Source: Coriobacteriia bacterium (GTDB lineage: Bacteria > Actinomycetota > Coriobacteriia > Anaerosomatales > Anaerosomataceae). Taken from it: DNA of 64,000 nucleotides. This document shows positions 1-64,000 of this stretch, piece after piece (position 1 is the first letter of the stretch; each line of letters begins with the position of its first letter). The notes below the pieces were generated by a model. That model had not been told where the DNA came from. It saw nothing but the letters and a program-made list of their open reading frames with translations, and searched no databases. Made by a program: the position numbers and the translations under genes. The stretch is taken from contig JAFGVD010000025.1 of the NCBI GenBank assembly GCA_016938135.1, positions 62,001-126,000 on the forward strand. The letters are read 5' to 3'.

Positions 1-40
1 CTGCCCCATAGAGCGCGACGGAATCTAGGGAGGCAGCGCC

Positions 41-346
41 ATGGCCCAGGGCGACGTGAACGTCCGGATGTTCGGCGTACTGGACGGGATGTGTAAGGAG
101 CAAGGTCGCCCTTCGCGCGTGACGGTGAGCGTCCCGGAGGAGGGAATCTCAGCCGAAGAGCTGGCCGAGCAGCTCGAGCTGCCGCTCGATCAGATCGAGG
201 GCGTCTTCTGCAACCACACCGTCTACGGCGTCGACCGCATCATCAGGCCCGGGGACGAGGTGGCATTCGTTCCATATGGCACACCGGGCCCGCATCGGTT
301 CTATCTGGGCCTGTACAGGGCCGGGAAAAGCAGCAATCCGGAGTAG
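41..346 (+). CDS. MoaD/ThiS-family ubiquitin-fold protein
   Basis: A 101-residue protein of the MoaD/ThiS beta-grasp sulfur-carrier superfamily. The family core is the stretch around residues 55-80: a hydrophobic strand, an NH turn, and RPGDEVAFVP, which corresponds to the DEVAFLPP segment of MoaD. A classical carrier ends in Gly-Gly just after this point so that it can be adenylated and thiocarboxylated. Here the chain continues with GTPGPHRFYLG and about 15 more residues, so a standard carrier role is doubtful unless the tail is processed. AGGGAGGC lies about 8 bases before the ATG. Molybdopterin or tungstopterin synthesis is possible, but nothing in the window tests it. Family placement is fairly sure, function is not. 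Confidence 0.75.
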   Translation: MAQGDVNVRMFGVLDGMCKEQGRPSRVTVSVPEEGISAEELAEQLELPLDQIEGVFCNHTVYGVDRIIRPGDEVAFVPYGTPGPHRFYLGLYRAGKSSNPE

Positions 347-423
347 GAGTAGGCGTGCCCTGACATTGGGGCGGTTTGAGCGCTACCATGTGATGCACAA
401 CGAGCCGGGACCCTAGGAGCATC

Positions 424-1212
424 GTGCGCATCATCGACTTCCACACCCATGTCTTCCGAGACGACATCGCACCCACGGCGGTGCCTGCGCTTGAGTCCCA
501 GGGCAACCTACGGTCGGTCTACGACGGCACCGTCCACGGCCTGCTTCGCGCAATGGCGCGTTCCGGTGTGGACATCTCCGTCATACAGCCGGTTGCCACC
601 AAGCCGGGTCAGGTGTGCTCCATCAACGACTGGGTGGCTGCCAATGAGGATCCTCGCATCATTCCCTTCGGCGCTATGCATCCTGACTTCGAAGACCCGT
701 TCGCCGAGATCGCCCGCATGGCGGAAGCCGGTCTGAAGGGCTTCAAGATGCATCCGGAGCATCAGGCGTTCGTTCCTGATGAGGCGCGCTTGGAGCCTGT
801 CTATTCCGCTGCCCAGGAGTACGGCATGATCGTGCTCTTCCATGCCGGCGCCGATGAGATCCACTCCACCGTGCACGGAACCCCGCAGTCTTTCGCCAAC
901 ATGCTGGATGATCATCCGGGTATGACGGCAGTGCTCGCGCACATGGGCGGTTACCGTCAGTGGCCGATGATCTTCGAGGTCCTGGCAGGCCGTGACGTCT
1001 ACTTCGACACCGCGTACACCCTGGGCCACCTGTCTGATGAAGATTTCGTCGCGCTTGTTCACAAGCACGGGGTCGAGCATATACTCTTCGGTTCGGACGG
1101 ACCCTGGACCGATCAGGCGGCCGAGTTGGAGCATCTGAGGTCGCTGTCTTTCTCGGCAGATGAGTTTGACGCCATCGTGGGCGGCAATGCCGAGAGACTG
1201 CTTGAGCTCTAG
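424..1212 (+). CDS. Amidohydrolase-family metal-dependent hydrolase
   Basis: A 262-residue TIM-barrel hydrolase of the amidohydrolase-2 group. The N-terminal metal motif DFHTHVF (residues about 5-11), KGFKMHPEHQ in the middle, LFHAGAD, a histidine in VLAHMGG, and the late aspartate in LFGSDGPW are in the family order. The GTG start is chosen because TAGGAG stands about 5 bases upstream; the protein then begins MRIIDFHTH as its relatives do. The length is normal for the small one-domain enzymes that hydrolyse amides or lactones or decarboxylate aromatic acids. The substrate cannot be read from the sequence. Two bases separate it from the next gene, so the two are probably cotranscribed. Confidence 0.88.
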   Translation: MRIIDFHTHVFRDDIAPTAVPALESQGNLRSVYDGTVHGLLRAMARSGVDISVIQPVATKPGQVCSINDWVAANEDPRIIPFGAMHPDFEDPFAEIARMAEAGLKGFKMHPEHQAFVPDEARLEPVYSAAQEYGMIVLFHAGADEIHSTVHGTPQSFANMLDDHPGMTAVLAHMGGYRQWPMIFEVLAGRDVYFDTAYTLGHLSDEDFVALVHKHGVEHILFGSDGPWTDQAAELEHLRSLSFSADEFDAIVGGNAERLLEL

Positions 1213-1213
1213 C

Positions 1214-1945
1214 ATGCCGGACCCTGCGTTCGACTATACTCTGCGCGAGAGTCCGCGGGCCCGTAACGTTCGCTTCCGTGTGTCCGCACGCGACGGCCTG
1301 GTGGTCGTGGTGCCCCGTGGCTTCCCCGTCTCGCGCGTGCCGGCTTTGCTCCAGACACGGCAGCGCTGGATAGAGCGGGCGATGCATCGTGTGGAGGCGC
1401 AACTTGCGTACCGGGCGGCACAACTGGCGACCGGTGCGCCCGCCAGGCTGCGCTTGCGTGCCATCGGTGAGGAGTGGGACGTGGAGTATCGCCACACCGA
1501 TGCGCTCAGAGTCACCGCGCGCGAGCACGCCGACGGCAGAGTGGTGGTGTCCGGGGACATCTCGGATGACGCCGCGACGCGCGCTGCGATGCGGCGCTGG
1601 CTTGCGCGGCGGGCGAAGACCACGCTGGTGCCGATGCTCATGGGTATGGCAGATGAGCACGGCTATCGGGTGAGCAAGGCAACCATGCGTTGGCAGCGGT
1701 CGAGGTGGGGGAGCTGTTCCGCCAAAGGGACGATCAGTCTCAACACGCAGTTGCTCTTCTTGCCCGCCCCCGTGACGCGCTACGTGCTGCTCCACGAGCT
1801 GTGTCATACGGCCCGGATGGATCACTCGGCGGCCTTCTGGGCGCTTGTGGCATCGCATGAGCCGGGCTACCGCGAGCACAAGGCCGAGTTGCGGGAAGGT
1901 TGGAGCAAGGTACCCGCATGGCTGCAGGTCGACGAGGCTTTCTGA
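1214..1945 (+). CDS. YgjP-like zinc metallopeptidase (DUF45)
   Basis: A 243-residue protein of the YgjP/DUF45 family related to the WLM metallopeptidases. The C-terminal third carries the zinc site LLHELCHTARMDHSAAFW, where HELCH gives two ligands and the glutamate, and the later histidine of DHSAAFW follows at the expected spacing. Upstream lies the family signature RWGSCSAKGTISLN. The ATG at 1214, directly after the amidohydrolase stop, is preferred: the longer reading from 1160 would overlap the upstream gene by 53 bases and add no conserved residues. Cytoplasmic, with no signal peptide. YgjP is also found associated with restriction systems, but none is nearby here. Confidence 0.85.
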   Translation: MPDPAFDYTLRESPRARNVRFRVSARDGLVVVVPRGFPVSRVPALLQTRQRWIERAMHRVEAQLAYRAAQLATGAPARLRLRAIGEEWDVEYRHTDALRVTAREHADGRVVVSGDISDDAATRAAMRRWLARRAKTTLVPMLMGMADEHGYRVSKATMRWQRSRWGSCSAKGTISLNTQLLFLPAPVTRYVLLHELCHTARMDHSAAFWALVASHEPGYREHKAELREGWSKVPAWLQVDEAF

Positions 1946-2113
1946 CTATCGCCATCGTATGCCGATTCGCTTACACTATTTCTCGGGTCGATCAACGGCC
2001 CAAGGATTCGCGGCGTGATACCCCGGGTCTATATGGCAAGCGTCTGAAAGCAGACGCGTCGGGAATGTCGGGTCGCTCTGTTTTTGCCCCGAGGGGCGAG
2101 AGGATGGATTTAG

Positions 2114-2317
2114 ATGGCACAGGGTACCGTCAAGTGGTTCAACCCGGACAAGGGCTACGGCTTCATCGCTCGCGAGGATGGCGACGACGTGTTCGTCCAC
2201 TTCTCCGAGATCCAGGGTGAGGGCTTCAAGACCCTCGATGAGAATCAGGCTGTGGAGTTCGAAGTGACGACGGGCCAGAACGGCAAGCCGCAGGCGAGCA
2301 ACGTCCGCAAGCTCTAG
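2114..2317 (+). CDS. cspA: Cold shock protein (CspA family)
   Basis: A 67-residue single cold shock domain, the usual length. It shows the start [18 protein letters not shown] with RNP1 (KGYGFI) and RNP2 (DVFVHF), the nucleic-acid-binding aromatic surface. Such proteins bind single-stranded RNA and DNA and act as RNA chaperones. The gene is alone: a leader of about 168 bases lies upstream and a strong hairpin terminator directly follows. The leader holds two hairpins, one overlapping the ribosome-binding purines, which would suit post-transcriptional control of the kind known for csp genes. The identity is certain; cold-inducibility is inference. Confidence 0.95.
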
Positions 2318-2345
2318 TCGTTGAGCCGAACATAGCATGCAGTGG

Positions 2346-2372
2346 AAGGGCGGTCCCACCGGGGCCGCCCTT
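2346..2372 (+). terminator. Rho-independent terminator of the cold shock gene
   Basis: An inverted repeat AAGGGCGG / CCGCCCTT with a short GC-rich loop, followed by TTCTTATG. It lies about 30 bases after the stop codon and ends the monocistronic csp transcript. Confidence 0.8.
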
Positions 2373-2444
2373 CTTATGTGGTGAGGTGACCTGCGGCATC
2401 ATCGGGTATCATCGAGCAGACATTGCATCGCCGAGGGGGTAGCC

Positions 2445-3599
2445 GTGCTCGCACTGAGCGAGATCGTCCACAGCAAACTCAAGTTCGCGTTGATCGCGCT
2501 GGCGATCGGGCTTGTCGTCGCCCTCACGATGACCCTCTCGGCTATGTCCGAAGGGCTTGTGACGGGAATGACCGGCGCGAAGGGCAACCTCGACGCTGAT
2601 GCACTCGTCTTCCAGGGCGACACGTACCTCAACTTCGAGCGCAGTCTGCTGACCACCGAGGATGTGGAGCAGATCCGTTCTGCCGAGGGGGTCGCCCAGG
2701 CGTACGGTGTGGGCCACGTCTATATCTCGGTGGATGCGCCGGAGGAGTCGTTTGACACGCACGCGTTCGGTCTGACGGACGACTTCGAGCAGCTCCCGGT
2801 CGTCGAAGGCGTGGGCGGCATGCCCCAAGACGGCGAGACGATCGTTGACGAGACGGTGCGCTCCGAAGGCGTCGAGGTGGGCGACACGGTCACGCTGACC
2901 CCCATCGGGCGGGAGCTCACGGTCATCGGCTTCACCGAGAGCCGCCGCTACGTGATGGCGCCGGTCTTCTACGTGAACATGAACACCTACGAGGACCTGA
3001 GGGCGGCGTCCATGTTCGGCGTGATGGCCGAGACGAGCGATGCCGAGCTGCCGTCTGCCACCCACGTGATCGACGCGGTGGAAGGCAATGTATCGGTCGC
3101 CGCGGTCAAGCTGGACGAGGGGACCACCGTTGAGGGGCTTGCCGCCGCGTTGGAAGACGACTTCGACGTGGTCACACCCGACGAGGCGGCCCTGGCGGGC
3201 AACGGCATGCCGGTCATGGTGCTGGCGGTGAACGGCATCCAGGGGGTGTCCTTTGTGATAGGGGCGCTGGTCATCGGCGTGTTCTTCTACATAACGACGC
3301 TGCACAAGACGGGTCAGATCGCCGCGATCAAGGCACTGGGTGCATCCAACGCGTTCGTGTACCGGCAGTTGCTGGCGCAGATCCTGTTGCTCGTGACCGC
3401 AGGAGCGCTTCTGGGCACCGGGCTTGCGCTCGGCGCGGGTGCATCGATGCCGCCGGCGATGGCGTTCGATCCGCGCCCGGATCGTTGGGGCGTGACTCTG
3501 GCGCTCGTCTATCTGATGGCGTTCGTGGGGAGTCTGTTCTCGCTACGCAGCATCTTGAAGATCGACCCGGCTACCGCCCTCGATCACGCAGAGCATTAG
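2445..3599 (+). CDS. ABC transporter permease, FtsX/LolE-MacB type
   Basis: A 384-residue membrane protein with the FtsX/MacB layout: one transmembrane helix near residues 8-30, a large extracytoplasmic domain (about 35-255), then three helices at about 260-287, 308-335 and 350-370. The third-helix region ends in the family-typical SLRSILKIDPATAL, the coupling segment that contacts the ATPase. The GTG start follows GAGGGGGT at good spacing. Its partner ATPase begins 5 bases after the stop, so the two form one transporter. Relatives move lipoproteins, peptides or antibiotics, or act as mechanotransducers; the substrate is unknown. Confidence 0.9.
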   Translation: MLALSEIVHSKLKFALIALAIGLVVALTMTLSAMSEGLVTGMTGAKGNLDADALVFQGDTYLNFERSLLTTEDVEQIRSAEGVAQAYGVGHVYISVDAPEESFDTHAFGLTDDFEQLPVVEGVGGMPQDGETIVDETVRSEGVEVGDTVTLTPIGRELTVIGFTESRRYVMAPVFYVNMNTYEDLRAASMFGVMAETSDAELPSATHVIDAVEGNVSVAAVKLDEGTTVEGLAAALEDDFDVVTPDEAALAGNGMPVMVLAVNGIQGVSFVIGALVIGVFFYITTLHKTGQIAAIKALGASNAFVYRQLLAQILLLVTAGALLGTGLALGAGASMPPAMAFDPRPDRWGVTLALVYLMAFVGSLFSLRSILKIDPATALDHAEH

Positions 3600-3604
3600 G
3601 AGGC

Positions 3605-4279
3605 ATGACGATGAGCCTTCTTGAGGTCAGCGATGTGAGCAAGACCTACGGCTCGGGCCGCGGTGTTGTCACCGCGCTGGAGGACGTCACGTTCAGTGTG
3701 GAGACCGGCTCCATGCTTGCTATCCTGGGGCCCTCCGGCTCCGGCAAGACCACACTGCTCTCTATCGTCGCGGGTCTTCTGCAGCCCACATCAGGTCGGA
3801 TCGTCATCGACGGGCAGCCCATCCACCTGAGGTCTCAGCGCGAGGCCGCACTGTACCGGCGTGACAAGATAGGCATCGTGTTCCAGGACTACCATCTGAT
3901 CCCGTACCTCAGCGCTGTGGAGAACCTGCTTCTGATGCCACGGCTCGCGGGTCGTGCCACTCGCGCCCATCGCGAGAAGGCCCTGGGGTTGCTTGAGGAG
4001 TTCGGCATCGGGGAGCGGGCCAAGCATGCTCCCTGGGAGCTTTCGGGCGGAGAGCGTCAGCGAGTGGCTATCGCACGGGCGTTGATGAATGACCCGGAGA
4101 TCATGCTCGTGGATGAACCCACAGCGAACCTGGACACCGAGCGGGGGACGCAGGTCGTGGCGATGCTGGGTGAACACGTCCGGGGCAGGGACATGACGTG
4201 TCTCATGGTCACCCATGATGTGCGGATGGCCGAGGGTGCCGATCGCGTTCTGCGCCTCGTGGACGGACGTGTCGTCTGA
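3605..4279 (+). CDS. ABC transporter ATP-binding protein (LolD/MacB type)
   Basis: A 224-residue nucleotide-binding subunit. Walker A is GPSGSGKTT (about residue 40), the Q-loop is VFQDYHLIPYLSAVENLL, the signature is LSGGERQRVAIARAL, Walker B is IMLVDEPTANLD, and the H-loop is MVTHDVRMAEGADR. The Q-loop and DEPTANLD-TERG form are those of the LolD/MacB/FtsE branch, which matches the FtsX-type permease just upstream. The ATG at 3605 is used because AGGAGG directly precedes it; a second ATG at 3611 is also possible. The longer upstream reading only overlaps the permease gene. Confidence 0.93.
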   Translation: MTMSLLEVSDVSKTYGSGRGVVTALEDVTFSVETGSMLAILGPSGSGKTTLLSIVAGLLQPTSGRIVIDGQPIHLRSQREAALYRRDKIGIVFQDYHLIPYLSAVENLLLMPRLAGRATRAHREKALGLLEEFGIGERAKHAPWELSGGERQRVAIARALMNDPEIMLVDEPTANLDTERGTQVVAMLGEHVRGRDMTCLMVTHDVRMAEGADRVLRLVDGRVV

Positions 4280-4443
4280 GGTTGCGCTGGCTTTTTTCGC
4301 CATTGGCATGCATACTGCTCCAGGTAGTCCGGTTCCATACCTAAGACTCGGTTGTCCTGTGCCTTGCAGAATGCAGCGCGCTTCACGGATCAGCTGCGTC
4401 TGCAATCTTGAGCGCCAATGATGGCGCCCAGTACAGGAGACTC

Positions 4444-5679
4444 ATGACTTTTCAATCGCTTGACCTTGAACCACGCCTGCTCAAAGGCGTGGATGCTTTG
4501 GGTTACACATCACCCACTCCCATCCAGCGGGAAGCAATTCCTCACATCATCCAGGGCCGCGATGTTGTCGGCTGCGCGCAGACCGGTACCGGCAAGACCG
4601 CCGCATTCGTGTTGCCCACGCTGCACCGCATCAAGCCCCGCGGGGGCCTGAAGGCTCTTGTCGTCACTCCTACGCGTGAACTCGCACTCCAGATCGGCGA
4701 GGTCGCCCGTGACGCTGCGCGATTCACAGGTCATCGCTTCGTGGTCATCCACGGCGGCGTCGGCTACGAGCCGCAGCTCCAGAAGATCCGTCGCGGCGTC
4801 GATATGGTCGTCGCTACCCCCGGTCGTCTTCTCGACATCCACAACCGTGGTGTGCTCGATCTCTCCGGCGTTGAGGTGTTCGTCCTCGATGAGGCCGACC
4901 GCATGCTCGACATGGGCTTTTTGCCTGACGTCCGCAAGATCATCGCGCTGCTGCCCGAGAAGCGTCAGAACCTTCTCTTCTCGGCGACCATGTCCAGCGA
5001 CGTCTTGCGTGTGGTGCAGTCCACGCTTCACGAACCTGTGCGCGTGGAGACCGCTCCCACCGCTACTCCAGTTGAGAAGATCCACCAGGCTATCTACCCC
5101 GTGAACCAGATGCAGAAGTCTGACTTGCTCGTGGCGTTGCTCAAGCACGATCATCTTGAGCGCGTCTTGGTGTTCACGCGGACCAAGCACCGTGCTGACA
5201 GGGTGCACCGCACCTTGGAGCGCAACGGCATCCGTGCTGCTGCTATCCATGGCGACCGCAGCCAGGCACAGCGCCAGCGCGCACTCGACAGCTTCAAGGC
5301 CGGGAAGACGCGGGTGCTTGTGGCGACCGACGTCGTGGCCCGGGGCATCGATGTGGATGAGATCACGCATGTCATCAACTTCGACATGCCCAACAGCCCT
5401 GATGACTACGTACACCGCATCGGTCGCACGGCTCGTGCCGGCGCTTCCGGTAGCGCACTGAGCTTCCTTGCTTACGAAGAGAACGCGCAGCTGCAAGACG
5501 TCGAGCGGAAGATCGGCATGACGATCGTATGCGAAGACCTCGAAGGCTTCGAGTACAAAGACCGCATCGTGCCCGCAGCCGACCGACCGGTCCCAAGCAA
5601 GAACCGTGCGGTCTTCTCCAGCGGTGTCATGGGCCGTCGCGGTCGCTCCGGCGGTCGCGGCAGGGCGGGTCGCCGATAA
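4444..5679 (+). CDS. DEAD-box ATP-dependent RNA helicase
   Basis: A 411-residue two-domain helicase. Seen in order are the Q motif (SPTPIQREAIP), Walker A/motif I (AQTGTGKT), PTRELALQ, TPGRLLD, motif II DEADRMLD, motif III SAT, then VFTRTKH, ATDVVARGIDVDEI and HRIGRTARAG of the second RecA domain. A short basic tail rich in Gly and Arg (GRRGRSGGRGRAGRR) ends the protein, a common RNA-binding addition in RhlE/CsdA types. The ATG at 4444 follows CAGGAGAC; the 12 codons read before it have no support. It lies alone after a 164-base gap and before typA. Likely role: RNA remodelling in ribosome assembly or mRNA decay. Confidence 0.94.
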   Translation: MTFQSLDLEPRLLKGVDALGYTSPTPIQREAIPHIIQGRDVVGCAQTGTGKTAAFVLPTLHRIKPRGGLKALVVTPTRELALQIGEVARDAARFTGHRFVVIHGGVGYEPQLQKIRRGVDMVVATPGRLLDIHNRGVLDLSGVEVFVLDEADRMLDMGFLPDVRKIIALLPEKRQNLLFSATMSSDVLRVVQSTLHEPVRVETAPTATPVEKIHQAIYPVNQMQKSDLLVALLKHDHLERVLVFTRTKHRADRVHRTLERNGIRAAAIHGDRSQAQRQRALDSFKAGKTRVLVATDVVARGIDVDEITHVINFDMPNSPDDYVHRIGRTARAGASGSALSFLAYEENAQLQDVERKIGMTIVCEDLEGFEYKDRIVPAADRPVPSKNRAVFSSGVMGRRGRSGGRGRAGRR

Positions 5680-5748
5680 CATCGGCCCCGCGCCTGCGCT
5701 TGTCCCCTGGCATCACCCTGAATACACGACCTCGACCTTCGGAGCATC

Positions 5749-7557
5749 ATGCGTCAGAACGACATCCGTAACATCGCGATCATCGCGCACGTTGACCACG
5801 GTAAGACCACGCTCGTCGACCGCCTCCTCCAGGAGACCCATGTCTTCCGAGAGAACCAGCAGGTGGCCGAGCGCGTCCTGGACTCCAATGACCAGGAGCG
5901 CGAGCGTGGTATCACCATCCTGGCGAAGAACATCTCCATCAGGTATGGCGACACCAAGATCAACGTCATCGACACGCCGGGCCACGCTGACTTCGGCGGC
6001 GAGGTCGAGCGCGTCCTCAAGATGGCCGATGGCGCGCTTCTGATCGTTGATGCGTTCGAAGGCCCCATGCCCCAGACACGGTTCGTGCTGAAGAAGGCGC
6101 TCGAAAACGGCCTCAAGCCATTCGTCGTCGTCAACAAGATCGACCGTCCTGGCGCACGTCCGCACGAGGTCATCGACTCTGTGTTCGACCTCATGGTGGA
6201 GCTTGGCGCCAATGACTCCCAGCTTGATTTCCCGGTGATCTACACCAGTGCGATGAACGGCTACGCACGGTATGAGCCCGAGGACGACAACGCTGACATG
6301 AAGCCGCTTCTCGATGCGATCATCAAGCACATACCCGCGCCTGACTGCGACCCCAACGGGCCGGTGGCCATGCAGGTGTGCACTATCGACTACTCGTCGT
6401 TCGTTGGCCGTATCGGCATCGGGCGTATTTTCTCGGGCACCGTCACCAACGGCGAGCGCATCCTGGTCATCAAAAACGATGGGACTCGCTACCAGGCCAA
6501 CGTGAAGGGTCTGTTCACGTTCGAGGGGATGGGCCGCGTCGAGGCTGAAGCCGCTCACGCCGGTGACATCTGTGCTGTGGTCGGCATCGACGATGCGGAC
6601 ATCGGTGACATGTTCACCTGCCGTACGGATCCCGTGCAGCTTGACCCCATCCACGTGGAAGAGCCCACGATGTCTGTCGTCTTCGCTCCGTCCACCAGCC
6701 CGCTTGTGGGTCAGGAGGGCAAGATCGTCGGCGGTCGCCAGATCAAAGAGCGCCTGTTCCGCGAAGCCGAGTCAAACATCTCGATGCGCATCGCTGAGAC
6801 CGAGGACAAGGGCGGTATGGAAGTCTCCGGTCGTGGCGTGTTGCATCTCTCGGTGCTCATGGAGACCATGCGCCGAGAAGGCTACGAGTTCCAGGTGGGT
6901 CGTCCGCAGGTCATCCTCAAGAAGGAGAACGGCAAGACCTTCGAGCCGATCGAGCAGGCCGTGGTCGATGTCCCCAGCGAGCACGCCGGCAAGGTGATCG
7001 AGATCTTCGGCAGCCGCAGCGGTGAGATGACCGACATGGTGCAGCGTGATGACATGGTGCACCTTGAGTTCAAGATACCTTCGCGAGGAGTGATGGGGCT
7101 GCGCACGCGCATCCTCAACGCCACTCGCGGCGAGGGAACGCTCTTCCATCACTTCTCGGAATACGGTCCGTACAAAGGCGACCTTGGCGGTCGGATCAAC
7201 GGCTCGCTTATCGCCATGTCGACGGACAGGTCTGTGGCCTACGGCCTGGACGCGCTTCAGACGCGCGGCACGCTCTTCGTGGGTTCCGGCGTCATGTGCT
7301 ACGAAGGCATGATCGTGGGCGAGCACGCCAAGGACAACGACCTCGTGGTCAACGTCTCAAAGGCCAAGCAGCTCACCAACATGCGCGCGGCGTCTGCCGA
7401 TAAGGGTATCCAGCTTGCACCGCCCACGACCTTCACGCTTGAAGAGGCGCTTGAGTATATCGAGGACGATGAGCTTGTGGAGATCACGCCTGAGAGCATC
7501 CGCCTGCGTAAGCGCTTCCTTACCGAGAACGAGCGCAAGAAGAACCGCAGAAGCTGA
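5749..7557 (+). CDS. typA: Translational GTPase TypA/BipA
   Basis: A 602-residue GTPase of the EF-G/LepA superfamily, full length for BipA. Motifs: G1 AHVDHGKTTL (residues about 12-21), RERGITI in switch I, G3 DTPGHADFGGEVER, G4 NKIDRPGARP, G5 TSAMNGYA. Domain II, the EF-G-like domain and the BipA-specific C-terminal domain follow (LFVGSGVMCYEGMIVGEHA is the usual BipA segment). It binds the ribosome and is needed for 50S assembly and growth under stress or cold. It sits 69 bases behind the DEAD-box gene, so both may serve ribosome assembly; its stop is 15 bases from the convergent tautomerase stop. Confidence 0.97.
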   Translation: MRQNDIRNIAIIAHVDHGKTTLVDRLLQETHVFRENQQVAERVLDSNDQERERGITILAKNISIRYGDTKINVIDTPGHADFGGEVERVLKMADGALLIVDAFEGPMPQTRFVLKKALENGLKPFVVVNKIDRPGARPHEVIDSVFDLMVELGANDSQLDFPVIYTSAMNGYARYEPEDDNADMKPLLDAIIKHIPAPDCDPNGPVAMQVCTIDYSSFVGRIGIGRIFSGTVTNGERILVIKNDGTRYQANVKGLFTFEGMGRVEAEAAHAGDICAVVGIDDADIGDMFTCRTDPVQLDPIHVEEPTMSVVFAPSTSPLVGQEGKIVGGRQIKERLFREAESNISMRIAETEDKGGMEVSGRGVLHLSVLMETMRREGYEFQVGRPQVILKKENGKTFEPIEQAVVDVPSEHAGKVIEIFGSRSGEMTDMVQRDDMVHLEFKIPSRGVMGLRTRILNATRGEGTLFHHFSEYGPYKGDLGGRINGSLIAMSTDRSVAYGLDALQTRGTLFVGSGVMCYEGMIVGEHAKDNDLVVNVSKAKQLTNMRAASADKGIQLAPPTTFTLEEALEYIEDDELVEITPESIRLRKRFLTENERKKNRRS

Positions 7558-7572
7558 CGTCCGTAGCCAACC

Positions 7573-7938
7573 TCAGTGTGTCTCGGCTTCGCCGGGGAGC
7601 ACGCTGAGATCGGTGACAGACGCGTCGTGGAAGAAGATCGTCACCTCGGAAGGCTCGATCCCCGGATTTTCGGCGTAGATGTCACGCAGTGTCGAGATGA
7701 ACGCGGACTTGAGCGCAGGCGTGCGCCCCTCATAGAGCAGCACCTCAACGGCCGTGAAACGGTCGGTGCGGCATGCGGGGACATCCACGCATGCCGGCGA
7801 AGCTTCGAAGACCCGTATGTTGACCCGGCTGTCCGGAACGCCAAGCGCGCTCGTCACGGCGAGCCGTGCACCCGCTAGCAGCGCGCGCTTGTAGGCTTCG
7901 GGCTTTGCCCCGGTGATGTCGATGCGTACCAGCGGCAT
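7573..7938 (-). CDS. Tautomerase-superfamily protein
   Basis: A 121-residue protein starting MPLVRIDITG. The Pro after the initiator Met is the catalytic base of 4-oxalocrotonate tautomerase and MIF-type enzymes once Met is removed. It is twice the length of a 4-OT monomer and is built as two beta-alpha-beta units, as in the trimeric members (CHMI/MIF-like): AYKRALLAGARLAVTSALGV is the first helix and TPALKSAFISTLRDIY the second. The AAGGAGGA-like box before the ATG supports the start. The substrate is unknown. It is convergent with typA and followed on its own strand, upstream, by a membrane protein gene. Confidence 0.8.
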   Translation of the reverse strand: MPLVRIDITGAKPEAYKRALLAGARLAVTSALGVPDSRVNIRVFEASPACVDVPACRTDRFTAVEVLLYEGRTPALKSAFISTLRDIYAENPGIEPSEVTIFFHDASVTDLSVLPGEAETH

Positions 7939-7954
7939 TGCGTCCTCCTTGACG

Positions 7955-8383
7955 TCAGCGTCCCATCCAGGTTTTCAGATTCCCGAAGACGACGGTTCCT
8001 AGCGTGCACATAAGAGCGGCGATCCATGGCGTAGCCGCGGTTCCCGCGTTCCCGGCGATGACGGTCGGGAGCGTGATAGCCATGGCAGCAGCCAGAAACG
8101 AGCCTCCGAATGCGAGCGTCAGCGAGAAGCGCTGCGCCCGACGGCGAGCCGCAAACCAGGCACCCAGTGGCGCGCCCACGATCAGACCGAGAAGCGCCCC
8201 GAACAGCGTCAGCTCGATGTTCTCAAGGCGTTCCGGGCCGAATGCCATCACGAGGAGCGCCGGCCCCGCCAGCGCGAACACGACCATCAGCACTGCGCCG
8301 GAGAGCGCGCCTGCTATCGCTTCGATCGAGAGATCAAGGACGGCGGGCCCGGGAGGGCTCTCAGCGGACACGTTCTTGGGCAT
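7955..8383 (-). CDS. Small integral membrane protein, function unknown
   Basis: A protein of about 142 residues with four predicted transmembrane segments rich in Ala, Gly, Leu and Val (about residues 22-48, 58-80, 88-112 and 116-135) and a positively charged loop AARRRAQRF after the second. The start at 8383 (MPKNVSAES) is chosen because GAGAGGAAC precedes it; an alternative ATG seven codons upstream lacks a site. I recognise no family motif. It lies 16 bases before the tautomerase gene on the same strand, so the two could be cotranscribed. Confidence 0.65.
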   Translation of the reverse strand: MPKNVSAESPPGPAVLDLSIEAIAGALSGAVLMVVFALAGPALLVMAFGPERLENIELTLFGALLGLIVGAPLGAWFAARRRAQRFSLTLAFGGSFLAAAMAITLPTVIAGNAGTAATPWIAALMCTLGTVVFGNLKTWMGR

Positions 8384-8425
8384 GGCGTTCCTCTCGCGAT
8401 TCATCCGATGCGCAAAGCATACAGC

Positions 8426-9178
8426 CTATCGCTGCGCGTTCGCGATAATCGCGTCGTGCCAGTAGAGCGCCATTCCTTCGTGGATCGTCTCGTAGGTCGC
8501 TGTGAAGCGGGGATCGGCGATGTACATCTCGGCGAGGTTCACATGCATCTCATGCGAGCACGGGTAGAACCACGTGTCGATCTGCAGCCGGGCTTGCTCA
8601 GCGAGGTCCATCGCGCGCGGGTCCGTGGCAGGAACGCCGGCATCCATCAGCGCGGCGGTATCCGTGTTGATCTGGTCGCTCTCGGCCTTGAAGCGCGCCC
8701 AGTCTTCTTTGGAGTAGCGAGCACTGCGTCGGGCCGACTCCTGATAGGCGTCGGTCTCGCCCCAGCGCTCTTCGGCTTCCTTCTCGTGCTCTGAGGGGTC
8801 GAAGTCGCCAAAGACCTCGAACATCTCTTCTTTGTTCATCGTTATGCCTTTCTGTGCGCCATCGATCGCTTTGTCGATTGCATCGATCATATGGGCCAGG
8901 TGTTCGGCCTTCTCGGCCAACAGACGTCGCTGTGAAACGAGCGCCTCGAAGCGGTCGAACTCCGGGTCGTTTATGACCTCGCGTATGTCCTCAAGTGAGA
9001 ACCCGAGCTCCCTATAGAACAGGACCTGCTGCAACGTGGCGAGGTTCTCGTCTGTGTAGAGCCGGTATCCCGCATCCGAGCGTTCCGAGGGGGAGAGCAA
9101 GCCCAGCCGGTCGTAGTGATGCAGCGCACGAATGCTGATCCCTGCGAGTGAGGCCACATCGCCAACGGTCATTCCCAT
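8426..9178 (-). CDS. MerR-family regulator with TipAS antibiotic-binding domain
   Basis: A 250-residue TipA-like activator. Residues 1-75 are the MerR winged helix-turn-helix (VGDVASLAGISIRALHHYDRLGLL, then SDAGYRLYTDENLATLQQ), followed by a dimerisation coiled coil (about 80-112). From residue 114 the TipAS domain begins (MNKEEMFEVFGDFDPSEHE ... RWGETDAYQES), the globin-like fold that binds thiopeptides and other multidrug ligands. An internal ATG at 8839 with AGAAAGG before it could give a separate TipAS protein, as known for Streptomyces TipA. AGGAGGTGATC precedes the main ATG. It is read divergently from the LOG gene; its own promoter carries a MerR-type operator. Confidence 0.93.
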   Translation of the reverse strand: MGMTVGDVASLAGISIRALHHYDRLGLLSPSERSDAGYRLYTDENLATLQQVLFYRELGFSLEDIREVINDPEFDRFEALVSQRRLLAEKAEHLAHMIDAIDKAIDGAQKGITMNKEEMFEVFGDFDPSEHEKEAEERWGETDAYQESARRSARYSKEDWARFKAESDQINTDTAALMDAGVPATDPRAMDLAEQARLQIDTWFYPCSHEMHVNLAEMYIADPRFTATYETIHEGMALYWHDAIIANAQR

Positions 9179-9199
9179 TCCTGATCACCTCCTGGGCGC

Positions 9200-9230
9200 A
9201 CTCTAAACCCTAACGTAACGTCAGGGTCAA
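9200..9230 (-). promoter_or_regulatory. MerR-type promoter and operator of the tipA-like gene
   Basis: On the minus strand TTGACC (9225-9230) and TAGAGT (9200-9205) stand as -35 and -10 boxes separated by exactly 19 bases. The 19-20 bp spacer is the hallmark of promoters activated by MerR proteins. A near-perfect 21-base palindrome (9207-9227, half-site CCCTNACGT) fills the spacer. It is about 22 bases before the start codon, so the regulator very probably controls itself. Confidence 0.85.
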
Positions 9231-9309
9231 GTCTCTTTGCGAGAAGGGCTGCTTTCTTGTGACCGACAAGCTGCTAGGATTGGCTCATCCCTTATCGCAG
9301 GAGGAGCAC

Positions 9310-10044
9310 ATGAGCGAGATCAATCCCAACGACCTCGACGCGTACCCGGCGTCATTACTCGAACAGGTAGTAGGCGCCGAAGCGGAGTTTCTCGCCGGCG
9401 GACACGGACATGCCGAGAACACCGAGAGCGCGGTGCGCATCTTTCTGGAGTTCCTGCGCGGCTTCGAGTTCCTCAACATCGACGTGCCCATGGTCACGGT
9501 GTTCGGCTCGGCGCGTTTTTCTGAGGACCATCCGCACTATGAGCTTGCGCGCGGCATGGGTAGAAGACTTGCCGAGGCGGGCTACAGTGTCATGACTGGT
9601 GGCGGCCCGGGGATCATGGAGGCTGCCAACCGCGGTGCCCAGGAGGCTGGCGGGCTGTCACTGGGCGCCAATATCCACCTCCCGCACGAGCAGGACCCCA
9701 ATCCGTACCTGGACCGTGTCATGACGTTCGAGCACTTCTTCGTGCGCAAGGTGATGATGGTGAAGTACTCACGGGCATTCGTCATCATGCCCGGGGGTTT
9801 TGGGACACTGGACGAGCTGTTCGAGGCCGTCACGCTCATCCAGACCGGCAAGATGGAGTCGTTCCCCGTGGTCGCGATGGGTACTGAGTTCTGGGGACCC
9901 ATGATGGAGTTCTTCAAAGAGAAGCTGGTTACAGAGGGGACTATCTCTCCGGGTGATATCGATCTTGTCCACATGACTGATTCGTGCGAGGAAGCCGTTG
10001 AGTACATCAAGGCGCATCCGCACGGCAATCACTTCAACGTATAG
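9310..10044 (+). CDS. LOG-family (TIGR00730-like) Rossmann protein
   Basis: A 244-residue member of the LOG family, often misnamed lysine decarboxylase. Diagnostic motifs are GGGPGIMEAANRGA (nucleotide-binding, about residue 96) and PGGFGTLDELFE (about residue 158). The known activity in the family is cytokinin riboside monophosphate phosphoribohydrolase, in bacteria probably a nucleotide 5'-monophosphate nucleosidase. The ATG at 9310 with GCAGGAGGAGC upstream is preferred over the earlier GTG, which has no site. An HAD-fold gene starts 18 bases behind it, so they may form an operon. Confidence 0.9.
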   Translation: MSEINPNDLDAYPASLLEQVVGAEAEFLAGGHGHAENTESAVRIFLEFLRGFEFLNIDVPMVTVFGSARFSEDHPHYELARGMGRRLAEAGYSVMTGGGPGIMEAANRGAQEAGGLSLGANIHLPHEQDPNPYLDRVMTFEHFFVRKVMMVKYSRAFVIMPGGFGTLDELFEAVTLIQTGKMESFPVVAMGTEFWGPMMEFFKEKLVTEGTISPGDIDLVHMTDSCEEAVEYIKAHPHGNHFNV

Positions 10045-10062
10045 AAGGTACAGGCAACGACA

Positions 10063-10533
10063 ATGCTGAGCATCGATATCCCCGGTCGGGGCGCCTTGCA
10101 GCTGGAGTACCTTGTCCTGGACGTGAACGGGACGCTTACGCTCGACGGTGAGGTAGTCGCGGGCGTATCTGGGGCGCTCACGGTTCTTTCCGGCGCCCTG
10201 CATGTGGTCGCTATCACTGCCGATACCCGTGGCAGGGCTGCAGAAATGGCCTCGGCCCTCGGGATCGATCTGCATATCATCGAGAGGGGAGCCGAGGCCG
10301 CGCAGAAGCTCGCGTTCGTTCGTGAGCTGGGTGCCGCCGGGGTGGTGGCTATCGGCAACGGAGCCAACGACGCCGCGATGCTGCGTGAGGCGGCGCTGGG
10401 CGTCTGCGTGATAGCAGGTGAGGGCGCCTCGGCCGAGGCAGTACGCGCGGCTGATGTGATGACGACAGGGATCGAGCAGGCCCTTGGACTGCTGCAACAT
10501 CCCACCCGACTCGTTGCGACTATGAGGCACTGA
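10063..10533 (+). CDS. HAD-superfamily protein, soluble P-type-ATPase-like
   Basis: A 156-residue HAD-fold protein. Motif I is DVNGTL (about residues 20-25), with Asn where phosphatases have the second Asp; this DxNGT form is typical of the group called soluble P-type ATPases (COG4087). Motif II is ITADTRG and the motif IV region is IGNGANDAAML. The size and absence of a cap or membrane domain fit a stand-alone phosphorylation domain; the substrate is unknown. It is placed between the LOG gene and an EamA transporter on the same strand with short gaps. Confidence 0.82.
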   Translation: MLSIDIPGRGALQLEYLVLDVNGTLTLDGEVVAGVSGALTVLSGALHVVAITADTRGRAAEMASALGIDLHIIERGAEAAQKLAFVRELGAAGVVAIGNGANDAAMLREAALGVCVIAGEGASAEAVRAADVMTTGIEQALGLLQHPTRLVATMRH

Positions 10534-10536
10534 CAC

Positions 10537-11385
10537 ATGCTGACACCCGTTCTCGCGATCCTCACCTCGCTCGGCTTTGGTGCATCTGACTTCTTCGGCG
10601 GCCTTGCGAGTCGCCGTGAGTCGCCTGTGAAGGTCACAGCCAATGCCCACGTCCTGGAGATAGGGCTGTTCGCGCTTGTGTTGCTCTTCAGCCCGGGCGC
10701 TCGCTTCGTCACGGCCGACCTGGGCTGGGGTGCGGTCGCCGGGGTCGTGGGAGGCGTGGGTGTCTCGGCGCTTTATGCTGCGCTGGCCTCCGGGCGCATG
10801 GGAGTGGTTGCGCCCATCACTGCGGGCCTGTCCGGCTCGGTCCCCGCTCTCTATGACCTTCTCAGTGGTACACGCGTAGGGCCGCTTTCCGTCGCAGGCC
10901 TGGCGCTTGCCGTCATAGCTGTGGTCGTCGTAAGCCTTGCGCCCGGTCACGAGGAGGACGAGGGACGCACGATGTCGGCGAGGTCGCTCGGGCTCGCTGT
11001 CTTAGCGGGAGCATGTTTCGGGACGGGCTTTATCGCCCTGTCTTTCACTACTCCGGGGTCCGGTTTTTGGCCGCTTCTTGTTGCGCGCGTCACGTCCGCG
11101 GTCATGCTGCTCGCCCTGGCTGCGATCTTGGGCCGTGGGCTGGTCGCCGACAAGGCCGCACGATCGCCCATCATAGCCGCCGCAGTGTTCGAGGCCTTCG
11201 CGAACGTCACCATTCTTCTCGCGATCCGAATCGGTCCGCTGGCGGTCGCAACGGTTCTGGGCTCCATGTTCCCTGTAGTGGTGTTGCTTCTCGCTCGCGT
11301 CTTCCTGGGCGAGAAGCTCCGCTGGATGCAGCGAGCGGGAGTCGCTTTGGCCTTGATCGCGGTGGTGCTGACGGCGATTCCCTGA
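10537..11385 (+). CDS. EamA/DMT-family transporter
   Basis: A 282-residue membrane protein of ten predicted helices arranged as two EamA repeats. The first repeat ends near residue 130 with a charged loop (GHEEDEGRTMSARS) and the second contains the family-typical ending PLAVATVLGSMFPVVVLLLAR-FLGEKL. The start ATG is 4 bases after the HAD gene stop. Members export amino acids, nucleosides or other metabolites; direction and substrate are not evident. The neighbouring pseudouridine genes make a nucleoside-related role conceivable, but this is only context. Confidence 0.88.
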   Translation: MLTPVLAILTSLGFGASDFFGGLASRRESPVKVTANAHVLEIGLFALVLLFSPGARFVTADLGWGAVAGVVGGVGVSALYAALASGRMGVVAPITAGLSGSVPALYDLLSGTRVGPLSVAGLALAVIAVVVVSLAPGHEEDEGRTMSARSLGLAVLAGACFGTGFIALSFTTPGSGFWPLLVARVTSAVMLLALAAILGRGLVADKAARSPIIAAAVFEAFANVTILLAIRIGPLAVATVLGSMFPVVVLLLARVFLGEKLRWMQRAGVALALIAVVLTAIP

Positions 11386-11458
11386 GGGCGCCATCATCCG
11401 GTTCATGTCCACCGGTGTCATTCCCGGGCGGGTATGACTTCCGAGAGGAGATGTGACC

Positions 11459-12385
11459 ATGGCAAGACGCATACTGGTGATCGGCGGCGCCAATACCGAC
11501 ATCATCGGCCTGCCCGATTCCAGTCTTCTCCCACATGACTCCAATCCCGGGCACGTGCGCATGGGCCATGGTGGTGTAGGTCGCAATATCGCCGAGAACC
11601 TCGCCAGGCTGGGCGTGGATGTGAACCTGGTGACGGCGGTAGGCGATGATGCGTCGGGCTTGGCGTTGATCGAGGCCTGCGAAGCAGCGGGGATCAGCAC
11701 CTCGGGATCGCTGGTCGTCCCGGGTGCGAGTTCTTCCAGCTATCTGGCCATCATGGATGCCGAACATGACCTTGAGGTCGCCATAAACGACATGCGCGTC
11801 CTGGAGCATCTCACACCTCAATACCTCGACCGGGTGGCGACGAAGCTCGGCGATCCAGCGCTAGTGGTCTTCGACACCAACCTGCCGCAGGTCACGCTCG
11901 AGCATGGGTCGACGTTGTGGCCCGGGGCTCGCAAGCTCCTCGATCCCGTCTCGGCTCCCAAAGCGGTCAAGGCTGCAGGTATTCTGGGCAGGCTGGATGT
12001 GTTGAAAGCCAATGAGTTGGAGGCGTCAGTCCTGGCGGGTGTGTCCATGCACACCCAAGAAGGGCTCAACCGGGGAATCGACGTGTTGCTTGACGCAGGC
12101 ATCCGCGAGGTGTTCATCAGCATGGGCGAGCGGGGAGTGTACTGCGCGGACTCGACCGATAGGTTCGCGGTCAGCGCCCCGCATGTCGCCATTGCCAACA
12201 CCACCGGGGCCGGGGACGCGTTCGCGGCGGGCATCGCGTACGCGACTCTGGAAGGAATGGGGCTCCGGGACGCCGCAGAGTTCGCATCGGCGGTTGCGGG
12301 TATCACACTGGTTACCGAGAGAACGGTCAGTCAGGCTTTGACTGCCGAGGCTGCACACTTGCAAGCAGGGAGGCGGGCACAGTGA
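11459..12385 (+). CDS. psuK: Pseudouridine kinase (PfkB family)
   Basis: A 308-residue ribokinase-type kinase. N-terminal GGANTDIIG, a GGVGRNIAENLARLG substrate region and the C-terminal NTTGAGDAFAAGI anion hole with catalytic Asp are all present. The assignment to pseudouridine rests on the next gene, which is a clear pseudouridine-5'-phosphate glycosidase overlapping it by 4 bases; the pair degrades pseudouridine to uracil and ribose 5-phosphate. The ATG at 11459 is chosen over the GTG at 11453 because the GAGAGGAG box would be too close to the GTG. Confidence 0.88.
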   Translation: MARRILVIGGANTDIIGLPDSSLLPHDSNPGHVRMGHGGVGRNIAENLARLGVDVNLVTAVGDDASGLALIEACEAAGISTSGSLVVPGASSSSYLAIMDAEHDLEVAINDMRVLEHLTPQYLDRVATKLGDPALVVFDTNLPQVTLEHGSTLWPGARKLLDPVSAPKAVKAAGILGRLDVLKANELEASVLAGVSMHTQEGLNRGIDVLLDAGIREVFISMGERGVYCADSTDRFAVSAPHVAIANTTGAGDAFAAGIAYATLEGMGLRDAAEFASAVAGITLVTERTVSQALTAEAAHLQAGRRAQ

Positions 12386-13284
12386 ACATGGGTATCGATA
12401 TCGCGCCATCGGTGGCCGAGGCTTTGGCGATGGGGGCCCCCGTTGTGGCGCTGGAATCCACCATCATCTCGCACGGCTTCCCGTATCCGGCTAATGTCGA
12501 GTGTGCTCGCGAGGCACAGCGGGTGGCGCGCGAGGAGGGTGTCATCCCGGCTACGGTCGCTATCCTCAACGGTCGCCCCACCGTAGGACTCACAGATGAG
12601 CAGATGGAGCATCTGGGAACCGCACCGGGGATCGCAAAGGCGAGTCGTCGGGATATCGCCATGCTCGCCTCGCGTGGCGCGGACGGCGCCACCACCGTGG
12701 CGGGCACGATGCTCATCTCGGCCATGGCAGGAATCCGCGTCTTCGCAACGGGCGGCATCGGCGGCGTGCATCGCGGCGCGGGGGAGAGCTTCGATATATC
12801 AGCAGACCTCATCGAGCTTTCGCGCACTGATGTCACGGTCGTTTGCGCGGGGGCGAAGTCGATCCTCGATATCGGCCTGACCCTGGAGTACCTGGAGACC
12901 CACGGCGTCCCCGTGGTGGGATATCGCACTGATGAGTTCCCCGCGTTCTACACGCGCAGCAGTGGTTTTGGCGTGGACGCGCGGGTGGAATCCGCCGAGG
13001 AGATCGCCGCGTTCATGCGCGCGAAGCGCGGGCTCGCTCTTGGAGGCGGAGCGGTCATAGCCAACCCCATACCGCAGGAGTACGAGCTCGACTCGAAGAT
13101 GCTTGATGGCGTCATCGCGTCGGCGTTGGCCGAGGCGGACGAGGCCGGAGTGCACGGCAAGGAGGTCACGCCGTTTTTGCTGGCGCGGATACATGAGCTG
13201 ACCGGTGGGGCGAGTGAGGAAGCCAACAAGCAGCTTGTCTACTCTAACGTCCGGCTGGCGGCGCAGATCGCCCGTGCGCTCTAG
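12382..13284 (+). CDS. psuG: Pseudouridine-5'-phosphate glycosidase
   Basis: A 300-residue PsuG/IndA enzyme. Recognisable are VVALESTIISHGFPYP near the N-terminus, the block NGRPTVGLTDEQMEHL, FATGGIGGVHRGAGESFDIS, CAGAKSILDI with the catalytic lysine, and the C-terminal ANKQLVYSNVRLAAQIA. It cleaves the C-C bond of pseudouridine 5'-phosphate to uracil and ribose 5-phosphate. The GTG at 12382 overlaps the psuK stop (GTGA), with GGGAGGC upstream; an ATG two codons later is an alternative. The stop TAG shares its bases (CTAG) with the stop of the opposite-strand gene. Confidence 0.95.
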   Translation: MNMGIDIAPSVAEALAMGAPVVALESTIISHGFPYPANVECAREAQRVAREEGVIPATVAILNGRPTVGLTDEQMEHLGTAPGIAKASRRDIAMLASRGADGATTVAGTMLISAMAGIRVFATGGIGGVHRGAGESFDISADLIELSRTDVTVVCAGAKSILDIGLTLEYLETHGVPVVGYRTDEFPAFYTRSSGFGVDARVESAEEIAAFMRAKRGLALGGGAVIANPIPQEYELDSKMLDGVIASALAEADEAGVHGKEVTPFLLARIHELTGGASEEANKQLVYSNVRLAAQIARAL

Positions 13285-13514
13285 TGCTTGCGTTTCCCGC
13301 CCACGCAGCGCGGTGAGACGCACACGCTGCACGATCCCATGCACATGGCGATAGGCATGCCACACGCTGTGCACCTGAACCTGTGGGGGACAAGGGGGGC
13401 ACCGCAGCGCTCGCACAGCCCCGGGTCTTCGGAGGGCTCGGCCCACGTGTCTTCGAGCAAGACGCTCGGGTCAGAGACCTCGTAGCGTTCGTGGGTGTTG
13501 TTATCGGAGCTCAT
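13281..13514 (-). CDS. Small cysteine-rich zinc-ribbon protein
   Basis: A 77-residue protein with an acidic N-terminal half and a cysteine-rich C-terminal half: CERCGAP...CTACGMP (a C-x2-C-x10-C-x2-C ribbon), then MCMGSCSVCVSPRC and a basic tail GGKRKH. Eight cysteines suggest one or two zinc sites. There is no signal peptide. I do not recognise the family. It is convergent with psuG and shares the four-base stop region with it. The start is the only Met at the head of the open frame; the upstream purine content is weak. Confidence 0.6.
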   Translation of the reverse strand: MSSDNNTHERYEVSDPSVLLEDTWAEPSEDPGLCERCGAPLVPHRFRCTACGMPIAMCMGSCSVCVSPRCVGGKRKH

Positions 13515-13575
13515 ACCGGAAGCCTAGCAAAAACCACGCCATACGGTGGCGACAACGCCTAGAGGTGCTCGCGCA

Positions 13576-14358
13576 TCACCAGAGGCGATAGACCCCGCCG
13601 CGACTCTCGACCTGCGCCGGGATTTCGAACAGTGCCGAGAGGCGCTCATCTGTCAGCATCTCGTCTTTGCAACCGTCCGCGAACACACGTCCGTTCTTGA
13701 GCATGATGACCCGATCGACCTCCGGCACGATGTCTTCGATATGGTGCGTGATCAACACGAGTCCCCGTCCGGCTTTCAGGAGCGCGCGGAGCGTCCGTAG
13801 GAAGTGGTAGCTGGCGTTGGCGTCCAGGCCGTCGCAGGGCTCATCAAGCACGAGCGTGGGTGGGTCGAACACCAGGGCGCGTGCGATAAGCACCCGGCGG
13901 GCCTCGCCGGTGGAGAGCACGTTCATCGTTTGTCCGGCAAGGCGCGTGATCTCAAGCTCGGCCATCAGCGCGGTGACACGATCGCGCATGGCGGGTGTGA
14001 CGTCCGCGCGACGATACAACCCTACCGACCCGAAGTACCCCGACATGACCGCGTCGGTCACTTCCACCTTGCGGTCGTAGTCCTCCTGGAGCGAATCCGA
14101 CACGACACCGAAGAGCTTGCGTGCCTCGAACAGGTCCCAGTGCTCGCGTCCGCGTAGCAGCATCGCCGGAGTGTCGCCCGCAAGCGGGAGGATGTCGCGC
14201 GTGAGCAGCTTGAGCAGCGTGGACTTCCCCGCGCCGTTGGGGCCCAGGATCGCGATACGCTCTCCCTCGCGGACGGCCAGATTCGCGATGTCCAGGATGG
14301 TCTTCCCATCTCGCACAACGCGGGCGTCGTTCAGTTGGAGTAGTGGCCAAGAGTCCAT
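13576..14358 (-). CDS. ABC ATPase, stand-alone (ModF/YlmA-like)
   Basis: A 260-residue ATPase of the group with no obvious membrane partner. Walker A is GPNGAGKSTLL (about residue 40), Walker B is LVLDEPCDGLDANAS, and the H-loop is ITHHIEDIVPEVDRV. The signature reads LSTGEARRVLIARAL, with Thr for the usual first Gly, a variant common in ModF/PhrA-like proteins. WPLLQLNDARVVRDGKTIL opens the fold. The ATG at 14358 is used because it is the only in-frame Met before the fold; the longer frame reaches 14397. No permease gene is adjacent. Confidence 0.85.
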   Translation of the reverse strand: MDSWPLLQLNDARVVRDGKTILDIANLAVREGERIAILGPNGAGKSTLLKLLTRDILPLAGDTPAMLLRGREHWDLFEARKLFGVVSDSLQEDYDRKVEVTDAVMSGYFGSVGLYRRADVTPAMRDRVTALMAELEITRLAGQTMNVLSTGEARRVLIARALVFDPPTLVLDEPCDGLDANASYHFLRTLRALLKAGRGLVLITHHIEDIVPEVDRVIMLKNGRVFADGCKDEMLTDERLSALFEIPAQVESRGGVYRLW

Positions 14359-14417
14359 CGTGTCATCGTAGCCCAGACCGACTCGCCCCGCACGCATGGG
14401 GTGTACCGGTCGTGGTG

Positions 14418-15095
14418 CTAGATCAGGCCCGCCTCGATGAACGCCTGCCGGGTGGAGTTCGTGCTTCCGCCGGACAGCTCAAGGGAGTACTTCTGGTCTG
14501 CCGTCTTGATGGTCACCTTGTCTGGTGTGCTCGCCGTCTCGCCGTCGCCAACCATGCCCACCTTGTACTTCACCTTCTGGATCTGCGAGATGTCCAGTGC
14601 CCAGTTGCCGGGTGTCTCGGCCAGTACCTGTGCCGGGTCCATCTCAAGGTAGCGGTCAGCCAGATTGAAACCTGAAGCGATCTGGGCGCCCCACTGCTTG
14701 AAGAACCCGCCGCCTTCGGCCTTCGCCTTGTCACGGGCCTCGTTCACATGCTGCTTCATCATCTCCTGCGTGGACTGAGCGAACAGGATGCGGTGGTTGG
14801 TCATCACCAGCGTGTAGGTCACGCGTTTGATGAGCCCTGCCTTCATGCGGAGGCCTGCGGCCGCCGAGACGACCCGTTCACCGGTTTGGTCGGGTATCGG
14901 TACCATCGCTGGTTCGGGCGCCGTTGCCGCTGCAGGCGCGGCCTGTGGCGCAGGCGCCGGTGCAGGCGGGACCTGCGGTGCGGATGTCGCCGTGGAGGCG
15001 ACGGGGAGTTGGGCGCCGCAAGATGTGCAGAACGCTGTGTCGGGCTGAGTGGGAGCACCACATTGGGTACAGAAGCGATTCGGTGCAGTGTCCAC
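14418..15095 (-). CDS. Zinc-ribbon protein with PH-like C-terminal domain
   Basis: A 225-residue protein in three parts. Residues 1-30 form a zinc ribbon (FCTQCGAPTQPDTAFCTSCGAQ). Residues about 31-75 are a low-complexity Pro/Ala linker. The rest is a compact domain (VTYTLVMTNHRILFAQ; then VKYKVGMVGDGE and KVTIKTADQKYSLEL) that resembles bacterial PH-like domains by strand pattern; that is my inference. The GTG at 15095 is preferred because AAGGGGG lies 5 bases upstream and the ribbon begins right after it. It is divergent from the alpha/beta hydrolase gene with an 85-base gap. Confidence 0.75.
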   Translation of the reverse strand: MDTAPNRFCTQCGAPTQPDTAFCTSCGAQLPVASTATSAPQVPPAPAPAPQAAPAAATAPEPAMVPIPDQTGERVVSAAAGLRMKAGLIKRVTYTLVMTNHRILFAQSTQEMMKQHVNEARDKAKAEGGGFFKQWGAQIASGFNLADRYLEMDPAQVLAETPGNWALDISQIQKVKYKVGMVGDGETASTPDKVTIKTADQKYSLELSGGSTNSTRQAFIEAGLI

Positions 15096-15180
15096 GGTTC
15101 CCCCTTGGATTCGCCGGGCATATGCTGGGTCCAAGTGTATCCTAAACCCGGGGTGTTTCAGGAGCCCGAGGGAGGCGAGG

Positions 15181-15930
15181 ATGAGTAGGATCGAAACCGC
15201 GCATCACTGGTGGACGACGCCGTTGCGTGTGATTGCTGCCGTCGTGATACTGGCGGTGCTAGGCTTCATCGTCTGGGCAGAGACGCCACTGGGCCCGGCT
15301 CCCGAGGCGCTTGAGGCGCTGCGCAGTTACGGCGGTATCGTGGTCACTGATACGGACAGCGGTCTTCACTTCGCTCCGGAAGGCGACCGCAGCGGCGCTG
15401 GGATCGTCTTCTACCCGGGTGGGCGAGTGGACTATCGTTCCTACGCTCCACTCGCGCGCGCGCTCGCCGAAGACGGCCACGTCGTGGTCATCGTGCGAAT
15501 GCCCTTGAACCTTGCGGTGTTCGGAATCAACCGGGCCTCGGAGGCGATGAGTTCAGACGATGACGTGGACCGCTGGTTTCTAGCCGGTCATTCACTGGGC
15601 GGCGCCATGGCGTGTGTCTTTGCCGCGGACAACCCCCAGGCCATTGCAGGCCTGTGTCTGCTCGCATCCTATCCGCCCGATTCGTCAGACCTGAGCGACA
15701 GTGGCATCCCCGTGATCTCGATCCGTGGCACAGAAGACGGCGGGGATCTTGAGAAGTGGCAGAGCGCTGCCCGTTTGCTGCCGGCGGATACCGTGTTTCT
15801 GGAGCTGCAGGGCGGCAACCACGCTCAGTTCGGGGCGTACGGTGAACAGCCCGGCGATGGAGTGGCGGCTATGTCGGCTGTCCAGCAACTTGAGGCAACG
15901 GTCGCGTTCGTAGAGACGCTTGTGCGGTAA
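15181..15930 (+). CDS. Membrane-anchored alpha/beta hydrolase
   Basis: A 249-residue protein with an N-terminal transmembrane anchor (about residues 16-38, VIAAVVILAVLGFIVWA) and an alpha/beta-hydrolase domain outside. The oxyanion segment is FYPGGRVDY, the nucleophile elbow is AGHSLGGAMA, an acid is likely at ISIRGTEDGG, and the histidine is in ELQGGNHAQFGAYG. This is the alpha/beta_hydrolase_5-like pattern, probably an esterase or lipase; the substrate is unknown. The ATG at 15181 follows GGGAGGCGAGG and begins with the anchor. The 44 codons readable before it overlap the opposite gene. Confidence 0.85.
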   Translation: MSRIETAHHWWTTPLRVIAAVVILAVLGFIVWAETPLGPAPEALEALRSYGGIVVTDTDSGLHFAPEGDRSGAGIVFYPGGRVDYRSYAPLARALAEDGHVVVIVRMPLNLAVFGINRASEAMSSDDDVDRWFLAGHSLGGAMACVFAADNPQAIAGLCLLASYPPDSSDLSDSGIPVISIRGTEDGGDLEKWQSAARLLPADTVFLELQGGNHAQFGAYGEQPGDGVAAMSAVQQLEATVAFVETLVR

Positions 15931-16183
15931 ACGGTCCACACCGTTCATCGAGTTTGTTCGCCAATTCACGAAAACCTTGCTATGATGTCAGTATAGTTAA
16001 TTTGCCATCAGACTAGAGCAGCTGCCTAAAGTAGCCATCATAGCTTGCCGATACAGCCCAGGGACCTGGAAAGCGTGTTTCTAGGTGAGCCGACCTGGAT
16101 GAGCTGGATCAGGCAACCATCACAATCGGAGGTGCTTCGTTCGGACATTCGTCCGTGCTTAGCTGGGGATTAGAAGGGAGTTG
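15931..16183 (+). promoter_or_regulatory. Non-coding leader of the cytochrome operon
   Basis: About 250 bases without an ORF before the NapC-like gene. AT-richer than its surroundings up to 16020, with possible -10 boxes TATGAT (15981-15986) and TATAGT (15992-15997) but no convincing -35. From about 16021 it is GC-rich with several local helices: TTGCC/GGCAA closing 16045-16115, CCTGG/CCAGG repeats, and a clear hairpin CGGAC-ATTC-GTCCG at 16142-16155 shortly before the ribosome-binding site GAAGGGAG. No known riboswitch consensus was recognised. Confidence 0.4.
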
Positions 16184-16693
16184 ATGCTCGTGAAGGAGAA
16201 GACTGAGGAGGATGTCGCCCAGGATGCAGCGCCCAAACGTAAGAAGCGGCTGTATATCTGGCTAGGCGTTCTTCTCGCGGTTGCTGTCATTGCAGTCGCT
16301 GCACTGGAGTACACGTCGTCGCCAGGATTCTGTGCGTCGTGTCACGAAATCGAGCCTTCAGTGGAGGGCTGGCGTGCGTCGGTACATGCGCAGGAAGATG
16401 CGGCAACGTGTCTGGATTGCCACGCTGACCCCGGTTTTGTTGGCGAGATGGTCGCGCATATCGGCGGTCTTCAGGAGGCATACGTGCATCTGACGGTGCA
16501 GCCTGAGGCCGAGGATATCTCCGGACTCGTGCCTGCTGAGCGTTGCTTGGAGTGCCACGAGGACGCATGGGCTGATGAGGCGTTCGCCGCCGATCACCCC
16601 ACCAAAGAGGCGCCATGTGCCGTGTGTCATCGCGATTCCATGCACACCAACGAGAAGCCCGTCTACATCCCCGCTGATGATGGAGGTGAGTAG
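16184..16693 (+). CDS. NapC/NrfH-like membrane tetraheme cytochrome c
   Basis: About 169 residues: a short cytoplasmic charged segment (KEKTEEDVAQ...KRKKR), one transmembrane anchor (about residues 25-45) and an extracytoplasmic domain with four CxxCH heme sites (CASCH, CLDCH, CLECH, CAVCH). The first lies in SPGFCASCHE, the usual NapC/NrfH opening after the anchor. Such proteins oxidise menaquinol and pass electrons to partner multiheme proteins. GAAGGGAG is 3 bases from this ATG and 9 from a GTG at 16190, so the GTG may be the true start. The partner cytochrome gene begins 3 bases after the stop. Confidence 0.9.
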   Translation: MLVKEKTEEDVAQDAAPKRKKRLYIWLGVLLAVAVIAVAALEYTSSPGFCASCHEIEPSVEGWRASVHAQEDAATCLDCHADPGFVGEMVAHIGGLQEAYVHLTVQPEAEDISGLVPAERCLECHEDAWADEAFAADHPTKEAPCAVCHRDSMHTNEKPVYIPADDGGE

Positions 16694-16696
16694 GCC

Positions 16697-18046
16697 GTGA
16701 CCATCAAACGACTGCTCACTGTTGCCTTTATCGCTGTTGCCGTGATGGCCGTTCTCGTGCTTGCCGGCTGCAGCTCTGAGCCCTTGGTAGCCGAGGCGGG
16801 ACAGGTGACGTGCGCCGGATGCCATACCGATCGAGAGATGCTGAAAGCAGACCTTGCGGCCAACCCGCTGCCTGTCGTTGAGGTGGCTGAGAGCTCTGGC
16901 GAAGGTTGAGGTGGGTCACTGCCTCCGGTGGAGGCCGACCTTGGCGCACTTGTAAGCATCGCTTTCTTTGATACCACGCACGGCAAGATGGACTGCCGTG
17001 ACTGCCATGGTGGCGAGAAGTTCGCTGCTACACGCGCCGAGGCCCACGAAGGTATGGAACCTCGTCCGTCGGCAACGTATGCCGAGTCGGTTTGTGCGCC
17101 TTGCCACAACGAGATGACCTCGACGTTCGCTACTAACATGCACGCAGATACCGCTGGCTGTTCGTCGCCTACGGACGCGCTCGTGCTGGCCCGTTCTACC
17201 AACGATGAAGCTGTGATCCAGGGCCTCGACAACAACTGCAGCACGTGTCACGTGTCCGGTTGCGGCGACTGCCACGTTTCTCGTCCGCAGTTCAACGATG
17301 GTGGCCTAGTACAGGGCCACGTGTTCTACGCCGAGCCGAACTCCTCGCTTAACTGCATGGGCTGCCATGGTAGCCGTATACAGAAGGAGTACACCGGTGC
17401 TGGCGAAAGCGAGAAGACCGTTCTGAAGGCAGACGTTCACTGGAGCCCCGGTGGCATGCAGTGTGTGGACTGCCATACGGTCGAGTGGATGCACGGCGGC
17501 GAAGAATATGACAATCGTTATGATTCGCCCGCCGCGCCCAAGTGTGTAGACTGCCACCCGGCAGACGACACGTTCCTCGCGATCGGGATGCACTCGAAGC
17601 ATGCTACGCCTGAGTCTAACACCTACCTGCAGTGCCAGGTCTGCCATGCGCAGGACTACAACAACTGCACTGCATGCCACGTGGCTCTCGACGAGAACGA
17701 TCTGCCGTTCTATGAGACCGAGTCGAGCGAGTTCGACTTTAACATCGGCCGCAACTACGCGCAGGACGACAGTCGTCCCTGGGACTATATCGTCGTCAGG
17801 CACGTCCCCGTGGCTGAAAGCACGTTCGACTTCTATGGCGAGGATGCGTTGGGCAACTACGACGCCGTTCCTACCTGGAAGTACGCTACGCCTCATTCCA
17901 TCCAGCGCGTCACGCGTCAGACCCAGGACGGCTGTTCCAGCTGTCACGGGAACCGGGACATCTTCCTCACCGAGGACGATCTTGCCGGACTGTCTGATCT
18001 TGAGCGTGCCGCTAACAAAGACGTGGTGCTAACCGAAGTCCCGTAG
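16697..18046 (+). CDS. 11-heme lipoprotein cytochrome c with an in-frame UGA (possible selenoprotein)
   Basis: Two open stretches lie in the same frame, 16697-16906 and 16910-18046, divided only by TGA at 16907-16909. The first holds a lipoprotein signal (residues 1-24, VLVLAGC) and one heme site, CAGCH. The second holds ten more CxxCH sites (CRDCH, CAPCH, CSTCH, CGDCH, CMGCH, CVDCH twice, CQVCH, CTACH, CSSCH) but has no signal peptide of its own, and the only nearby start is a GTG at 16928. Heme attachment needs export, so reading through the UGA (residue 71, in SSGEG-x-GGS) makes a sensible 449-residue protein. A SECIS-like hairpin follows the UGA. Alternatives: nonsense mutation or sequence error in a Gly-rich linker. 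Likely role: terminal or outer-surface electron transfer fed by the tetraheme protein upstream. No known multiheme family assigned. Confidence 0.8.
16907..16940 (+). promoter_or_regulatory. UGA codon with SECIS-like hairpin
   Basis: Directly behind the in-frame UGA a stem forms from GGTC (16914-16917) with GACC (16937-16940), an internal loop ACT/C, then GCCTCC (16921-16926) with GGAGGC (16930-16935) and apical loop GGT (16927-16929). In E. coli fdhF the SECIS apical GGU begins 18 bases after UGA; here it begins 17 bases after. A uridine (16920) lies in the asymmetric internal loop, roughly where SelB expects a bulged U, though not at the identical place. The region is GC-rich, so chance pairing is not excluded. 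Confidence 0.55.
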
Positions 18047-18077
18047 AGGGGACTCGGATCCAATGAAGGAGGAAGGC

Positions 18078-19103
18078 ATGACAAGTAAGAAATGGTTGTC
18101 GGTAGTGCTCGGCCTGGTTCTCGCGATGTCTCTGATCGTGGTTCCCGGTTGCTCCACCGACACGGAAACCCCGGCCGAGCCGGCTGTCTCCGAAGAGCCC
18201 GCAGTTGAGGCGTTTGACGCGTCGCAGGCAATGATCGATGCCGCCGCTGATTACTTCGGTAGCGAGCCGGTTCCCACGATCGCAGCTGCGGACCTGCTCA
18301 CGATCGTCACGAGCCAGGACCCCGGTTACCAGATCGTCTCTGTTCGTAGCGCTGAGGACTATGCAAAGGGTCACATCGAGGGTGCCATCAATATCCCCTT
18401 TGCGACCATCGCTGATGAAGAGAACCTGGCCAAGCTCGACCCGAACAAGAAGATCGTCGTGGTCTGCTACACCGGCCACACCGCGTCTGAGGCCAACATG
18501 TTCTACAACATGCTCGGTTATGATGCGATCACTCTGAAGTTCGGTATGTCCGGTTGGACGAACGACGAGGAAGTCTATGCCCTTGGCGCCCTGCCGAGCG
18601 GCAAGGCTGCTGGCTATCCCACGACGACCGAGGTTCCTGCTGCAACCGGCGGCTTCGATCTCCCGGCCGTTGCTTCGGACTACGAAGATGTTCGTGCCGC
18701 GATCATCGGTCAGGCTGAGGCCTACTTCGCCTCTGGGCTGCCCTTCACCATCTCTGCTGAGGACGTGTACAACATCGTCCAGTCGCAGGACCCCGGCTAC
18801 CAGATCCTGTCGGTCCGTGCCAGTGACGTTTACGCCGCCGGTCACCTCGAGGGTGCGATCAACGCTCCTTGGACCACAGTCGCCGATCCGGCCGTTCTGG
18901 CTCAGCTCGATCCCAACAAGAAGGTCATCGTCTACTGCTACACCGGTCACACCGGTGGCGAGGTAACCATGTTCCTCAACCTCATGGGCTATGAAGCTAT
19001 CAACATGAAGTTCGGTATGTCCGGTTGGAACAGCGACGAGGCAGTTGGCGGAAACGCCGGCTACGATCCTTCGACGGTCGTTGCCAACCCTGTCGTCCAG
19101 TAG
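18078..19103 (+). CDS. Lipoprotein with two rhodanese domains
   Basis: A 341-residue lipoprotein: signal peptide with lipobox VVPGC (about residue 25), an acidic spacer rich in Glu, Pro and Thr, then two homologous rhodanese domains (about residues 60-175 and 205-335). Each has the pattern QDPGYQI-SVR, GH-EGAIN, LDPNKK and a CYTGHT active loop with Cys at residues 130 and 287. Both catalytic cysteines are kept, so both domains could carry a persulfide or selenide. Start at 18078 because GAAGGAGGAAGG lies just before it. It follows the 11-heme gene by 31 bases and is closed by a terminator, so it is the last gene of the cytochrome operon. Confidence 0.92.
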   Translation: MTSKKWLSVVLGLVLAMSLIVVPGCSTDTETPAEPAVSEEPAVEAFDASQAMIDAAADYFGSEPVPTIAAADLLTIVTSQDPGYQIVSVRSAEDYAKGHIEGAINIPFATIADEENLAKLDPNKKIVVVCYTGHTASEANMFYNMLGYDAITLKFGMSGWTNDEEVYALGALPSGKAAGYPTTTEVPAATGGFDLPAVASDYEDVRAAIIGQAEAYFASGLPFTISAEDVYNIVQSQDPGYQILSVRASDVYAAGHLEGAINAPWTTVADPAVLAQLDPNKKVIVYCYTGHTGGEVTMFLNLMGYEAINMKFGMSGWNSDEAVGGNAGYDPSTVVANPVVQ

Positions 19104-19125
19104 ATAGTTCTATCTGGTATTTTGG

Positions 19126-19155
19126 AAGGGGCTCCGCTTAATCGCGGGGCCCCTT
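19126..19155 (+). terminator. Terminator of the cytochrome/rhodanese operon
   Basis: An 11-bp stem AAGGGGCTCCG / CGGGGCCCCTT (one G-U pair) with an 8-base loop, followed by TTCTTCTT. It lies 22 bases after the rhodanese stop codon. Confidence 0.85.
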
Positions 19156-19255
19156 CTTCTTGGGGCTTTGCCTCAGGTGTCATCAGGGTACATAGTGGAC
19201 AGGGTGCAATACGTGGTGCCATCTGATTGGCGAGTGGCTCGAGGAGCTGGATTGA

Positions 19256-19630
19256 ATGGCTGAGAAGATCCTTTTGGTTGAGGACAATCCGCAGAACCGA
19301 TACCTGGTGACGTTCTTGCTTGAGAAGAACGGCTATGAGGTCATCTCGGCGGAAGACGGCGAGCAGGCTATCGACAGTGTCGAGAAGGAGCTCCCGGATC
19401 TCATCCTTATGGATGTGCAGCTTCCCAAACTCGATGGCTACGAGGCCACGCGACGTATCAAGGCCGACGAGCGCTTTGCGAGCATCCCGTTGATCGCGCT
19501 CACGGCGCATTCGATGAAAGGCGATCGGGGCAAAGCCCTGGCCGCTGGTTGCGATGACTACATCACAAAACCGGTCGATGCCGAGGGTCTGCTTGCGCGG
19601 ATCCGGGAGTTGTTGCCCGACGGCGCCTGA
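19256..19630 (+). CDS. Single-domain response regulator (CheY/DivK-like)
   Basis: A 124-residue receiver domain and nothing else. The acidic pair is VEDN near residue 9, the phospho-acceptor Asp is in LILMDVQLP (about residue 54), the Thr in ALTAHS and the Lys in ITKPVD complete the site. The pattern NPQNRYLVTFLLEKNGYEV and AAGCDDYITKPVD is that of the DivK-like group. With no output domain it must act on a partner protein. No kinase is adjacent. It lies between the cytochrome operon and the SRP RNA gene. Confidence 0.93.
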   Translation: MAEKILLVEDNPQNRYLVTFLLEKNGYEVISAEDGEQAIDSVEKELPDLILMDVQLPKLDGYEATRRIKADERFASIPLIALTAHSMKGDRGKALAAGCDDYITKPVDAEGLLARIRELLPDGA

Positions 19631-19676
19631 GGGTGCGCTGTACGCAGCTTCGGCATATACTGTGTATCCGCGCTTC

Positions 19677-19793
19677 GATGCTGGAGTCCGGGTCCGGGCG
19701 GCGGTATGTCGTGAATCTGGTCAGATCCGGAAGGAAGCAGCCATAAGCGGCCTCTGCCGGGTGTCCGGATCCGGTCTCGAGCACCGAAGCATC
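19677..19793 (+). ncRNA. ffs: Signal recognition particle RNA (small bacterial 4.5S type)
   Basis: The universally conserved domain IV core is present at about 19711-19748: GTGAATCTGGTCAG, then TCCGGAAGGAAGCAGCC. Flanking sequences pair into the long rod of a bacterial 4.5S RNA: GATGCT (19677-19682) with AGCATC (19788-19793), and further in CCGGGTCCGGG with CCGGGTGTCCGG. The length of about 117 bases and the lack of an Alu domain fit the small type. It precedes dnaX, a very common arrangement. A TATACT box lies at 19656-19661. Ends are estimated from pairing, within several bases. Confidence 0.93.
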
Positions 19794-19795
19794 AG

Positions 19796-19820
19796 GGTCG
19801 GACCGCGTGTCGGTTCGACC
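19796..19820 (+). terminator. Terminator of the SRP RNA gene
   Basis: Hairpin GGTCGGACCG / CGGTTCGACC with loop CGTGT, directly after the SRP RNA, followed by TTGTATACTTCTT. Confidence 0.75.
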
Positions 19821-19876
19821 TTGTATACTTCTTAGGATGAACTCCGCTGATCTGGCGCAATCTTGGAAGGTCGACG

Positions 19877-21658
19877 ATGGCACATCAGTCCTGGTATCGC
19901 ACATACCGCCCTCAGCGCTTTGACGAGGTCGTCGGACAAGAGCACATCGAGCGCACTCTGCGAAACGCCGTTGCCGATGACAGTGTCTCGCACGCGTATC
20001 TGTTCACGGGCCCACGGGGGACCGGGAAGACCACGACCGCCCGTATACTGGCCAAGGCCCTGGACTGCGAGCAGGGTCCCACCGGCGAACCTGACGACAC
20101 CTGTGAGGACTGTCGCCTTATCGCCGAAGGCCGTCACCCCGATGTGTACGAGCTCGACGCCGCGTCACGGACGGGCGTTGACGCTGTGCGCGAGGAGATC
20201 ATCTCCCGGGTGAACTACGCGCCTACGCGGCGCACCTGGAAGGTCTACATCATCGACGAGGTCCACATGCTCTCGACCTCGGCGTTCAACGCGCTTCTTA
20301 AGACGCTTGAGGAGCCGCCCAGCCATACGGTGTTCATCCTGTGCACGACTCACCCGCACAAGGTGCCCGAGACGATCCACTCAAGATGCCAGCGGTTCGA
20401 CTTCCACCGCTTGAGCGTTGAGGACATCGTGGCCCGGCTCCGGCATATTGCGGATGCGGAGGGCGTGCAGGTCGTGGACGGGGCTTTGACCCTCATCGCA
20501 AAGCATGCGCTTGGAGGCATGCGTGACGCGATCACCACCCTGGAACAGCTCGCGTCGTTCACCTCGGGCAACATCGCTCTCAGCGACGTGGAGGGCCTGC
20601 TCGGAGAGGTGGATGACGATCTGCTGTTCGAAGTCGCGGACCTGGTGGCCCGTCGTGATGTGGCTGGCGCGTTCCGCTTCGTGGCGAGACTCGCCGAGGC
20701 CGGCGTGGATATGACCGAGTTCGTCAAGAGCCTGGTCCAGCACTTTCGGGACCTGTTCGTAGTCTCGGTGGTCGAAGAGGCGGACGGCGCGGTGGACGTG
20801 ACCACAGAGGCGCTCACGCGGCTTGAGGGTCAGGCGGCTTCGCTCGGAGCGGACCGCATCGCCCGGGTCCTCGACGTGCTCGCCCGACTGTCGGCGGAGC
20901 TTCGCTGGACGGGGGATCAGAGGCTTTCTGTCGAGGTCGCCCTTGTGCGCATGGCACGCCCCGAGTCCGATCTCACCATCGAGGCTTTGGCTGAACGGAT
21001 CGCAACGCTGGAGGCCGCGGGTCCGCTGCCGTTCTCGGCCCCGGTGCCAGTTGTTGCTTCGTCCGCTGCTCCCATCCCCGCCACGGCCCGCAAGGCCGAC
21101 CCTGACGTGAACAAACAAGAGCCCACGGTAGCTCCTGAGCTGCAGAAGCCTGCTGCTGAACCAGCTCCGCCAACGGCGCCGGTTCACCAACCCGCGCCCG
21201 TCGCTGCTACGGGCGCGTCTCTTGACGCGGTGGTCGTCAAGCGTTCATGGCCTGCGATCCAGGCGGAGTTCAAGAAGCTGCGTCCCTCGCGTTCGCACCT
21301 GTTCGATGGCAGCGAGGTGGAGGTCGAGGACGACGTCTTGGTCGTGGAGTTCCCCGCGTCACAGGACTTCTCCCTACAGATAGCGCGTACGCCGGAGACG
21401 GTGCAGTTGCTCAAGCAGAGCATCGTCGCGGTGCTGCGGATCGATCCGCCGCTAGAGTTGCGGCTCGGACGTTCGGGAGGCTCTCGTCCTAATGTGAAGC
21501 CGTCGGTGCCGTCTCCCGACGACACCGCGCCGCCACTGGTTGATGAGACGGAGTCACGCCCTGCTCATGTGCCGGATCAGGCGGACTCCGATATCACCAA
21601 GCTTGTCATGGATGAGCTTGGAGCAGAGATGATCGTCGATCACGAACCTGAGAGCTGA
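19877..21658 (+). CDS. dnaX: DNA polymerase III subunit gamma/tau
   Basis: A 593-residue clamp-loader subunit. Residues 1-220 are the AAA+ core: YRTYRPQRFDEVVGQEHI, Walker A GPRGTGKTTTARIL, the four-cysteine zinc module (here C near residue 61 and CEDC), Walker B IIDEVHMLS, sensor and SRC motif (HSRCQRFDF). Domain III follows to about 370, then a Pro/Ala-rich linker (390-440) and a C-terminal tau-like domain from about 450. It loads the beta clamp and organises the replisome. GGAAGG precedes the ATG. It is the first gene of dnaX-ybaB-recR. Confidence 0.97.
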   Translation: MAHQSWYRTYRPQRFDEVVGQEHIERTLRNAVADDSVSHAYLFTGPRGTGKTTTARILAKALDCEQGPTGEPDDTCEDCRLIAEGRHPDVYELDAASRTGVDAVREEIISRVNYAPTRRTWKVYIIDEVHMLSTSAFNALLKTLEEPPSHTVFILCTTHPHKVPETIHSRCQRFDFHRLSVEDIVARLRHIADAEGVQVVDGALTLIAKHALGGMRDAITTLEQLASFTSGNIALSDVEGLLGEVDDDLLFEVADLVARRDVAGAFRFVARLAEAGVDMTEFVKSLVQHFRDLFVVSVVEEADGAVDVTTEALTRLEGQAASLGADRIARVLDVLARLSAELRWTGDQRLSVEVALVRMARPESDLTIEALAERIATLEAAGPLPFSAPVPVVASSAAPIPATARKADPDVNKQEPTVAPELQKPAAEPAPPTAPVHQPAPVAATGASLDAVVVKRSWPAIQAEFKKLRPSRSHLFDGSEVEVEDDVLVVEFPASQDFSLQIARTPETVQLLKQSIVAVLRIDPPLELRLGRSGGSRPNVKPSVPSPDDTAPPLVDETESRPAHVPDQADSDITKLVMDELGAEMIVDHEPES

Positions 21659-21689
21659 GGAAGTAGAGTTTCCCTTTGAGAGGAGCACG

Positions 21690-22007
21690 ATGAAGCCCAA
21701 CAACATGGCGAACATGATGAAGCAGGCTCAGAAGATGCAGGCGGATATGGCCCGCGTTCAGGACGAGCTCAAGTTCGAGCGCGTCGAGGCCTCCGCGGGC
21801 GGCGGCGCCGTCAAGGTGGTCATGACCGGTGAGCTCCTGGTGGAGTCCGTCACCATAGACCCTGCCGCCGTGGATGCCGAAGATGTGGCTATGCTTGAGG
21901 ACCTGGTGACTGCGGCCGTGAACGAGGCGGTCCGCCAGGCGCAAGATGTAGCCAGCCGCAAGATGTCTGCCGTCACCGGCGGGCTGGGTATTCCCGGTCT
22001 GATGTAG
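21690..22007 (+). CDS. ybaB: YbaB/EbfC-family nucleoid-associated protein
   Basis: A 105-residue protein with the family helix MANMMKQAQKMQADMARVQ, the central GGGAVKVVMTGELLVESV strands and the C-terminal helix. It is a small dimeric DNA-binding protein. Its place between dnaX and recR is conserved across bacteria. GAGAGGAGC precedes the ATG, and its stop abuts the recR start. Confidence 0.95.
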   Translation: MKPNNMANMMKQAQKMQADMARVQDELKFERVEASAGGGAVKVVMTGELLVESVTIDPAAVDAEDVAMLEDLVTAAVNEAVRQAQDVASRKMSAVTGGLGIPGLM

Positions 22008-22607
22008 ATGCCGTTCTACGCCGCACCCATCGTTCGACTTCTCGAAGAGCTTGAGCGCTTGCCGGGCATCGGTCCCAAAAGCGCCCAGCGTCTTGCGTTC
22101 CACATCCTTCGTGCTGACGAGCAGTCTGCAGGGCGACTCGCTGACGCGATCGTCGACGTCAAGCGCTCCATCCACTTCTGCGCGCAGTGCTTCAACTTCG
22201 CGGAAGATGATCTGTGTGAGATCTGCTCGGACTCCAAGCGGGATGCGTCGATCGTCTGCGTGGTGGAGGAGCCAAGAGATGTAGTAGCTATCGAGCGTAC
22301 AGGCGAGTTCCGCGGCCTGTACCACGTATTGCAGGGGGCGATCTCCCCTATAGATGGCATCGGTCCGGAGCAGCTGCGGGTGAGGGAGCTTGTCGATCGT
22401 ATCGGCAAAGGCGGTATCGACGAGCTGATCGTGGCCACCGACCCTAACGTCGAGGGGGAGACCACCGCGCTGTATGTCGCTAGACTCGCTAAACCGCTTG
22501 GAGTACGCGTGACGCGTATTGCTTCAGGACTGCCCGTGGGCGGGGACCTGGAGTACGCTGATGAGGTGACTCTTGGCAGAGCGCTCGAGGCCCGCCGTGA
22601 GATGTGA
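22008..22607 (+). CDS. recR: Recombination mediator RecR
   Basis: A 199-residue protein, the usual length. It has the helix-hairpin-helix [20 protein letters not shown], the four-cysteine zinc finger [16 protein letters not shown], a Toprim domain ([19 protein letters not shown] and [18 protein letters not shown]) and the Walker-like end. It works with RecF/RecO in loading RecA at gaps. The ATG follows directly on the ybaB stop, so translation is probably coupled. Confidence 0.97.
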
Positions 22608-22787
22608 AGAAAATGCCAATGTTTTACTACCGTTCACCGATTGGTGACCACCACTCACCGCTGTAGCCGACCCCGCAGCGGCAGTCGCGCCCGTATCCTT
22701 GTGTGACCCACCGTCCCGTTGCACATGTGATGCGTCTTTCAGCCCCCTCGGGACGGGTCATGACGATCGTTTGAGGAGGGTGAGACC

Positions 22788-23363
22788 ATGCAGCAGCTGA
22801 CGGAGATCCGTTGGCATGCGCGCGCCGGCCAGGGCGCTGTCACGGCGGCGAAGCTCGTCGCAGAGACCGCACTGGAGCTCGACCAGTACATGCAGGCCAT
22901 GCCTGAGTATGGCCCGGAGCGCATGGGTGCGCCGATCCAGGCATTCACGCGCATCAGCACGATCCCCATTGAGATCCACAACAACATCGAGCACCCGGAC
23001 GTGGTAGTCGTGCTTGACGAGAGTCTGCTCTCGATCGTTGATGTGACTCGCGGACTCAAAGAAGACGGTGTCGTCATCGTCAATACATGCAGCCCGGCTG
23101 CTGCGGTCCGCTCACGTCTTGGCCGCACCACCGGCCGCGTAGCGGCAATCGATGCGTCCGGTATCTCGCTGGACAAGTTGAAGCGCGAGATGCCGAACAC
23201 GCCCATGATCGGCGCTCTCGCCAAGGCGACCGGCCTTTTCGAGGTCGACGCTGTGTGCGATCACCTGACCAAGACGTTCGGCAAGAAGTTCACGCAGGAG
23301 ATCATCGATGCGAACGTCGCATCGGTACGTACGGCTTACGAGGAGGTGTCCATCGATGGCTAA
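22788..23363 (+). CDS. porG: 2-oxoacid:ferredoxin oxidoreductase, gamma subunit
   Basis: A 191-residue gamma subunit. The opening EIRWHARAGQGAVTAAKLVAE is the family signature and MPEYGPERMGAPIQAFTRI follows. It belongs to a four-gene unit in the order gamma, delta, alpha, beta, as in the four-subunit pyruvate:ferredoxin oxidoreductases of archaea and thermophilic bacteria. The complex converts pyruvate and CoA to acetyl-CoA, CO2 and reduced ferredoxin, or runs in reverse. GAGGAGGGTGAG lies before the ATG. It overlaps the delta gene by 8 bases. The pyruvate specificity is inferred from similarity, not proven. Confidence 0.93.
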   Translation: MQQLTEIRWHARAGQGAVTAAKLVAETALELDQYMQAMPEYGPERMGAPIQAFTRISTIPIEIHNNIEHPDVVVVLDESLLSIVDVTRGLKEDGVVIVNTCSPAAAVRSRLGRTTGRVAAIDASGISLDKLKREMPNTPMIGALAKATGLFEVDAVCDHLTKTFGKKFTQEIIDANVASVRTAYEEVSIDG

Positions 23364-23679
23364 GTGGGACATCTCACGCATCGACGAGTGGAAGGGCGAC
23401 GAGTTCCCTCTGGGCGCATGTATCCCTGAATCGGGTAACTCGCGCGACTATGTGACCGGCGGTTGGCGCAGTGAGCGTCCCGTGCGCGACGACGCCAAGT
23501 GCACCCAGTGTCTTATCTGCTGGATTATGTGCCCGGACTCCGCGGTCGTAGCTGCCGGCGAGAAGGTCGTCGACTTCAAGCTTGACCACTGCAAGGGTTG
23601 TGGCGTGTGTGCCAACGAGTGTCCTGCGGATGCCATCACGATGGTTCCCGAGGGCTGCGAACTGCCGGAGGTGAAGTAG
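23356..23679 (+). CDS. porD: 2-oxoacid:ferredoxin oxidoreductase, delta subunit (2[4Fe-4S])
   Basis: A 107-residue ferredoxin-like subunit. Two full cluster motifs are visible: CTQCLICWIMCPDS and CKGCGVCANECPAD. The preceding segment with WRSERPV is typical for the delta chain. It carries electrons from the thiamine site to external ferredoxin. The ATG at 23356 is supported by GAGGAGGTG upstream; the longer frame reads back into porG. Confidence 0.95.
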   Translation: MAKWDISRIDEWKGDEFPLGACIPESGNSRDYVTGGWRSERPVRDDAKCTQCLICWIMCPDSAVVAAGEKVVDFKLDHCKGCGVCANECPADAITMVPEGCELPEVK

Positions 23680-24867
23680 ATGGCCACCCAGAAGACCGTT
23701 TCCGCCACCGGTAACGCCGTCGTCGCTGACGCGATGCGTCAGTGTAAGCCCGACGTCATGGCTGCATACCCGATCACCCCTCAGACCACTATCGTCGAGG
23801 AGTTCGCCGGGTTCGTGGCCAAGGGCCGCGTGCACACCGAGTACGTCACCGTAGAGTCTGAGCACTCCGCGATGAGCGCCTGCGTTGGCGCTTCGGCTGC
23901 CGGAGCTCGCGTCATGACCGCTACCTCCTCGCAGGGCCTCGCTCTTATGTGGGAGGAGTTGCATGTCGCCTCCGGTATGCGTCTGCCCATCGTCATGGCC
24001 AACGCTAACCGCGCGCTGTCCGCGCCTATCAACATCCACTGCGATCACGGCGACGCCATGGGCGCCCGTGACGCCGGCTGGGTGATGCTCTTTGCGGAGA
24101 CGGCCCAGGAAGCGTATGACAACACGATCATGGCCACGCGTATCGCAGAGAACCCTGCAGTGCTTCTGCCGGTCATGAGCTGCCTTGACGGCTTCATCAC
24201 CACGCATTCCATCGATCGTGTCGATGTTCTCGATGACGAGTCGGTTGCTGAGTTTGTGGGCGAGTATGCGCCTCAGAACGCGCTGCTCGACATCGACCAG
24301 CCCGTCACTCACGGCGCTTTTGCCGGACTCGGTGGCCCGTTCTTCGAGTTCAAGCGTGCACAGCGTGACGCGATGGAGCGTTCACGTGAGGTCATCAGTA
24401 GCGTGGGAGCCGAGTACAGCGAGCTGTCCGGTCGCCCCTTCGGCGCCGTCGAGTCCTGGGGTATGGAGGACGCGGACGTGGCGATCGTCGTCATAGGCTC
24501 TACCGCAGGCAACGTCCGACACGTCGCCCGCCAGCTTCGTGCTGAGGGAGTCAAAGCCGGTATCGTGAAGGTGCGCGTCTTCCGCCCGTTCCCGTACGCG
24601 GAACTCGCCGCCGCTCTCTCCGGCGTAAAGGCTGTAGCGGTCCTTGACCGCGCTGAGTCCTTTGGTGCCGAGGGAGGACCGCTCTTCCTTGAGGTCCGCA
24701 GCGCGCTCTATGACGCTGAGACTCGCGTACCGGTCGCCGGATACATCTACGGTCTTGGCGGCAGCGATGTGCGCCTTGAGCTTATCGAGCGCGTCTATTC
24801 CGACCTGTCCGATATCGCCGCCGGCACCGCCCAGCCCGGTGGATTCGTCTACCTGGGCGCACGGTAG
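23680..24867 (+). CDS. porA: 2-oxoacid:ferredoxin oxidoreductase, alpha subunit
   Basis: A 395-residue alpha chain. Visible are AYPITPQTTIVEEFA (residues about 28-42), the conserved VESEHSAMSACVGASAAGARVMTATSSQGL region split over the pyrimidine-binding domain, and the C-terminal VLDRAESFGAEGGPLF. It contributes domains I and II, including the glutamate that activates thiamine diphosphate (in VESEHS). The ATG stands directly after the delta stop. The length is normal. Confidence 0.95.
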   Translation: MATQKTVSATGNAVVADAMRQCKPDVMAAYPITPQTTIVEEFAGFVAKGRVHTEYVTVESEHSAMSACVGASAAGARVMTATSSQGLALMWEELHVASGMRLPIVMANANRALSAPINIHCDHGDAMGARDAGWVMLFAETAQEAYDNTIMATRIAENPAVLLPVMSCLDGFITTHSIDRVDVLDDESVAEFVGEYAPQNALLDIDQPVTHGAFAGLGGPFFEFKRAQRDAMERSREVISSVGAEYSELSGRPFGAVESWGMEDADVAIVVIGSTAGNVRHVARQLRAEGVKAGIVKVRVFRPFPYAELAAALSGVKAVAVLDRAESFGAEGGPLFLEVRSALYDAETRVPVAGYIYGLGGSDVRLELIERVYSDLSDIAAGTAQPGGFVYLGAR

Positions 24868-24879
24868 GAGGGAGGTCAC

Positions 24880-25812
24880 ATGGCAACGCTTAAAGAACTC
24901 ACTCATCGCGAGGACCGCCTCGAAGGCGGCCACCGTCTCTGCGCCGGTTGTGGCGCCTCGATCGCCGTTCGCCAGGTGCTTCTGGGCGCCGGCGAAGAGC
25001 CCGTCGTCGTCGGTTGTGCGACCGGCTGCCTCGAGGTTTCCACCACGATCTACCCGTACTCGTCGTGGAAGACCCCGTTCATCCACAACGCGTTCGAGAA
25101 CTCTGCAGCGACCGTCTCCGGTGTTGAGGCCGCGTTCAAGGGTCTGAAGGCAGCAGGCAAGATCCCTGCCGATAAGCGCATCAAGTTTGTCGCCTTCGGC
25201 GGCGACGGCGGCACCTACGACATCGGACTGCAGTCTCTGTCCGGCGCCATGGAGCGCGGCCATGACATGGTCTATGTCTGCTACGACAACGGCGCGTACA
25301 TGAACACCGGTATCCAGCGTTCCTCGGCCACGCCGAAGGGCGCCTGGGCAACGACCGCCCAGATCGGCTCTGCCCAGCAGGGTAAGCAGCAGAGGCGCAA
25401 GGACCTCACGCAGATCATGGCGGCCCACGGCATCCCGTATGTCGCTCAGGCTTCGATCTCGCATTGGAAGGACCTAACCGCAAAGGCCGAGAAGGCCTTT
25501 GCGGTCGAGGGACCGGCGTTTCTGAACGTCTTCGCACCGTGCCCCCGTGGCTGGCGCATTCCCTACAACAAGACCGTGGAGATCGCCAAGCTCGCGGTAC
25601 AGACCGGCTTCTGGCCTCTCTACGAGGTAGAGGATGGAGTCTTCCGTCAGACCGTCAAGGTGCACAACAAAAAGCCCATCGAGGAGTTCCTCAAGCCGCA
25701 GGGCCGTTTCAAGCACCTTTTCAAGCCCGAGAATGCCGAATTGCTCGCCGAGATACAGGGCGATGTCGACCGTGCATATGGCGCGTTGCTGGGTCGGTGC
25801 GGAGCTCAATAG
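24880..25812 (+). CDS. porB: 2-oxoacid:ferredoxin oxidoreductase, beta subunit (TPP-binding)
   Basis: A 310-residue beta chain that binds thiamine diphosphate and the proximal [4Fe-4S] cluster. GHRLCAGCGASIAVRQ and GCATGCLE supply cysteines. The TPP motif begins at AFGGDGGTYDIGLQ and ends with YDNGAYMNTGIQRS. ATPKGAWATT is the usual pyruvate-type segment. GGAGGGAGG precedes the ATG, 12 bases after porA. A strong terminator follows, closing porGDAB. Confidence 0.95.
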   Translation: MATLKELTHREDRLEGGHRLCAGCGASIAVRQVLLGAGEEPVVVGCATGCLEVSTTIYPYSSWKTPFIHNAFENSAATVSGVEAAFKGLKAAGKIPADKRIKFVAFGGDGGTYDIGLQSLSGAMERGHDMVYVCYDNGAYMNTGIQRSSATPKGAWATTAQIGSAQQGKQQRRKDLTQIMAAHGIPYVAQASISHWKDLTAKAEKAFAVEGPAFLNVFAPCPRGWRIPYNKTVEIAKLAVQTGFWPLYEVEDGVFRQTVKVHNKKPIEEFLKPQGRFKHLFKPENAELLAEIQGDVDRAYGALLGRCGAQ

Positions 25813-25850
25813 AACGACTGGTCTTGAAGAGGTACGCTTCTTGCTTGCAT

Positions 25851-25885
25851 ATCAGGGGTCCCGCCTATTTTGCGGGGCCCCTGAT
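25851..25885 (+). terminator. Terminator of porGDAB
   Basis: A 14-bp stem ATCAGGGGTCCCGC / GCGGGGCCCCTGAT with one G-U pair and loop CTATTTT. It lies 38 bases after the porB stop; the T-tract behind it is short (GTTATGATG). Confidence 0.85.
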
Positions 25886-25937
25886 GTTATGATGAGGCGG
25901 TGGACATCGCTACGTGAGCTGTGCGAAAGGATCAAGA

Positions 25938-26777
25938 ATGAGGCGACTCATGAGCTTCGCTCTACCCGCGCTGCTCACGTTGTCGATGCTTGGAGGGTGC
26001 ACGCCAGCTGCGGACAGCGTAAGTCCAGCGGGTGACACTGTAGGCGAGCAGCTTCGGGTCTCCGGTTCGGGTACCTGCCTTCCGCTCATTCAGATACTCA
26101 CGGACGAGTACACCAGTGACTCGGAGTTCGTCTTCCTGCCGGGTCTTCATTCGGGTGGCGGCATAAAGGGCGTTGCCAATGCCGACCTGGAGATAGGTGC
26201 CGTGTCTCGTTCCCTTTCTGACGACGAAGCGGCTCTTGGTCTTGAGTACACGTTGCTCTCCAGCGATGGTTTGGTCCTTGCCACACACTCCTCTGTCACC
26301 ATCGACGGGCTGTCCACCGAACAGGTCCGGGACATCTACTCGGGCGTGTATTCCAACTGGAGCGAGCTTGGGGGACCGGATCTTCCGATCACGATCTTGG
26401 ATCGCAACGAGGACGAGTCCGCAAAGATCATCCTCCGCCAGTATGTGCTTGGACCGGATCTGGAGATCACGCCCAAAGCCGTCAATCTGTACTACGAGCC
26501 GGACATGATCGAGGGGCTGCAGTCAACGGCCGGTTCCATCGGGTACTTCTCGCTGGGTTACGGGCTGTCCCAAGACGTGCCGGTGCTCTATATGAAGCTT
26601 GACGGTATCAGCGCCACAGTTGAGAACATCGAGAACGGGACGTACAAGGTGGTGCGACCGCTTGGTGTTGTCACGGCCGAGGACGCCTCAGACGAGATCA
26701 CCGCGTTCCTGCAATGGGCGACGAGCGCGGAAGCCAGGGACTTGATGAAGAGCCAGGGATTCGCGCCAGCGAAGTGA
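25938..26777 (+). CDS. PstS-like substrate-binding lipoprotein
   Basis: A 279-residue extracytoplasmic binding protein. The signal peptide ends in a lipobox SMLGGC (about residue 22). The mature part begins VSGSGTCLPLIQILTDEY, the PstS-type phosphate-loop opening, with a glycine-rich GGGIKGVANADLEIGAVSRSLSD segment and the DRNEDESAKII hinge. It is shorter than PstS and no permease genes follow, so it may serve as sensor input for the HD-GYP protein encoded 10 bases downstream. The ATG at 25938 is backed by GAAAGGATC. Phosphate as ligand is a guess from the fold. Confidence 0.85.
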   Translation: MRRLMSFALPALLTLSMLGGCTPAADSVSPAGDTVGEQLRVSGSGTCLPLIQILTDEYTSDSEFVFLPGLHSGGGIKGVANADLEIGAVSRSLSDDEAALGLEYTLLSSDGLVLATHSSVTIDGLSTEQVRDIYSGVYSNWSELGGPDLPITILDRNEDESAKIILRQYVLGPDLEITPKAVNLYYEPDMIEGLQSTAGSIGYFSLGYGLSQDVPVLYMKLDGISATVENIENGTYKVVRPLGVVTAEDASDEITAFLQWATSAEARDLMKSQGFAPAK

Positions 26778-26787
26778 CGAGAGCCGA

Positions 26788-29382
26788 ATGACACGGAACC
26801 CCTTCGGGAAGCATCTGCATAATCAGATCATCGTGCCGCTTGTCGTGGCTACTCTTGTCGTAGGCGTGATGGCGACTTTGGTGGCATGGGCTCTGCTCGA
26901 CCAGATCATCAATGGCTGGATCGACGAGACAGCGTCTGCGACATCCACAGGCGTTTCGGCTCGGTTTGACGACAAGAGCGAAGAGATGCAGCGTGCGGTC
27001 AAGCTGGCTGCAGAGAACTCCCGATTTGTGGAAGCAGTACAGAGCGGCGACGCCATGACGATCTCCGCGCAGCTCGTGGGCACGAGCCAGGCGCTTGATG
27101 CTCCCAATCCCGGCTATCAGAAGGTCGAAGCAAGCAACCTGATGCTCCTTGACGAGGACGGGGTCGTGGTCGCTTCTACCGGCGGGCTGACGGTCGCTCC
27201 GGGGCAGGCCCCGCTTGGTGACAAAGACCTCAACTGGATCAGCCTCGCGATGAGCCACCCGATCATGATCCAGATAGCCGGCGAAGAGACTCTGACTGCG
27301 CTTGAGCCCGTGAAGGGTCCGGATGGACAGGTCTATGCTCTCGCGTACTCCCAGATCATAGGTGACACGTTCGTGGCGGACTTCCGGACGGGTGTGCAGA
27401 CGGGGCTTGCGCTCTACAACGAGGATCTTGTGGCTGTGGGAATCGACATTCCTAATGAGCTTGGCGGCACAAGCATGGCAGCGCAGCTTGAGAACCCCGA
27501 GAGCGTCGTCATCGAGGCGCTGAGGGAGTCACAGCAAGACCCAGGGCTGTCGGTAACGCGCAAGCTGGTCTTCGAGGGTGCCGAGTACCGTGTTGTCGCC
27601 ACCCAGATCCTATTCGAGAACGACCCTACGCGCACGGCATCCTATCTGGTGACCGTCCTGGGTACGGGGGTCGCCGAGCAGACGCGGGTGACGACCCGCA
27701 ATCTCATCATGCTTTGGTCAGTTGTGGCGGTCGCCTCGCTCCTGGGGCTCAACTGGTGGGTGGCGCGACGCGTCTCAGACCCGCTGATGGCACTGTCCCA
27801 GAGTGTGGCGCGTGTCGCAGAGGGCGACTACTCCACCAAGGTCGCCTTCGAAGGCTCCAATGAGGTCTCGGATTTGAGCGAGAACTTCAACCGGATGACC
27901 GACTCTCTGCGCGATCGCAGCGAGAGTCTGACCAAGAAGGTCCTTGAGCTCGCGACGCTCTATGAGATGAGCCGCGCACTGGGCTCAACGCTCGACCTTG
28001 ATGTGCTTCTGGACTCCGTACTGGATTCTGCGATGCGGATATTCAATGTGGAGATCGGCTACGTCACCTTGCGTGACCGCGAAACTGCCGAATTGCATGT
28101 CCGCGCGTGGCGTGGTGGCGGTGCCCAGGCAGATGAGTCGGCGGTTCGGACCTCTATGTCGGAGTGGGTCATCCGAGAGGGGAGACCGCTCATCTTCAAC
28201 CCGCCCCGCGATGGCGAACAGAATCGTATCGACACCGTCAGTGGCGCACTCGCGGCCTTGTGTGTTCCGCTTGTCTCTACCGAGGGTACTCTCGGCGCTA
28301 TCACGGTGGGCAGCAGAAGTGAGACGCAGCGTTTCACCAGCGATGATGTCAGGCTGCTTGCCACCATCGCCAACCATGTAACCATCGCGATCGGGAACAT
28401 CGAGCTGTTCTCAAGCCTGCAAGAGGCGTATCTGGCAACGGTGCGCGCCCTTGCGGCGGCCGTGGACGCGAAAGACCCGTACACCAGGGGCCATTCGGAT
28501 GGCGTGGCGCGGCTCTCGATGGAGATCGCGGACAGCATGGGTCTATCGGCCGAACAGCGCGTCTCTCTGGAGATGGCGGCGTATCTGCACGACATCGGGA
28601 AGATCGGTATCTCCGAGGATATCTTGCTCAAACCCGGGAAGCTGACTGACGAAGAGATGGCGCAGATGCGACACCATCCGTTGATCGGGGCCAACATCTT
28701 GCGTCCTGTCGCCTTCCCTTGGCCTATCGCCCCAATCGTCCGCCATCATCATGAGCACTATGACGGCACCGGCTATCCTGCAGGACTCAAGGCCGAAGAG
28801 ATCCCGGCGTTGGCTCGCGTGCTCACCGTCGCGGATGCCTTCGAGGCCATGGTCTCGGATCGTCCGTATCGCAAGGGTCGTTCACAACACGAGGCGATTC
28901 TAGAGCTACGCAGATGCTCGGGAAGTCACTTCGACCCGCGCGTCGTCGACGCCTTCATCCGGGTGCTGGAGCATGATGCGGTGGATGATCAGCCTGAGCC
29001 GGAAGATGACGAAGACGTCACCGGCGTCGACGAGAAGTACGCTGTCTGCGTCGCGGTCGCTGACGGCATGATATCCAGCTTCCGGAGGCTTGGAGGCCCG
29101 CGCCTGGCGAGCAACCTAGAGAAGGACCTTAACGCCGAATTCGGCCGTCAGGAGCTGCCGTTCACGGTGCTGGCGGGTCACCTCAGCATTGGGAATGGGT
29201 CCGGTGTCACGGAGCAGGGACAGGTGGAATACATGCGGCGTGCAGTGGCTGTTATCGCCGTTGCGATGGAGCGCACCTCTGGGGCGACGCTTGTAGAGCA
29301 CTTCTATACGGAGTCCGTGGACAGCCTTCCCGAGCGCATGCGTTTGCTCGCCGGCTCCATGCGACTGCTCGGTGATTCGTAG
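26788..29382 (+). CDS. Membrane sensor: Cache-like, HAMP, GAF and HD-GYP domains
   Basis: An 864-residue signalling protein. TM1 lies at about 15-40, an extracytoplasmic Cache-like domain at about 45-300, and TM2 at about 305-325 (LLGLNWWVARRVSDPL). HAMP follows (about 325-378), then GAF (about 395-545) and HD-GYP (about 552-730): HDIGKIGI, HHPLIGANIL, RHHHEHYDGTGYP and DAFEAMVSDRPYR. HD-GYP domains hydrolyse cyclic di-GMP and the metal-binding residues are kept. The last 115 residues form an extra domain I do not recognise. The PstS-like lipoprotein gene just upstream may supply its ligand. Confidence 0.93.
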   Translation: MTRNPFGKHLHNQIIVPLVVATLVVGVMATLVAWALLDQIINGWIDETASATSTGVSARFDDKSEEMQRAVKLAAENSRFVEAVQSGDAMTISAQLVGTSQALDAPNPGYQKVEASNLMLLDEDGVVVASTGGLTVAPGQAPLGDKDLNWISLAMSHPIMIQIAGEETLTALEPVKGPDGQVYALAYSQIIGDTFVADFRTGVQTGLALYNEDLVAVGIDIPNELGGTSMAAQLENPESVVIEALRESQQDPGLSVTRKLVFEGAEYRVVATQILFENDPTRTASYLVTVLGTGVAEQTRVTTRNLIMLWSVVAVASLLGLNWWVARRVSDPLMALSQSVARVAEGDYSTKVAFEGSNEVSDLSENFNRMTDSLRDRSESLTKKVLELATLYEMSRALGSTLDLDVLLDSVLDSAMRIFNVEIGYVTLRDRETAELHVRAWRGGGAQADESAVRTSMSEWVIREGRPLIFNPPRDGEQNRIDTVSGALAALCVPLVSTEGTLGAITVGSRSETQRFTSDDVRLLATIANHVTIAIGNIELFSSLQEAYLATVRALAAAVDAKDPYTRGHSDGVARLSMEIADSMGLSAEQRVSLEMAAYLHDIGKIGISEDILLKPGKLTDEEMAQMRHHPLIGANILRPVAFPWPIAPIVRHHHEHYDGTGYPAGLKAEEIPALARVLTVADAFEAMVSDRPYRKGRSQHEAILELRRCSGSHFDPRVVDAFIRVLEHDAVDDQPEPEDDEDVTGVDEKYAVCVAVADGMISSFRRLGGPRLASNLEKDLNAEFGRQELPFTVLAGHLSIGNGSGVTEQGQVEYMRRAVAVIAVAMERTSGATLVEHFYTESVDSLPERMRLLAGSMRLLGDS

Positions 29383-29488
29383 CGTGTCGGTCGCGCTCTC
29401 GCCACCCACCGGGGGAATGCTGGTACACTATCTCCCAATCTTGTGACCCGCACGCTTCTTGTGTGGCGGCCCTTGTCGGGGAGGATGC

Positions 29489-30748
29489 ATGGCGCTCATC
29501 GTTCAGAAGTTCGGCGGCACTTCAGTCGGGACACCCGACCGCATACGTGCGGTTGCTGAGCGCATCGTTGCCACGCATACCGCCGGCAACGACTGCGTCG
29601 CGGTCGTCTCGGCTATGGGTGATGTCACCGACGATCTGCTTGCCCTGGCTGCGGCCATCAACGCGGATCCGCCTGAGCGGGAGATGGATATGCTCCTGGC
29701 CACGGGTGAGCAGGTCACCATCGCGCTTCTAGCCATGGCCATACATGCGCTTGGTCATGAGGCGATATCATTCACTGGCGCGCAGGTGGGCATCGTCACG
29801 GATGCCGGTCACACCAAGGCGCGGATTCAAGAGGTCCGGGCGGAATGCGTCAAAGACGCGCTCGCCGACGGCCGGATAGTCATCGTTGCCGGCTTCCAGG
29901 GCCGCACGCCCGAGGGCCAGATAACCACGCTCGGTCGCGGAGGTTCTGACACCACTGCGGTCGCCATCGCCGCCGGTATATCGGCGGACATCTGTGAGAT
30001 ATACACGGACGTGGACGGAGTGTTCACGGCTGATCCGCGGGTGGTCCCGGACGCGCGCAAGATCGACCTCATCTCTTATGACGAGATGCTGGAGATGGCC
30101 GCCACCGGTGCCCGCGTCCTCCAGCTCCGGTCCGTGGAGTTCGGCAGGAACCACGGAGTCGCCATCCATGTCCGCTCGAGCTTCAACGATCATCCTGGTA
30201 CCATCGTCAAGGAGGCTGACGCTTCAATGGAGCAGGCAATCATCTCCGGTGTCACGCATGACACCTCTGAGGCCAAGATCACGATCCGCGATGTCCCCGA
30301 CCAGCCGGGTGTCGCCGCGCAGGTCTTCTCGGCATTGGCCGAAGCTAATTGCAACGTGGACATGATCGTGCAGAACGTGTCCGAAGAAGGCGCCACCGAC
30401 ATCTCGTTCACCATTCCCAAAGAGGATCTGGCTCGCGCCAAGCGGACCGTTGAGGCCATGGTGGAGCACCTGGGCGCGCGCGCCTGGTCGGTGGACGAGT
30501 CCATCGCCAAGGTGTCTTTGGTGGGAGCCGGTATGAAGACCCATCCCGGCGTTGCTGCACAGATGTTCAACGCGCTGGCTGAGGCGGACGTGAACATCCA
30601 TATGATCTCCACCTCGTCGATCCGTGTGTCGTGCGTGGTCTCTGGTGGGCAGGCCGAGAAGGCCGTTCGCGCGTTGCATGCGAGCTTTGGACTGGCCGAA
30701 GATGAGATCGTTGCGGAGGCCGCCCCGGCAGCGAGAGGTGGCAACTGA
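29489..30748 (+). CDS. lysC: Aspartate kinase
   Basis: A 419-residue aspartokinase. VQKFGGTSVG opens the kinase domain; GFQGRTPEGQITTLGRGGSDTTAVAIAAG holds the substrate site in two parts; YTDVDGVFTADPR follows. Two ACT domains end the chain (from about 265 and 345; ITIRDVPDQPGVAAQVFSAL and VGAGMKTHPGVAAQMFNAL), the regulatory site for lysine or threonine. The ATG at 29489 after GGGGAGG is chosen; ten extra codons upstream have no support. It overlaps asd by one base. First step of Lys/Thr/Met and diaminopimelate synthesis. Confidence 0.96.
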   Translation: MALIVQKFGGTSVGTPDRIRAVAERIVATHTAGNDCVAVVSAMGDVTDDLLALAAAINADPPEREMDMLLATGEQVTIALLAMAIHALGHEAISFTGAQVGIVTDAGHTKARIQEVRAECVKDALADGRIVIVAGFQGRTPEGQITTLGRGGSDTTAVAIAAGISADICEIYTDVDGVFTADPRVVPDARKIDLISYDEMLEMAATGARVLQLRSVEFGRNHGVAIHVRSSFNDHPGTIVKEADASMEQAIISGVTHDTSEAKITIRDVPDQPGVAAQVFSALAEANCNVDMIVQNVSEEGATDISFTIPKEDLARAKRTVEAMVEHLGARAWSVDESIAKVSLVGAGMKTHPGVAAQMFNALAEADVNIHMISTSSIRVSCVVSGGQAEKAVRALHASFGLAEDEIVAEAAPAARGGN

Positions 30749-31773
30749 TGGCCTGGAACAAGCCCATGCCCTCCCGGCCGGTAGTCGCCGTAGCAGGCGC
30801 AACAGGTGCGGTAGGGATCGAGATGCTCAAGACCCTCGAGCAGCGGGGCTTCCCCGCCTCGCGCGTGATCGCGCTTGCCTCGTCGCGCTCGGCGGGCAAG
30901 AAGCTGCCGTTTGCCGGCGGAGAGCTTGTCGTGGAAGAGCTTACGGAAGCATCGTTTGAGGGCGTGGATATCGCGCTCTTCTCGGCAGGCGCATCGGTGA
31001 GCAAGGCCATGGCGCCCGCGGCTGTAGCGGCCGGGTGTGTGGTCATCGATAATTCCTCAGCGTTCAGGATGGACGAGGACGTGCCGTTGGTGGTTCCCGA
31101 GGTTAATGCTCAGGATCTGGACCTGCACTCAGGAGTGGTGGCCAACCCCAACTGCTCGACGATCCAGATGGTAGTGGTGCTCAAGGTGCTGAACGATCTG
31201 TCACCCATTCGCCGCGTCGTCGTGTCCACATACCAGGCTGCCAGCGGCGCCGGTCAGGCTGCCATGGATGAGCTCTATGACCAGTCTCGTGACTTCCTGG
31301 AGGGCCGAGAGCTGGAGCCCTCGGCGTTCGCGCATCGGATAGCCTTTAACTGTATTCCTCAGATAGACGTGTTTCTCGATGACGGTTCGACCAAAGAAGA
31401 GTGGAAGATGGTCGTCGAGACCAAGAAGATCATGCATGCACCGCAGATCGAAATGGCGGCCACGTGTGTCCGCGTGCCCGTCTTGCGGTGTCACTCCGAG
31501 TCTCTCAACATCGAGTTCGACTCCGAGATCTCAGTGGACTCTGCCCGCGAGGCGTTGTCGTCCGCTTCCGGCATCACGATGACGGATGACCCCGCCGCCT
31601 CAAGCTACCCCATGCCGGCGCTGCTCGAGGGGAGCGACGACGTCTATGTGGGTCGTTTGCGGGTTGATACAAGCGTTCCGCATGGCCTCGTCCTATGGAT
31701 AGTGGCCGACCAGCTCAGGAAAGGTGCGGCGCTAAACGCCGTTCAGATAGCGGAAGCACTGCTCTCGCGTTAA
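30748..31773 (+). CDS. asd: Aspartate-semialdehyde dehydrogenase
   Basis: A 341-residue enzyme. NADP-binding AVAGATGAVGIEMLKTLEQRGFP, the active-site cysteine in VANPNCSTIQMV (about residue 135), TYQAASGAGQAAMDEL and the C-terminal HGLVLWIVADQLRKGAALNAVQIAE are all present. It reduces aspartyl phosphate to aspartate semialdehyde. Its ATG shares a base with the lysC stop (TGATG), so translation is coupled. About 80 bases separate it from the next gene. Confidence 0.97.
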   Translation: MAWNKPMPSRPVVAVAGATGAVGIEMLKTLEQRGFPASRVIALASSRSAGKKLPFAGGELVVEELTEASFEGVDIALFSAGASVSKAMAPAAVAAGCVVIDNSSAFRMDEDVPLVVPEVNAQDLDLHSGVVANPNCSTIQMVVVLKVLNDLSPIRRVVVSTYQAASGAGQAAMDELYDQSRDFLEGRELEPSAFAHRIAFNCIPQIDVFLDDGSTKEEWKMVVETKKIMHAPQIEMAATCVRVPVLRCHSESLNIEFDSEISVDSAREALSSASGITMTDDPAASSYPMPALLEGSDDVYVGRLRVDTSVPHGLVLWIVADQLRKGAALNAVQIAEALLSR

Positions 31774-31858
31774 TATTAAGGAACGAGACCGCATCCAATG
31801 TTCGCCTGAAGCGTTGTCTTTGTTCAAACAGGCTGTTTGTGAGGGGAGCTGTGTGACC

Positions 31859-32539
31859 ATGACGGAATCCAGCGTGCTCATTGTCGAAGACGACGCTACG
31901 ATCGCGCGCTTCGTTGAGCTCGAGCTGCAGCACGAGGGCTACGGTGTGCTTCGGGCAGGGGACGGGCCTTCCGCGATCGATCTGATGGACGGCAATGAGG
32001 TGGATCTCGTTATCTTGGACCTCATGCTTCCGGGAATAGACGGCATCGATGTTGCCAGGCACATCCGCAAGCGCGGGTCTTCTGTGCCGATCTTGATGTT
32101 GACCGCTCGCGCCGAGACGCACGACGTGGTCTCCGGCTTCGAAGCGGGCGCGGACGACTACTTGCGCAAGCCCTTCGAAGTGCCGGAGCTGTTGTCGCGG
32201 GTGCGGGCTTTGCTGAAGCGGGCGAAGATAGCAGAACCCGCGGCCCCGTACGAGGCATCCGGCGTGCGTATCGACATCGACAAGCGGGAAGCGACCAGCA
32301 ACGGCAAGGTCCTGGATCTCACGGCCAAGGAGTTCGACCTGCTGTGCTATCTGGTCCAGAACGCCGGTCGTGTCATCTCCCGTGATGAGATCCTCGATGC
32401 CGTTTGGGGTGGCCAGCATGCGACTGACAGCAATGTCATCGAGGTGTTCGTGTGCCATCTCCGGAACAAGATAGACGACCGGGACAACAAAGTGATCCAG
32501 ACGATCCGAGGAGTCGGGTACTTCTTCGCTAGGGGATAG
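31859..32539 (+). CDS. OmpR-family response regulator
   Basis: A 226-residue regulator: receiver domain (acidic VEDDATIARF, phospho-Asp in LVILDLMLPG, TARAE and the Lys of YLRKPFEVPEL) and a winged-helix DNA-binding domain (DLTAKEFDLLCYLVQNAGRV, RNKIDD, IRGVGYFF). GAGGGGAG lies 10 bases before the ATG at 31859 and 4 before a GTG at 31853. The cognate kinase starts on the next base after the stop. Confidence 0.93.
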   Translation: MTESSVLIVEDDATIARFVELELQHEGYGVLRAGDGPSAIDLMDGNEVDLVILDLMLPGIDGIDVARHIRKRGSSVPILMLTARAETHDVVSGFEAGADDYLRKPFEVPELLSRVRALLKRAKIAEPAAPYEASGVRIDIDKREATSNGKVLDLTAKEFDLLCYLVQNAGRVISRDEILDAVWGGQHATDSNVIEVFVCHLRNKIDDRDNKVIQTIRGVGYFFARG

Positions 32540-34039
32540 ATGCGCCTTTCATCGATCCGCGCGCGCGTCCTGTATCTGTCGGGCATCTTTGCTCTTTTGC
32601 TCGTCGGCAGCGTCACGCTTGCAACATACTTCTTCGTGGCTGACGGTATGTCTCGGTCCGCGCAGGAGACTACGTGGCGCCTCACCCACATCGCATCCAG
32701 GGCGATTGCCCGCACCACGACCACGGTCAAGCTCGATGCTGCGGCAGAAGGGCTCGAGGGAGTGGATCGCGAGCACGAGGCCCAACGCCAGTTGCTGCGG
32801 GCGATACCCGATATCCTGGGGTCGGGCGGTGCTGAGGAGGGCGCGTACGCGTTCTATCTTGAGGATGAGGACAGCGGACTGAGCCTGGTGTGGTATAGCG
32901 CCGACGAGGGCATCGTCGATCTGGAAGCCCAGCGTCTGGATGCTATAGACAGGCAGCAGCCCGTCCAGTCCGGTCCGGGTCAACGCTCCGCGCTGACCGG
33001 TATGCTGACGAGCGCAGATCTTGGGAACTACATCGTGCACGTCCCCCTGACGCTTCCCGACAAGACGCAGGGTGTGCTCGATGTCGTCTATACCCCTGAC
33101 AAGGAAGAGGCGATCTTGGACTCGGCGAGAGCGCCGATGCTCATCGTCGCCGTGTTCGCCTTCATCGTCGCCGTGCTCATGATGCAGATCATCATGAGCT
33201 GGGTGCTGTCTTTGGTCGACAACGTGCGTGTAGCGGCAGACTCGATCGAGGCCGGGCAGCTTGATGTCCATCTTCCCGAAGAGGGCGAGCATGAGATTGC
33301 CGATCTTGCCCATGCGCTCAACAACCTGATGGACAGGCTCAGACTACGCGCAGAGGCGCAGACCCGTTTCGTTGCAGATGCCTCGCATGAGCTCGCGACG
33401 CCGGTTGCGGGCATCCGGGGGTACGTGAACATCTTGCGCGAGTGGGGCTCGGAAGATCCGATCACCCGCGATGAAGCGGTCACCGCTATCGACCGGGAGT
33501 CCTTGCGCATGGCAAAGCTGTGCGGCGATCTTCTGTCGATGATTCGCAGCGACGAGATGCTCGAGTACCGCCATGTGCGCTACGACATCAATGCGCTGTC
33601 CCGAGAGGTGCTGGCCACCACAGCCACGCGCTTCATCGACAAGGGTCTGGAGTTCATCGGCCCTGACGAAGGGCCGCTTTGGGCGGTGGGGGATCCTGAC
33701 CGCATAGAGGAGCTTCTCGGCATCCTTCTGGACAACGCCGGGAAATACACTCCGGAGGGCGGGAGCGTCGTCGTATCGACCTCGCGACAACGAGATCATG
33801 TCACGGTCAACGTCAAAGACACGGGAGTCGGCATCCCGGAGCAAGATCTACCTAACGTCTTCGAGCGCTTCTATCGCAGTGACGCTTCAAGATCGAAGGA
33901 CACGGGTGGCTTCGGTCTCGGGCTTGCGATAGCCAAGCACATCGTTGACATGAGTCAGGGAGTCATCCGGGTCTCAAGTCACGTGGGGGAAGGCACCGTC
34001 TTTCACATTGAGCTCCCGCGCACCCGTATGAAGGAGTGA
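32540..34039 (+). CDS. Membrane sensor histidine kinase
   Basis: A 499-residue kinase. TM1 at about 11-33, an extracytoplasmic sensor region (35-195), TM2 at about 198-222, HAMP (to about 275), then the H-box DASHELATPVAGIRGYV with His near residue 284. The ATPase has the N-box LLDNAGKYTPEGG, the G1 box DTGVGIPEQDLPNVFERFYR and GFGLGLAIAKHIV. It pairs with the response regulator directly upstream. The stimulus is unknown. A QueT-like transporter gene follows after 4 bases. Confidence 0.94.
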   Translation: MRLSSIRARVLYLSGIFALLLVGSVTLATYFFVADGMSRSAQETTWRLTHIASRAIARTTTTVKLDAAAEGLEGVDREHEAQRQLLRAIPDILGSGGAEEGAYAFYLEDEDSGLSLVWYSADEGIVDLEAQRLDAIDRQQPVQSGPGQRSALTGMLTSADLGNYIVHVPLTLPDKTQGVLDVVYTPDKEEAILDSARAPMLIVAVFAFIVAVLMMQIIMSWVLSLVDNVRVAADSIEAGQLDVHLPEEGEHEIADLAHALNNLMDRLRLRAEAQTRFVADASHELATPVAGIRGYVNILREWGSEDPITRDEAVTAIDRESLRMAKLCGDLLSMIRSDEMLEYRHVRYDINALSREVLATTATRFIDKGLEFIGPDEGPLWAVGDPDRIEELLGILLDNAGKYTPEGGSVVVSTSRQRDHVTVNVKDTGVGIPEQDLPNVFERFYRSDASRSKDTGGFGLGLAIAKHIVDMSQGVIRVSSHVGEGTVFHIELPRTRMKE

Positions 34040-34043
34040 CTCT

Positions 34044-34604
34044 GTGACCCGCTCACGATATGTCGCCCAGGCGGGGATCATCGCCGCCATCTATGCAGCT
34101 CTCACATTGATCGTCCTCCAGCTCCCCAGCCAGCTAGGGTGGGGCCTTGTCCAGTTCCGGGTCAGCGAAGCCGTCACGGTGGTTGCGCTGTTCACGCCTG
34201 CGGGGATCCCGGGCCTGGCTATCGGTACGATGGTGGCCAATGCCTTCATGCTCACCCAGGTGGGGCCGCTCGCCATGTTGGATGTGGTGTTCGGATCTGT
34301 TGGATCGCTTCTCGGCGCGGCGTGGATGTGGCGATTCAGAAAGCGGCCTTCGCTGGCCCTGGCAGGACCTGTTATCGCGAACGCGCTTATCGTTCCGGCG
34401 TATCTGCCGATACTCCTCAAAGGGTTCGGTTTGTACCAGGTGCCCTTCCTGGGTATCGACCTTGAAGGGCATTGGCTGGCGATGTACCTGTTCGGAGTCG
34501 TGGCGATCGCTCTGGGCGAAGCTATCGTCGTCTACGGACTGGGACTGCCGTTGTATGGTGGTCTGAAGCGGTTGGGGCTCGGCAGACTCGTCGAGGGTTC
34601 ATAA
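34044..34604 (+). CDS. queT: QueT-family transporter (ECF S-component type)
   Basis: A 186-residue membrane protein with about five helices. The opening YVAQAGIIAAIYAALTLI and the loop GLVQFRVSEAVTVVALFTP with GIPGLAIGTMVAN are the QueT/DUF988 pattern. QueT is the substrate-binding S component that takes up queuosine precursors through an energy-coupling factor module. No ECF ATPase or tRNA-guanine transglycosylase gene is in the window, and no preQ1 aptamer is visible in the 4-base gap. GTG start next to the kinase stop. Confidence 0.82.
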   Translation: MTRSRYVAQAGIIAAIYAALTLIVLQLPSQLGWGLVQFRVSEAVTVVALFTPAGIPGLAIGTMVANAFMLTQVGPLAMLDVVFGSVGSLLGAAWMWRFRKRPSLALAGPVIANALIVPAYLPILLKGFGLYQVPFLGIDLEGHWLAMYLFGVVAIALGEAIVVYGLGLPLYGGLKRLGLGRLVEGS

Positions 34605-34616
34605 CAGGGGGCGAAT

Positions 34617-36422
34617 ATGGGGGCTGGCGAGTTCGAGGTGACACCGCTTCAGCTGCGTGAGCCGCTGATCAGGCATCAGCCTTCCCGGTGCCACGAGTGC
34701 TGGCGGTGTGTTCGCCTTTGCCCCGTCCGCGCGATCCGCGTCGTGGACGGACGACCTGAGATCATATCCGAGAAGTGCGTGCAGTGCGGGCTGTGCGTCA
34801 ACGAATGCAGCAACCATGCGTACGTGGTTCGTGACGACCTGCCACGTGTCATGGAGCTGCTACGGTCACGCCGCCCTGTGGTGGCGTTGTTGGCGACGGA
34901 GTTCACTGCAGCTCTCTACCCGCTCACGGCAGCACAGATAGAGCGCTTGCTGGAGCTAGCGGGGTTCTTCTCGGTGGAAAGCACGCTCCTCGGGGAGGAG
35001 ATCGTCGCCCGGGAGTACGAACGCTTGCATGCGCGGACCGACTCATTGTTCGTTCTCCGTTCTACGTGCCCGGTTGTGACCGACTTCGTTCGGACCTACT
35101 ACCCGGCTCTCACTCCGGCTCTGGCACCCATCGTGCCGCCCTACATCGCCCAGGCGCGCCTCATCAGGGAGCTGTATACGGACGTCGCGATCGTCTACGT
35201 CAGTCCGTGCTACGCCCGGAAAGACGAGGCGATCGCCGACGAGTTCGGTGGAGCGGTCGATGTCGCCATCGACTTTCTGGAGCTGAGGCGTCTTTTGGAT
35301 GGCGCCGAGGAGAAGCCCTCGGCAAGGCTCAGTGGTGGGCCGGCGCGACAACGACCTCGTTTAATCAAAGAGGTCTCTTTGACCGACGGTTTCCCCAGAC
35401 AGACCCTGGCTTCACGGGATATGACTGATACGGAGCTACATGTCGTCCGGGGCATCGACGAACTCGATCGATTGCTGCGTGCGATGTCGTCGGGGGAGAT
35501 TGCACCCATGATCGTCGACATGCTGAACTGCGAAGGTTGTATCGACGGGCCTGCGGTCAACCCGGGGCTCTCTTTGTTCGCCAAGCGCAGTATCGAGTCG
35601 GCCGCCAATGCCGTGAGCGGCAAGACCCGGGTGAGCACCAGGGCTCTGCTGGGCGTGCTCCCGGCTATCGATGCGGTCCGCTCCTTTACGGCTGCAGCGC
35701 TTGAGGTTCCGGATCCTTCTGCGTCGCACATCGATGAGATCTTGGCCGAGGGAGGATTCGCTTCCCGTGACGACGTTCTGGACTGCGGTGCTTGCGGCTT
35801 CCGCTCGTGTGTCGAACATGCTGTTGCGATCCACCAGGGCGTTTCCATGTGGGAGATGTGCCTGCCGCTGCAGAGGCGTCGCCTCCAGGCCGCCGAGGAC
35901 TCGCTTCTTGTCCCCCAGACGCTGGATGCCATGACCGGTCTTTGGAACGCCCAGGCGCTAGGAGATCGCATGGCCCTGGAGACCGACCGGGCGGTGCGTT
36001 ACCGCTCGCCCCTCTCATTCATGATCTTGGACATCGATGACTTCGCCGGGGTCAACGCCGCACTTGGCGATGACATCGGTGATGCCGTGCTTCGTGCGGT
36101 GGGTGAGCGTCTCGCTCAGCAGCTTCGCTCCACGGACATGCTCGCCAGGATTGACGGTGATCGTTTTGCCATCCTGCTCCCCGGGATCGGGAAGACCGCT
36201 GCGTTCGCTGTGGCCGAGAAGCTCAGGGTCGCTGTTGCCGCTGACGCCATCCACGTGGACGGCGAGGGGTATACAGAAGAAGTGAGCCTGACTCTAGCCA
36301 TGGGAGTCACGAGTCTGGCGCCCGACAGAGAGGATCCGCTCGCGCTCATGGAGTCTGCTGAGGCGGCCGTGATCGCGGCGATGTCAGCCGGGAAAGGCCA
36401 GGTGCGTCTGGCCTCCGGTTAG
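34617..36422 (+). CDS. [FeFe]-hydrogenase-like iron-sulfur sensor fused to degenerate GGDEF
   Basis: A 601-residue fusion. Residues about 24-70 hold two [4Fe-4S] motifs (CHECWRCVRLCP and CVQCGLCVNECS). Residues 85-330 resemble the H-cluster domain: L1 RSTCPVV, L2 SPCYARKDE, L3 LNCEGCIDGPAVN. The proton-relay Cys before the L1 ligand is Thr, and L3 has C-x2-C, so it is probably a sensor and not a catalyst. Another Fe-S domain follows (CGACGFRSCVEHA, about 390-425), then a GGDEF domain (430-600) whose signature reads DGDRF; without the catalytic Glu it is probably not a cyclase. No signal peptide. It may sense H2 or redox state and bind nucleotide or partners. AmrS gene follows at 11 bases. Confidence 0.88.
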   Translation: MGAGEFEVTPLQLREPLIRHQPSRCHECWRCVRLCPVRAIRVVDGRPEIISEKCVQCGLCVNECSNHAYVVRDDLPRVMELLRSRRPVVALLATEFTAALYPLTAAQIERLLELAGFFSVESTLLGEEIVAREYERLHARTDSLFVLRSTCPVVTDFVRTYYPALTPALAPIVPPYIAQARLIRELYTDVAIVYVSPCYARKDEAIADEFGGAVDVAIDFLELRRLLDGAEEKPSARLSGGPARQRPRLIKEVSLTDGFPRQTLASRDMTDTELHVVRGIDELDRLLRAMSSGEIAPMIVDMLNCEGCIDGPAVNPGLSLFAKRSIESAANAVSGKTRVSTRALLGVLPAIDAVRSFTAAALEVPDPSASHIDEILAEGGFASRDDVLDCGACGFRSCVEHAVAIHQGVSMWEMCLPLQRRRLQAAEDSLLVPQTLDAMTGLWNAQALGDRMALETDRAVRYRSPLSFMILDIDDFAGVNAALGDDIGDAVLRAVGERLAQQLRSTDMLARIDGDRFAILLPGIGKTAAFAVAEKLRVAVAADAIHVDGEGYTEEVSLTLAMGVTSLAPDREDPLALMESAEAAVIAAMSAGKGQVRLASG

Positions 36423-36432
36423 AGGAGGCACG

Positions 36433-37440
36433 ATGCACGAGGCGTTGCTCTGGGAGGCCGACGGTGACCGTGTCCACTGTCACCTGTGCCCGCATGACTG
36501 CCGGATCGCCCCGGGGCATACGGGAGTCTGTACCGTCCGCGAGAACCGGGGCGGCCGACTGATAGCCACCACGTACGGTCAGGTCTCCTCGGTTGCGGTC
36601 GATCCCATCGAGAAGAAGCCCGTCTTTCACTACCGCCCGGGAACGCACGCGCTGTCTATTGGGAGCGTGGGCTGCAACATGCGGTGCGGCCACTGCCAGA
36701 ACTGGCAGATCAGTCGTGCCACGCCCGAAGATGGCAAGCTCGACTATCTGAGCCCTCAAGAGGTGGTCGATCTTGCTCGACGCTACCAGTGCGAGGGCGT
36801 GGCTTTCACCTACAACGAGCCTGTCATCTGGGCGGAGTACGTGGCAGATGTCTCCGACGTCTGCAAAGCTGCCGGCCTCTACACGGTGATGGTCACCAAC
36901 GGCTATACCACCAAAGAGGGGCTGGATCTTCTCGGTGAACGGATCGACGTGTGGCGTGTGGATGTGAAGGGTTTTGACGACCGAACGTACCGGCAGCTAT
37001 GCAAGGTGGGTTCGGCGCAGCCGGTGCTCGCAATGGCGGAGCGGGCCAAGAAGCGTTGGCTCATGCACGTGGAGGTCGTCACCAATGTCATCCCGACCAT
37101 CAATGACGACGAGGACACCCTTCGCGGCATTGCTGCCTGGATCGCTGCGGTCCTGGGGACTGACACGCCGTGGCACATCACACGCTTCTTCCCGTATCTG
37201 GAGCTGGCCCATCTGACGGCCACGCCGATGACCACACTGCGCAGGGCCCGCGAGATCGGGGCGCAGGAGGGTCTTTCTTTCGTCTATCTGGGTAACGTGG
37301 ATGAGCCGGGTGGGGAGGACACCATATGCCCAAGATGCGGGGTCGTTGCCATGAGCAGAGACCGATATCGCATCGTCAGTCGCCAAACGTCGTCGGGTGC
37401 GTGCGCGGCATGTGGCTGTCCGTTGAACATCGTCGAGTGA
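36433..37440 (+). CDS. amrS: AmmeMemoRadiSam-system radical SAM enzyme
   Basis: A 335-residue radical SAM protein. The cluster motif is GCNMRCGHCQNW (C-x3-C-x2-C, about residue 77). An N-terminal CHLCPHDCRIAPGHTGVC motif and the C-terminal pair CPRCG / CAACGCP give further metal sites. FTYNEPVIWAEY and VDVKGFDD are the conserved AmrS/PflA-like segments. The reaction is unproven; the system is named after its three usual partners (AMMECR1, Memo, radical SAM), and the other two are not adjacent here. GAGGAGGCACG precedes the ATG. Confidence 0.93.
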   Translation: MHEALLWEADGDRVHCHLCPHDCRIAPGHTGVCTVRENRGGRLIATTYGQVSSVAVDPIEKKPVFHYRPGTHALSIGSVGCNMRCGHCQNWQISRATPEDGKLDYLSPQEVVDLARRYQCEGVAFTYNEPVIWAEYVADVSDVCKAAGLYTVMVTNGYTTKEGLDLLGERIDVWRVDVKGFDDRTYRQLCKVGSAQPVLAMAERAKKRWLMHVEVVTNVIPTINDDEDTLRGIAAWIAAVLGTDTPWHITRFFPYLELAHLTATPMTTLRRAREIGAQEGLSFVYLGNVDEPGGEDTICPRCGVVAMSRDRYRIVSRQTSSGACAACGCPLNIVE

Positions 37441-37453
37441 GAGCGGGTAGGAC

Positions 37454-38200
37454 ATGGATGCCGGGGAGCCAGCGCAGCACAAGACCGCGGGCGTGACAGA
37501 ACGGCCAAGGGTGCTCGTCTTCTATGACTACGCATGCCCTTTCTGCTACATCGATCAGGTCAGGCTTGCCAGACTGGCAGAGGAGTATGACGCGGAGCTG
37601 GTCCTGGTGCCCTTTGAGCTGCGCCCCGACATGCCCGATGAGGGCATCTCGGCCAGCGAGCATGGATTGACCCACAGCGAGCGGGTCGAAGAGCGACTGG
37701 TCGAGATAGCCGCCGAGCAGGGACAACCGTGGGTGGCGCTCGATCACATCCCCAAGACACATCTGGCGATGGTGATGGCCGAGGTCGCACGCGACAAGGG
37801 GTTTGCTGTGCACTGGCGTACGCACATGGCTATCTTCACCGCTCACTACGGCACGGGAGCCGATATCGGTGACAGGAGGGTGTTGCTGGGTATCGCTGAT
37901 GAAGCGGGTCTTGATCGTGCCGAGGTCGAACGGTCGTGGACCGATCCGGCGTTTGATGAGCGGCTCCACCAGTTCCAGCATCTTGCGATGCATCTGGGCG
38001 TTGAGCAGACGCCGGCGGCACTCGTCTGCAACGAGCTTCTCATCGGTTCCAGGCCGTATGGAGTGTTGCAGGCCGCCATCGAGCGCTGTCTGGTCCGGCC
38101 CGAGAACGTGGGGCAGGAGACTGGGGTAGAGAACGGCCCGGGTGTGGCATCCTCTCTGCCAGACGAACGTGGGGCAAAGGGGCCAGAAGCGGTATCATAG
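37454..38200 (+). CDS. DsbA/FrnE-family thioredoxin-fold oxidoreductase
   Basis: A 248-residue cytoplasmic protein. VLVFYDYACPFCYIDQVRL holds the active CPFC pair (about residue 32), followed by the inserted helical domain (YGTGADIGDRRVLLGIADEAGL) and the cis-Pro region QTPAALVCN. This is the FrnE/HCCA-isomerase-like branch of DsbA. It may reduce or isomerise disulfides or act on a small molecule. No signal peptide; the first 15 residues are polar and variable. It follows amrS by 13 bases. Confidence 0.88.
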   Translation: MDAGEPAQHKTAGVTERPRVLVFYDYACPFCYIDQVRLARLAEEYDAELVLVPFELRPDMPDEGISASEHGLTHSERVEERLVEIAAEQGQPWVALDHIPKTHLAMVMAEVARDKGFAVHWRTHMAIFTAHYGTGADIGDRRVLLGIADEAGLDRAEVERSWTDPAFDERLHQFQHLAMHLGVEQTPAALVCNELLIGSRPYGVLQAAIERCLVRPENVGQETGVENGPGVASSLPDERGAKGPEAVS

Positions 38201-38245
38201 GCGGTGACCGTTCCTTGATGTCCCCCTCAACGAGAGGACGCCAGA

Positions 38246-39487
38246 GTGTATCCGTGCGTCATACTCCCAACATTTTGGATGCGCCGGCGCAGTCGTGGCA
38301 CTGAACGTACGCATGCCATCTACGACCACCCCACGCCCGTTGACCAGGACGGTACGCTTCCCGATCTTCTCCGATCGCTTGAGGCCGTGCGTGGTCTGGG
38401 CCGTGTCCTGGTCCTTGTCGCCACCACCGATTCGTCGATCGAGCACGAGGCCGAGGACCGTGTGCGCGGCATACTGGCGGACTTCCCTGAGATCGACGCG
38501 TTCGTCATAGGTGCCGCCGAGATGGGCTCGTTGCACCGCCGCATGGAACAGCTGGAGTTCGCTGATCTCATCAGCGGTGTCAGCCTCTCCGGCTACGGGG
38601 CTGTGCGCAACGCCGGGTTGATCGCCGCCGCGGTTCTTGGCAGCCCGTCGGTGGTCTTCGTCGATGACGACCAGATCATCACGGATCCCGGCTTTCTGGA
38701 GACGGCGCTTGAAGGTATAGGCGAGCGTACCGCTTCGGGCAAAGTGATCATGGCCAAGAGCGGCTATTACACCGATGAGGCGGGCAACTATCGCGCGCAA
38801 GACAAGGCGGCGTGGTCGGACACGTTCTGGCGCCAGAACGAGTTCTACAACCAGGCGCTTGAGGTGCTGACGGCGCCTCCAAGGATCCGGCCGAGCTCCC
38901 TGGCCTTCGGCGGCTGTCTGGCGCTGCATCGTGACATGTACTGCAATGTCTCGTTCGACCCATGGGTTGCCCGTGGCGAAGACATCGATTACGTGGTGAA
39001 CGCGCGCATGCATGGCGGTGATGTGTTCTTGGATGACGAATGGTCCGTGGTCCACAAGCCGCCGTCGGTTGCCGGTACTGCGCGCCATTTTCGCCAGGAC
39101 GTCTACCGGTTCATCTATGAGCACCGCAAGCTTGAGTTCTCCAAGTCCCAGGTGGACCTTCGTCAGGTTACGCCCGAGTCGCTCATGCCGTATCCGGGGC
39201 AGTTGGTGGGCTCCTCTATCGGCTGGCGAGCGCGCATGACGGCGTTGCTTCGTGCCATCTCCGGCCGCGAACGTAAGGCGTATTTCAGCATAGCTCGCAA
39301 TGCGGTGCCCCAGGCCTCGGACTACGCGCGTTCCAACTGTGAACGCTACTTCGCCTTCCAGCGTAGATGGCCCATGCTGATGGACCGGCTCTGGGAGGAC
39401 ATCGCTCTCAAGTCATTGTTCACGGGTGAGCGTCGTGTGGACCGAAGCGCGATCACGGGTCGTTTCCCGATGATCAGCACGGATTGA
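38246..39487 (+). CDS. GT2-like glycosyltransferase-fold protein
   Basis: A 413-residue protein with a GT-A fold pattern: CVILPTF at the start, a central VFVDDDQII (the DxD metal site, about residue 138), GGCLALHRDMY, and ARGEDIDYVVNARMHGGDVFLDD, the usual acceptor-side ED motif. LGSPSVVFVDDD follows YGAVRNAGL, the diphosphonucleotide-sugar loop. Likely a cytoplasmic family 2 type glycosyltransferase; donor and acceptor are unknown. GTG start with GAGAGGACG upstream. The TauE-type permease gene overlaps its stop. Confidence 0.75.
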   Translation: MYPCVILPTFWMRRRSRGTERTHAIYDHPTPVDQDGTLPDLLRSLEAVRGLGRVLVLVATTDSSIEHEAEDRVRGILADFPEIDAFVIGAAEMGSLHRRMEQLEFADLISGVSLSGYGAVRNAGLIAAAVLGSPSVVFVDDDQIITDPGFLETALEGIGERTASGKVIMAKSGYYTDEAGNYRAQDKAAWSDTFWRQNEFYNQALEVLTAPPRIRPSSLAFGGCLALHRDMYCNVSFDPWVARGEDIDYVVNARMHGGDVFLDDEWSVVHKPPSVAGTARHFRQDVYRFIYEHRKLEFSKSQVDLRQVTPESLMPYPGQLVGSSIGWRARMTALLRAISGRERKAYFSIARNAVPQASDYARSNCERYFAFQRRWPMLMDRLWEDIALKSLFTGERRVDRSAITGRFPMISTD

Positions 39488-40284
39488 TGACCGGCACCGA
39501 CATCCTGCTGTCCGTTCTCATCGGCCTTGGATCGGGCTTTTTGTCCGGGCAGTTCGGCATTGGTGGCGCCATGGTGACCACGCCGGCCATACGTCTCATC
39601 CTGGGCAGGCCTGAGCTCATCGCTGTGGGGACGCCGTTGCCCATTATCATCCCATCCGCGGTCGCCGGAGCCATCGCGTACTCACGCCGGGGCATGATAG
39701 ACGTGCGCGCGGGTGTCATGATAGGGCTTGCCGGATCGGTGGCCTCGGTTGCGGGAGCCTGGCTGACGCAGCTTGTGGGTGGCTCCTTCGTGCTGATAGT
39801 CACGGCCGCCGTCATATGCTATATGGCGGTGGACATGGCGCTTCTGGCCTTTCGCAATACATCGGCGGATGAGCAGGGCGTCACCGCTTCTGCTCCGCAC
39901 AGCGTTGTCCGGAGCCGGACGATGGGGTACATCGGTCTGGGTCTGATGACCGGCCTCTACTCCGGATTCCTTGGCCTGGGTGGCGGATTCATAGTGGTCC
40001 CGACCCTCATTCGCTGGTTCGGCTTCGACGCGAAGCGAGCTATCGGCACCAGCCTTGTGGTCGTCTCCGTGCTGGCCGTGCCGGGCAGCATCACCCATTA
40101 TCTTCTGGGGCACGTCGATCTACTGCTTGCGGGGACGATGGCGTTGGGAGTCGTACCCGGGGCGTTGGTCGGTGCCAGGGTCACCGCGGTGGCAAGTGAG
40201 CGAACGGTCAAGATAGCGTTCTCTATCTTGCTCCTGATCACGGGTGCCGTTCTGGCTCTCGCTGAGCTTGGAGTACTGGGGTGA
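39487..40284 (+). CDS. TauE/SafE-family permease
   Basis: A 265-residue protein with eight predicted helices in two repeats. Each repeat has the family glycine-rich turn: GFLSGQFGIGGAMVTTPAI near residue 20 and GLYSGFLGLGGGFIVVPTLI near residue 160. Members export or import sulfite, sulfoacetate, thiosulfate or other anions. The ATG overlaps the stop of the glycosyltransferase gene (TGATGA) and the next gene overlaps its own stop (GTGA), so all three are translationally coupled. Confidence 0.92.
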   Translation: MTGTDILLSVLIGLGSGFLSGQFGIGGAMVTTPAIRLILGRPELIAVGTPLPIIIPSAVAGAIAYSRRGMIDVRAGVMIGLAGSVASVAGAWLTQLVGGSFVLIVTAAVICYMAVDMALLAFRNTSADEQGVTASAPHSVVRSRTMGYIGLGLMTGLYSGFLGLGGGFIVVPTLIRWFGFDAKRAIGTSLVVVSVLAVPGSITHYLLGHVDLLLAGTMALGVVPGALVGARVTAVASERTVKIAFSILLLITGAVLALAELGVLG

Positions 40285-41156
40285 GGCGCACGCTGCGTAT
40301 CGCTACCGGGGAAGACCTCGCGATGGTGTGGAGCGCTCTGCGCTCGACCCATATCTTCGAGGAGCGGGCGCAGCTGGATGATTTCTTCGCCGAGGCCCCC
40401 TGGCGGGTAAGGGTTACCGATGTGGGCGAAGCCGTCGTCTTGGAGCGATGGCGCGAGCATCTTGCTATCCTGAGCGTTCGTGGCCTGTGGTGCGCCGAGC
40501 ACCGCATCGCCCCGCTCATGAAGGCAGTGGATGAGGTGGCCACAGCACAGGGTTACGCAGACCTGGTGAGCCCTGTCATTCCTGAAGCGTATGCTGATCC
40601 CTATCTTCAGGCGGGGATGAGGATATGCCAGCGGATAGTCACCATGCGTCTTGATCACATCGGACAGACATCGGAGTCCGCTGTGAATCTGTGGGACGGG
40701 GTCAGGTTCCGGCTTGCGGACGCCGCAGATCTTGCGGAGTTGATCGCGGTGGACATACTCGCTTTTGATCCGTTCTGGCGAGCAGATGTGCCTACTATCG
40801 AGAGGTACATGCAGGCCGGACGTGTTGTCGTGGCTCAGGCCGCAGATCGGCTCGTGGGCTATACTCTTGCCACCGCGAGTCGCGGAGATGGCGTGCTTGG
40901 TCGCCTGGCGGTCGTGCCGGGCTACCGTGGGCGTGGAGTGGGCACGGCATTGCTGCAAGACGCTGTAGAGTATCTGGCACGGTGTGGCGCACGGTCGGTC
41001 TCTCTATGCACGCAAGAGGACAACGCGTCGTCGCGCTCGTTGTACTCAAGGGTCGGCTTTGCCGAGGTGGGGGCGCCGTCGGTGTTCCTGGCGTTTTGCA
41101 GGACACCGAACACTTCGCCCATCCCAGATAGTCGGGAGGACATGCATGTCGAGTAG
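40281..41156 (+). CDS. GNAT-family N-acetyltransferase
   Basis: A 291-residue protein. The C-terminal half is a clear GNAT domain with the acetyl-CoA motif LAVVPGYRGRGVGTALLQDAVEYL and NASSRSLYSRVGFAEVG. The N-terminal half (residues 1-130) has a similar length and strand pattern but no CoA loop, so it may be a degenerate second GNAT copy; that is my inference. The GTG start overlaps the permease stop. The substrate is unknown. The LytS-like kinase gene starts 11 bases before its stop in another frame. Confidence 0.85.
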   Translation: MRRTLRIATGEDLAMVWSALRSTHIFEERAQLDDFFAEAPWRVRVTDVGEAVVLERWREHLAILSVRGLWCAEHRIAPLMKAVDEVATAQGYADLVSPVIPEAYADPYLQAGMRICQRIVTMRLDHIGQTSESAVNLWDGVRFRLADAADLAELIAVDILAFDPFWRADVPTIERYMQAGRVVVAQAADRLVGYTLATASRGDGVLGRLAVVPGYRGRGVGTALLQDAVEYLARCGARSVSLCTQEDNASSRSLYSRVGFAEVGAPSVFLAFCRTPNTSPIPDSREDMHVE

Positions 41157-42429
41157 GCGAGGCATCGTGGTCGATGTGCTCCTCGTGATAGCGACCTCGG
41201 TCATAGGGGCCATCAGCGCGGCGGCCGTTGTGGTCCCGGGCGCTATTCCCCGACCGGTATTCATCACCGCTGTCATCGGCTTGGCGATCGTCGCGTTCGG
41301 CTCTGTGATCGCGCGGCTGGCCACTCGGCCCGATCATCTCAAGGCGATGCAGTCGCATCAGATCCTGGAGATTGCCGATCGCAGCCTCGTTCATCTGCGA
41401 CGCGGACTGGACCAGGAGACCGCCGGCGCCGTGTGTCGGTTGGCGCTGGAGCAAAGCGAGGCGGCGGCAGTGGCTATCACCGACACCGATACGGTCCTGG
41501 GCTTTGCCGGCCTGGGGGAGGATCACCATGAAGTGGGCGGTCCCATCTTGACCCGGGCGACGCGGGAGGCGATTGAGACCAACGAGCACCGCGTCTTGGC
41601 CACGCGCGAGGAGATCGGCTGCCCGAAGGAGGGGTGTCTGCTGCGCGCGGCTATCGTGGTGCCTCTCGAGGTTCGAGACGAACCCGTTGGCACACTCAAG
41701 TTCTACTACACTACGCCGCGCCTGCTCAATGAGACGCAGGTCACCATGGTCGACGGTCTTGCCAAGCTTCTCTCCACGCAGCTTGAGCTCTCCGAGCTTG
41801 AGCGGCAGACACAGCTGGCCTGTCGCATGGAGCTCAAGGCGCTCCAGGCGCAGATCAACCCGCACTTCCTGTTCAACACCATCAACACCATTGCGATGCT
41901 CATTCGCACCGAGCCCATGAAGGCTCGCGAGTTGCTCCGTGAGTTCGCCCGCTTCTATCGCCGTATGCTGGAGAACAACGAAGGACTCGTTCCCTTGCGC
42001 GACGAGTTGGACTACACCCGCAGCTATCTGACGTTCGAGCGCGCCCGCTTCGGTGAACGACTCAGGCTTGAGGAGAAGATCCCAGACGACATGCTCGACG
42101 TGGTGGTCCCTGCTTTCATCTTGCAGCCTCTCGTTGAGAACTGCGTTCAGCACGGCATCCTGACCGAAGGTCCTCTCGATATCTCGATCGAGGGTTCGCG
42201 TGACGGTCGCATCGCCATACTGGTAGTGGCGGACAACGGTGCCGGTATCCGCAGCGAGGACCTGCCCCGGGTGTTGTTGCCCGGCTTCGGCAAGGGGCTG
42301 GGTATTGCGCTCAAGAACATCGACGATAGACTCAAAGGGTACTTCGGCGCTGGAAGTGGCTTGCTGGTGGAGAGCGTCGAGGGCATCGGGACGGCAGTGA
42401 CGCTTACGCTCGTGCTGCCCGAGGAGTAG
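41146..42429 (+). CDS. LytS-type sensor histidine kinase
   Basis: A 427-residue kinase. Two helices at about 10-30 and 38-58 form the membrane anchor, then a GAF-like domain (about 75-215) with TREEIGCPKEGCLLRAAIVVPL, which is the LytS/YehU pattern. The His_kinase domain has LKALQAQINPHFLFNTINTIA with the phospho-acceptor His, and the ATPase has VPAFILQPLVENCVQHG and NGAGI. The usual 5TM-LYT sensor is absent. ATG at 41146 with CGGGAGGA upstream; the longer frame overlaps the GNAT gene. Its LytTR partner follows. Confidence 0.93.
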   Translation: MSSRRGIVVDVLLVIATSVIGAISAAAVVVPGAIPRPVFITAVIGLAIVAFGSVIARLATRPDHLKAMQSHQILEIADRSLVHLRRGLDQETAGAVCRLALEQSEAAAVAITDTDTVLGFAGLGEDHHEVGGPILTRATREAIETNEHRVLATREEIGCPKEGCLLRAAIVVPLEVRDEPVGTLKFYYTTPRLLNETQVTMVDGLAKLLSTQLELSELERQTQLACRMELKALQAQINPHFLFNTINTIAMLIRTEPMKARELLREFARFYRRMLENNEGLVPLRDELDYTRSYLTFERARFGERLRLEEKIPDDMLDVVVPAFILQPLVENCVQHGILTEGPLDISIEGSRDGRIAILVVADNGAGIRSEDLPRVLLPGFGKGLGIALKNIDDRLKGYFGAGSGLLVESVEGIGTAVTLTLVLPEE

Positions 42430-42442
42430 GAGGGAGCCCGTG

Positions 42443-43150
42443 ATGATCAAGGCCCTTGTCGTGGACGACGAGGCCCCCGCGCGCTCCGAGCTCCGCTACC
42501 TGCTTGAAGAGGCCGGTCGGGTGGAGGTCGTAGGCGAGGCCTCCAATGCGCAAGAGGCACTCCAGCTCATCAAGGCCATTCCCTACGACGTGGTGTTCCT
42601 CGACATAGATATGCCGGGCCTGTCAGGCATGCAGCTTGCCGAGACCCTCGCCCAGCTGGAGCGCCAGCCCGCCGTCGTCTTCGTCACCGCCTACAGCGAA
42701 CATGCCGTCAAGGCGTTCGAGGTCCAGGCTGCCGACTATCTGGTCAAACCTGTCGAGGTCGGTCGGCTGCGCCAGGCGGTGGAGCGTCTCGTCCCTGCCG
42801 AGGAGGCACCGGTGCGCATCGAGCGCATACCCGTGGAGAAAGCCGGCAAGAAGCTGCTGCTCCAGGTGGGAGAGATCTTCTACATCATGGCCAAAGATGA
42901 CTACTCCTACATCTTCACTTCAGAGGAGCGCTATCTTTCGACCATCTCGCTCGCGCAGCTTGAGCAGAAGCTCGAGCCGCAGGGCTTCTTCCGCGTACAT
43001 CGCCGGTTCGTGGTCAACCTCTCGCAGGTGAAAGAGGTCGCTCCCATGTACGGTGGGACCATGTTGCTCACTCTCAAAGACAAGGCCGCCACCCAGGTGC
43101 CCGCTTCCCGTCGTAGGGTGCCTTCGCTCAAGAAGGCGCTGGGGCTCTGA
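42443..43150 (+). CDS. LytTR-family response regulator
   Basis: A 235-residue regulator: receiver (VVDDEAPARSELRYLL, phospho-Asp in VVFLDIDMPGLSG, VTAYSEHAVKAF and the Lys of YLVKPVE) and a LytTR DNA-binding domain from about 135 (IFYIMAKDDYSYIFT, FFRVHRRFVVNLSQVKEV). LytTR proteins often control peptide, pyruvate or acid-stress genes. GTAGGAGGGAG is well placed before the ATG at 42443. It follows its kinase by 13 bases and is 3 bases ahead of the phosphoesterase. Confidence 0.95.
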   Translation: MIKALVVDDEAPARSELRYLLEEAGRVEVVGEASNAQEALQLIKAIPYDVVFLDIDMPGLSGMQLAETLAQLERQPAVVFVTAYSEHAVKAFEVQAADYLVKPVEVGRLRQAVERLVPAEEAPVRIERIPVEKAGKKLLLQVGEIFYIMAKDDYSYIFTSEERYLSTISLAQLEQKLEPQGFFRVHRRFVVNLSQVKEVAPMYGGTMLLTLKDKAATQVPASRRRVPSLKKALGL

Positions 43151-43153
43151 CCT

Positions 43154-43606
43154 ATGCGTGTCGGCGTGATCTCTGATACCCATGGCTCGCTTCCCGCGGC
43201 GGTGCACGAGGTCTTTGCGGGCGTCGACCGGATACTGCATGCGGGGGACATCGGGAACGAGGATGTCATCACAGAGCTTGAGACCATCGCGCCGGTCACG
43301 GCGGTCTCGGGCAACACCGACCCCGCTCAGATTGGATTCACTCACCCCGAGCGCGCGTCCGTTGCTGTTGGGGGAGTTCGCTTTTTGGTGGGCCATATCT
43401 ATGCCGAGCTAGTCCGCCCCGGCATTCCTGCCGATGTCGACGTGGTCGTGTTCGGCCATACGCATGTTCCCAAAGTCGAGCACGCCCATGGGCTTCTGCT
43501 GCTCAATCCCGGCTCCGCCTCGCGGAGCAGGAGTGGCCACGGCCATACCGTTGCCCTCGTTGAGGATGCCGCCGGCGGCCTGGAAGCGCGCATCATCGAG
43601 TTCTAG
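43154..43606 (+). CDS. YfcE/MJ0936-family metallophosphoesterase
   Basis: A 150-residue phosphodiesterase. The metal motifs are in order: GVISDTHGSLP (D-x-H), HAGDIGNED (GD), VSGNTDP (GN-D), VGHIYAE (GH), FGHTHVPKVE (GHTH). The length is that of the compact YfcE type. The substrate is unknown. It is the last gene of the GNAT-LytS-LytTR run, with only 3 bases before it. Confidence 0.93.
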   Translation: MRVGVISDTHGSLPAAVHEVFAGVDRILHAGDIGNEDVITELETIAPVTAVSGNTDPAQIGFTHPERASVAVGGVRFLVGHIYAELVRPGIPADVDVVVFGHTHVPKVEHAHGLLLLNPGSASRSRSGHGHTVALVEDAAGGLEARIIEF

Positions 43607-43831
43607 GCGCGGCGGGCGGCCCTGCGGGTGTCCGTGAACGGTCGTCTGAGGCCGTGAGTGGCATTCTGCCGCACTTGCCGCACCCCTTCCGCCGCTCATA
43701 CCTCTGCGTGCCCCTCTTGCCGAGCCATGTCCGCCGTACGCGGCGGCTTCATCGCCCGTCCGATCCTTGCGTTGTACGTTCAGATTGCGGATGCAGAATG
43801 CATCTGCCAGTCACACGAGGAGGTGAAGCGC

Positions 43832-44326
43832 ATGAAGGTCTGCATCAGGGGTGCTGCTGAAGATCTGAAACTCGGCGATATCCAAGAGGTGTGTCATGAG
43901 ATCGACCGCATCCTGCTTCCAACCGATGGCTCTCAGCCTTCGGTTGCGGCCACGGAATACGCGGTCATCCTCGCGAAGACGTTCAGCGCCAAAGTGAGAG
44001 CCATCTACGTTGATACGGGCCTTGAGGCGCTGGAGTATCCCGAGGAGATCATGAACGAAGACGCGTTCGAGGGGGTGCATCCATCCATCAAGGGCCTCGT
44101 CATCGCAAAGACGATGTGCGAGCGCAACGGGGTCGAATGTGAGGTGGACGTCATTAACGGCGGTGTCGCCAAGCGCATCATCGCCGACGCAGAGGCGTGG
44201 CACGCAGACATGATCGTCGTCGGCGACACGGGACGAACCGGGATAAAGCGCATCGCACTGGGTTCGGTCGCCGAGATAGTCGTCAAAGGATCGCCCGTTC
44301 CTGTGGTGGTCGTGAAGGCCGACTAG
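43832..44326 (+). CDS. Universal stress protein (UspA family)
   Basis: A 164-residue protein with a UspA domain from about residue 26: ILLPTDGSQPSVAATEYA, then ADMIVVGDTGRTGIKRIALGSVAEIVVKGSPVPVVVVK, whose G-x2-G-x9-G(S) nucleotide motif is present. ATP binding is likely. The ATG at 43832 follows GAGGAGGTGAAGC. The frame is open back to a GTG at 43658 and would add a CRTC...CPSC ribbon; without a ribosome site this is less likely. It stands before the DUF485 and symporter genes, as is common for transporter-linked Usp. Confidence 0.88.
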   Translation: MKVCIRGAAEDLKLGDIQEVCHEIDRILLPTDGSQPSVAATEYAVILAKTFSAKVRAIYVDTGLEALEYPEEIMNEDAFEGVHPSIKGLVIAKTMCERNGVECEVDVINGGVAKRIIADAEAWHADMIVVGDTGRTGIKRIALGSVAEIVVKGSPVPVVVVKAD

Positions 44327-44382
44327 AGACATTCGATTTCTGCGCCGAGGTATTCGGCTGGAAGCAATGGAGGAGGTGCAAC

Positions 44383-44769
44383 ATGGGAGACACGACGATG
44401 CAGGCTGCCGCGCCGGCCAGAGGCGGTGGTTCACAGACGGAGACCCAACATGGGACGCACATCGACACGATCGAGAACGTCGACATCGTGTTTCGTGCTC
44501 AAAGGAGACTCTCGTTCTCATATGGAGCGGTGTTCTTTGCTGTAACGCTTGCGATTCCCGCGTCTTCGGTGTGGTGGAAGAGCTGGTATGCCACGCCGAT
44601 CTGGGGCGGTTTCACGGCCAACTACTTGTTCGTCTCGCTGTTCTACTACGTGTTCTTGTGGACTATGGCTTGGACTTACTCGAAGCAGGCGGACAAGCTG
44701 GATGAGACGCTCATGCACATGGCCGATGCCGCTGTCGCATCCGCCGATACGATCGGAGAGGAGGGGTAG
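44383..44769 (+). CDS. DUF485-family membrane protein
   Basis: A 128-residue protein with two transmembrane helices (about residues 48-68 and 80-103) in the DUF485 pattern: FRAQRRLSFSYGAVFFAVTLAIP, then WGGFTANYLFVSLFYYVFLWTMAWTYS. These small proteins (YjcH type) nearly always stand directly before acetate/pyruvate-type sodium:solute symporters, as here, and probably aid them. GGAGGAGGTGC is ahead of the ATG. The first 40 residues are polar. Confidence 0.9.
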   Translation: MGDTTMQAAAPARGGGSQTETQHGTHIDTIENVDIVFRAQRRLSFSYGAVFFAVTLAIPASSVWWKSWYATPIWGGFTANYLFVSLFYYVFLWTMAWTYSKQADKLDETLMHMADAAVASADTIGEEG

Positions 44770-44771
44770 CG

Positions 44772-46604
44772 GTGGGAAGTCTTAATACCATAGCGATCGT
44801 GCTTGTCGTTGGCCTGATCTTGTTCACTATCGGGCTCTCGATCTTCTCGCGGCGCTTCACCCGCACCACCGCTGACTTCTACCTTGCCGGACGTAAGGTC
44901 GGCTCGTTCTCCAACGCGTCAGCGATCTCAGGAGACTACCTCTCTGCCGCCTCGTTTCTGGGCGTTGCAGGAGCGGTCTACGCGTCCGGCCTCGACGGCG
45001 TCTGGTACGCTGCTGGCTTTGCGGGCGGCTTCATGGTCGTCGTGCTGTTTATCGCCTCGGCGCTGCGCCGGTTCGGTGAGTACACCGTTGCCGACTTCGC
45101 TTTCGGGCGATTCGGTTCTCACCGTATCCGCCTCGTCACCGTGGTCATGGTCCTCATCACGAGCATGTTCTACATGGCGCCACAGATGTACGGCGCCGGG
45201 ACGACGTGGAAGATCCTCGTCGGACGCGGCATCTTCGGGATGGATCCCTATACGTCCGGCGTCGTTGTTGTAGCCGCGATTATGATGTTCTACGTGGCCG
45301 TGGGTGGCATGAAGGGCACGACGCTGAACCAGATATTCCAGTTCTGGTGGCTGAACTTCGCCATCATCATGCTCGTTTTCTTCGCCTTTGGTAACGGGTT
45401 CAGCTATCCGGCAGAACTCGAGGCGGCCTCGGAGAGCACGCTGGTGAACACGAAGGTCGTGACAGTCGAACAGCTGACTGCCGATGACGGCGCGATGCTG
45501 GCAAATGCCAAGAGCGTCATGACAGCCGAGGAGTTCGCCGCGGTCCAGGCCGCTGTGGATGCCGGCGACGCTGAGGCCAAGGTCCCGGTCGCATTGTCTG
45601 CGGTCAACAAGCTGCACGAGACCAGGGACATGCTGTTCAACGAACCCGGCCATCGCTACAACGGCTTCGACCAGTTCTCGATGGTGCTGGCGCTGGTCTT
45701 GGGTACTGCCGGTCTGCCTCACATCCTCAACCGGTACTACACCAATCCGTCAGGTGCCGCTGCGCGTCGCTCGACGTTCTGGGTTCTGGTATTCATCGGT
45801 GTCTTTTACATCCTCGCCCCGATCGTCGGCCTTGCCGGTATCGGTATGATCCGCGATGCGGTAGCAGGCGGGACCGCTCCTGCCACGGCCGACTATGTGA
45901 ACGGCATGCTCGTCAAGCCGGACGCCATCATGCCCACTATCGCTCAGATCCTGGGCGGGGAATGGCTGATGGGTGTGGTCTCGGCGGGCGCCTTTGCGGC
46001 GATGTTCTCCACCATCGGTGGGCTGCTCATCGCGTCTGCCTCGGCAGTTGGCCATGACGTCTATGAGAAGTACGTCAACCCCAATGCGAGTGAGAAGCAG
46101 CGCGTCTTCGTCGGCAAGACCTCCGTCGTCATCTTCGCGCTCATCGCTATGGGCATCGGTCTTGGGATCCCCGCTTCCGGTCTGGACCAGGCGTACCCGG
46201 CTCTGATCGCCATGATGGTGACCTGGGCGTTCGCAGTGGGTGCGGGTGCGTTCGTGCCGATGCTGCTCACAGGCATCTGGTGGAAGGGGACCACTGAGCG
46301 CGGTGCCATCTCCGGCATGATCGTGGGTGGTGGCGGCTCGATCTTCATCATCGTGCTCAACATCCTGGCGCAGCTTGGCGTCATCGGGAAGACCGGCCTG
46401 TTCGGCTTCCTAGGAGGGCTGACCTTCCCGACGCTGTTCACGTTCCCGCTGGCCCTCGCCACGATCATCATCGTGAGCAAGATGGATGGGCAGCTGCCCA
46501 AGAACGTGGATGAGATCTGGATGCGGATCCACGGAACCGCTCATGAACGGCACGAGCGGGAACTTGGTCTGGACAAGGTGGGTACCTTGTTCGCCAAGCA
46601 CTAA
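44772..46604 (+). CDS. Sodium:solute symporter, ActP/MctC-like
   Basis: A 610-residue transporter of the SSS family with about 13 helices. TTADFYLAGRKVGSFSNASAISGDYLSAASFLG is the ActP-type opening and PHILNRYYTNPSGAAARRS the conserved loop. Known substrates in this branch are acetate, propionate and pyruvate. Between helices at about 205 and 300 there is a polar insertion of about 75 residues (from SYPAELEAAS to NEPGHRYNG). GAGGAGGGG precedes the GTG, 2 bases after the DUF485 stop. With por nearby, uptake of acetate or pyruvate would make sense. Confidence 0.92.
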   Translation: MGSLNTIAIVLVVGLILFTIGLSIFSRRFTRTTADFYLAGRKVGSFSNASAISGDYLSAASFLGVAGAVYASGLDGVWYAAGFAGGFMVVVLFIASALRRFGEYTVADFAFGRFGSHRIRLVTVVMVLITSMFYMAPQMYGAGTTWKILVGRGIFGMDPYTSGVVVVAAIMMFYVAVGGMKGTTLNQIFQFWWLNFAIIMLVFFAFGNGFSYPAELEAASESTLVNTKVVTVEQLTADDGAMLANAKSVMTAEEFAAVQAAVDAGDAEAKVPVALSAVNKLHETRDMLFNEPGHRYNGFDQFSMVLALVLGTAGLPHILNRYYTNPSGAAARRSTFWVLVFIGVFYILAPIVGLAGIGMIRDAVAGGTAPATADYVNGMLVKPDAIMPTIAQILGGEWLMGVVSAGAFAAMFSTIGGLLIASASAVGHDVYEKYVNPNASEKQRVFVGKTSVVIFALIAMGIGLGIPASGLDQAYPALIAMMVTWAFAVGAGAFVPMLLTGIWWKGTTERGAISGMIVGGGGSIFIIVLNILAQLGVIGKTGLFGFLGGLTFPTLFTFPLALATIIIVSKMDGQLPKNVDEIWMRIHGTAHERHERELGLDKVGTLFAKH

Positions 46605-46622
46605 AGCGTCCCTATTCCAGGG

Positions 46623-46685
46623 CGAAGCTCCACCCCCAGGGAGCTTCGAGACGGTGCCGGTCCTTCATCCCGAAGGGCCGGCACC
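46623..46685. terminator. Two hairpins between convergent symporter and pgi genes
   Basis: Hairpin CGAAGCTC / GAGCTTCG at 46623-46648 and hairpin GGTGCCGG / CCGGCACC at 46653-46685. They lie between two convergent genes and can form on either strand, but neither has a clear T-tract, so function as bidirectional terminator is inferred from place. Confidence 0.55.
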
Positions 46686-46699
46686 ACTGTTGTTGCTGG

Positions 46700-48349
46700 T
46701 CAGTCGTTTGCTGCCGCCATCAGGTCGTCGGCAAGCATGGCGATCTCATGGGGGGACGCGCCGGGAAGGTCAACACGCATCACGCGCCTGTCGTGGGCGG
46801 CCAGCGTGACGATGTCTCCCTCCGCCTGGGCGCGATGCAGCGCCGCCAGGCGGAAGTCCTGTCTGGGGATCTCGAAGTCGGTGTGGTCGCGTGTGGTGAG
46901 CACCAGGAACACGCCCGTGTTCGGACCTCCTTTGTGCAGCTGTCCGGTGGAGTGCAGATACCGCGGTCCTAGCTCCAGGCAGACAGGGGCCCCGGTTGCG
47001 TCCGCCATATGCTTGCTGGCTGTGCGCAGCGGCATGAGCAGCCGTTTCTCCTCGGGGAGGTAGGCCAGAATCGCGATGTAGTCGCCCTCTTTCACTGTGC
47101 CGAGAAGCTCCTTGAGCGCTTCGACACGGTTGGCGGGCTGAGTCTTTGGGGCGCTCAGCCCTCCCGCGAAGGTGATCCAGGTGCCGTCGAAGTCCAGGCT
47201 GGCGCGAGGAGCGGATGACTCGCCTGCCAAGATCGCCATGGTGGCCTTCTTGGCTTCTGTGACGTTGGGCTCATCGAACGGGTTGACCCCCAGCAAGAAC
47301 CCTGTGAGGGCCACTGCATATTCCCATCGGAGGAACTCTACCCCGATGTCGTAGGTATCGTTGAGGACCAGCTCGAACACGGGGGTGTCCGAGGCCGCCG
47401 CCTTAGACCAGGTGTGCAGTTCGTCATCGTCGGCAAAGCGGATGACGATCACGGCGCGGTCCGACCCGTAGCCCGTGGGGATCGAGGTGCTCTGCTCTAC
47501 CACGGGGACGATGCCCTTGCCATCCTTGCCTATGGACTCAGCCATCAACTGTTCTATCCAGAGGCCGAACGAGCGCAGCGTAGGCGAGCACACGAGCGTG
47601 AGTTTGTCTCGGCCGGACTCATATCGCTCGGTTATCCAGGCAGCCAGGAGCGCACCGGGGTTCTTCTCGGCTGGAGCTTTGCAGGCTCGTTCCATCTCCT
47701 GGGCGCGCGCCACGAGAGTGGGCATGTCGATGCCCAGAAGCGCCGCCGGAGCGAGGCCGAACATGCTCAGTGCCGAGTAACGACCGCCTACGGTAGCCGG
47801 TGCTGCGAGCGTTACGCGCATCAGCTCGCGCTGCCGGAGCTTTTCAAGTGGTGAGCCCGGATCGGTGATCACGATGAAGCGACGACCCGCAGCGGGGCGC
47901 GGCATTGCGGACTCCATCCACTGCCTGAAGACGGCGTAGAGGGAGAGAGGCTCCACCGTGTTGCCGGACTTCGATGCCAGGATGAAGAAGGTGCGGTTGG
48001 GGTCGAGCGTGTCCAGCAACGACTTCACCGCCAGGGGCGAAGTGGTGTCCAAGACGTGCAGCCGGGGCATTCTGGGACCGGAGCCGATGACCCGGGAGAA
48101 GACCAGCGGGGCCAGCGACGAGCCGCCCATACCCAGTAAGACCAGGTCGTCAGCGCCCTCCTCGACCATCGCTTTCATCAGGTTGTCCAGAAGCGCCATC
48201 CGGCCCGAGGCTTTGGTCGCCAGGTCCGTCCACCCCATGCGCTGGACGATCGGTATGCGGTCGTCGAAGTTCTCGCAGTACAAGCTCGCGTCACGTCCGT
48301 TGAGCCGGTCGATTGCATCAGCCTCGATGAGCCGTTGTAGCGCGTCCAT
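46700..48349 (-). CDS. pgi: Glucose-6-phosphate isomerase
   Basis: A 549-residue SIS-type isomerase related to the PGI half of the actinobacterial transaldolase/PGI fusion, here alone. Visible are LLGMGGSSLAPLVFSRV, LASKSGNTVEPLSLYAVF, RFIVITDPGSPLEKL, QSTSIPTGYGSDRAV and NPFDEPNVTEAKKA. It is longer than SIS-only proteins and has the C-terminal lysine/histidine region HSTGQLHKGGPNTGVF. ATG at 48349 has AAGGAG 7 bases upstream; the ATG two codons before is too close to it. It interconverts glucose and fructose 6-phosphate. Confidence 0.9.
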   Translation of the reverse strand: MDALQRLIEADAIDRLNGRDASLYCENFDDRIPIVQRMGWTDLATKASGRMALLDNLMKAMVEEGADDLVLLGMGGSSLAPLVFSRVIGSGPRMPRLHVLDTTSPLAVKSLLDTLDPNRTFFILASKSGNTVEPLSLYAVFRQWMESAMPRPAAGRRFIVITDPGSPLEKLRQRELMRVTLAAPATVGGRYSALSMFGLAPAALLGIDMPTLVARAQEMERACKAPAEKNPGALLAAWITERYESGRDKLTLVCSPTLRSFGLWIEQLMAESIGKDGKGIVPVVEQSTSIPTGYGSDRAVIVIRFADDDELHTWSKAAASDTPVFELVLNDTYDIGVEFLRWEYAVALTGFLLGVNPFDEPNVTEAKKATMAILAGESSAPRASLDFDGTWITFAGGLSAPKTQPANRVEALKELLGTVKEGDYIAILAYLPEEKRLLMPLRTASKHMADATGAPVCLELGPRYLHSTGQLHKGGPNTGVFLVLTTRDHTDFEIPRQDFRLAALHRAQAEGDIVTLAAHDRRVMRVDLPGASPHEIAMLADDLMAAAND

Positions 48350-48359
48350 GGCCATCTCC

Positions 48360-49289
48360 TTACGGGTTCAGGTCCGTGACGAGGCTCGGCGCTTCGATCG
48401 CCGGAGCCGGTTCCATTCTAGCGACAATGATTCCCCCTGCTATCACCAGTGTCCCACCAAACAGCACCGGTGTCGTCAAAGATTGGCCAAGGAAGATAGC
48501 ACCGAAGATGACCGCGCTGATGGGCTCGGCGTAGGTGAGGATGGCGCCGTGGTCAGCGCGGACGCGCTTGAGACCCGCAAGGAACATGAACCCTGTGATG
48601 ACGGTCTGGACCAGGGCCAGCACCGTTAGCGCTCCCCATTCGCCGAGTGTCGCCGGCCCGCTGAACCATAGCAGCGCCGGAGAGAGCAGCAAGGCGGCCG
48701 TTGTGTCTTCCACCAGCATGAGCGCGATAGGGCTGACCCCGCCTAGGAGCCGCTTGGAGTTCAGGATGAGTATGGAGTAGGTGAGCGATGAGGCCGACGC
48801 GATCGCTCCGCCCAGCAGGACGGACGGCCCCGCTTCGTGGCCGGCCGTCGCGAGCAGGACCGTGACCGTGCCGCCGAGCGCAAGCGCGAGCGGCACCAGC
48901 ACTCGGCGATCGAAGCGCTCTTTGAGCATGAGCGGCAGCAAGAAGGCCACCCACACCGGACCGGTGTAGCCCAAGATCTCGCCCACTGCAACACCGGCCA
49001 GACGCAGTCCCGAGAAGAACAGCACCCAGTTGAGCGCCAGCAGCCCACCGTTTGCGATAAGCCCTATCCATTTACGTCGCGAGAGGGACCTGAGTTCTTG
49101 AAGCGTTCCGGCGAAAGGTGCGATCACCGCGATGACAAGCGCCGAAAGGCCCACCCGGTAGAATACGATGACAACAGGATGGATGTTGCCGACTGCGTCC
49201 AGGACAAGCGGAATCGTCCCCCAGATGATCCCTGCAAACAAGATCAGCGCGAGGCCGGAGGCGGTGTCCTTACGAGCGGGACGAATCAT
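48360..49289 (-). CDS. EamA/DMT-family transporter
   Basis: A 309-residue membrane protein of ten predicted helices and two EamA repeats: SGLALILFAGIIWGTIPLVLDAV at the start, GVAVGEILGYTGPVWVAFLLP ending repeat one, and TYAEPISAVIFGAIFLGQSLT in the second, the classic EamA end. Short charged tail. It lies between hypE (6 bases) and pgi (10 bases) on the same strand, so it is probably transcribed with them. The substrate is unknown. Confidence 0.9.
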   Translation of the reverse strand: MIRPARKDTASGLALILFAGIIWGTIPLVLDAVGNIHPVVIVFYRVGLSALVIAVIAPFAGTLQELRSLSRRKWIGLIANGGLLALNWVLFFSGLRLAGVAVGEILGYTGPVWVAFLLPLMLKERFDRRVLVPLALALGGTVTVLLATAGHEAGPSVLLGGAIASASSLTYSILILNSKRLLGGVSPIALMLVEDTTAALLLSPALLWFSGPATLGEWGALTVLALVQTVITGFMFLAGLKRVRADHGAILTYAEPISAVIFGAIFLGQSLTTPVLFGGTLVIAGGIIVARMEPAPAIEAPSLVTDLNP

Positions 49290-49295
49290 CGGCTG

Positions 49296-50306
49296 TCAGC
49301 AGATCCGGGGCAGCTGCTCGCCCACGAGCATGTCCATGATCCGCGTCGCGCCAAACGGGGTCTTCACATACACCTTGCCGGCGGGGCTCTCGGCAACCGT
49401 ACCGATGATTGCCGCGGCCGATCCGTAAGGGGCGTTGCGCATGGCGTTCAGGGCGGCTTCGGCCTGCTCGGCCGGTACGATCGCCACCATCTTGCCCTCG
49501 TTGGCCACCTGGAAGACGTCGTAACCCAGCATCTCGCTCGCACCCCGGACCTGGTCGAGCACGGGAACGGAGCTCTCCTCGACAGTGATCGAGACTTCAG
49601 ATGCGCTCGCGAGCTCATTGAGCGTGGAAGCCAGGCCGCCGCGCGTGGGATCGCGGAAGCAGCGGACGTCGGGGGCGGCCTCCAGTACGGCGGCGATAAG
49701 CGCGTTCAACGGTGCCGCGTCAGTCTGGATGTCGGTGGAGAAGGAGAGCCCTTCGCGCGTGGAGATGACAGCGATGCCGTGGTCGCCCAGTGTGCCCGAG
49801 AGGAGCACGACGTCACCCGGCTTGCAGTGAGAGCCCGACAAATCGAGGCCTTCGACCAATGCGCCCACACCTGCGGTGTTGATGTAGCAGCCGTCGCCGT
49901 GGCCCTTCTCGACCACCTTGGTGTCGCCGGTGACGATGCGGACGCCTGCCTCGGCAGCTGCGTCTCGCATGGAGACAAGGATGCGCCGGAGGTCTTCTAC
50001 CGGCATGCCTTCCTCCAGCACAAAGCCCACAGAAAGGTAGAGGGGCGTGGCGCCTGAGGTGGCGATGTCGTTGACCGTGCCGCAGATGGCGAGCCGACCG
50101 ATGTCTCCGCCCGGGAAGAAGAGCGGGTTCACCACATAGGTATCCGTGCTGATGGCAAGACGAGGGGCGGGGAAGTCGAGCGCCGCCGCATCGTCCATAC
50201 GCATGAGCACGTCATCGGCGAATCCGGCCATGAAGACGTCCTCGATGAGCTCGCGCATCATGGTGCCGCCACTGCCGTGCGCAAGCAAAATACGATCCTG
50301 TCGCAT
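49296..50306 (-). CDS. hypE: Hydrogenase maturation protein HypE
   Basis: A 336-residue enzyme. ILLAHGSGGTMMRELIEDVF opens it, STDTYVVNPLFFPGGDIGRLA is the ATP-binding region, and the chain ends in PRIC: the C-terminal Cys receives carbamoyl from HypF and is dehydrated to the thiocyanate that becomes the CN ligand of [NiFe] hydrogenase. The related selenophosphate synthetase SelD lacks this tail. ATG at 50306 with GAGGGAGGG upstream; the frame read before it is a shadow. It follows hypD by 34 bases. Confidence 0.96.
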   Translation of the reverse strand: MRQDRILLAHGSGGTMMRELIEDVFMAGFADDVLMRMDDAAALDFPAPRLAISTDTYVVNPLFFPGGDIGRLAICGTVNDIATSGATPLYLSVGFVLEEGMPVEDLRRILVSMRDAAAEAGVRIVTGDTKVVEKGHGDGCYINTAGVGALVEGLDLSGSHCKPGDVVLLSGTLGDHGIAVISTREGLSFSTDIQTDAAPLNALIAAVLEAAPDVRCFRDPTRGGLASTLNELASASEVSITVEESSVPVLDQVRGASEMLGYDVFQVANEGKMVAIVPAEQAEAALNAMRNAPYGSAAAIIGTVAESPAGKVYVKTPFGATRIMDMLVGEQLPRIC

Positions 50307-50340
50307 CGCGATCCCTCCCTCAAGAAAGAACGGCAGGCTC

Positions 50341-51438
50341 CTAGGCCTTACCGTAGTCTGTGTAGCGATAGTACGCCGCGCAAGAGCCCTCGGAAGACAC
50401 CATGCACGGGCCGATGGGGTGCTCCGGCGTGCAGCCCTTGCCAAAGAGCTTGCACTCGTAAGGGAGCACGACGCCTCGCAGTACGTCGCCGCACTGGCAT
50501 CCCTTGATCTCCCGTGGCTCAGGCGGAGTCACGGGCACGCGCTTCTTGGCGTCGTAACGCGCGAACTCAGGACGGATCGCAAGGCCCGTGCCCGGGATGA
50601 CGCCGATGCCCCGCCACTCGGCATCCGTGGCTTCGAACATCTCGTTCATGGCGGCCACTGCCGCTGGGTTCCCATCTTGCATGACTGCCCGCTTGTAGGC
50701 GATTTCCACCTCTGCGCGTCCGTCCGCTAGCTGCTTAGCCAGCATGTAGACGCCCTGGAGCACGTCTACCGGCTCAAAACCGGTGATCACGCACGGTACT
50801 GAATACTTCTCGGCGAGGAACAGGTACGGCTCCACGCCGATGATCGTGGACACATGGCCCGGCAGGATGAAGCCGTTGATCTGCACGTCGGGATCGTTGA
50901 CCAGCGCCTCAAGCGCTGCAGGGACGGTCTTGTGTAGCGAGAGTGCCGACCAGTTCTCAAGGCCGCGGGAGGCGGCTTCGCGGATGGTGAGGGCCACTGC
51001 GGGTGCGGTGGTCTCGAACCCTACACCCAGGAACACGACGTGCTTGTCCGGGTTGTTCTCGGCGATCGTCAGCGAGTCCAGCGGAGAGTACACGATGCGC
51101 ACATCGCGTCCGTCCGCTTTCTCCTGGGAGAGCGAGGAGTAGCTTCCCGGCACCTTGATCATGTCGCCGAAGGTGGTGAGGATCACTCCCGGTTGACGGC
51201 CGACCTCGATGGCCAGGTCGATCTCGGCGTTCGCGGTCACGCAGACTGGACAGCCGGGCCCCGAGAGCAGCTTGACGGTCTGTGGCATGACGTCGCGTAG
51301 GCCGTTCTTCGCGATGGCCATCGTGTGAGTGCCGCACACCTCCATGAGCTTGCATGGGCGGGTGGCGACACGCTGCAGTTCGTCGATGATGCGTCGGGCG
51401 ACATCAGGGTCGCGAAAGCCCGACACAAGGTCGCTCAT
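50341..51438 (-). CDS. hypD: Hydrogenase maturation protein HypD
   Basis: A 365-residue iron-sulfur protein. Conserved segments are MEVCGTHTMAIAKNGLRDVMP, LLSGPGCPVCVT, VFLGVGFETTAPA, FILPGHVSTIIG, the cluster cysteines around CQCGDVLRGV and CKLFGKGCTP, and EGSCAAYYRY near the end. With HypC it forms the scaffold on which Fe(CN)2CO is built. The ATG overlaps the hypC stop by 4 bases (ATGA). Confidence 0.97.
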   Translation of the reverse strand: MSDLVSGFRDPDVARRIIDELQRVATRPCKLMEVCGTHTMAIAKNGLRDVMPQTVKLLSGPGCPVCVTANAEIDLAIEVGRQPGVILTTFGDMIKVPGSYSSLSQEKADGRDVRIVYSPLDSLTIAENNPDKHVVFLGVGFETTAPAVALTIREAASRGLENWSALSLHKTVPAALEALVNDPDVQINGFILPGHVSTIIGVEPYLFLAEKYSVPCVITGFEPVDVLQGVYMLAKQLADGRAEVEIAYKRAVMQDGNPAAVAAMNEMFEATDAEWRGIGVIPGTGLAIRPEFARYDAKKRVPVTPPEPREIKGCQCGDVLRGVVLPYECKLFGKGCTPEHPIGPCMVSSEGSCAAYYRYTDYGKA

Positions 51439-51695
51439 GAGGCCTCGGCTTCCGGGCCGACTTCCTCATACTCGGTGGGGATGCCGTACTCCTTGATGAT
51501 CTCGAGTGTCTCGGCAGCGAACTGCTCGGAGATCACCTCGATGGCGAAGCCAGCGTGTACCAGGATGTGATCACCGGGCTTGGCGTTGGGCACCATCATG
51601 ACGTTCACCTGACGCGTGACACCAAGGATATCCACCGTTGCCACAGGGCTGCCTTCTGGCTGCTCGACGATCTTCGCGGGAATCGCAAGGCACAT
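51435..51695 (-). CDS. hypC: Hydrogenase maturation chaperone HypC
   Basis: An 86-residue HypC/HupF protein. It begins MCLAIPAKIVE, where the second residue Cys binds the iron, and has the DILGVTRQVNVMMVPNAKPGDHILVHAGFAIE core. The C-terminal tail is acidic. ATG at 51695 because CGGAGGAC lies before it and the Cys must be at position 2. It carries Fe(CN)2CO from HypD to the hydrogenase large subunit. It is 16 bases after hypF. Confidence 0.96.
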   Translation of the reverse strand: MCLAIPAKIVEQPEGSPVATVDILGVTRQVNVMMVPNAKPGDHILVHAGFAIEVISEQFAAETLEIIKEYGIPTEYEEVGPEAEAS

Positions 51696-51711
51696 GTCGT
51701 CCTCCGTCCAT

Positions 51712-54057
51712 TCAGACTTCGTGTCGTCTCGCCCAGGCCACCACGGCCTGACCGTAAGAAATCCCACCATCATTCACAGGGAGGCGCACGTGGGTGAGAG
51801 CGCGCATGCCGGCGGAACTCAGATGCTCCATCGCCCCGCCGAGGACCAGTCGGTTCATGAAGACCCCGCCTGCCATGGTGACGGTCGTGGTCCCAAGCGT
51901 ATCAGACGCCCGGGAGGATGCATCAACTATAGCCGCAACGACACCACGGTGGAAGCGCGTCGAGATCACGGATGAGGGTGTACCCGCAACGATGTCATCG
52001 AGGATGGCGGCAAGCACCGGAGCACTGTCGATGATGACCGGGTCAGCACCGGTGAAGCCGAAGCGGTACACGCCCGTGGCCGTGGGATCCGCAGCAGCTT
52101 CGAGCTCGATGGCCGCCTGCCCTTCGTAGAGGGCGTCGTCTCGCACTCCGCACAGCGCCGCCACCGCGTCGAACAGTCTGCCCATCGATGAGGTCGGTAG
52201 GCTGTTGATGCCGCGCTCCATCATGGTGAGCAGGGTGCTCTCTTCACCTGCGGCCAGTCGAGAGCGCAGCGTATCGGCGCCGGGGTGGTCCAGGAGTCCC
52301 GCCGTTTGAAGCGCCGAGACGGCCATGCGCGCCGGTCTGCGGATGGCCGCGGTGCCTCCCACGAGCGGCATCTCGCTGAGGTGCGCGAAGCGGGTGAATC
52401 CGTCCCAGCGGGCGAGGAGTACTTCTCCGCCCCAGATGTGGCCGTCGGTCCCGTATCCGGTCCCGTCCAGCGCCACACCCACAAAGGGTTCGGTGACACC
52501 GTGCTCGGCGGCCACTCCTACCACATGTGCGTGATGGTGCTGGACGCCGACGCTCGGCAGGTCGAGCGCAAGCGCGTACTTGGTGGAGAGGTACTCGGGG
52601 TGCAGGTCGTAGGCGACCAGTTCGGGCTGTATCCGGAACAATCTCTTGTAGAGGTCGAGGGTGTGCTCGTAGTGATCGAGCGTCTCGGCGTTCTCCATGT
52701 CGCCGATATGCTGGCTCACGAATGCATAGTCGCCCTTTACGAGAGTGAAGGTGTTCTTCTGCTCCGGACCTGCCGCGAAGATTGCGGCGTCGCTCTCGAA
52801 CGGTAGCCTGAGGGGGAACGGCGCAAAACCGCGCGCTCGGCGCACTATCTCGGTCTCTTCGCGCACCACGCGGGTCACCGAGTCGTCATAGCGCGAGTAG
52901 ATGTCGCGGTCGTGCATCAAAAACGCGTCAGCGATGTCGTCAAGCCGTGTCAGGGCCTCGGCGTTACCCGTGCAAATGGGCTCTTCCGAGAGGTTCCCGC
53001 TTGTCATCACCAGTGGGCGATCGGCCTCATGCAGCAGCAGGTGGTGCAGAGGCGTGTACGGCAGCATGACGCCTACTTCGGACAATCCCGGTGCTACCGC
53101 GGGAGCGAGCGGGGTTGTGCCCGGACGCAGGCGTAGCAAGACGATCGGTCTCGCAGGCCCGCACAGTAGCGCTTCCTCTTTGGCGGACACCAGGCACAGC
53201 GTCCGGACGTCTTCTATCGTGGGCACCATGATCGCCAGTGGTTTGCCTTGCCGATGTTTGCGTTGGCGAAGACGGCTGACGGCCTGCTCGCTGGTTGCGT
53301 CACACACGAGCTGGAATCCGCCCAGTCCCTTGACCGCGAGGATCTTGCCGTCTGTTAGCCGCCGGGTTGCCGATAAGAGCAGTTCATCAGAGCGCTGGCG
53401 TTCCGCATCGCGATCCCGATGCGGACGTGGAGATATCTCGCACCCTGGTGACCAGCACCACTCCGTATCGACGTCCGGTGCATTGAGGTAGAGGCGGGGG
53501 CCGCAGACGAAGCAGGCATCAGGTTGCGCGTGGAAGCGTCTGTCCGCCGGGTCGCCGTACTCAGATGTGCAGTCCGGACACATTGGGAAGTCGCGCATCG
53601 TCGTCATGGGACGGTCGTACGGGACGTCCTCGATGATGGTGAAGCGGGGTCCGCAGTTGGTGCAGTTGATGAAGGGGTAGCGGAAGCGACGGTCATCGGG
53701 GTCCAGGAGCTCGCGCGCGCAGGCGTCGCAGGTGGCGATATCAGGGGAGATGAGCGTCATCGCGCCCTCGATCGCCTCGGACGGCACGATGGTGAAGTCC
53801 GTGTGACCTTCTGGGTCGACTTCCTCGGCGATGACCGATTCCACAACGGCCATGGGAGGGGCCGAGTCGCGCAGTGCTATTGCGAAGGCCTCTACGGCCT
53901 CAGGCGTTCCCTCGGCGAGGCAGTAGACACCGTCAGAAGCGTTGCGGACCCAGCCGGACACGCCAAGGTCGGCGGCGAGTTTGTAGACGAACGGGCGAAA
54001 GCCAACGCCCTGCACAACACCCGTGACATGCAGCGAGAGCGCCTTGGTCACGGTCAC
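51712..54057 (-). CDS. hypF: Carbamoyltransferase HypF
   Basis: A 781-residue protein with all HypF modules. Residues 1-90 are acylphosphatase-like (VTGVVQGVGFRPFVYKLA). Residues 105-190 have two zinc fingers (CDACARELLDPDDRRFRYPF with CTNC; CPDC...CFVC). Residues about 205-390 are the YrdC-like domain and the rest is Kae1/carbamoyltransferase-like (HHHAHVVGVAAEHG, VALDGTGYGTDG, GGVFMNRLV). It makes the thiocarboxamide on HypE from carbamoyl phosphate and ATP. The ATG overlaps the stop of the HEPN gene by 4 bases. Confidence 0.97.
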   Translation of the reverse strand: MTVTKALSLHVTGVVQGVGFRPFVYKLAADLGVSGWVRNASDGVYCLAEGTPEAVEAFAIALRDSAPPMAVVESVIAEEVDPEGHTDFTIVPSEAIEGAMTLISPDIATCDACARELLDPDDRRFRYPFINCTNCGPRFTIIEDVPYDRPMTTMRDFPMCPDCTSEYGDPADRRFHAQPDACFVCGPRLYLNAPDVDTEWCWSPGCEISPRPHRDRDAERQRSDELLLSATRRLTDGKILAVKGLGGFQLVCDATSEQAVSRLRQRKHRQGKPLAIMVPTIEDVRTLCLVSAKEEALLCGPARPIVLLRLRPGTTPLAPAVAPGLSEVGVMLPYTPLHHLLLHEADRPLVMTSGNLSEEPICTGNAEALTRLDDIADAFLMHDRDIYSRYDDSVTRVVREETEIVRRARGFAPFPLRLPFESDAAIFAAGPEQKNTFTLVKGDYAFVSQHIGDMENAETLDHYEHTLDLYKRLFRIQPELVAYDLHPEYLSTKYALALDLPSVGVQHHHAHVVGVAAEHGVTEPFVGVALDGTGYGTDGHIWGGEVLLARWDGFTRFAHLSEMPLVGGTAAIRRPARMAVSALQTAGLLDHPGADTLRSRLAAGEESTLLTMMERGINSLPTSSMGRLFDAVAALCGVRDDALYEGQAAIELEAAADPTATGVYRFGFTGADPVIIDSAPVLAAILDDIVAGTPSSVISTRFHRGVVAAIVDASSRASDTLGTTTVTMAGGVFMNRLVLGGAMEHLSSAGMRALTHVRLPVNDGGISYGQAVVAWARRHEV

Positions 54058-54689
54058 TCCCTGTGCACGCCGTCCGCTACGAAGCGGTTGTTCAGCAGGA
54101 CGAACAGCCTGTACGCCTGGTCCAGCAGCTCCATAGCCTCGGCAGCCATCTGCGGGTTGAGGGTCTCTTGCGGTCCGTTGAACGGTGAGTCGTGGATGAA
54201 CCCGTTGCGTGCTTCGCGCATCTTGCGCCAGCGCTTGGGGAAGTCGCGATATCCCAGCTCTGATGCGGCATCCTCGAACTCCTCGCCTGCAAGCGTGGGG
54301 AATACTTTCCCGATGCGTACGCCGATAGAGCGCTGAGTGTCCATGACGGTGCGGCGCAGCCTGATGTCAGCGCCATGGGACTCCATGATGCGGTCGAGCA
54401 CGTCTTCCAAGACCGCCTCAAGGAAGGCCATCACCAGTATCACGACGACTTCTGAGTCACCCTGCCGCTCATAGGTGCGTATGCGTTCGTCAAGTCGCCG
54501 GATGCGATCGGTGGGGAAGGTGCGTCTTGCCTTGCCTGTCGCCTTGCAGTGAGGACAGGGATGCTCTAGGTCCAGGAAGTGAGGATCGCCGGAGATATAC
54601 CCACAAGCGGGGCACTCATAGTAGACCGGCGCTGAGTCGGTGGCTTCGGCGAAGACGGTCTTTTCGGCATGGGGCTTCTTCTGCTTCAT
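54054..54689 (-). CDS. Zinc-ribbon protein with a probable HEPN domain
   Basis: A 211-residue protein of no family I can name. Residues 24-52 make a zinc ribbon (YECPACGYISGD...CPHCKATGK). The rest is all-helical: VVVILVMAFLEAVLEDVLDRIM and, near residue 163, AREARNGFIHDSPF-like sequence with R-N-x3-H (RNGFIH), the catalytic pattern of HEPN ribonucleases. HEPN domains occur in toxins, CRISPR and antiphage proteins, but also as non-catalytic modules. Its stop overlaps the hypF start (ATGA), so it heads the hyp operon. The HEPN call is an inference from the motif and helix pattern. Confidence 0.6.
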   Translation of the reverse strand: MKQKKPHAEKTVFAEATDSAPVYYECPACGYISGDPHFLDLEHPCPHCKATGKARRTFPTDRIRRLDERIRTYERQGDSEVVVILVMAFLEAVLEDVLDRIMESHGADIRLRRTVMDTQRSIGVRIGKVFPTLAGEEFEDAASELGYRDFPKRWRKMREARNGFIHDSPFNGPQETLNPQMAAEAMELLDQAYRLFVLLNNRFVADGVHRE

Positions 54690-54726
54690 GCGTTGATTGT
54701 ATCAGTCTGTGCCGCGCAAAGACGCA

Positions 54727-54764
54727 AAACGACCCCACCCGATCGACTCGGAGTGGGGTCGTTT
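54727..54764 (-). terminator. Terminator of the trx gene cluster
   Basis: A 12-bp perfect stem AAACGACCCCAC / GTGGGGTCGTTT with loop CCGATCGACTCGGA, followed on the minus strand by TTTTGCGTC. It ends the minus-strand operon that finishes with the small gene at 54778. Confidence 0.9.
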
Positions 54765-54777
54765 GAACGGGTCGTTC

Positions 54778-55023
54778 TTAGACGCGCTCTACCGTGACGT
54801 CGTCGGTGGAGACATCGAGCTTGGCCATCGCCGTCTCGATCTTCTCGCGTGCCTGGCCGAGCATGACCGTGACCTGCGCGAGTTCTGCGCTTGAAGCTGC
54901 GCGGTGCCCGTGATCGGCCATGTGGTGCAGCTGTTCAAGCCACTGCTGCGCGAGAGCCAGCTGATCCTCGACCATCGCCATGGCGTGCTTCATCTGTCCG
55001 GTGTTGATGCCACCTTCACACAT
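54778..55023 (-). CDS. Small helical protein, function unknown
   Basis: An 81-residue protein, almost entirely helical by composition (MKHAMAMVEDQLALAQQWLEQLHHMADHG and QVTVMLGQAREKIETAMAKL), with histidines in the middle. No signal peptide or known motif. GTAAGGAGGATC precedes the ATG. It lies downstream of trxA on the same strand with 66 bases between, and is followed by a strong terminator, so it is the last gene of the trxB-trxA unit. Confidence 0.7.
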   Translation of the reverse strand: MCEGGINTGQMKHAMAMVEDQLALAQQWLEQLHHMADHGHRAASSAELAQVTVMLGQAREKIETAMAKLDVSTDDVTVERV

Positions 55024-55089
55024 GCAAGATCCTCCTTACTGCGGTCACGGTCCAGGCCGTGATCGTAGACGGTGTGCTGTTGTCTAGGG

Positions 55090-55419
55090 CTAGCCGAGCC
55101 ACGCTGCGAGTTCCTCGAGCAGGCGCTTCTTGGGCATGGCGCCCACAAGCTTTTTCACTACCTGGCCGTCTTTGAACACGAGCAGCGTGGGGATGGACAG
55201 CACGTCGAACTTGGTCGCAGTCACAGGGTTCTCGTCGACATTGAGCTTGGCGACGCTGAGCTTTGACGCGTACTCGGTGGCCACTTCTTCCAAGACGGGC
55301 TCCATCATGCGGCAGGGCCCACACCAGGGTGCCCAGAAATCGAGAACGACCGGCTTGTCACTACCTACTACGTCAGACTCAAAGCTGTCGTCAGTCACGT
55401 GCTTCAGATTCTCGCTCAT
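55090..55419 (-). CDS. trxA: Thioredoxin
   Basis: A 109-residue thioredoxin. VVLDFWAPWCGPCRMMEPVLEE holds the WCGPC site (about residue 34), LNVDENPVTATKFDVLSIPTLLVFKDG holds the cis-Pro, and KKLVGAMPKKRLLEELAAWLG closes the fold. GAAAGGAGCG precedes the ATG. The trxB gene ends 24 bases upstream. It reduces disulfides in cytoplasmic enzymes such as ribonucleotide reductase. Confidence 0.97.
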   Translation of the reverse strand: MSENLKHVTDDSFESDVVGSDKPVVLDFWAPWCGPCRMMEPVLEEVATEYASKLSVAKLNVDENPVTATKFDVLSIPTLLVFKDGQVVKKLVGAMPKKRLLEELAAWLG

Positions 55420-55443
55420 TCGACGCTCCTTTCGGGTGGGCGC

Positions 55444-56379
55444 TCAGATGGAGCACAGTCTGTTGTCAAGATACCGCAATGCCTCAAACGCCGCGGAAGC
55501 GCCCTTGGCGGCAGCGGTGACTACCTGCTTCAGATCCGAATCAGTCACATCTCCTGCTGCGTACAAGCCGGGATACGACGTGAGACCGTTATGGTCGATC
55601 TTCACAAAACCGCGCTCATCAAGGTCGCATAGGTCTGTGACGAGGTCGCTTTTGGCGTCTATTCCCACGAAGATGAAGATGCCGTCCAGCGGGAGCAGCT
55701 CGTCGGGGTCACCATTGGTGGCGCCGAGCTCGATGCCGGTGACTTTGCCGTCCGCGCCCTTGACCTCCTTGACGACCCGGCTCCAGTGCATCTGGATCTT
55801 CTCGTTCTCAAAACAGCGCTCCTGGATGCACTTGGTCGCACGCAGCTCATCGCGACGGTGGACGATATGCACCCGGCTGGCGAACTTGGTGAGGAAGATC
55901 GCCTCTTCGATGGCAGCGTCTCCGCCACCGATGACCGCTACCACTTTGTCGCGGAACAGCGCCCCGTCACAAGTGGCGCACCAAGAGACCCCACGTCCGG
56001 TGAACTCAGCTTCCCCGGGGACGTCGAGCTTCTTGGGGACGGCGCCCGTGGCCAAGATCACCACGCGAGCGAGGACTTCCTCGTCGTCCACGGTCAGCTT
56101 GAAGTCGAGGTCGGCGGGCTCGATCTTCTCAACGCCGGCGAACGAGCGGAAATCGGCACCGTGCTTCTCGGCCTGTTTGTGCATCAGGTCTCCCAGTGCC
56201 ATTCCGGACAGACCATCCGGGAAGCCCGGGTAGTTTTCAACCCAGTCGGTCGTGACTATCTGACCTCCAGGGAGCCCCGATTCGAACACGACGGTCTTGG
56301 CGCGAGCGCGGGCGGCATAGAGTGCTGCCGTCAGCCCCGCAGGACCGCCGCCGATGACTGCGATATCGATTGTCTCCAT
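55444..56379 (-). CDS. trxB: Thioredoxin reductase
   Basis: A 311-residue flavoprotein. FAD-binding AVIGGGPAGLTAALYAARA, the redox pair in VSWCATCDGALF (CATC, about residue 134), the second Rossmann loop VVAVIGGGDAAIEEA with the NADPH HRR motif (IVHRRDEL), and GLYAAGDVTDSDLKQVV near the end. It passes electrons from NADPH to thioredoxin, encoded next. Its ATG directly abuts the stop of the PIN-TPR gene. Confidence 0.97.
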   Translation of the reverse strand: METIDIAVIGGGPAGLTAALYAARARAKTVVFESGLPGGQIVTTDWVENYPGFPDGLSGMALGDLMHKQAEKHGADFRSFAGVEKIEPADLDFKLTVDDEEVLARVVILATGAVPKKLDVPGEAEFTGRGVSWCATCDGALFRDKVVAVIGGGDAAIEEAIFLTKFASRVHIVHRRDELRATKCIQERCFENEKIQMHWSRVVKEVKGADGKVTGIELGATNGDPDELLPLDGIFIFVGIDAKSDLVTDLCDLDERGFVKIDHNGLTSYPGLYAAGDVTDSDLKQVVTAAAKGASAAFEALRYLDNRLCSI

Positions 56380-57504
56380 CTAGATGCTACCTCCGGTGAT
56401 ACTCAGTGTCTGTCCGGCCTCTTCTGCTTCTTGGATGACGCTCTCGAGGTTGCTGGCGGCTTCCTCGTTGATCAGTTGCGTGTGCGCATCGCCCTCGCGG
56501 GTGAGCGATTCGACCTTGGAGAACTGAAGGGCCGCCGCTTCGTAGTCCTGGCGGCCACGCCAGTAGAAGATACCCAGATTGAAGTTGGCCTGTATGTGGT
56601 CGGGCTCTGACTCAAGCACCTTGGTGGTCTCCTGGATCGCCCGGTCGGTTCCCCCGGCATAGAAGTACATGGCCGCCATGTCGGTCCGGGTCCCGATATC
56701 GTCAGGACGTTCCGCAAGGTAGCGCTCATAGTACGTGATCGCTCGCTGTGCATAGGCGACGCTACCGGAGAGGTCTCTCAGGTTGTAGTAGGCATTGGCG
56801 ACGCTTTGCATGGCTTCGACATCGTTGGGGTCGGCATCAAGGGCGATCAGACCGTCGAGCAGGGCGCGGTTGTCATTGCTCAATTGGTCGCGGAACTCGT
56901 CCGGAACGCCCGTGGCGACCGTTGACGGCTGAACCAGGTTCGAGGAGTAGACCGCGAACGCGACAACCCCTGCGAACACCGCAATGGCCATAGCCAGGAT
57001 GGCGATCGGTATCTTGTAGCGCTGGAATGGGCGCACGATGTAGCGCTTGCTCCAGCTGCCGTCAGAGGCGTCTTCGCGCCGCTCGACGGTGAGTCCGAAG
57101 GTCTGTGCCTTGAGCAGCATGTTGAGGTCGTTTGTGACTAGGGTCAGGCCGCCCTCGCAACCGCTGGCGCAGGCCTGCGCGGCTACTGCAAGTATGCGGT
57201 CGTCCGCGTTGCGCGTGGACAGGCCTTCGGGCATGTCAGCGTTGCCATCCAGCGGGGCGATGCGCAGCCGCCCGCCCTCGGGCAGATCCACACCCTCAAG
57301 TAGGTTGCCCGTCTCGGACAGGTCGAACAGCATGCGACTGACTTCGCGACCACGGAAACGGAGCTCTGGATCAGCCCGGCTGGTCTTCAGCTTGTCTATC
57401 TCGCCCAGCACCGTCTCTGGAAGGAGCACTTCGGCATCCGGATACGCCAGGAGCGTGTCTGGATTCGCTAGCAGGACGTTGGTGTCCAATACAACAGTAC
57501 GCAT
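56380..57504 (-). CDS. PIN-domain, transmembrane and TPR fusion protein
   Basis: A 374-residue fusion. Residues 1-150 are a PhoH-type PIN domain: VVLDTNVLLANPDTLLAYPDA, PETVLGEIDKLK, RNADDRILAVAAQA and TLVTNDLNMLLKA, so all four acidic residues of the PIN nuclease site are kept. A transmembrane helix follows (about 165-187, IPIAILAMAIAVFAGVVAFAVY). The C-terminal 190 residues are TPR repeats (AYYNLRDLSGSVAYAQRAI; AAMYFYAGGTDRAIQ; FNLGIFYWRGRQDYE). PIN inside and TPRs outside is the expected topology. No PhoH ATPase follows. It lies between a secreted protein and trxB. Confidence 0.82.
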   Translation of the reverse strand: MRTVVLDTNVLLANPDTLLAYPDAEVLLPETVLGEIDKLKTSRADPELRFRGREVSRMLFDLSETGNLLEGVDLPEGGRLRIAPLDGNADMPEGLSTRNADDRILAVAAQACASGCEGGLTLVTNDLNMLLKAQTFGLTVERREDASDGSWSKRYIVRPFQRYKIPIAILAMAIAVFAGVVAFAVYSSNLVQPSTVATGVPDEFRDQLSNDNRALLDGLIALDADPNDVEAMQSVANAYYNLRDLSGSVAYAQRAITYYERYLAERPDDIGTRTDMAAMYFYAGGTDRAIQETTKVLESEPDHIQANFNLGIFYWRGRQDYEAAALQFSKVESLTREGDAHTQLINEEAASNLESVIQEAEEAGQTLSITGGSI

Positions 57505-57523
57505 GCGGCCTCATCTGGTCGGT

Positions 57524-59503
57524 TCAATCGTCGGTAGGAGCCTCATCATCACTCTTGTCAGCTTCTTCTGGCATATTACCAGCATCGGCGGCGTTTACCC
57601 GCCGCCTGATGAACACCAGCAGGCCGATGAGGACGATGACCACGGTCGCAACGGTCGTGAGGCGGTCCAGATAGGATGCCTTCACGTCCACCGTGGTATC
57701 CGAGATCAGCACATCTCCTGCCAGCACTCTCACGGTCAGTGAATCGGAGACACGCGTGCCAAGGTCGACCGGGATGGTTATGAAGTTGTCGCCGGGTTCG
57801 ATGGCGGTGGTCTCCTCGGTCGACTTCAGTCCAAGACCGTCCGCCGCGATCTCCAGTTGAAGTGTCAGTTCCCGGTCGGCGGTTGACGTGATCGTCAACG
57901 GGACGTCCCCTGTTCTACCGGCAAGCGTGACGTCGCGCATCTCCACGGTTACCCCTGCAAACACCTCTTCGCCAAGGCGTATCGCTGAGGCCGAGAAAGC
58001 CCGCCCACGGTCGGCGAACGGGTAGCTGAGATCAGGTCCCGCCCAACAGCGGCTCTCGGAGACCAGCGCCGCGAACAGAGCCGCAGTGCCTTCTTCGTCT
58101 TCAGGACCCCATGCTTGAACGAGGCCCAGTGCGTTCTTGCGGGCTTCGGCTACATCCCTCCAGTAGCCGAGAGGAGCGCCTGCCGGCTGGGGTGAGGATT
58201 CGATCAGCTCGACGGTCTCAGCAGCCTCGAACTGAGCAGCCCTTGCAGCCGGGATCGGTTCAAGCCAGGAGACGCTGTCCACTATGTCGATGAGCCGTCG
58301 CACATCGTTGGGAGACAGTTCCTCACCCGGCCCGATGTCCATAGTGACCACCAGCGCCCCGTGCGCCTCGTCGGCCGTGAGCGCGTCGTAGAGATGGTCA
58401 TACAGCTGTTCTGCGGTACCTGAGCTGAGCAGTGAGGCAAGCTCGGCGTCGGTGATCAGTGATACCGTGCCGGTCTTGCTCTCCCTGTAGACTCCAGTCG
58501 AGGCTGAGCCTGTCTGCGAAAGAGACGAGAGCACCAGGTAGGAGTGATCTGTCTCGGCCATGACCTTTGCGGCGGGCGCGGACACGAGGTCGCCATACAC
58601 GCCAGTCCCCACCGAGGGCGTCTCTTCAAGGACCGTCTCGTACGTCGATCTGCCTAATGCGTAGTGGCGTGCGAGATCGTCCAGAGCATCGATCTGCTCC
58701 AACCCTCCGATGTCAGGCTCTGCAAACGGCACATCGAGCAGTTCGATGCGTCCGGTCTGCACCGCGCGTGCAAGGGCTTCCAGCGTCCCGGCATAGGCCT
58801 GTGGTGTCTCCGCATCGGCGGTCACTTCCACCACACCCTCAGGGCCTGTGAGCTGATAGCCATCGGCGATTCGCGACCATTCGTCCAGAAGCAGCGGCGG
58901 GATGGCGACGGTCATGCTCTCGCTGCGCCCCGAGACGAGTGCGATAAGCTCGTCTATCGCCTGGCGTTGTCTGTCGTGTGTCGCCGGATCGAGCGCGAAG
59001 CGCCCTTCAGGATCGAGAGCGGGAGAGCACGTGAGCCGCGGAATGATCACCACGGACAGTGGCTCCACATCGTCTTCGATGATGAGCATCCGGGAGTTCA
59101 CGAAGGTCTGTTCGGCACCTGATGCAAGAACCCTGACCTCGATCCGGTAGCGTCCCGGGGAGACCGAAAGGTCGGCGAGGTCACGCTCGAAGCCGACGAC
59201 GATGCCACCGGGGTCAACGTCGTGGCGCACCTCGGTCTTCTGATAGAGGAGTGCTCCGGACGGTCGGAATACTCGCAAGCGCACCTCGAAGTACTCGGCG
59301 GGCGCACTGAGGCTGGTGGAGGCGTCCAGCAACAGCGTGTCTGTCGCCGTGAGGCTTGGCGCACCATAGCTGAGGGTCACATCGACTTCCTGTGTGACCG
59401 CGGGTTCTACCGCCGAGACGGACGCTGGTCCGGCAACAAGCAGCATGGCGGCTAACAACATGGCTGCCAGGCGGTGGGGGAGATGTGTCTTTCGGTGGTT
59501 CAC
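57524..59503 (-). CDS. Secreted, C-terminally membrane-anchored protein, unknown
   Basis: About 659 residues. A signal peptide ([22 protein letters not shown]) begins it, a large extracytoplasmic part follows, and a C-terminal helix ([15 protein letters not shown]) with RRRVNA anchors it, leaving an acidic cytoplasmic tail. Early strands and a late region ([24 protein letters not shown]) look like beta-sandwich domains; the middle has a hydrolase- or glycosidase-like alternation. The layout resembles the DUF6049 proteins of actinobacteria, but I cannot confirm it. A GTG at 59503 is chosen for the signal peptide; GCGG upstream is weak, and an open frame extends to 59569. It heads the trx operon. 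Confidence 0.65.
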
Positions 59504-59523
59504 GTTCCGCCGATCGGATTGAT

Positions 59524-59541
59524 GCGGTCCCGGTGGACCGC
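59524..59541. promoter_or_regulatory. Palindrome in the lon divergent region
   Basis: GCGGTCC-CGGT-GGACCGC, a perfect 7-base inverted repeat in the 130 bases between the divergent secreted-protein gene and lon. It could be an operator for either gene. It does not match HAIR (HspR) or CIRCE (HrcA). Confidence 0.35.
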
Positions 59542-59632
59542 AGTGCGAGCAGGTATCTGCGTGTACCATAGAGAAGTATTGGAAACAGATTATCTCACGA
59601 TACGAGCGGACCGAGGAAAGGACATTGATCTG

Positions 59633-61981
59633 ATGTCGACTCAGGATACACAGACGACGATTCCCGACGTCTTGCCGCTGATACCGCTACGCGATCTCAT
59701 CGTCTTCCCAAACCTCGTCGTGCCTCTTTTCGTGGGTCGCGAACGTTCGATCAATGCGCTTGAAGAGGCGATGCGCAACGACCACCTGGTGGCGCTCGTC
59801 ACGCAGAAGGCCGCCGAGATCCAGGATCCGGGACCCGACGATATCTACGATATAGGATGTGTCGTCAGCATCCTGCAAGAGCTCAAGCTCCCCGATGGAA
59901 CTGCAAAGGCTCTCGTCGAGGGCAGACAGCGCTTCCGCGTCTTGGAGTATCTGGAGTCGGACCCCCATTTCAGCGTTCGCATCGAGCTGATCGATGAACC
60001 CGCCGAGGCAGACGTCGAGACGCAGGCGCTCATGCGCACGCTGGTCGGCGACTTCGAGCGGGCGTCGGAACTTGGCAAGCCCATCCCGCAAGAGGTCCTC
60101 ATGGCCGCCAACGGGATCGAGGAGCCGGGTCGGCTTGCAGATTTCGTCGCCTTCCACCTGAGCTTGAAGGTCGACGAGAAGCAGGAGATCTTGGAGGCGA
60201 CAGAGGCCAAGCTGCGCATCGTCAAGACAGCCGACTTCTTGCACAAAGAGCTCGAGATACTGGAGCTTGGCAGCAAGATCCAGAGTCGCGTCAAGGAGCA
60301 GATGTCCAAAACGCAGCGGGAGTATTTCTTGCGCGAGCAGCTTAAGGCCATCCAGCAAGAGCTCGGTCAGTACGATGAGGTCCAGGCCGAGATGGATGAG
60401 TACCGTGAGAAGATCGCCGCAGCGAAGATGTCTGAGGTCGTTGAGGAGAAGGCGCTCAAGGAGCTCTCGCGACTCGAGAAGATGCCGCAGGCCGCTGCTG
60501 AGACGAGCGTGATCAGGACCTATCTTGATTGGCTCATCGGACTACCCTGGGCAAACGAGGACGACGAGAAGCTGGACCTCATCGCCGCGCAGGAGATCTT
60601 GGATGAGGACCACTACGGCCTTGAGAAAGTCAAAGAACGCATTCTCGAGTACCTGGCAGTCCATAAACTCACAGACCACATGCGTGGTCCGATCCTGTGC
60701 TTCGTGGGCCCTCCCGGAGTGGGCAAGACATCCATCGGCAAGTCGATAGCCCGTTCTCTTGGGCGTCAATTCATCCGAGTGTCTCTCGGCGGTGTCCGTG
60801 ATGAGGCTGAGATACGAGGTCATCGGCGCACGTATGTCGGCGCGCTACCGGGCCGCATCATCCAGTCGATCTCGCAGGCGGGCACGCGCAATCCCGTATT
60901 CATGATGGATGAGGTCGACAAGGTGGGGGCCGATTTCAGAGGCGATCCCACTTCGGCGCTGCTTGAGGTGCTTGACCCCGAGCAGAACAGTTCATTCCAG
61001 GACCACTATCTGGAAGCGCCGTTCGACCTGTCCAACGTCATGTTCATCACGACCGCGAACCTGCTCGATACGATCCCGCCGGCTTTGCGCGATCGCATGG
61101 AGATCATCCACTTCCCCGGCTACACCGAGGATGAGAAGTTGCACATCGCCACCCGCTATCTCGTACCCAAGCAAGTCAAAGAGCACGGGCTGTCTCCCTC
61201 AAAGCTCGTGATCGACGGCTCGGCGCTCCAAGAGATCATCCGCCGTTATACGCGCGAGGCGGGCGTCCGGGGCCTCGAGCGTTCGATCGCGGCAATCTGC
61301 CGGCAGGTGGCGCGCAAGGTCGTCGAAGGCAAGAAGGGGAAGACATCGGTCACCGTGAGGACCGTGCACAAGTATCTGGGCCCCGCCAAGTTCACCTTCG
61401 GTCTGGCCGAGAAGAGCGATGAGGTGGGCGTGTCCACGGGTCTTGTCTGGACCGAAGTGGGCGGAGACGTCATCTTCATCGAGGCCACCATCATGAAGGG
61501 CAAAGGCTCGCTGATCCTGACGGGCCAGCTGGGCGACGTGATGCGTGAGTCGGCGCAGGCGGCGGTCAGCTACATCAGGTCGACAGCCAAGAGCCTGGGT
61601 ATCGACCCTGACTTCAACGAGAAGATGGACATTCATATCCACGTGCCGGCCGCGGCCATACCAAAAGATGGTCCCTCTGCCGGCATCACGATGGCTACCG
61701 CGATCGCGTCGGCGCTCAGCGGTCGGACGGTCCACCGAAGCGTCGCCATGACCGGGGAGATCACATTGAGAGGGCGCGTACTGCCCATCGGCGGTCTCAA
61801 GGAGAAACTACTTGCCGCGCACCGCGCGGGTATCGAGACGGTGCTCATCCCCAAAGACAACGTCCGCGATCTTGAGCTGGTCCCGTCTCACGTGCAAGAG
61901 GAGATGGAGATCATCCCCGTGGAATCCATGGGCGATGTCTTGAAGCGTGCGCTAGAGCCGGCCAAAAAGACCGGTCACTAG
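59633..61981 (+). CDS. lon: ATP-dependent protease Lon
   Basis: A 782-residue LonA. The N-terminal substrate domain ([23 protein letters not shown]), a coiled-coil segment (about 240-310, [17 protein letters not shown]), AAA+ ATPase with Walker [16 protein letters not shown] near residue 360 and Walker [11 protein letters not shown], and the protease domain with the catalytic Ser in [12 protein letters not shown] near residue 680 and the Lys in [14 protein letters not shown]. It degrades misfolded and regulatory proteins. The ATG at 59633 gives the normal LonA start; GAGGAAAGG is upstream. A terminator follows. Confidence 0.97.
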
Positions 61982-62011
61982 CGTATAGCGTAAGCGAAAG
62001 CGGAGAGTCCA

Positions 62012-62042
62012 AAGCCCGGCAGAGATTGCTTCTGTCGGGCTT
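62012..62042 (+). terminator. Terminator of lon
   Basis: A 12-bp stem AAGCCCGGCAGA / TCTGTCGGGCTT (one G-U pair) with loop GATTGCT, then TTCATCTCGCTTTACGTTT. It starts 30 bases after the lon stop. Confidence 0.88.
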
Positions 62043-62057
62043 CATCTCGCTTTACGT

Positions 62058-62203
62058 TTGATAACCACTGTGACGGGTATCACAAATCAGGAGTGTGTGC
62101 ATGCTGCACCGCGATTTCAAAGCCGACACATAGGTTCGATGGGAAGCTGAGATCCCCCGATGCACGTCGCGGTCACCTTCTGTCGGGGGGGAGCTAGCGG
62201 TGA
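62058..62203 (+). promoter_or_regulatory. Structured leader, riboswitch-like, class not identified
   Basis: Part of the only gap over 300 bases in the window (61982-62307). After the lon terminator the RNA can form AAATC/GATTT around hairpin GTGCA-TGC-TGCAC, a helix ACCGCGA (62108-62114) / TCGCGGT (62167-62173), and an inner hairpin GGGA...TCCC (62141-62156). GGTCACC (62171-62177) can pair instead with GGTGA-GA-CC (62199-62207), which overlaps both the first helix and the following terminator. Such mutually exclusive helices ahead of a terminator are what an attenuator needs. No known aptamer consensus fits well. Confidence 0.5.
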
Positions 62204-62227
62204 GACCGGCCCTGATCAGGGCCGGTC
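62204..62227 (+). terminator. Terminator hairpin in the leader (possible attenuator)
   Basis: A perfect palindrome GACCGGCCC-TGATCA-GGGCCGGTC followed by TTTGTGCTTT. It ends 80 bases before the start of the secreted-protein gene, so it would stop transcription inside the leader unless an upstream helix takes up its 5' strand. Confidence 0.8.
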
Positions 62228-62307
62228 TTTGTGCTTTCTGGTTCTGGTTGACCAGAGCGGCTTTCGCGGTGAGGGTCCCTGAGGGGGCCGGGAAGGGAGG
62301 GACGAGG

Positions 62308-64000
62308 ATGCTTATATCGCATCGGCGCAGACAGCGCAGACTGGTCCCACTGCTGGTAGTCATCGCGATGATACTGGCGATGAACGCGCCAGGTCTCACG
62401 GCATTTGCCAATGAGGTCGCACCAGCAGAGGTCGAGTCGAGCGCTGTCGCACCACAGGAGGAAGGAGCCAGCGTCCCGGAGGAGGCCGCAAAGAAGCCTT
62501 CGGTACCGGACAAGGTGCTCAAAGACGCTGAAGCTCCACTTGAGGCGCCGGCTGAAGAGGATGAAGTGATCGGTTCAGTCGAGGTCGCCCCGGTTACCGC
62601 TGAGCCGTTGCAGCTTGAGGTGGCTGCGGCGCCGGTGGTCGAACCACAAGATGTGGAGGCGCAGGTCGTCTATCCATATGCAGATGTGGGTGCGGTACAG
62701 CTTGAGGGTTGGGACCGCACTCCTCATGAGCGGTGGACTAGCGGAAATGTCAGCGGGTACGTCGAGGGGGAGTGGATACCGTTCCGTCTCAAGATCGATA
62801 ACGGCGGAGGCTCCGCTGTTACAGTCCGGGTGCCTTCTATGACCTACAAGGTCGACCACATTCTTGGCGGTGCCGTGGCAGTAGACGCGACCAAGGGTTG
62901 GCGGTGGGAGACCAGCGGTGGCGCGTCCGGCATCTATACCCCGACTACACAGGATGATGCTTCTGATCCTATGTATCTTAGGACGCGTCTGCCCGAGGCC
63001 TCAGGATTCGTTCTTGCTAAGGGTGAGACCGGCTATATCTACTTCGAGGGGCACCTGGCGATCACGCCCTTCTGGCAGATGATGTTGCCACCGCTTCTGG
63101 GTGCATCGGGCTATGCGGGTGCCAGCGCGCAGGCTCGACTTGTGGCGTGGAACGACGCCAACATCGGTGATCGTACCGTACCGTTCCCCGTTGGTCTCCA
63201 GACCCTGCCAAACGGCGGCATCTGCGGATTGAAGTTCGCCGATCTTGATGGCGATGGGCGGATGGATACCGGCGAGGGGCCGCTCGGCGGATGGGAGTTC
63301 CATCTTGAGTACAAAGAGTCCCCGTTCGGGTTTGTGCTGACGGCTACTTCAGCATCCAATGGAACCTTCTCGTTCGCGAATCTGCCTCCAGGGACCTATG
63401 AGCTTACCGAGGTCGCCAAGGACGGTTGGGTGAGCACGAACCTGCCCAAGACCATTGAGGTCGCAGGTGTGAGGGTTGGTCCGGTTTATGTGGGCAACCA
63501 GCCTCGCGTGGTCACCAAGACGTGGGCGCTGGAGCTTTCCGATGCAGTGCCGATGGCTGACTCCTACTTCGTGCGCTACGTCATGGGCGACGGGTCTCAC
63601 GACCTGGCTCTCCAGATGCACGATGGTGTCTACAAGGCCCACATGGACGTCATGTGGGGAGCGACCATCACCAGCTGGCAGTTCTTTGCCATGATGGGGT
63701 CCGAGGAGATCCCGCTCAGCGGCGTCATGGGCCCTGCCGAGCGGATGGTGGAGTCACGCACCAACAGCCACTTGTTCACGCCGGGTGTCATAGGCGGGTA
63801 TAAGTGGATCAGCACCGCCGCCGCCCAGATCCCGGGCGTTGGCTGGACTATCGAGCTCTATCGTGATGGCGTGCTCTATGACACGGCTGTCACGGGCGAC
63901 GACGGGATGTATGAGTTCTCAGGCCTGTTGCCTGGTTCCTACACCCTCAAAGAAGTCGCGCAAGACGAGTACATGAAGATCATCCCTGTAGGAGACTGGC
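62308..64000 (+). CDS. Large secreted protein with prealbumin-like (SdrD/SpaA-type) repeats, partial
   Basis: Open from the ATG (GGGAAGGGAGGGACG upstream) to the window end, 564 codons without stop. A signal peptide (VPLLVVIAMILAMNAPGLTAFA) is followed by an acidic Ala/Glu/Pro-rich spacer, then a globular region with WDRTPHERWTSGNVSGY. From about residue 305 there is a carboxypeptidase-regulatory/SdrD-B-like repeat: GLKFADLDGDGRMDTGEGPLGGWEF ending NLPPGTYELTEVAKDGWV. A second begins near residue 500 (GWTIELYRDGVLY) ending LLPGSYTLKEVAQDE. Such repeats form stiff rods in surface adhesins. Cell-wall anchoring cannot be judged because the C-terminus is missing. Confidence 0.85.
   Translation, partial: MLISHRRRQRRLVPLLVVIAMILAMNAPGLTAFANEVAPAEVESSAVAPQEEGASVPEEAAKKPSVPDKVLKDAEAPLEAPAEEDEVIGSVEVAPVTAEPLQLEVAAAPVVEPQDVEAQVVYPYADVGAVQLEGWDRTPHERWTSGNVSGYVEGEWIPFRLKIDNGGGSAVTVRVPSMTYKVDHILGGAVAVDATKGWRWETSGGASGIYTPTTQDDASDPMYLRTRLPEASGFVLAKGETGYIYFEGHLAITPFWQMMLPPLLGASGYAGASAQARLVAWNDANIGDRTVPFPVGLQTLPNGGICGLKFADLDGDGRMDTGEGPLGGWEFHLEYKESPFGFVLTATSASNGTFSFANLPPGTYELTEVAKDGWVSTNLPKTIEVAGVRVGPVYVGNQPRVVTKTWALELSDAVPMADSYFVRYVMGDGSHDLALQMHDGVYKAHMDVMWGATITSWQFFAMMGSEEIPLSGVMGPAERMVESRTNSHLFTPGVIGGYKWISTAAAQIPGVGWTIELYRDGVLYDTAVTGDDGMYEFSGLLPGSYTLKEVAQDEYMKIIPVGDW

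Follow-up and report, generated by a model that had tools for sequence, protein, structure and literature searches.

Three genes follow each other on the + strand in the window, that is, in the whole 64,000-nucleotide stretch of Coriobacteriia DNA analysed here: a NapC/NrfH-type gene (16181–16693), a gene for a putative selenocysteine (Sec)-containing multiheme cytochrome (16697–18046) and a gene for a rhodanese lipoprotein (18063–19103). The second of them begins with a GTG start codon at position 16697, just downstream of the ribosome-binding site GGAGGTG, and its frame is open throughout with the only exception of TGA at 16907–16909, which corresponds to residue 71. The lipobox LAGC, with Gly-Cys at residues 24–25 (16766–16771), marks the predicted lipidation site (Cys25) of an exported protein, and the first CxxCH site, CAGCH (residues 39–43, 16811–16825), also lies 5′ of the UGA. 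Ten others are found in the part after the UGA (16928–18046), giving a total of eleven, and residue 71 itself belongs to a Gly-rich segment, GEGUGG (residues 68–73, 16898–16915), between heme 1 and heme 2. Judging from the sequence and the ORF listing, the post-UGA part, which has no signal peptide, is probably not a separate gene. A lipoprotein signal and one CxxCH before the UGA, ten sites after it, a single frame and a downstream ORF devoid of signal peptide had already been noticed in the sequence-only reading that preceded this work, and all of this was confirmed. The export signal, eleven CxxCH sites and a 52-bit match to PF14522 assign the product to multiheme c-type cytochromes. Ratios of pN/pS estimated against the nearest relative were below 1 on either side of the UGA (0.25 and 0.19). 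A profile search of solved structures found no relative, and AlphaFold predictions made with 9 and 20 sequences (mean pLDDT 36.6 and 45.7, respectively) were not used for fold searches.

In total, 22 homologues were found, 21 with UGA at this codon and one with Cys. The 21 full or near-full UGA-type loci belong to 20 actinobacterial genomes of three classes: Coriobacteriia, some of them named Anaerosomatales, contribute 11 loci in 10 genomes (with the window's own), while 10 loci in 10 genomes come from two other actinobacterial classes. The contig scan for homologues was confined to Coriobacteriia and unclassified Actinomycetota bins. The UGA is kept down to about 38% identity, GEGUGG forms the core of every Sec form, and G-[Sec/Cys]-G-G is invariant in a 20-row alignment, where one row has Cys for Sec. 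This only Cys homologue (L056, G452:C235) carries the motif GGCGG in a truncated gene cut by the end of a low-GC (38%) contig, which could be a binning error in genome G452. When the whole class was searched for GGNGARGGNTGHGGNGGN, many matches arose by chance; among the 30 loci that were translated, CxxCH sites around the motif were present only in members of the Sec cytochrome family. Comparison of orthologues at this position, proposed in the sequence-only reading as a means to discriminate between Sec and mutation, speaks in favour of Sec. One genome bin (G141) contained two differing copies of the Sec cytochrome gene (L034 and L036) on separate contigs, which represent either paralogues or two strains.

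A SECIS-like hairpin was detected by comparison and statistics at 16920–16935 (+), with the stem 16921–16926/16930–16935 and the loop GGU (16927–16929). Every copy has, after the UGA, a hairpin with the geometry of bacterial SECIS elements, and its loop with G and U is located at positions of about 20–26, if U of the UGA is taken as 1. In the SECIS element of E. coli fdhF, SelB contacts G23 and U24, and the position of G/U in the loop described here is similar. The commonest stem is UGCCUC/GAGGC(A). In L022 it is changed to UUCCUC/GAGGA with replacement of the pair 15–29 from G-C to U-A, and in L093 to UGCCGC/GCGGCA with replacement of the pair 18–26 from U-A to G-C. Where Glu-Ala is substituted by Gly-Pro, the register of the stem is shifted by one base (GCCCC-AGUU-GGGGC), and in the f50 family the stem is wholly different, being either UGGCACCG/CGGUGCCA or UGGUGCC/GGCACCA. 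Loci L055 and L097 have GGCAC/GUGCC and GGUGC/GCACC, respectively. In the fixed-register set of 13 sequences 91% of cells are paired and two pairs are altered on both sides, while slid versions of the same set give no more than 59% pairing. For nine clade representatives the combined Fisher p was about 2e-9 against synonymous recoding and about 2e-8 against other positions in these genes, both values being optimistic, since the representatives are related and p assumes independence. Single sequences are often unremarkable for their coding content, and for the window's own hairpin P was 0.10 and 0.04. The score based on stem length only was not significant per sequence in the Coriobacteriia set, which changed with the diverse set. 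Among 418 twelve-codon windows the excess of codon identity was greatest at residues 70–81, i.e. exactly at the UGA and the hairpin. The Rfam search revealed no riboswitch or known element upstream of the UGA or at it; a PYLIS_3 match of 18.9 bits (cut-off 38) was discarded as noise. Weak in single sequences and strong jointly, these data strongly support the hairpin as a candidate SECIS that would direct insertion of Sec.

The machinery required for such decoding is encoded in the window's own genome (2.13 Mb, 99% complete), where selA, selB, the gene of tRNA-Sec and a Sec-type selD are found on one contig, as the sequence-only reading had suggested to check. The score of selB is 376 bits (cut-off 242), tRNA-Sec scores 65.8 bits and has the anticodon TCA according to ARAGORN. 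The selD gene (L051, G000:C49) has its own in-frame UGA in the context KAGUAAK, the Sec site of SelD being given as UxxK in a recent review (PMC13188914), and is, therefore, a predicted second selenoprotein gene of this genome. Outside Coriobacteriia selB exceeded the cut-off in all ten genomes carrying the Sec cytochrome. Within Coriobacteriia it was found in 28 of the 32 genomes tested, carriers or not; its near-universal presence in this class is permissive for Sec decoding, not diagnostic of it. Two carriers, G026 and G141, which are 85–86% complete MAGs, and G452 with its Cys form showed no selB above the cut-off. In G911 the Sec cytochrome gene lies about 3 kb from selA-selB. As far as can be judged from comparative data, the assignment of the UGA at codon 71 as a Sec codon, which would be read by SelB and tRNA-Sec, is strongly supported.

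The alternative that survives best at the level of decoding, very improbable as it is, takes the UGA for a true stop and assumes a conserved operon, in which a short monoheme lipoprotein is followed by a separate ten-heme protein translated by reinitiation. A GTG codon is indeed available 18 nt after the UGA, and the same possibility was left open in 2007 (PMC1914089) for ExtKL (GSU2937-2936) of Geobacter, predicted since that time as a Sec multiheme cytochrome (PMC1914089, PMC5877670). However, the possible restart codon varies between homologues (GTG or TTG), while GEG-U-GG is the most conserved part of the region and no indels separate the UGA from the next conserved residues in aligned homologues. 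The post-UGA part has no export signal of its own, which counts against two separate proteins. In the f50 family the pre-UGA part is not a short lipoprotein, but a 540-residue protein with S-layer homology (SLH) and rhodanese domains, which has a single CxxCH at its end, and in the Cys homologue the frame is continuous across the position of interest. Finally, a SECIS-like hairpin is conserved here, unlike ExtKL, for which no SECIS was found in 2007 (PMC1914089). Still less credible is decoding of the UGA as some other amino acid, for instance Trp, by near-cognate suppression without Sec machinery. Against it, TGA is an ordinary stop here, terminating 20 of 36 long, codon-biased ORFs of the window, selABCD are present in the genome, a SECIS-like hairpin and a Cys replacement are seen, and in G908 the cytochrome gene is placed between selA-selB and tRNA-Sec. 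A change of GGA to TGA by mutation or sequencing error, which the sequence-only reading regarded as the main rival in view of Gly-rich flanks, is refuted to a negligible chance by the presence of the same TGA in 21 loci of three classes from many separate assemblies and by the lack of Gly or Ser at this position among all 22 homologues. Thus, the segment 16697–18046 is, with high confidence, one gene predicted from sequence to encode an 11-heme c-type cytochrome, exported and lipid-anchored, with the UGA of codon 71 decoded as Sec; this confidence concerns the identity of the Sec cytochrome, not its substrate.

Genes adjacent to the cytochrome gene give some hints to its function. The upstream gene (16181–16693, likely start ATG at 16184) is predicted to encode a membrane-anchored tetraheme quinol dehydrogenase of the NapC/NrfH type: it scores 67 bits with the NrfH model, which is under the cut-off of 134, and 57 bits with PF03264 (NapC/NirT), which passes the cut-off. 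NrfH/NapC quinol dehydrogenases likewise serve as membrane-anchored tetraheme partners; here such a partner is placed upstream or fused, and what it accompanies is not NrfA. In-frame fusion with the Sec cytochrome was observed in L022, L024 and L025, and as far as seen the adjacent or fused NapC/NrfH-type partner is a feature of Coriobacteriia only. The downstream gene (18063–19103, likely start ATG at 18078) encodes a two-domain rhodanese lipoprotein, which matches PF00581 in two stretches (114 bits) and has the active-site loop CYTGHT in both domains. Downstream location of the rhodanese is typical of the window's Coriobacteriia family and of L032; in the class of G575 it is located upstream in five loci with flanks (L106–L110), while in f50 (L055, L111, L112, L114) it is fused in-frame to the N-terminus of the cytochrome behind S-layer homology domains, the CYTGHT loop being confined to a single rhodanese domain in these fused proteins. 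In one of these variants or another the extracytoplasmic rhodanese accompanies the Sec cytochrome in most lineages. The link is not universal, since in f5 (G060), where the NapC/NrfH-type part is fused to the Sec cytochrome, no rhodanese gene adjoins it. In L111 (7742–10897, G908) and L112 (G911) SLH domains, rhodanese and Sec cytochrome form one polypeptide encoded beside selA-selB. A gene of the bacterial small SRP RNA (19685–19780, +) is located in the window just 5′ of dnaX, and the same RNA follows the operon in L029, L030 and L032 as well, indicating that the operon occupies a conserved chromosomal place. Another structured RNA of the window, a c-di-GMP-II-GAG riboswitch at 62133–62218 (+; 54.4 bits, cut-off 40), precedes a long surface-protein-like ORF, which has its probable start near 62309 and continues beyond the end of the window.

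Rhodaneses use a Cys residue to carry sulfane sulfur, and the job of the Sec cytochrome probably lies in extracellular chemistry of sulfur or selenium. One may assume that in Coriobacteriia the NapC/NrfH-type partner would hand electrons of quinol over to the hemes, while the rhodanese would build its persulfide from a sulfur compound found outside the cell, such as thiosulfate or polysulfide, or from its selenium analogue. The selenol arm of Sec71 might then accept the sulfane atom from the rhodanese in a way comparable with the GGCGG arm of SoxY, and the hemes would reduce this atom off the arm to sulfide or selenide. Tentatively, and somewhat short of an even chance, the whole set can be viewed as a small surface reductase of sulfur or selenium compounds, with the rhodanese as chalcogen donor and Sec as the reactive group. 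Its more specific version, in which an exported chalcogen reductase takes sulfane sulfur or selenium from the dedicated rhodanese by Sec on a SoxY-like Gly-rich arm and reduces it by hemes, is rather unlikely in all its details taken together. Experiments have established the SoxY arm as a carrier of sulfur (PMC6067878, PMC5336275); it holds the chalcogen residue in the context Gly-Gly-X-Gly-Gly outside the cytoplasmic membrane, and the Cys form in L056 is exactly GGCGG. The resemblance is limited to the motif, which is C-terminal in SoxY and internal here, and is, therefore, suggestive only; no SoxY domain was found in Pfam scans. Anaerosoma tenue, a member of the same order, respires thiosulfate and sulfur, and a molybdoenzyme was proposed for this process (PMC9686372). 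Quinones were undetected in Anaerosomatales isolates (PMC9686372), which weighs against a simple route from quinol.

It is also possible, if doubtful, that the same Sec cytochrome transfers electrons to extracellular acceptors or reduces selenite or tellurite like the Ext cytochromes, with Sec serving as a heme ligand or redox switch and the rhodanese as a source of selenium or simply as protection. The ext cluster of Geobacter does combine the predicted Sec cytochrome ExtKL with a rhodanese-like protein, ExtH (PMC5877670), there is a Fe(III) reducer among Anaerosomatales isolates (PMC9686372), and models of ExtN (NF040967) and ExtO (NF040968), the former representing a decaheme cytochrome of this cluster, show weak similarity to the ten-heme part (for ExtN 42.2 bits, E about 4e-11, whereas its curated cut-off is 200 bits). 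On the other hand, neither a porin nor a Rieske or cytochrome b partner was seen in the vicinity of the gene, Sec occupies a Gly-rich linker and not a heme-binding motif, and the partner that recurs is a rhodanese with two domains. NF040968, designated FeS_ExtO, is a model of 416 positions, which hits the ten-heme region also matched by ExtN, and with nearly equal score; according to its description, ExtO is a Rieske protein of 14 kDa (PMC5877670), so that the model looks mislabelled. ExtN and ExtO are not described as Sec proteins in the literature examined. ExtKL (NF040886) itself is similar to the Sec cytochrome in being an exported multiheme protein with one in-frame UGA and a rhodanese-like protein in its cluster, but it has five N-terminal hemes plus a further C-terminal portion of unknown nature instead of 1 + 10 hemes around the UGA, and NF040886 matched neither the Sec cytochrome (E up to 10) nor distant members of its family (E up to 0.01). 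The Sec form of the octaheme tetrathionate-reductase-family cytochrome (TIGR04315, PMC13188914) is a multiheme selenoprotein as well, but with eight hemes, and its model gave no match with E up to 10.

The sequence-only reading had supposed that a Sec-containing multiheme cytochrome would be new. In principle such proteins are not unprecedented, ExtKL having been predicted as one of them already in 2007 (PMC1914089, PMC5877670). A review published in 2026 lists 119 prokaryotic selenoprotein families, among which the multiheme entries are ExtKL and the octaheme cytochrome, together with a family of CXXCH-containing beta-barrel proteins (PMC13188914). The 11-heme family is absent among these 119, which include the families of Haft and Tolstoy 2025, no curated model matched it at its cut-off, and the open-access literature examined for Sec multiheme cytochromes contained only ExtKL and the octaheme entry. 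Apparently, the 11-heme cytochrome represents a new selenoprotein family within Sec multiheme cytochromes, a prior description of which was not found in open-access literature. Gene callers split the gene at the UGA, leaving a ten-heme protein without signal peptide, so that standard annotation would largely miss the family. Few multiheme cytochromes have Sec, and no role of selenium was found for any of them in the literature examined; the recurrent link or fusion with rhodanese suggests, in concrete and testable form, what the selenium of such proteins may do. It hints at a yet unrecognized metabolism of sulfur or selenium in Actinomycetota that are mostly uncultured, and the chalcogen reductase, if true, would provide these bacteria with a way to respire sulfur or selenium that needs no molybdenum.
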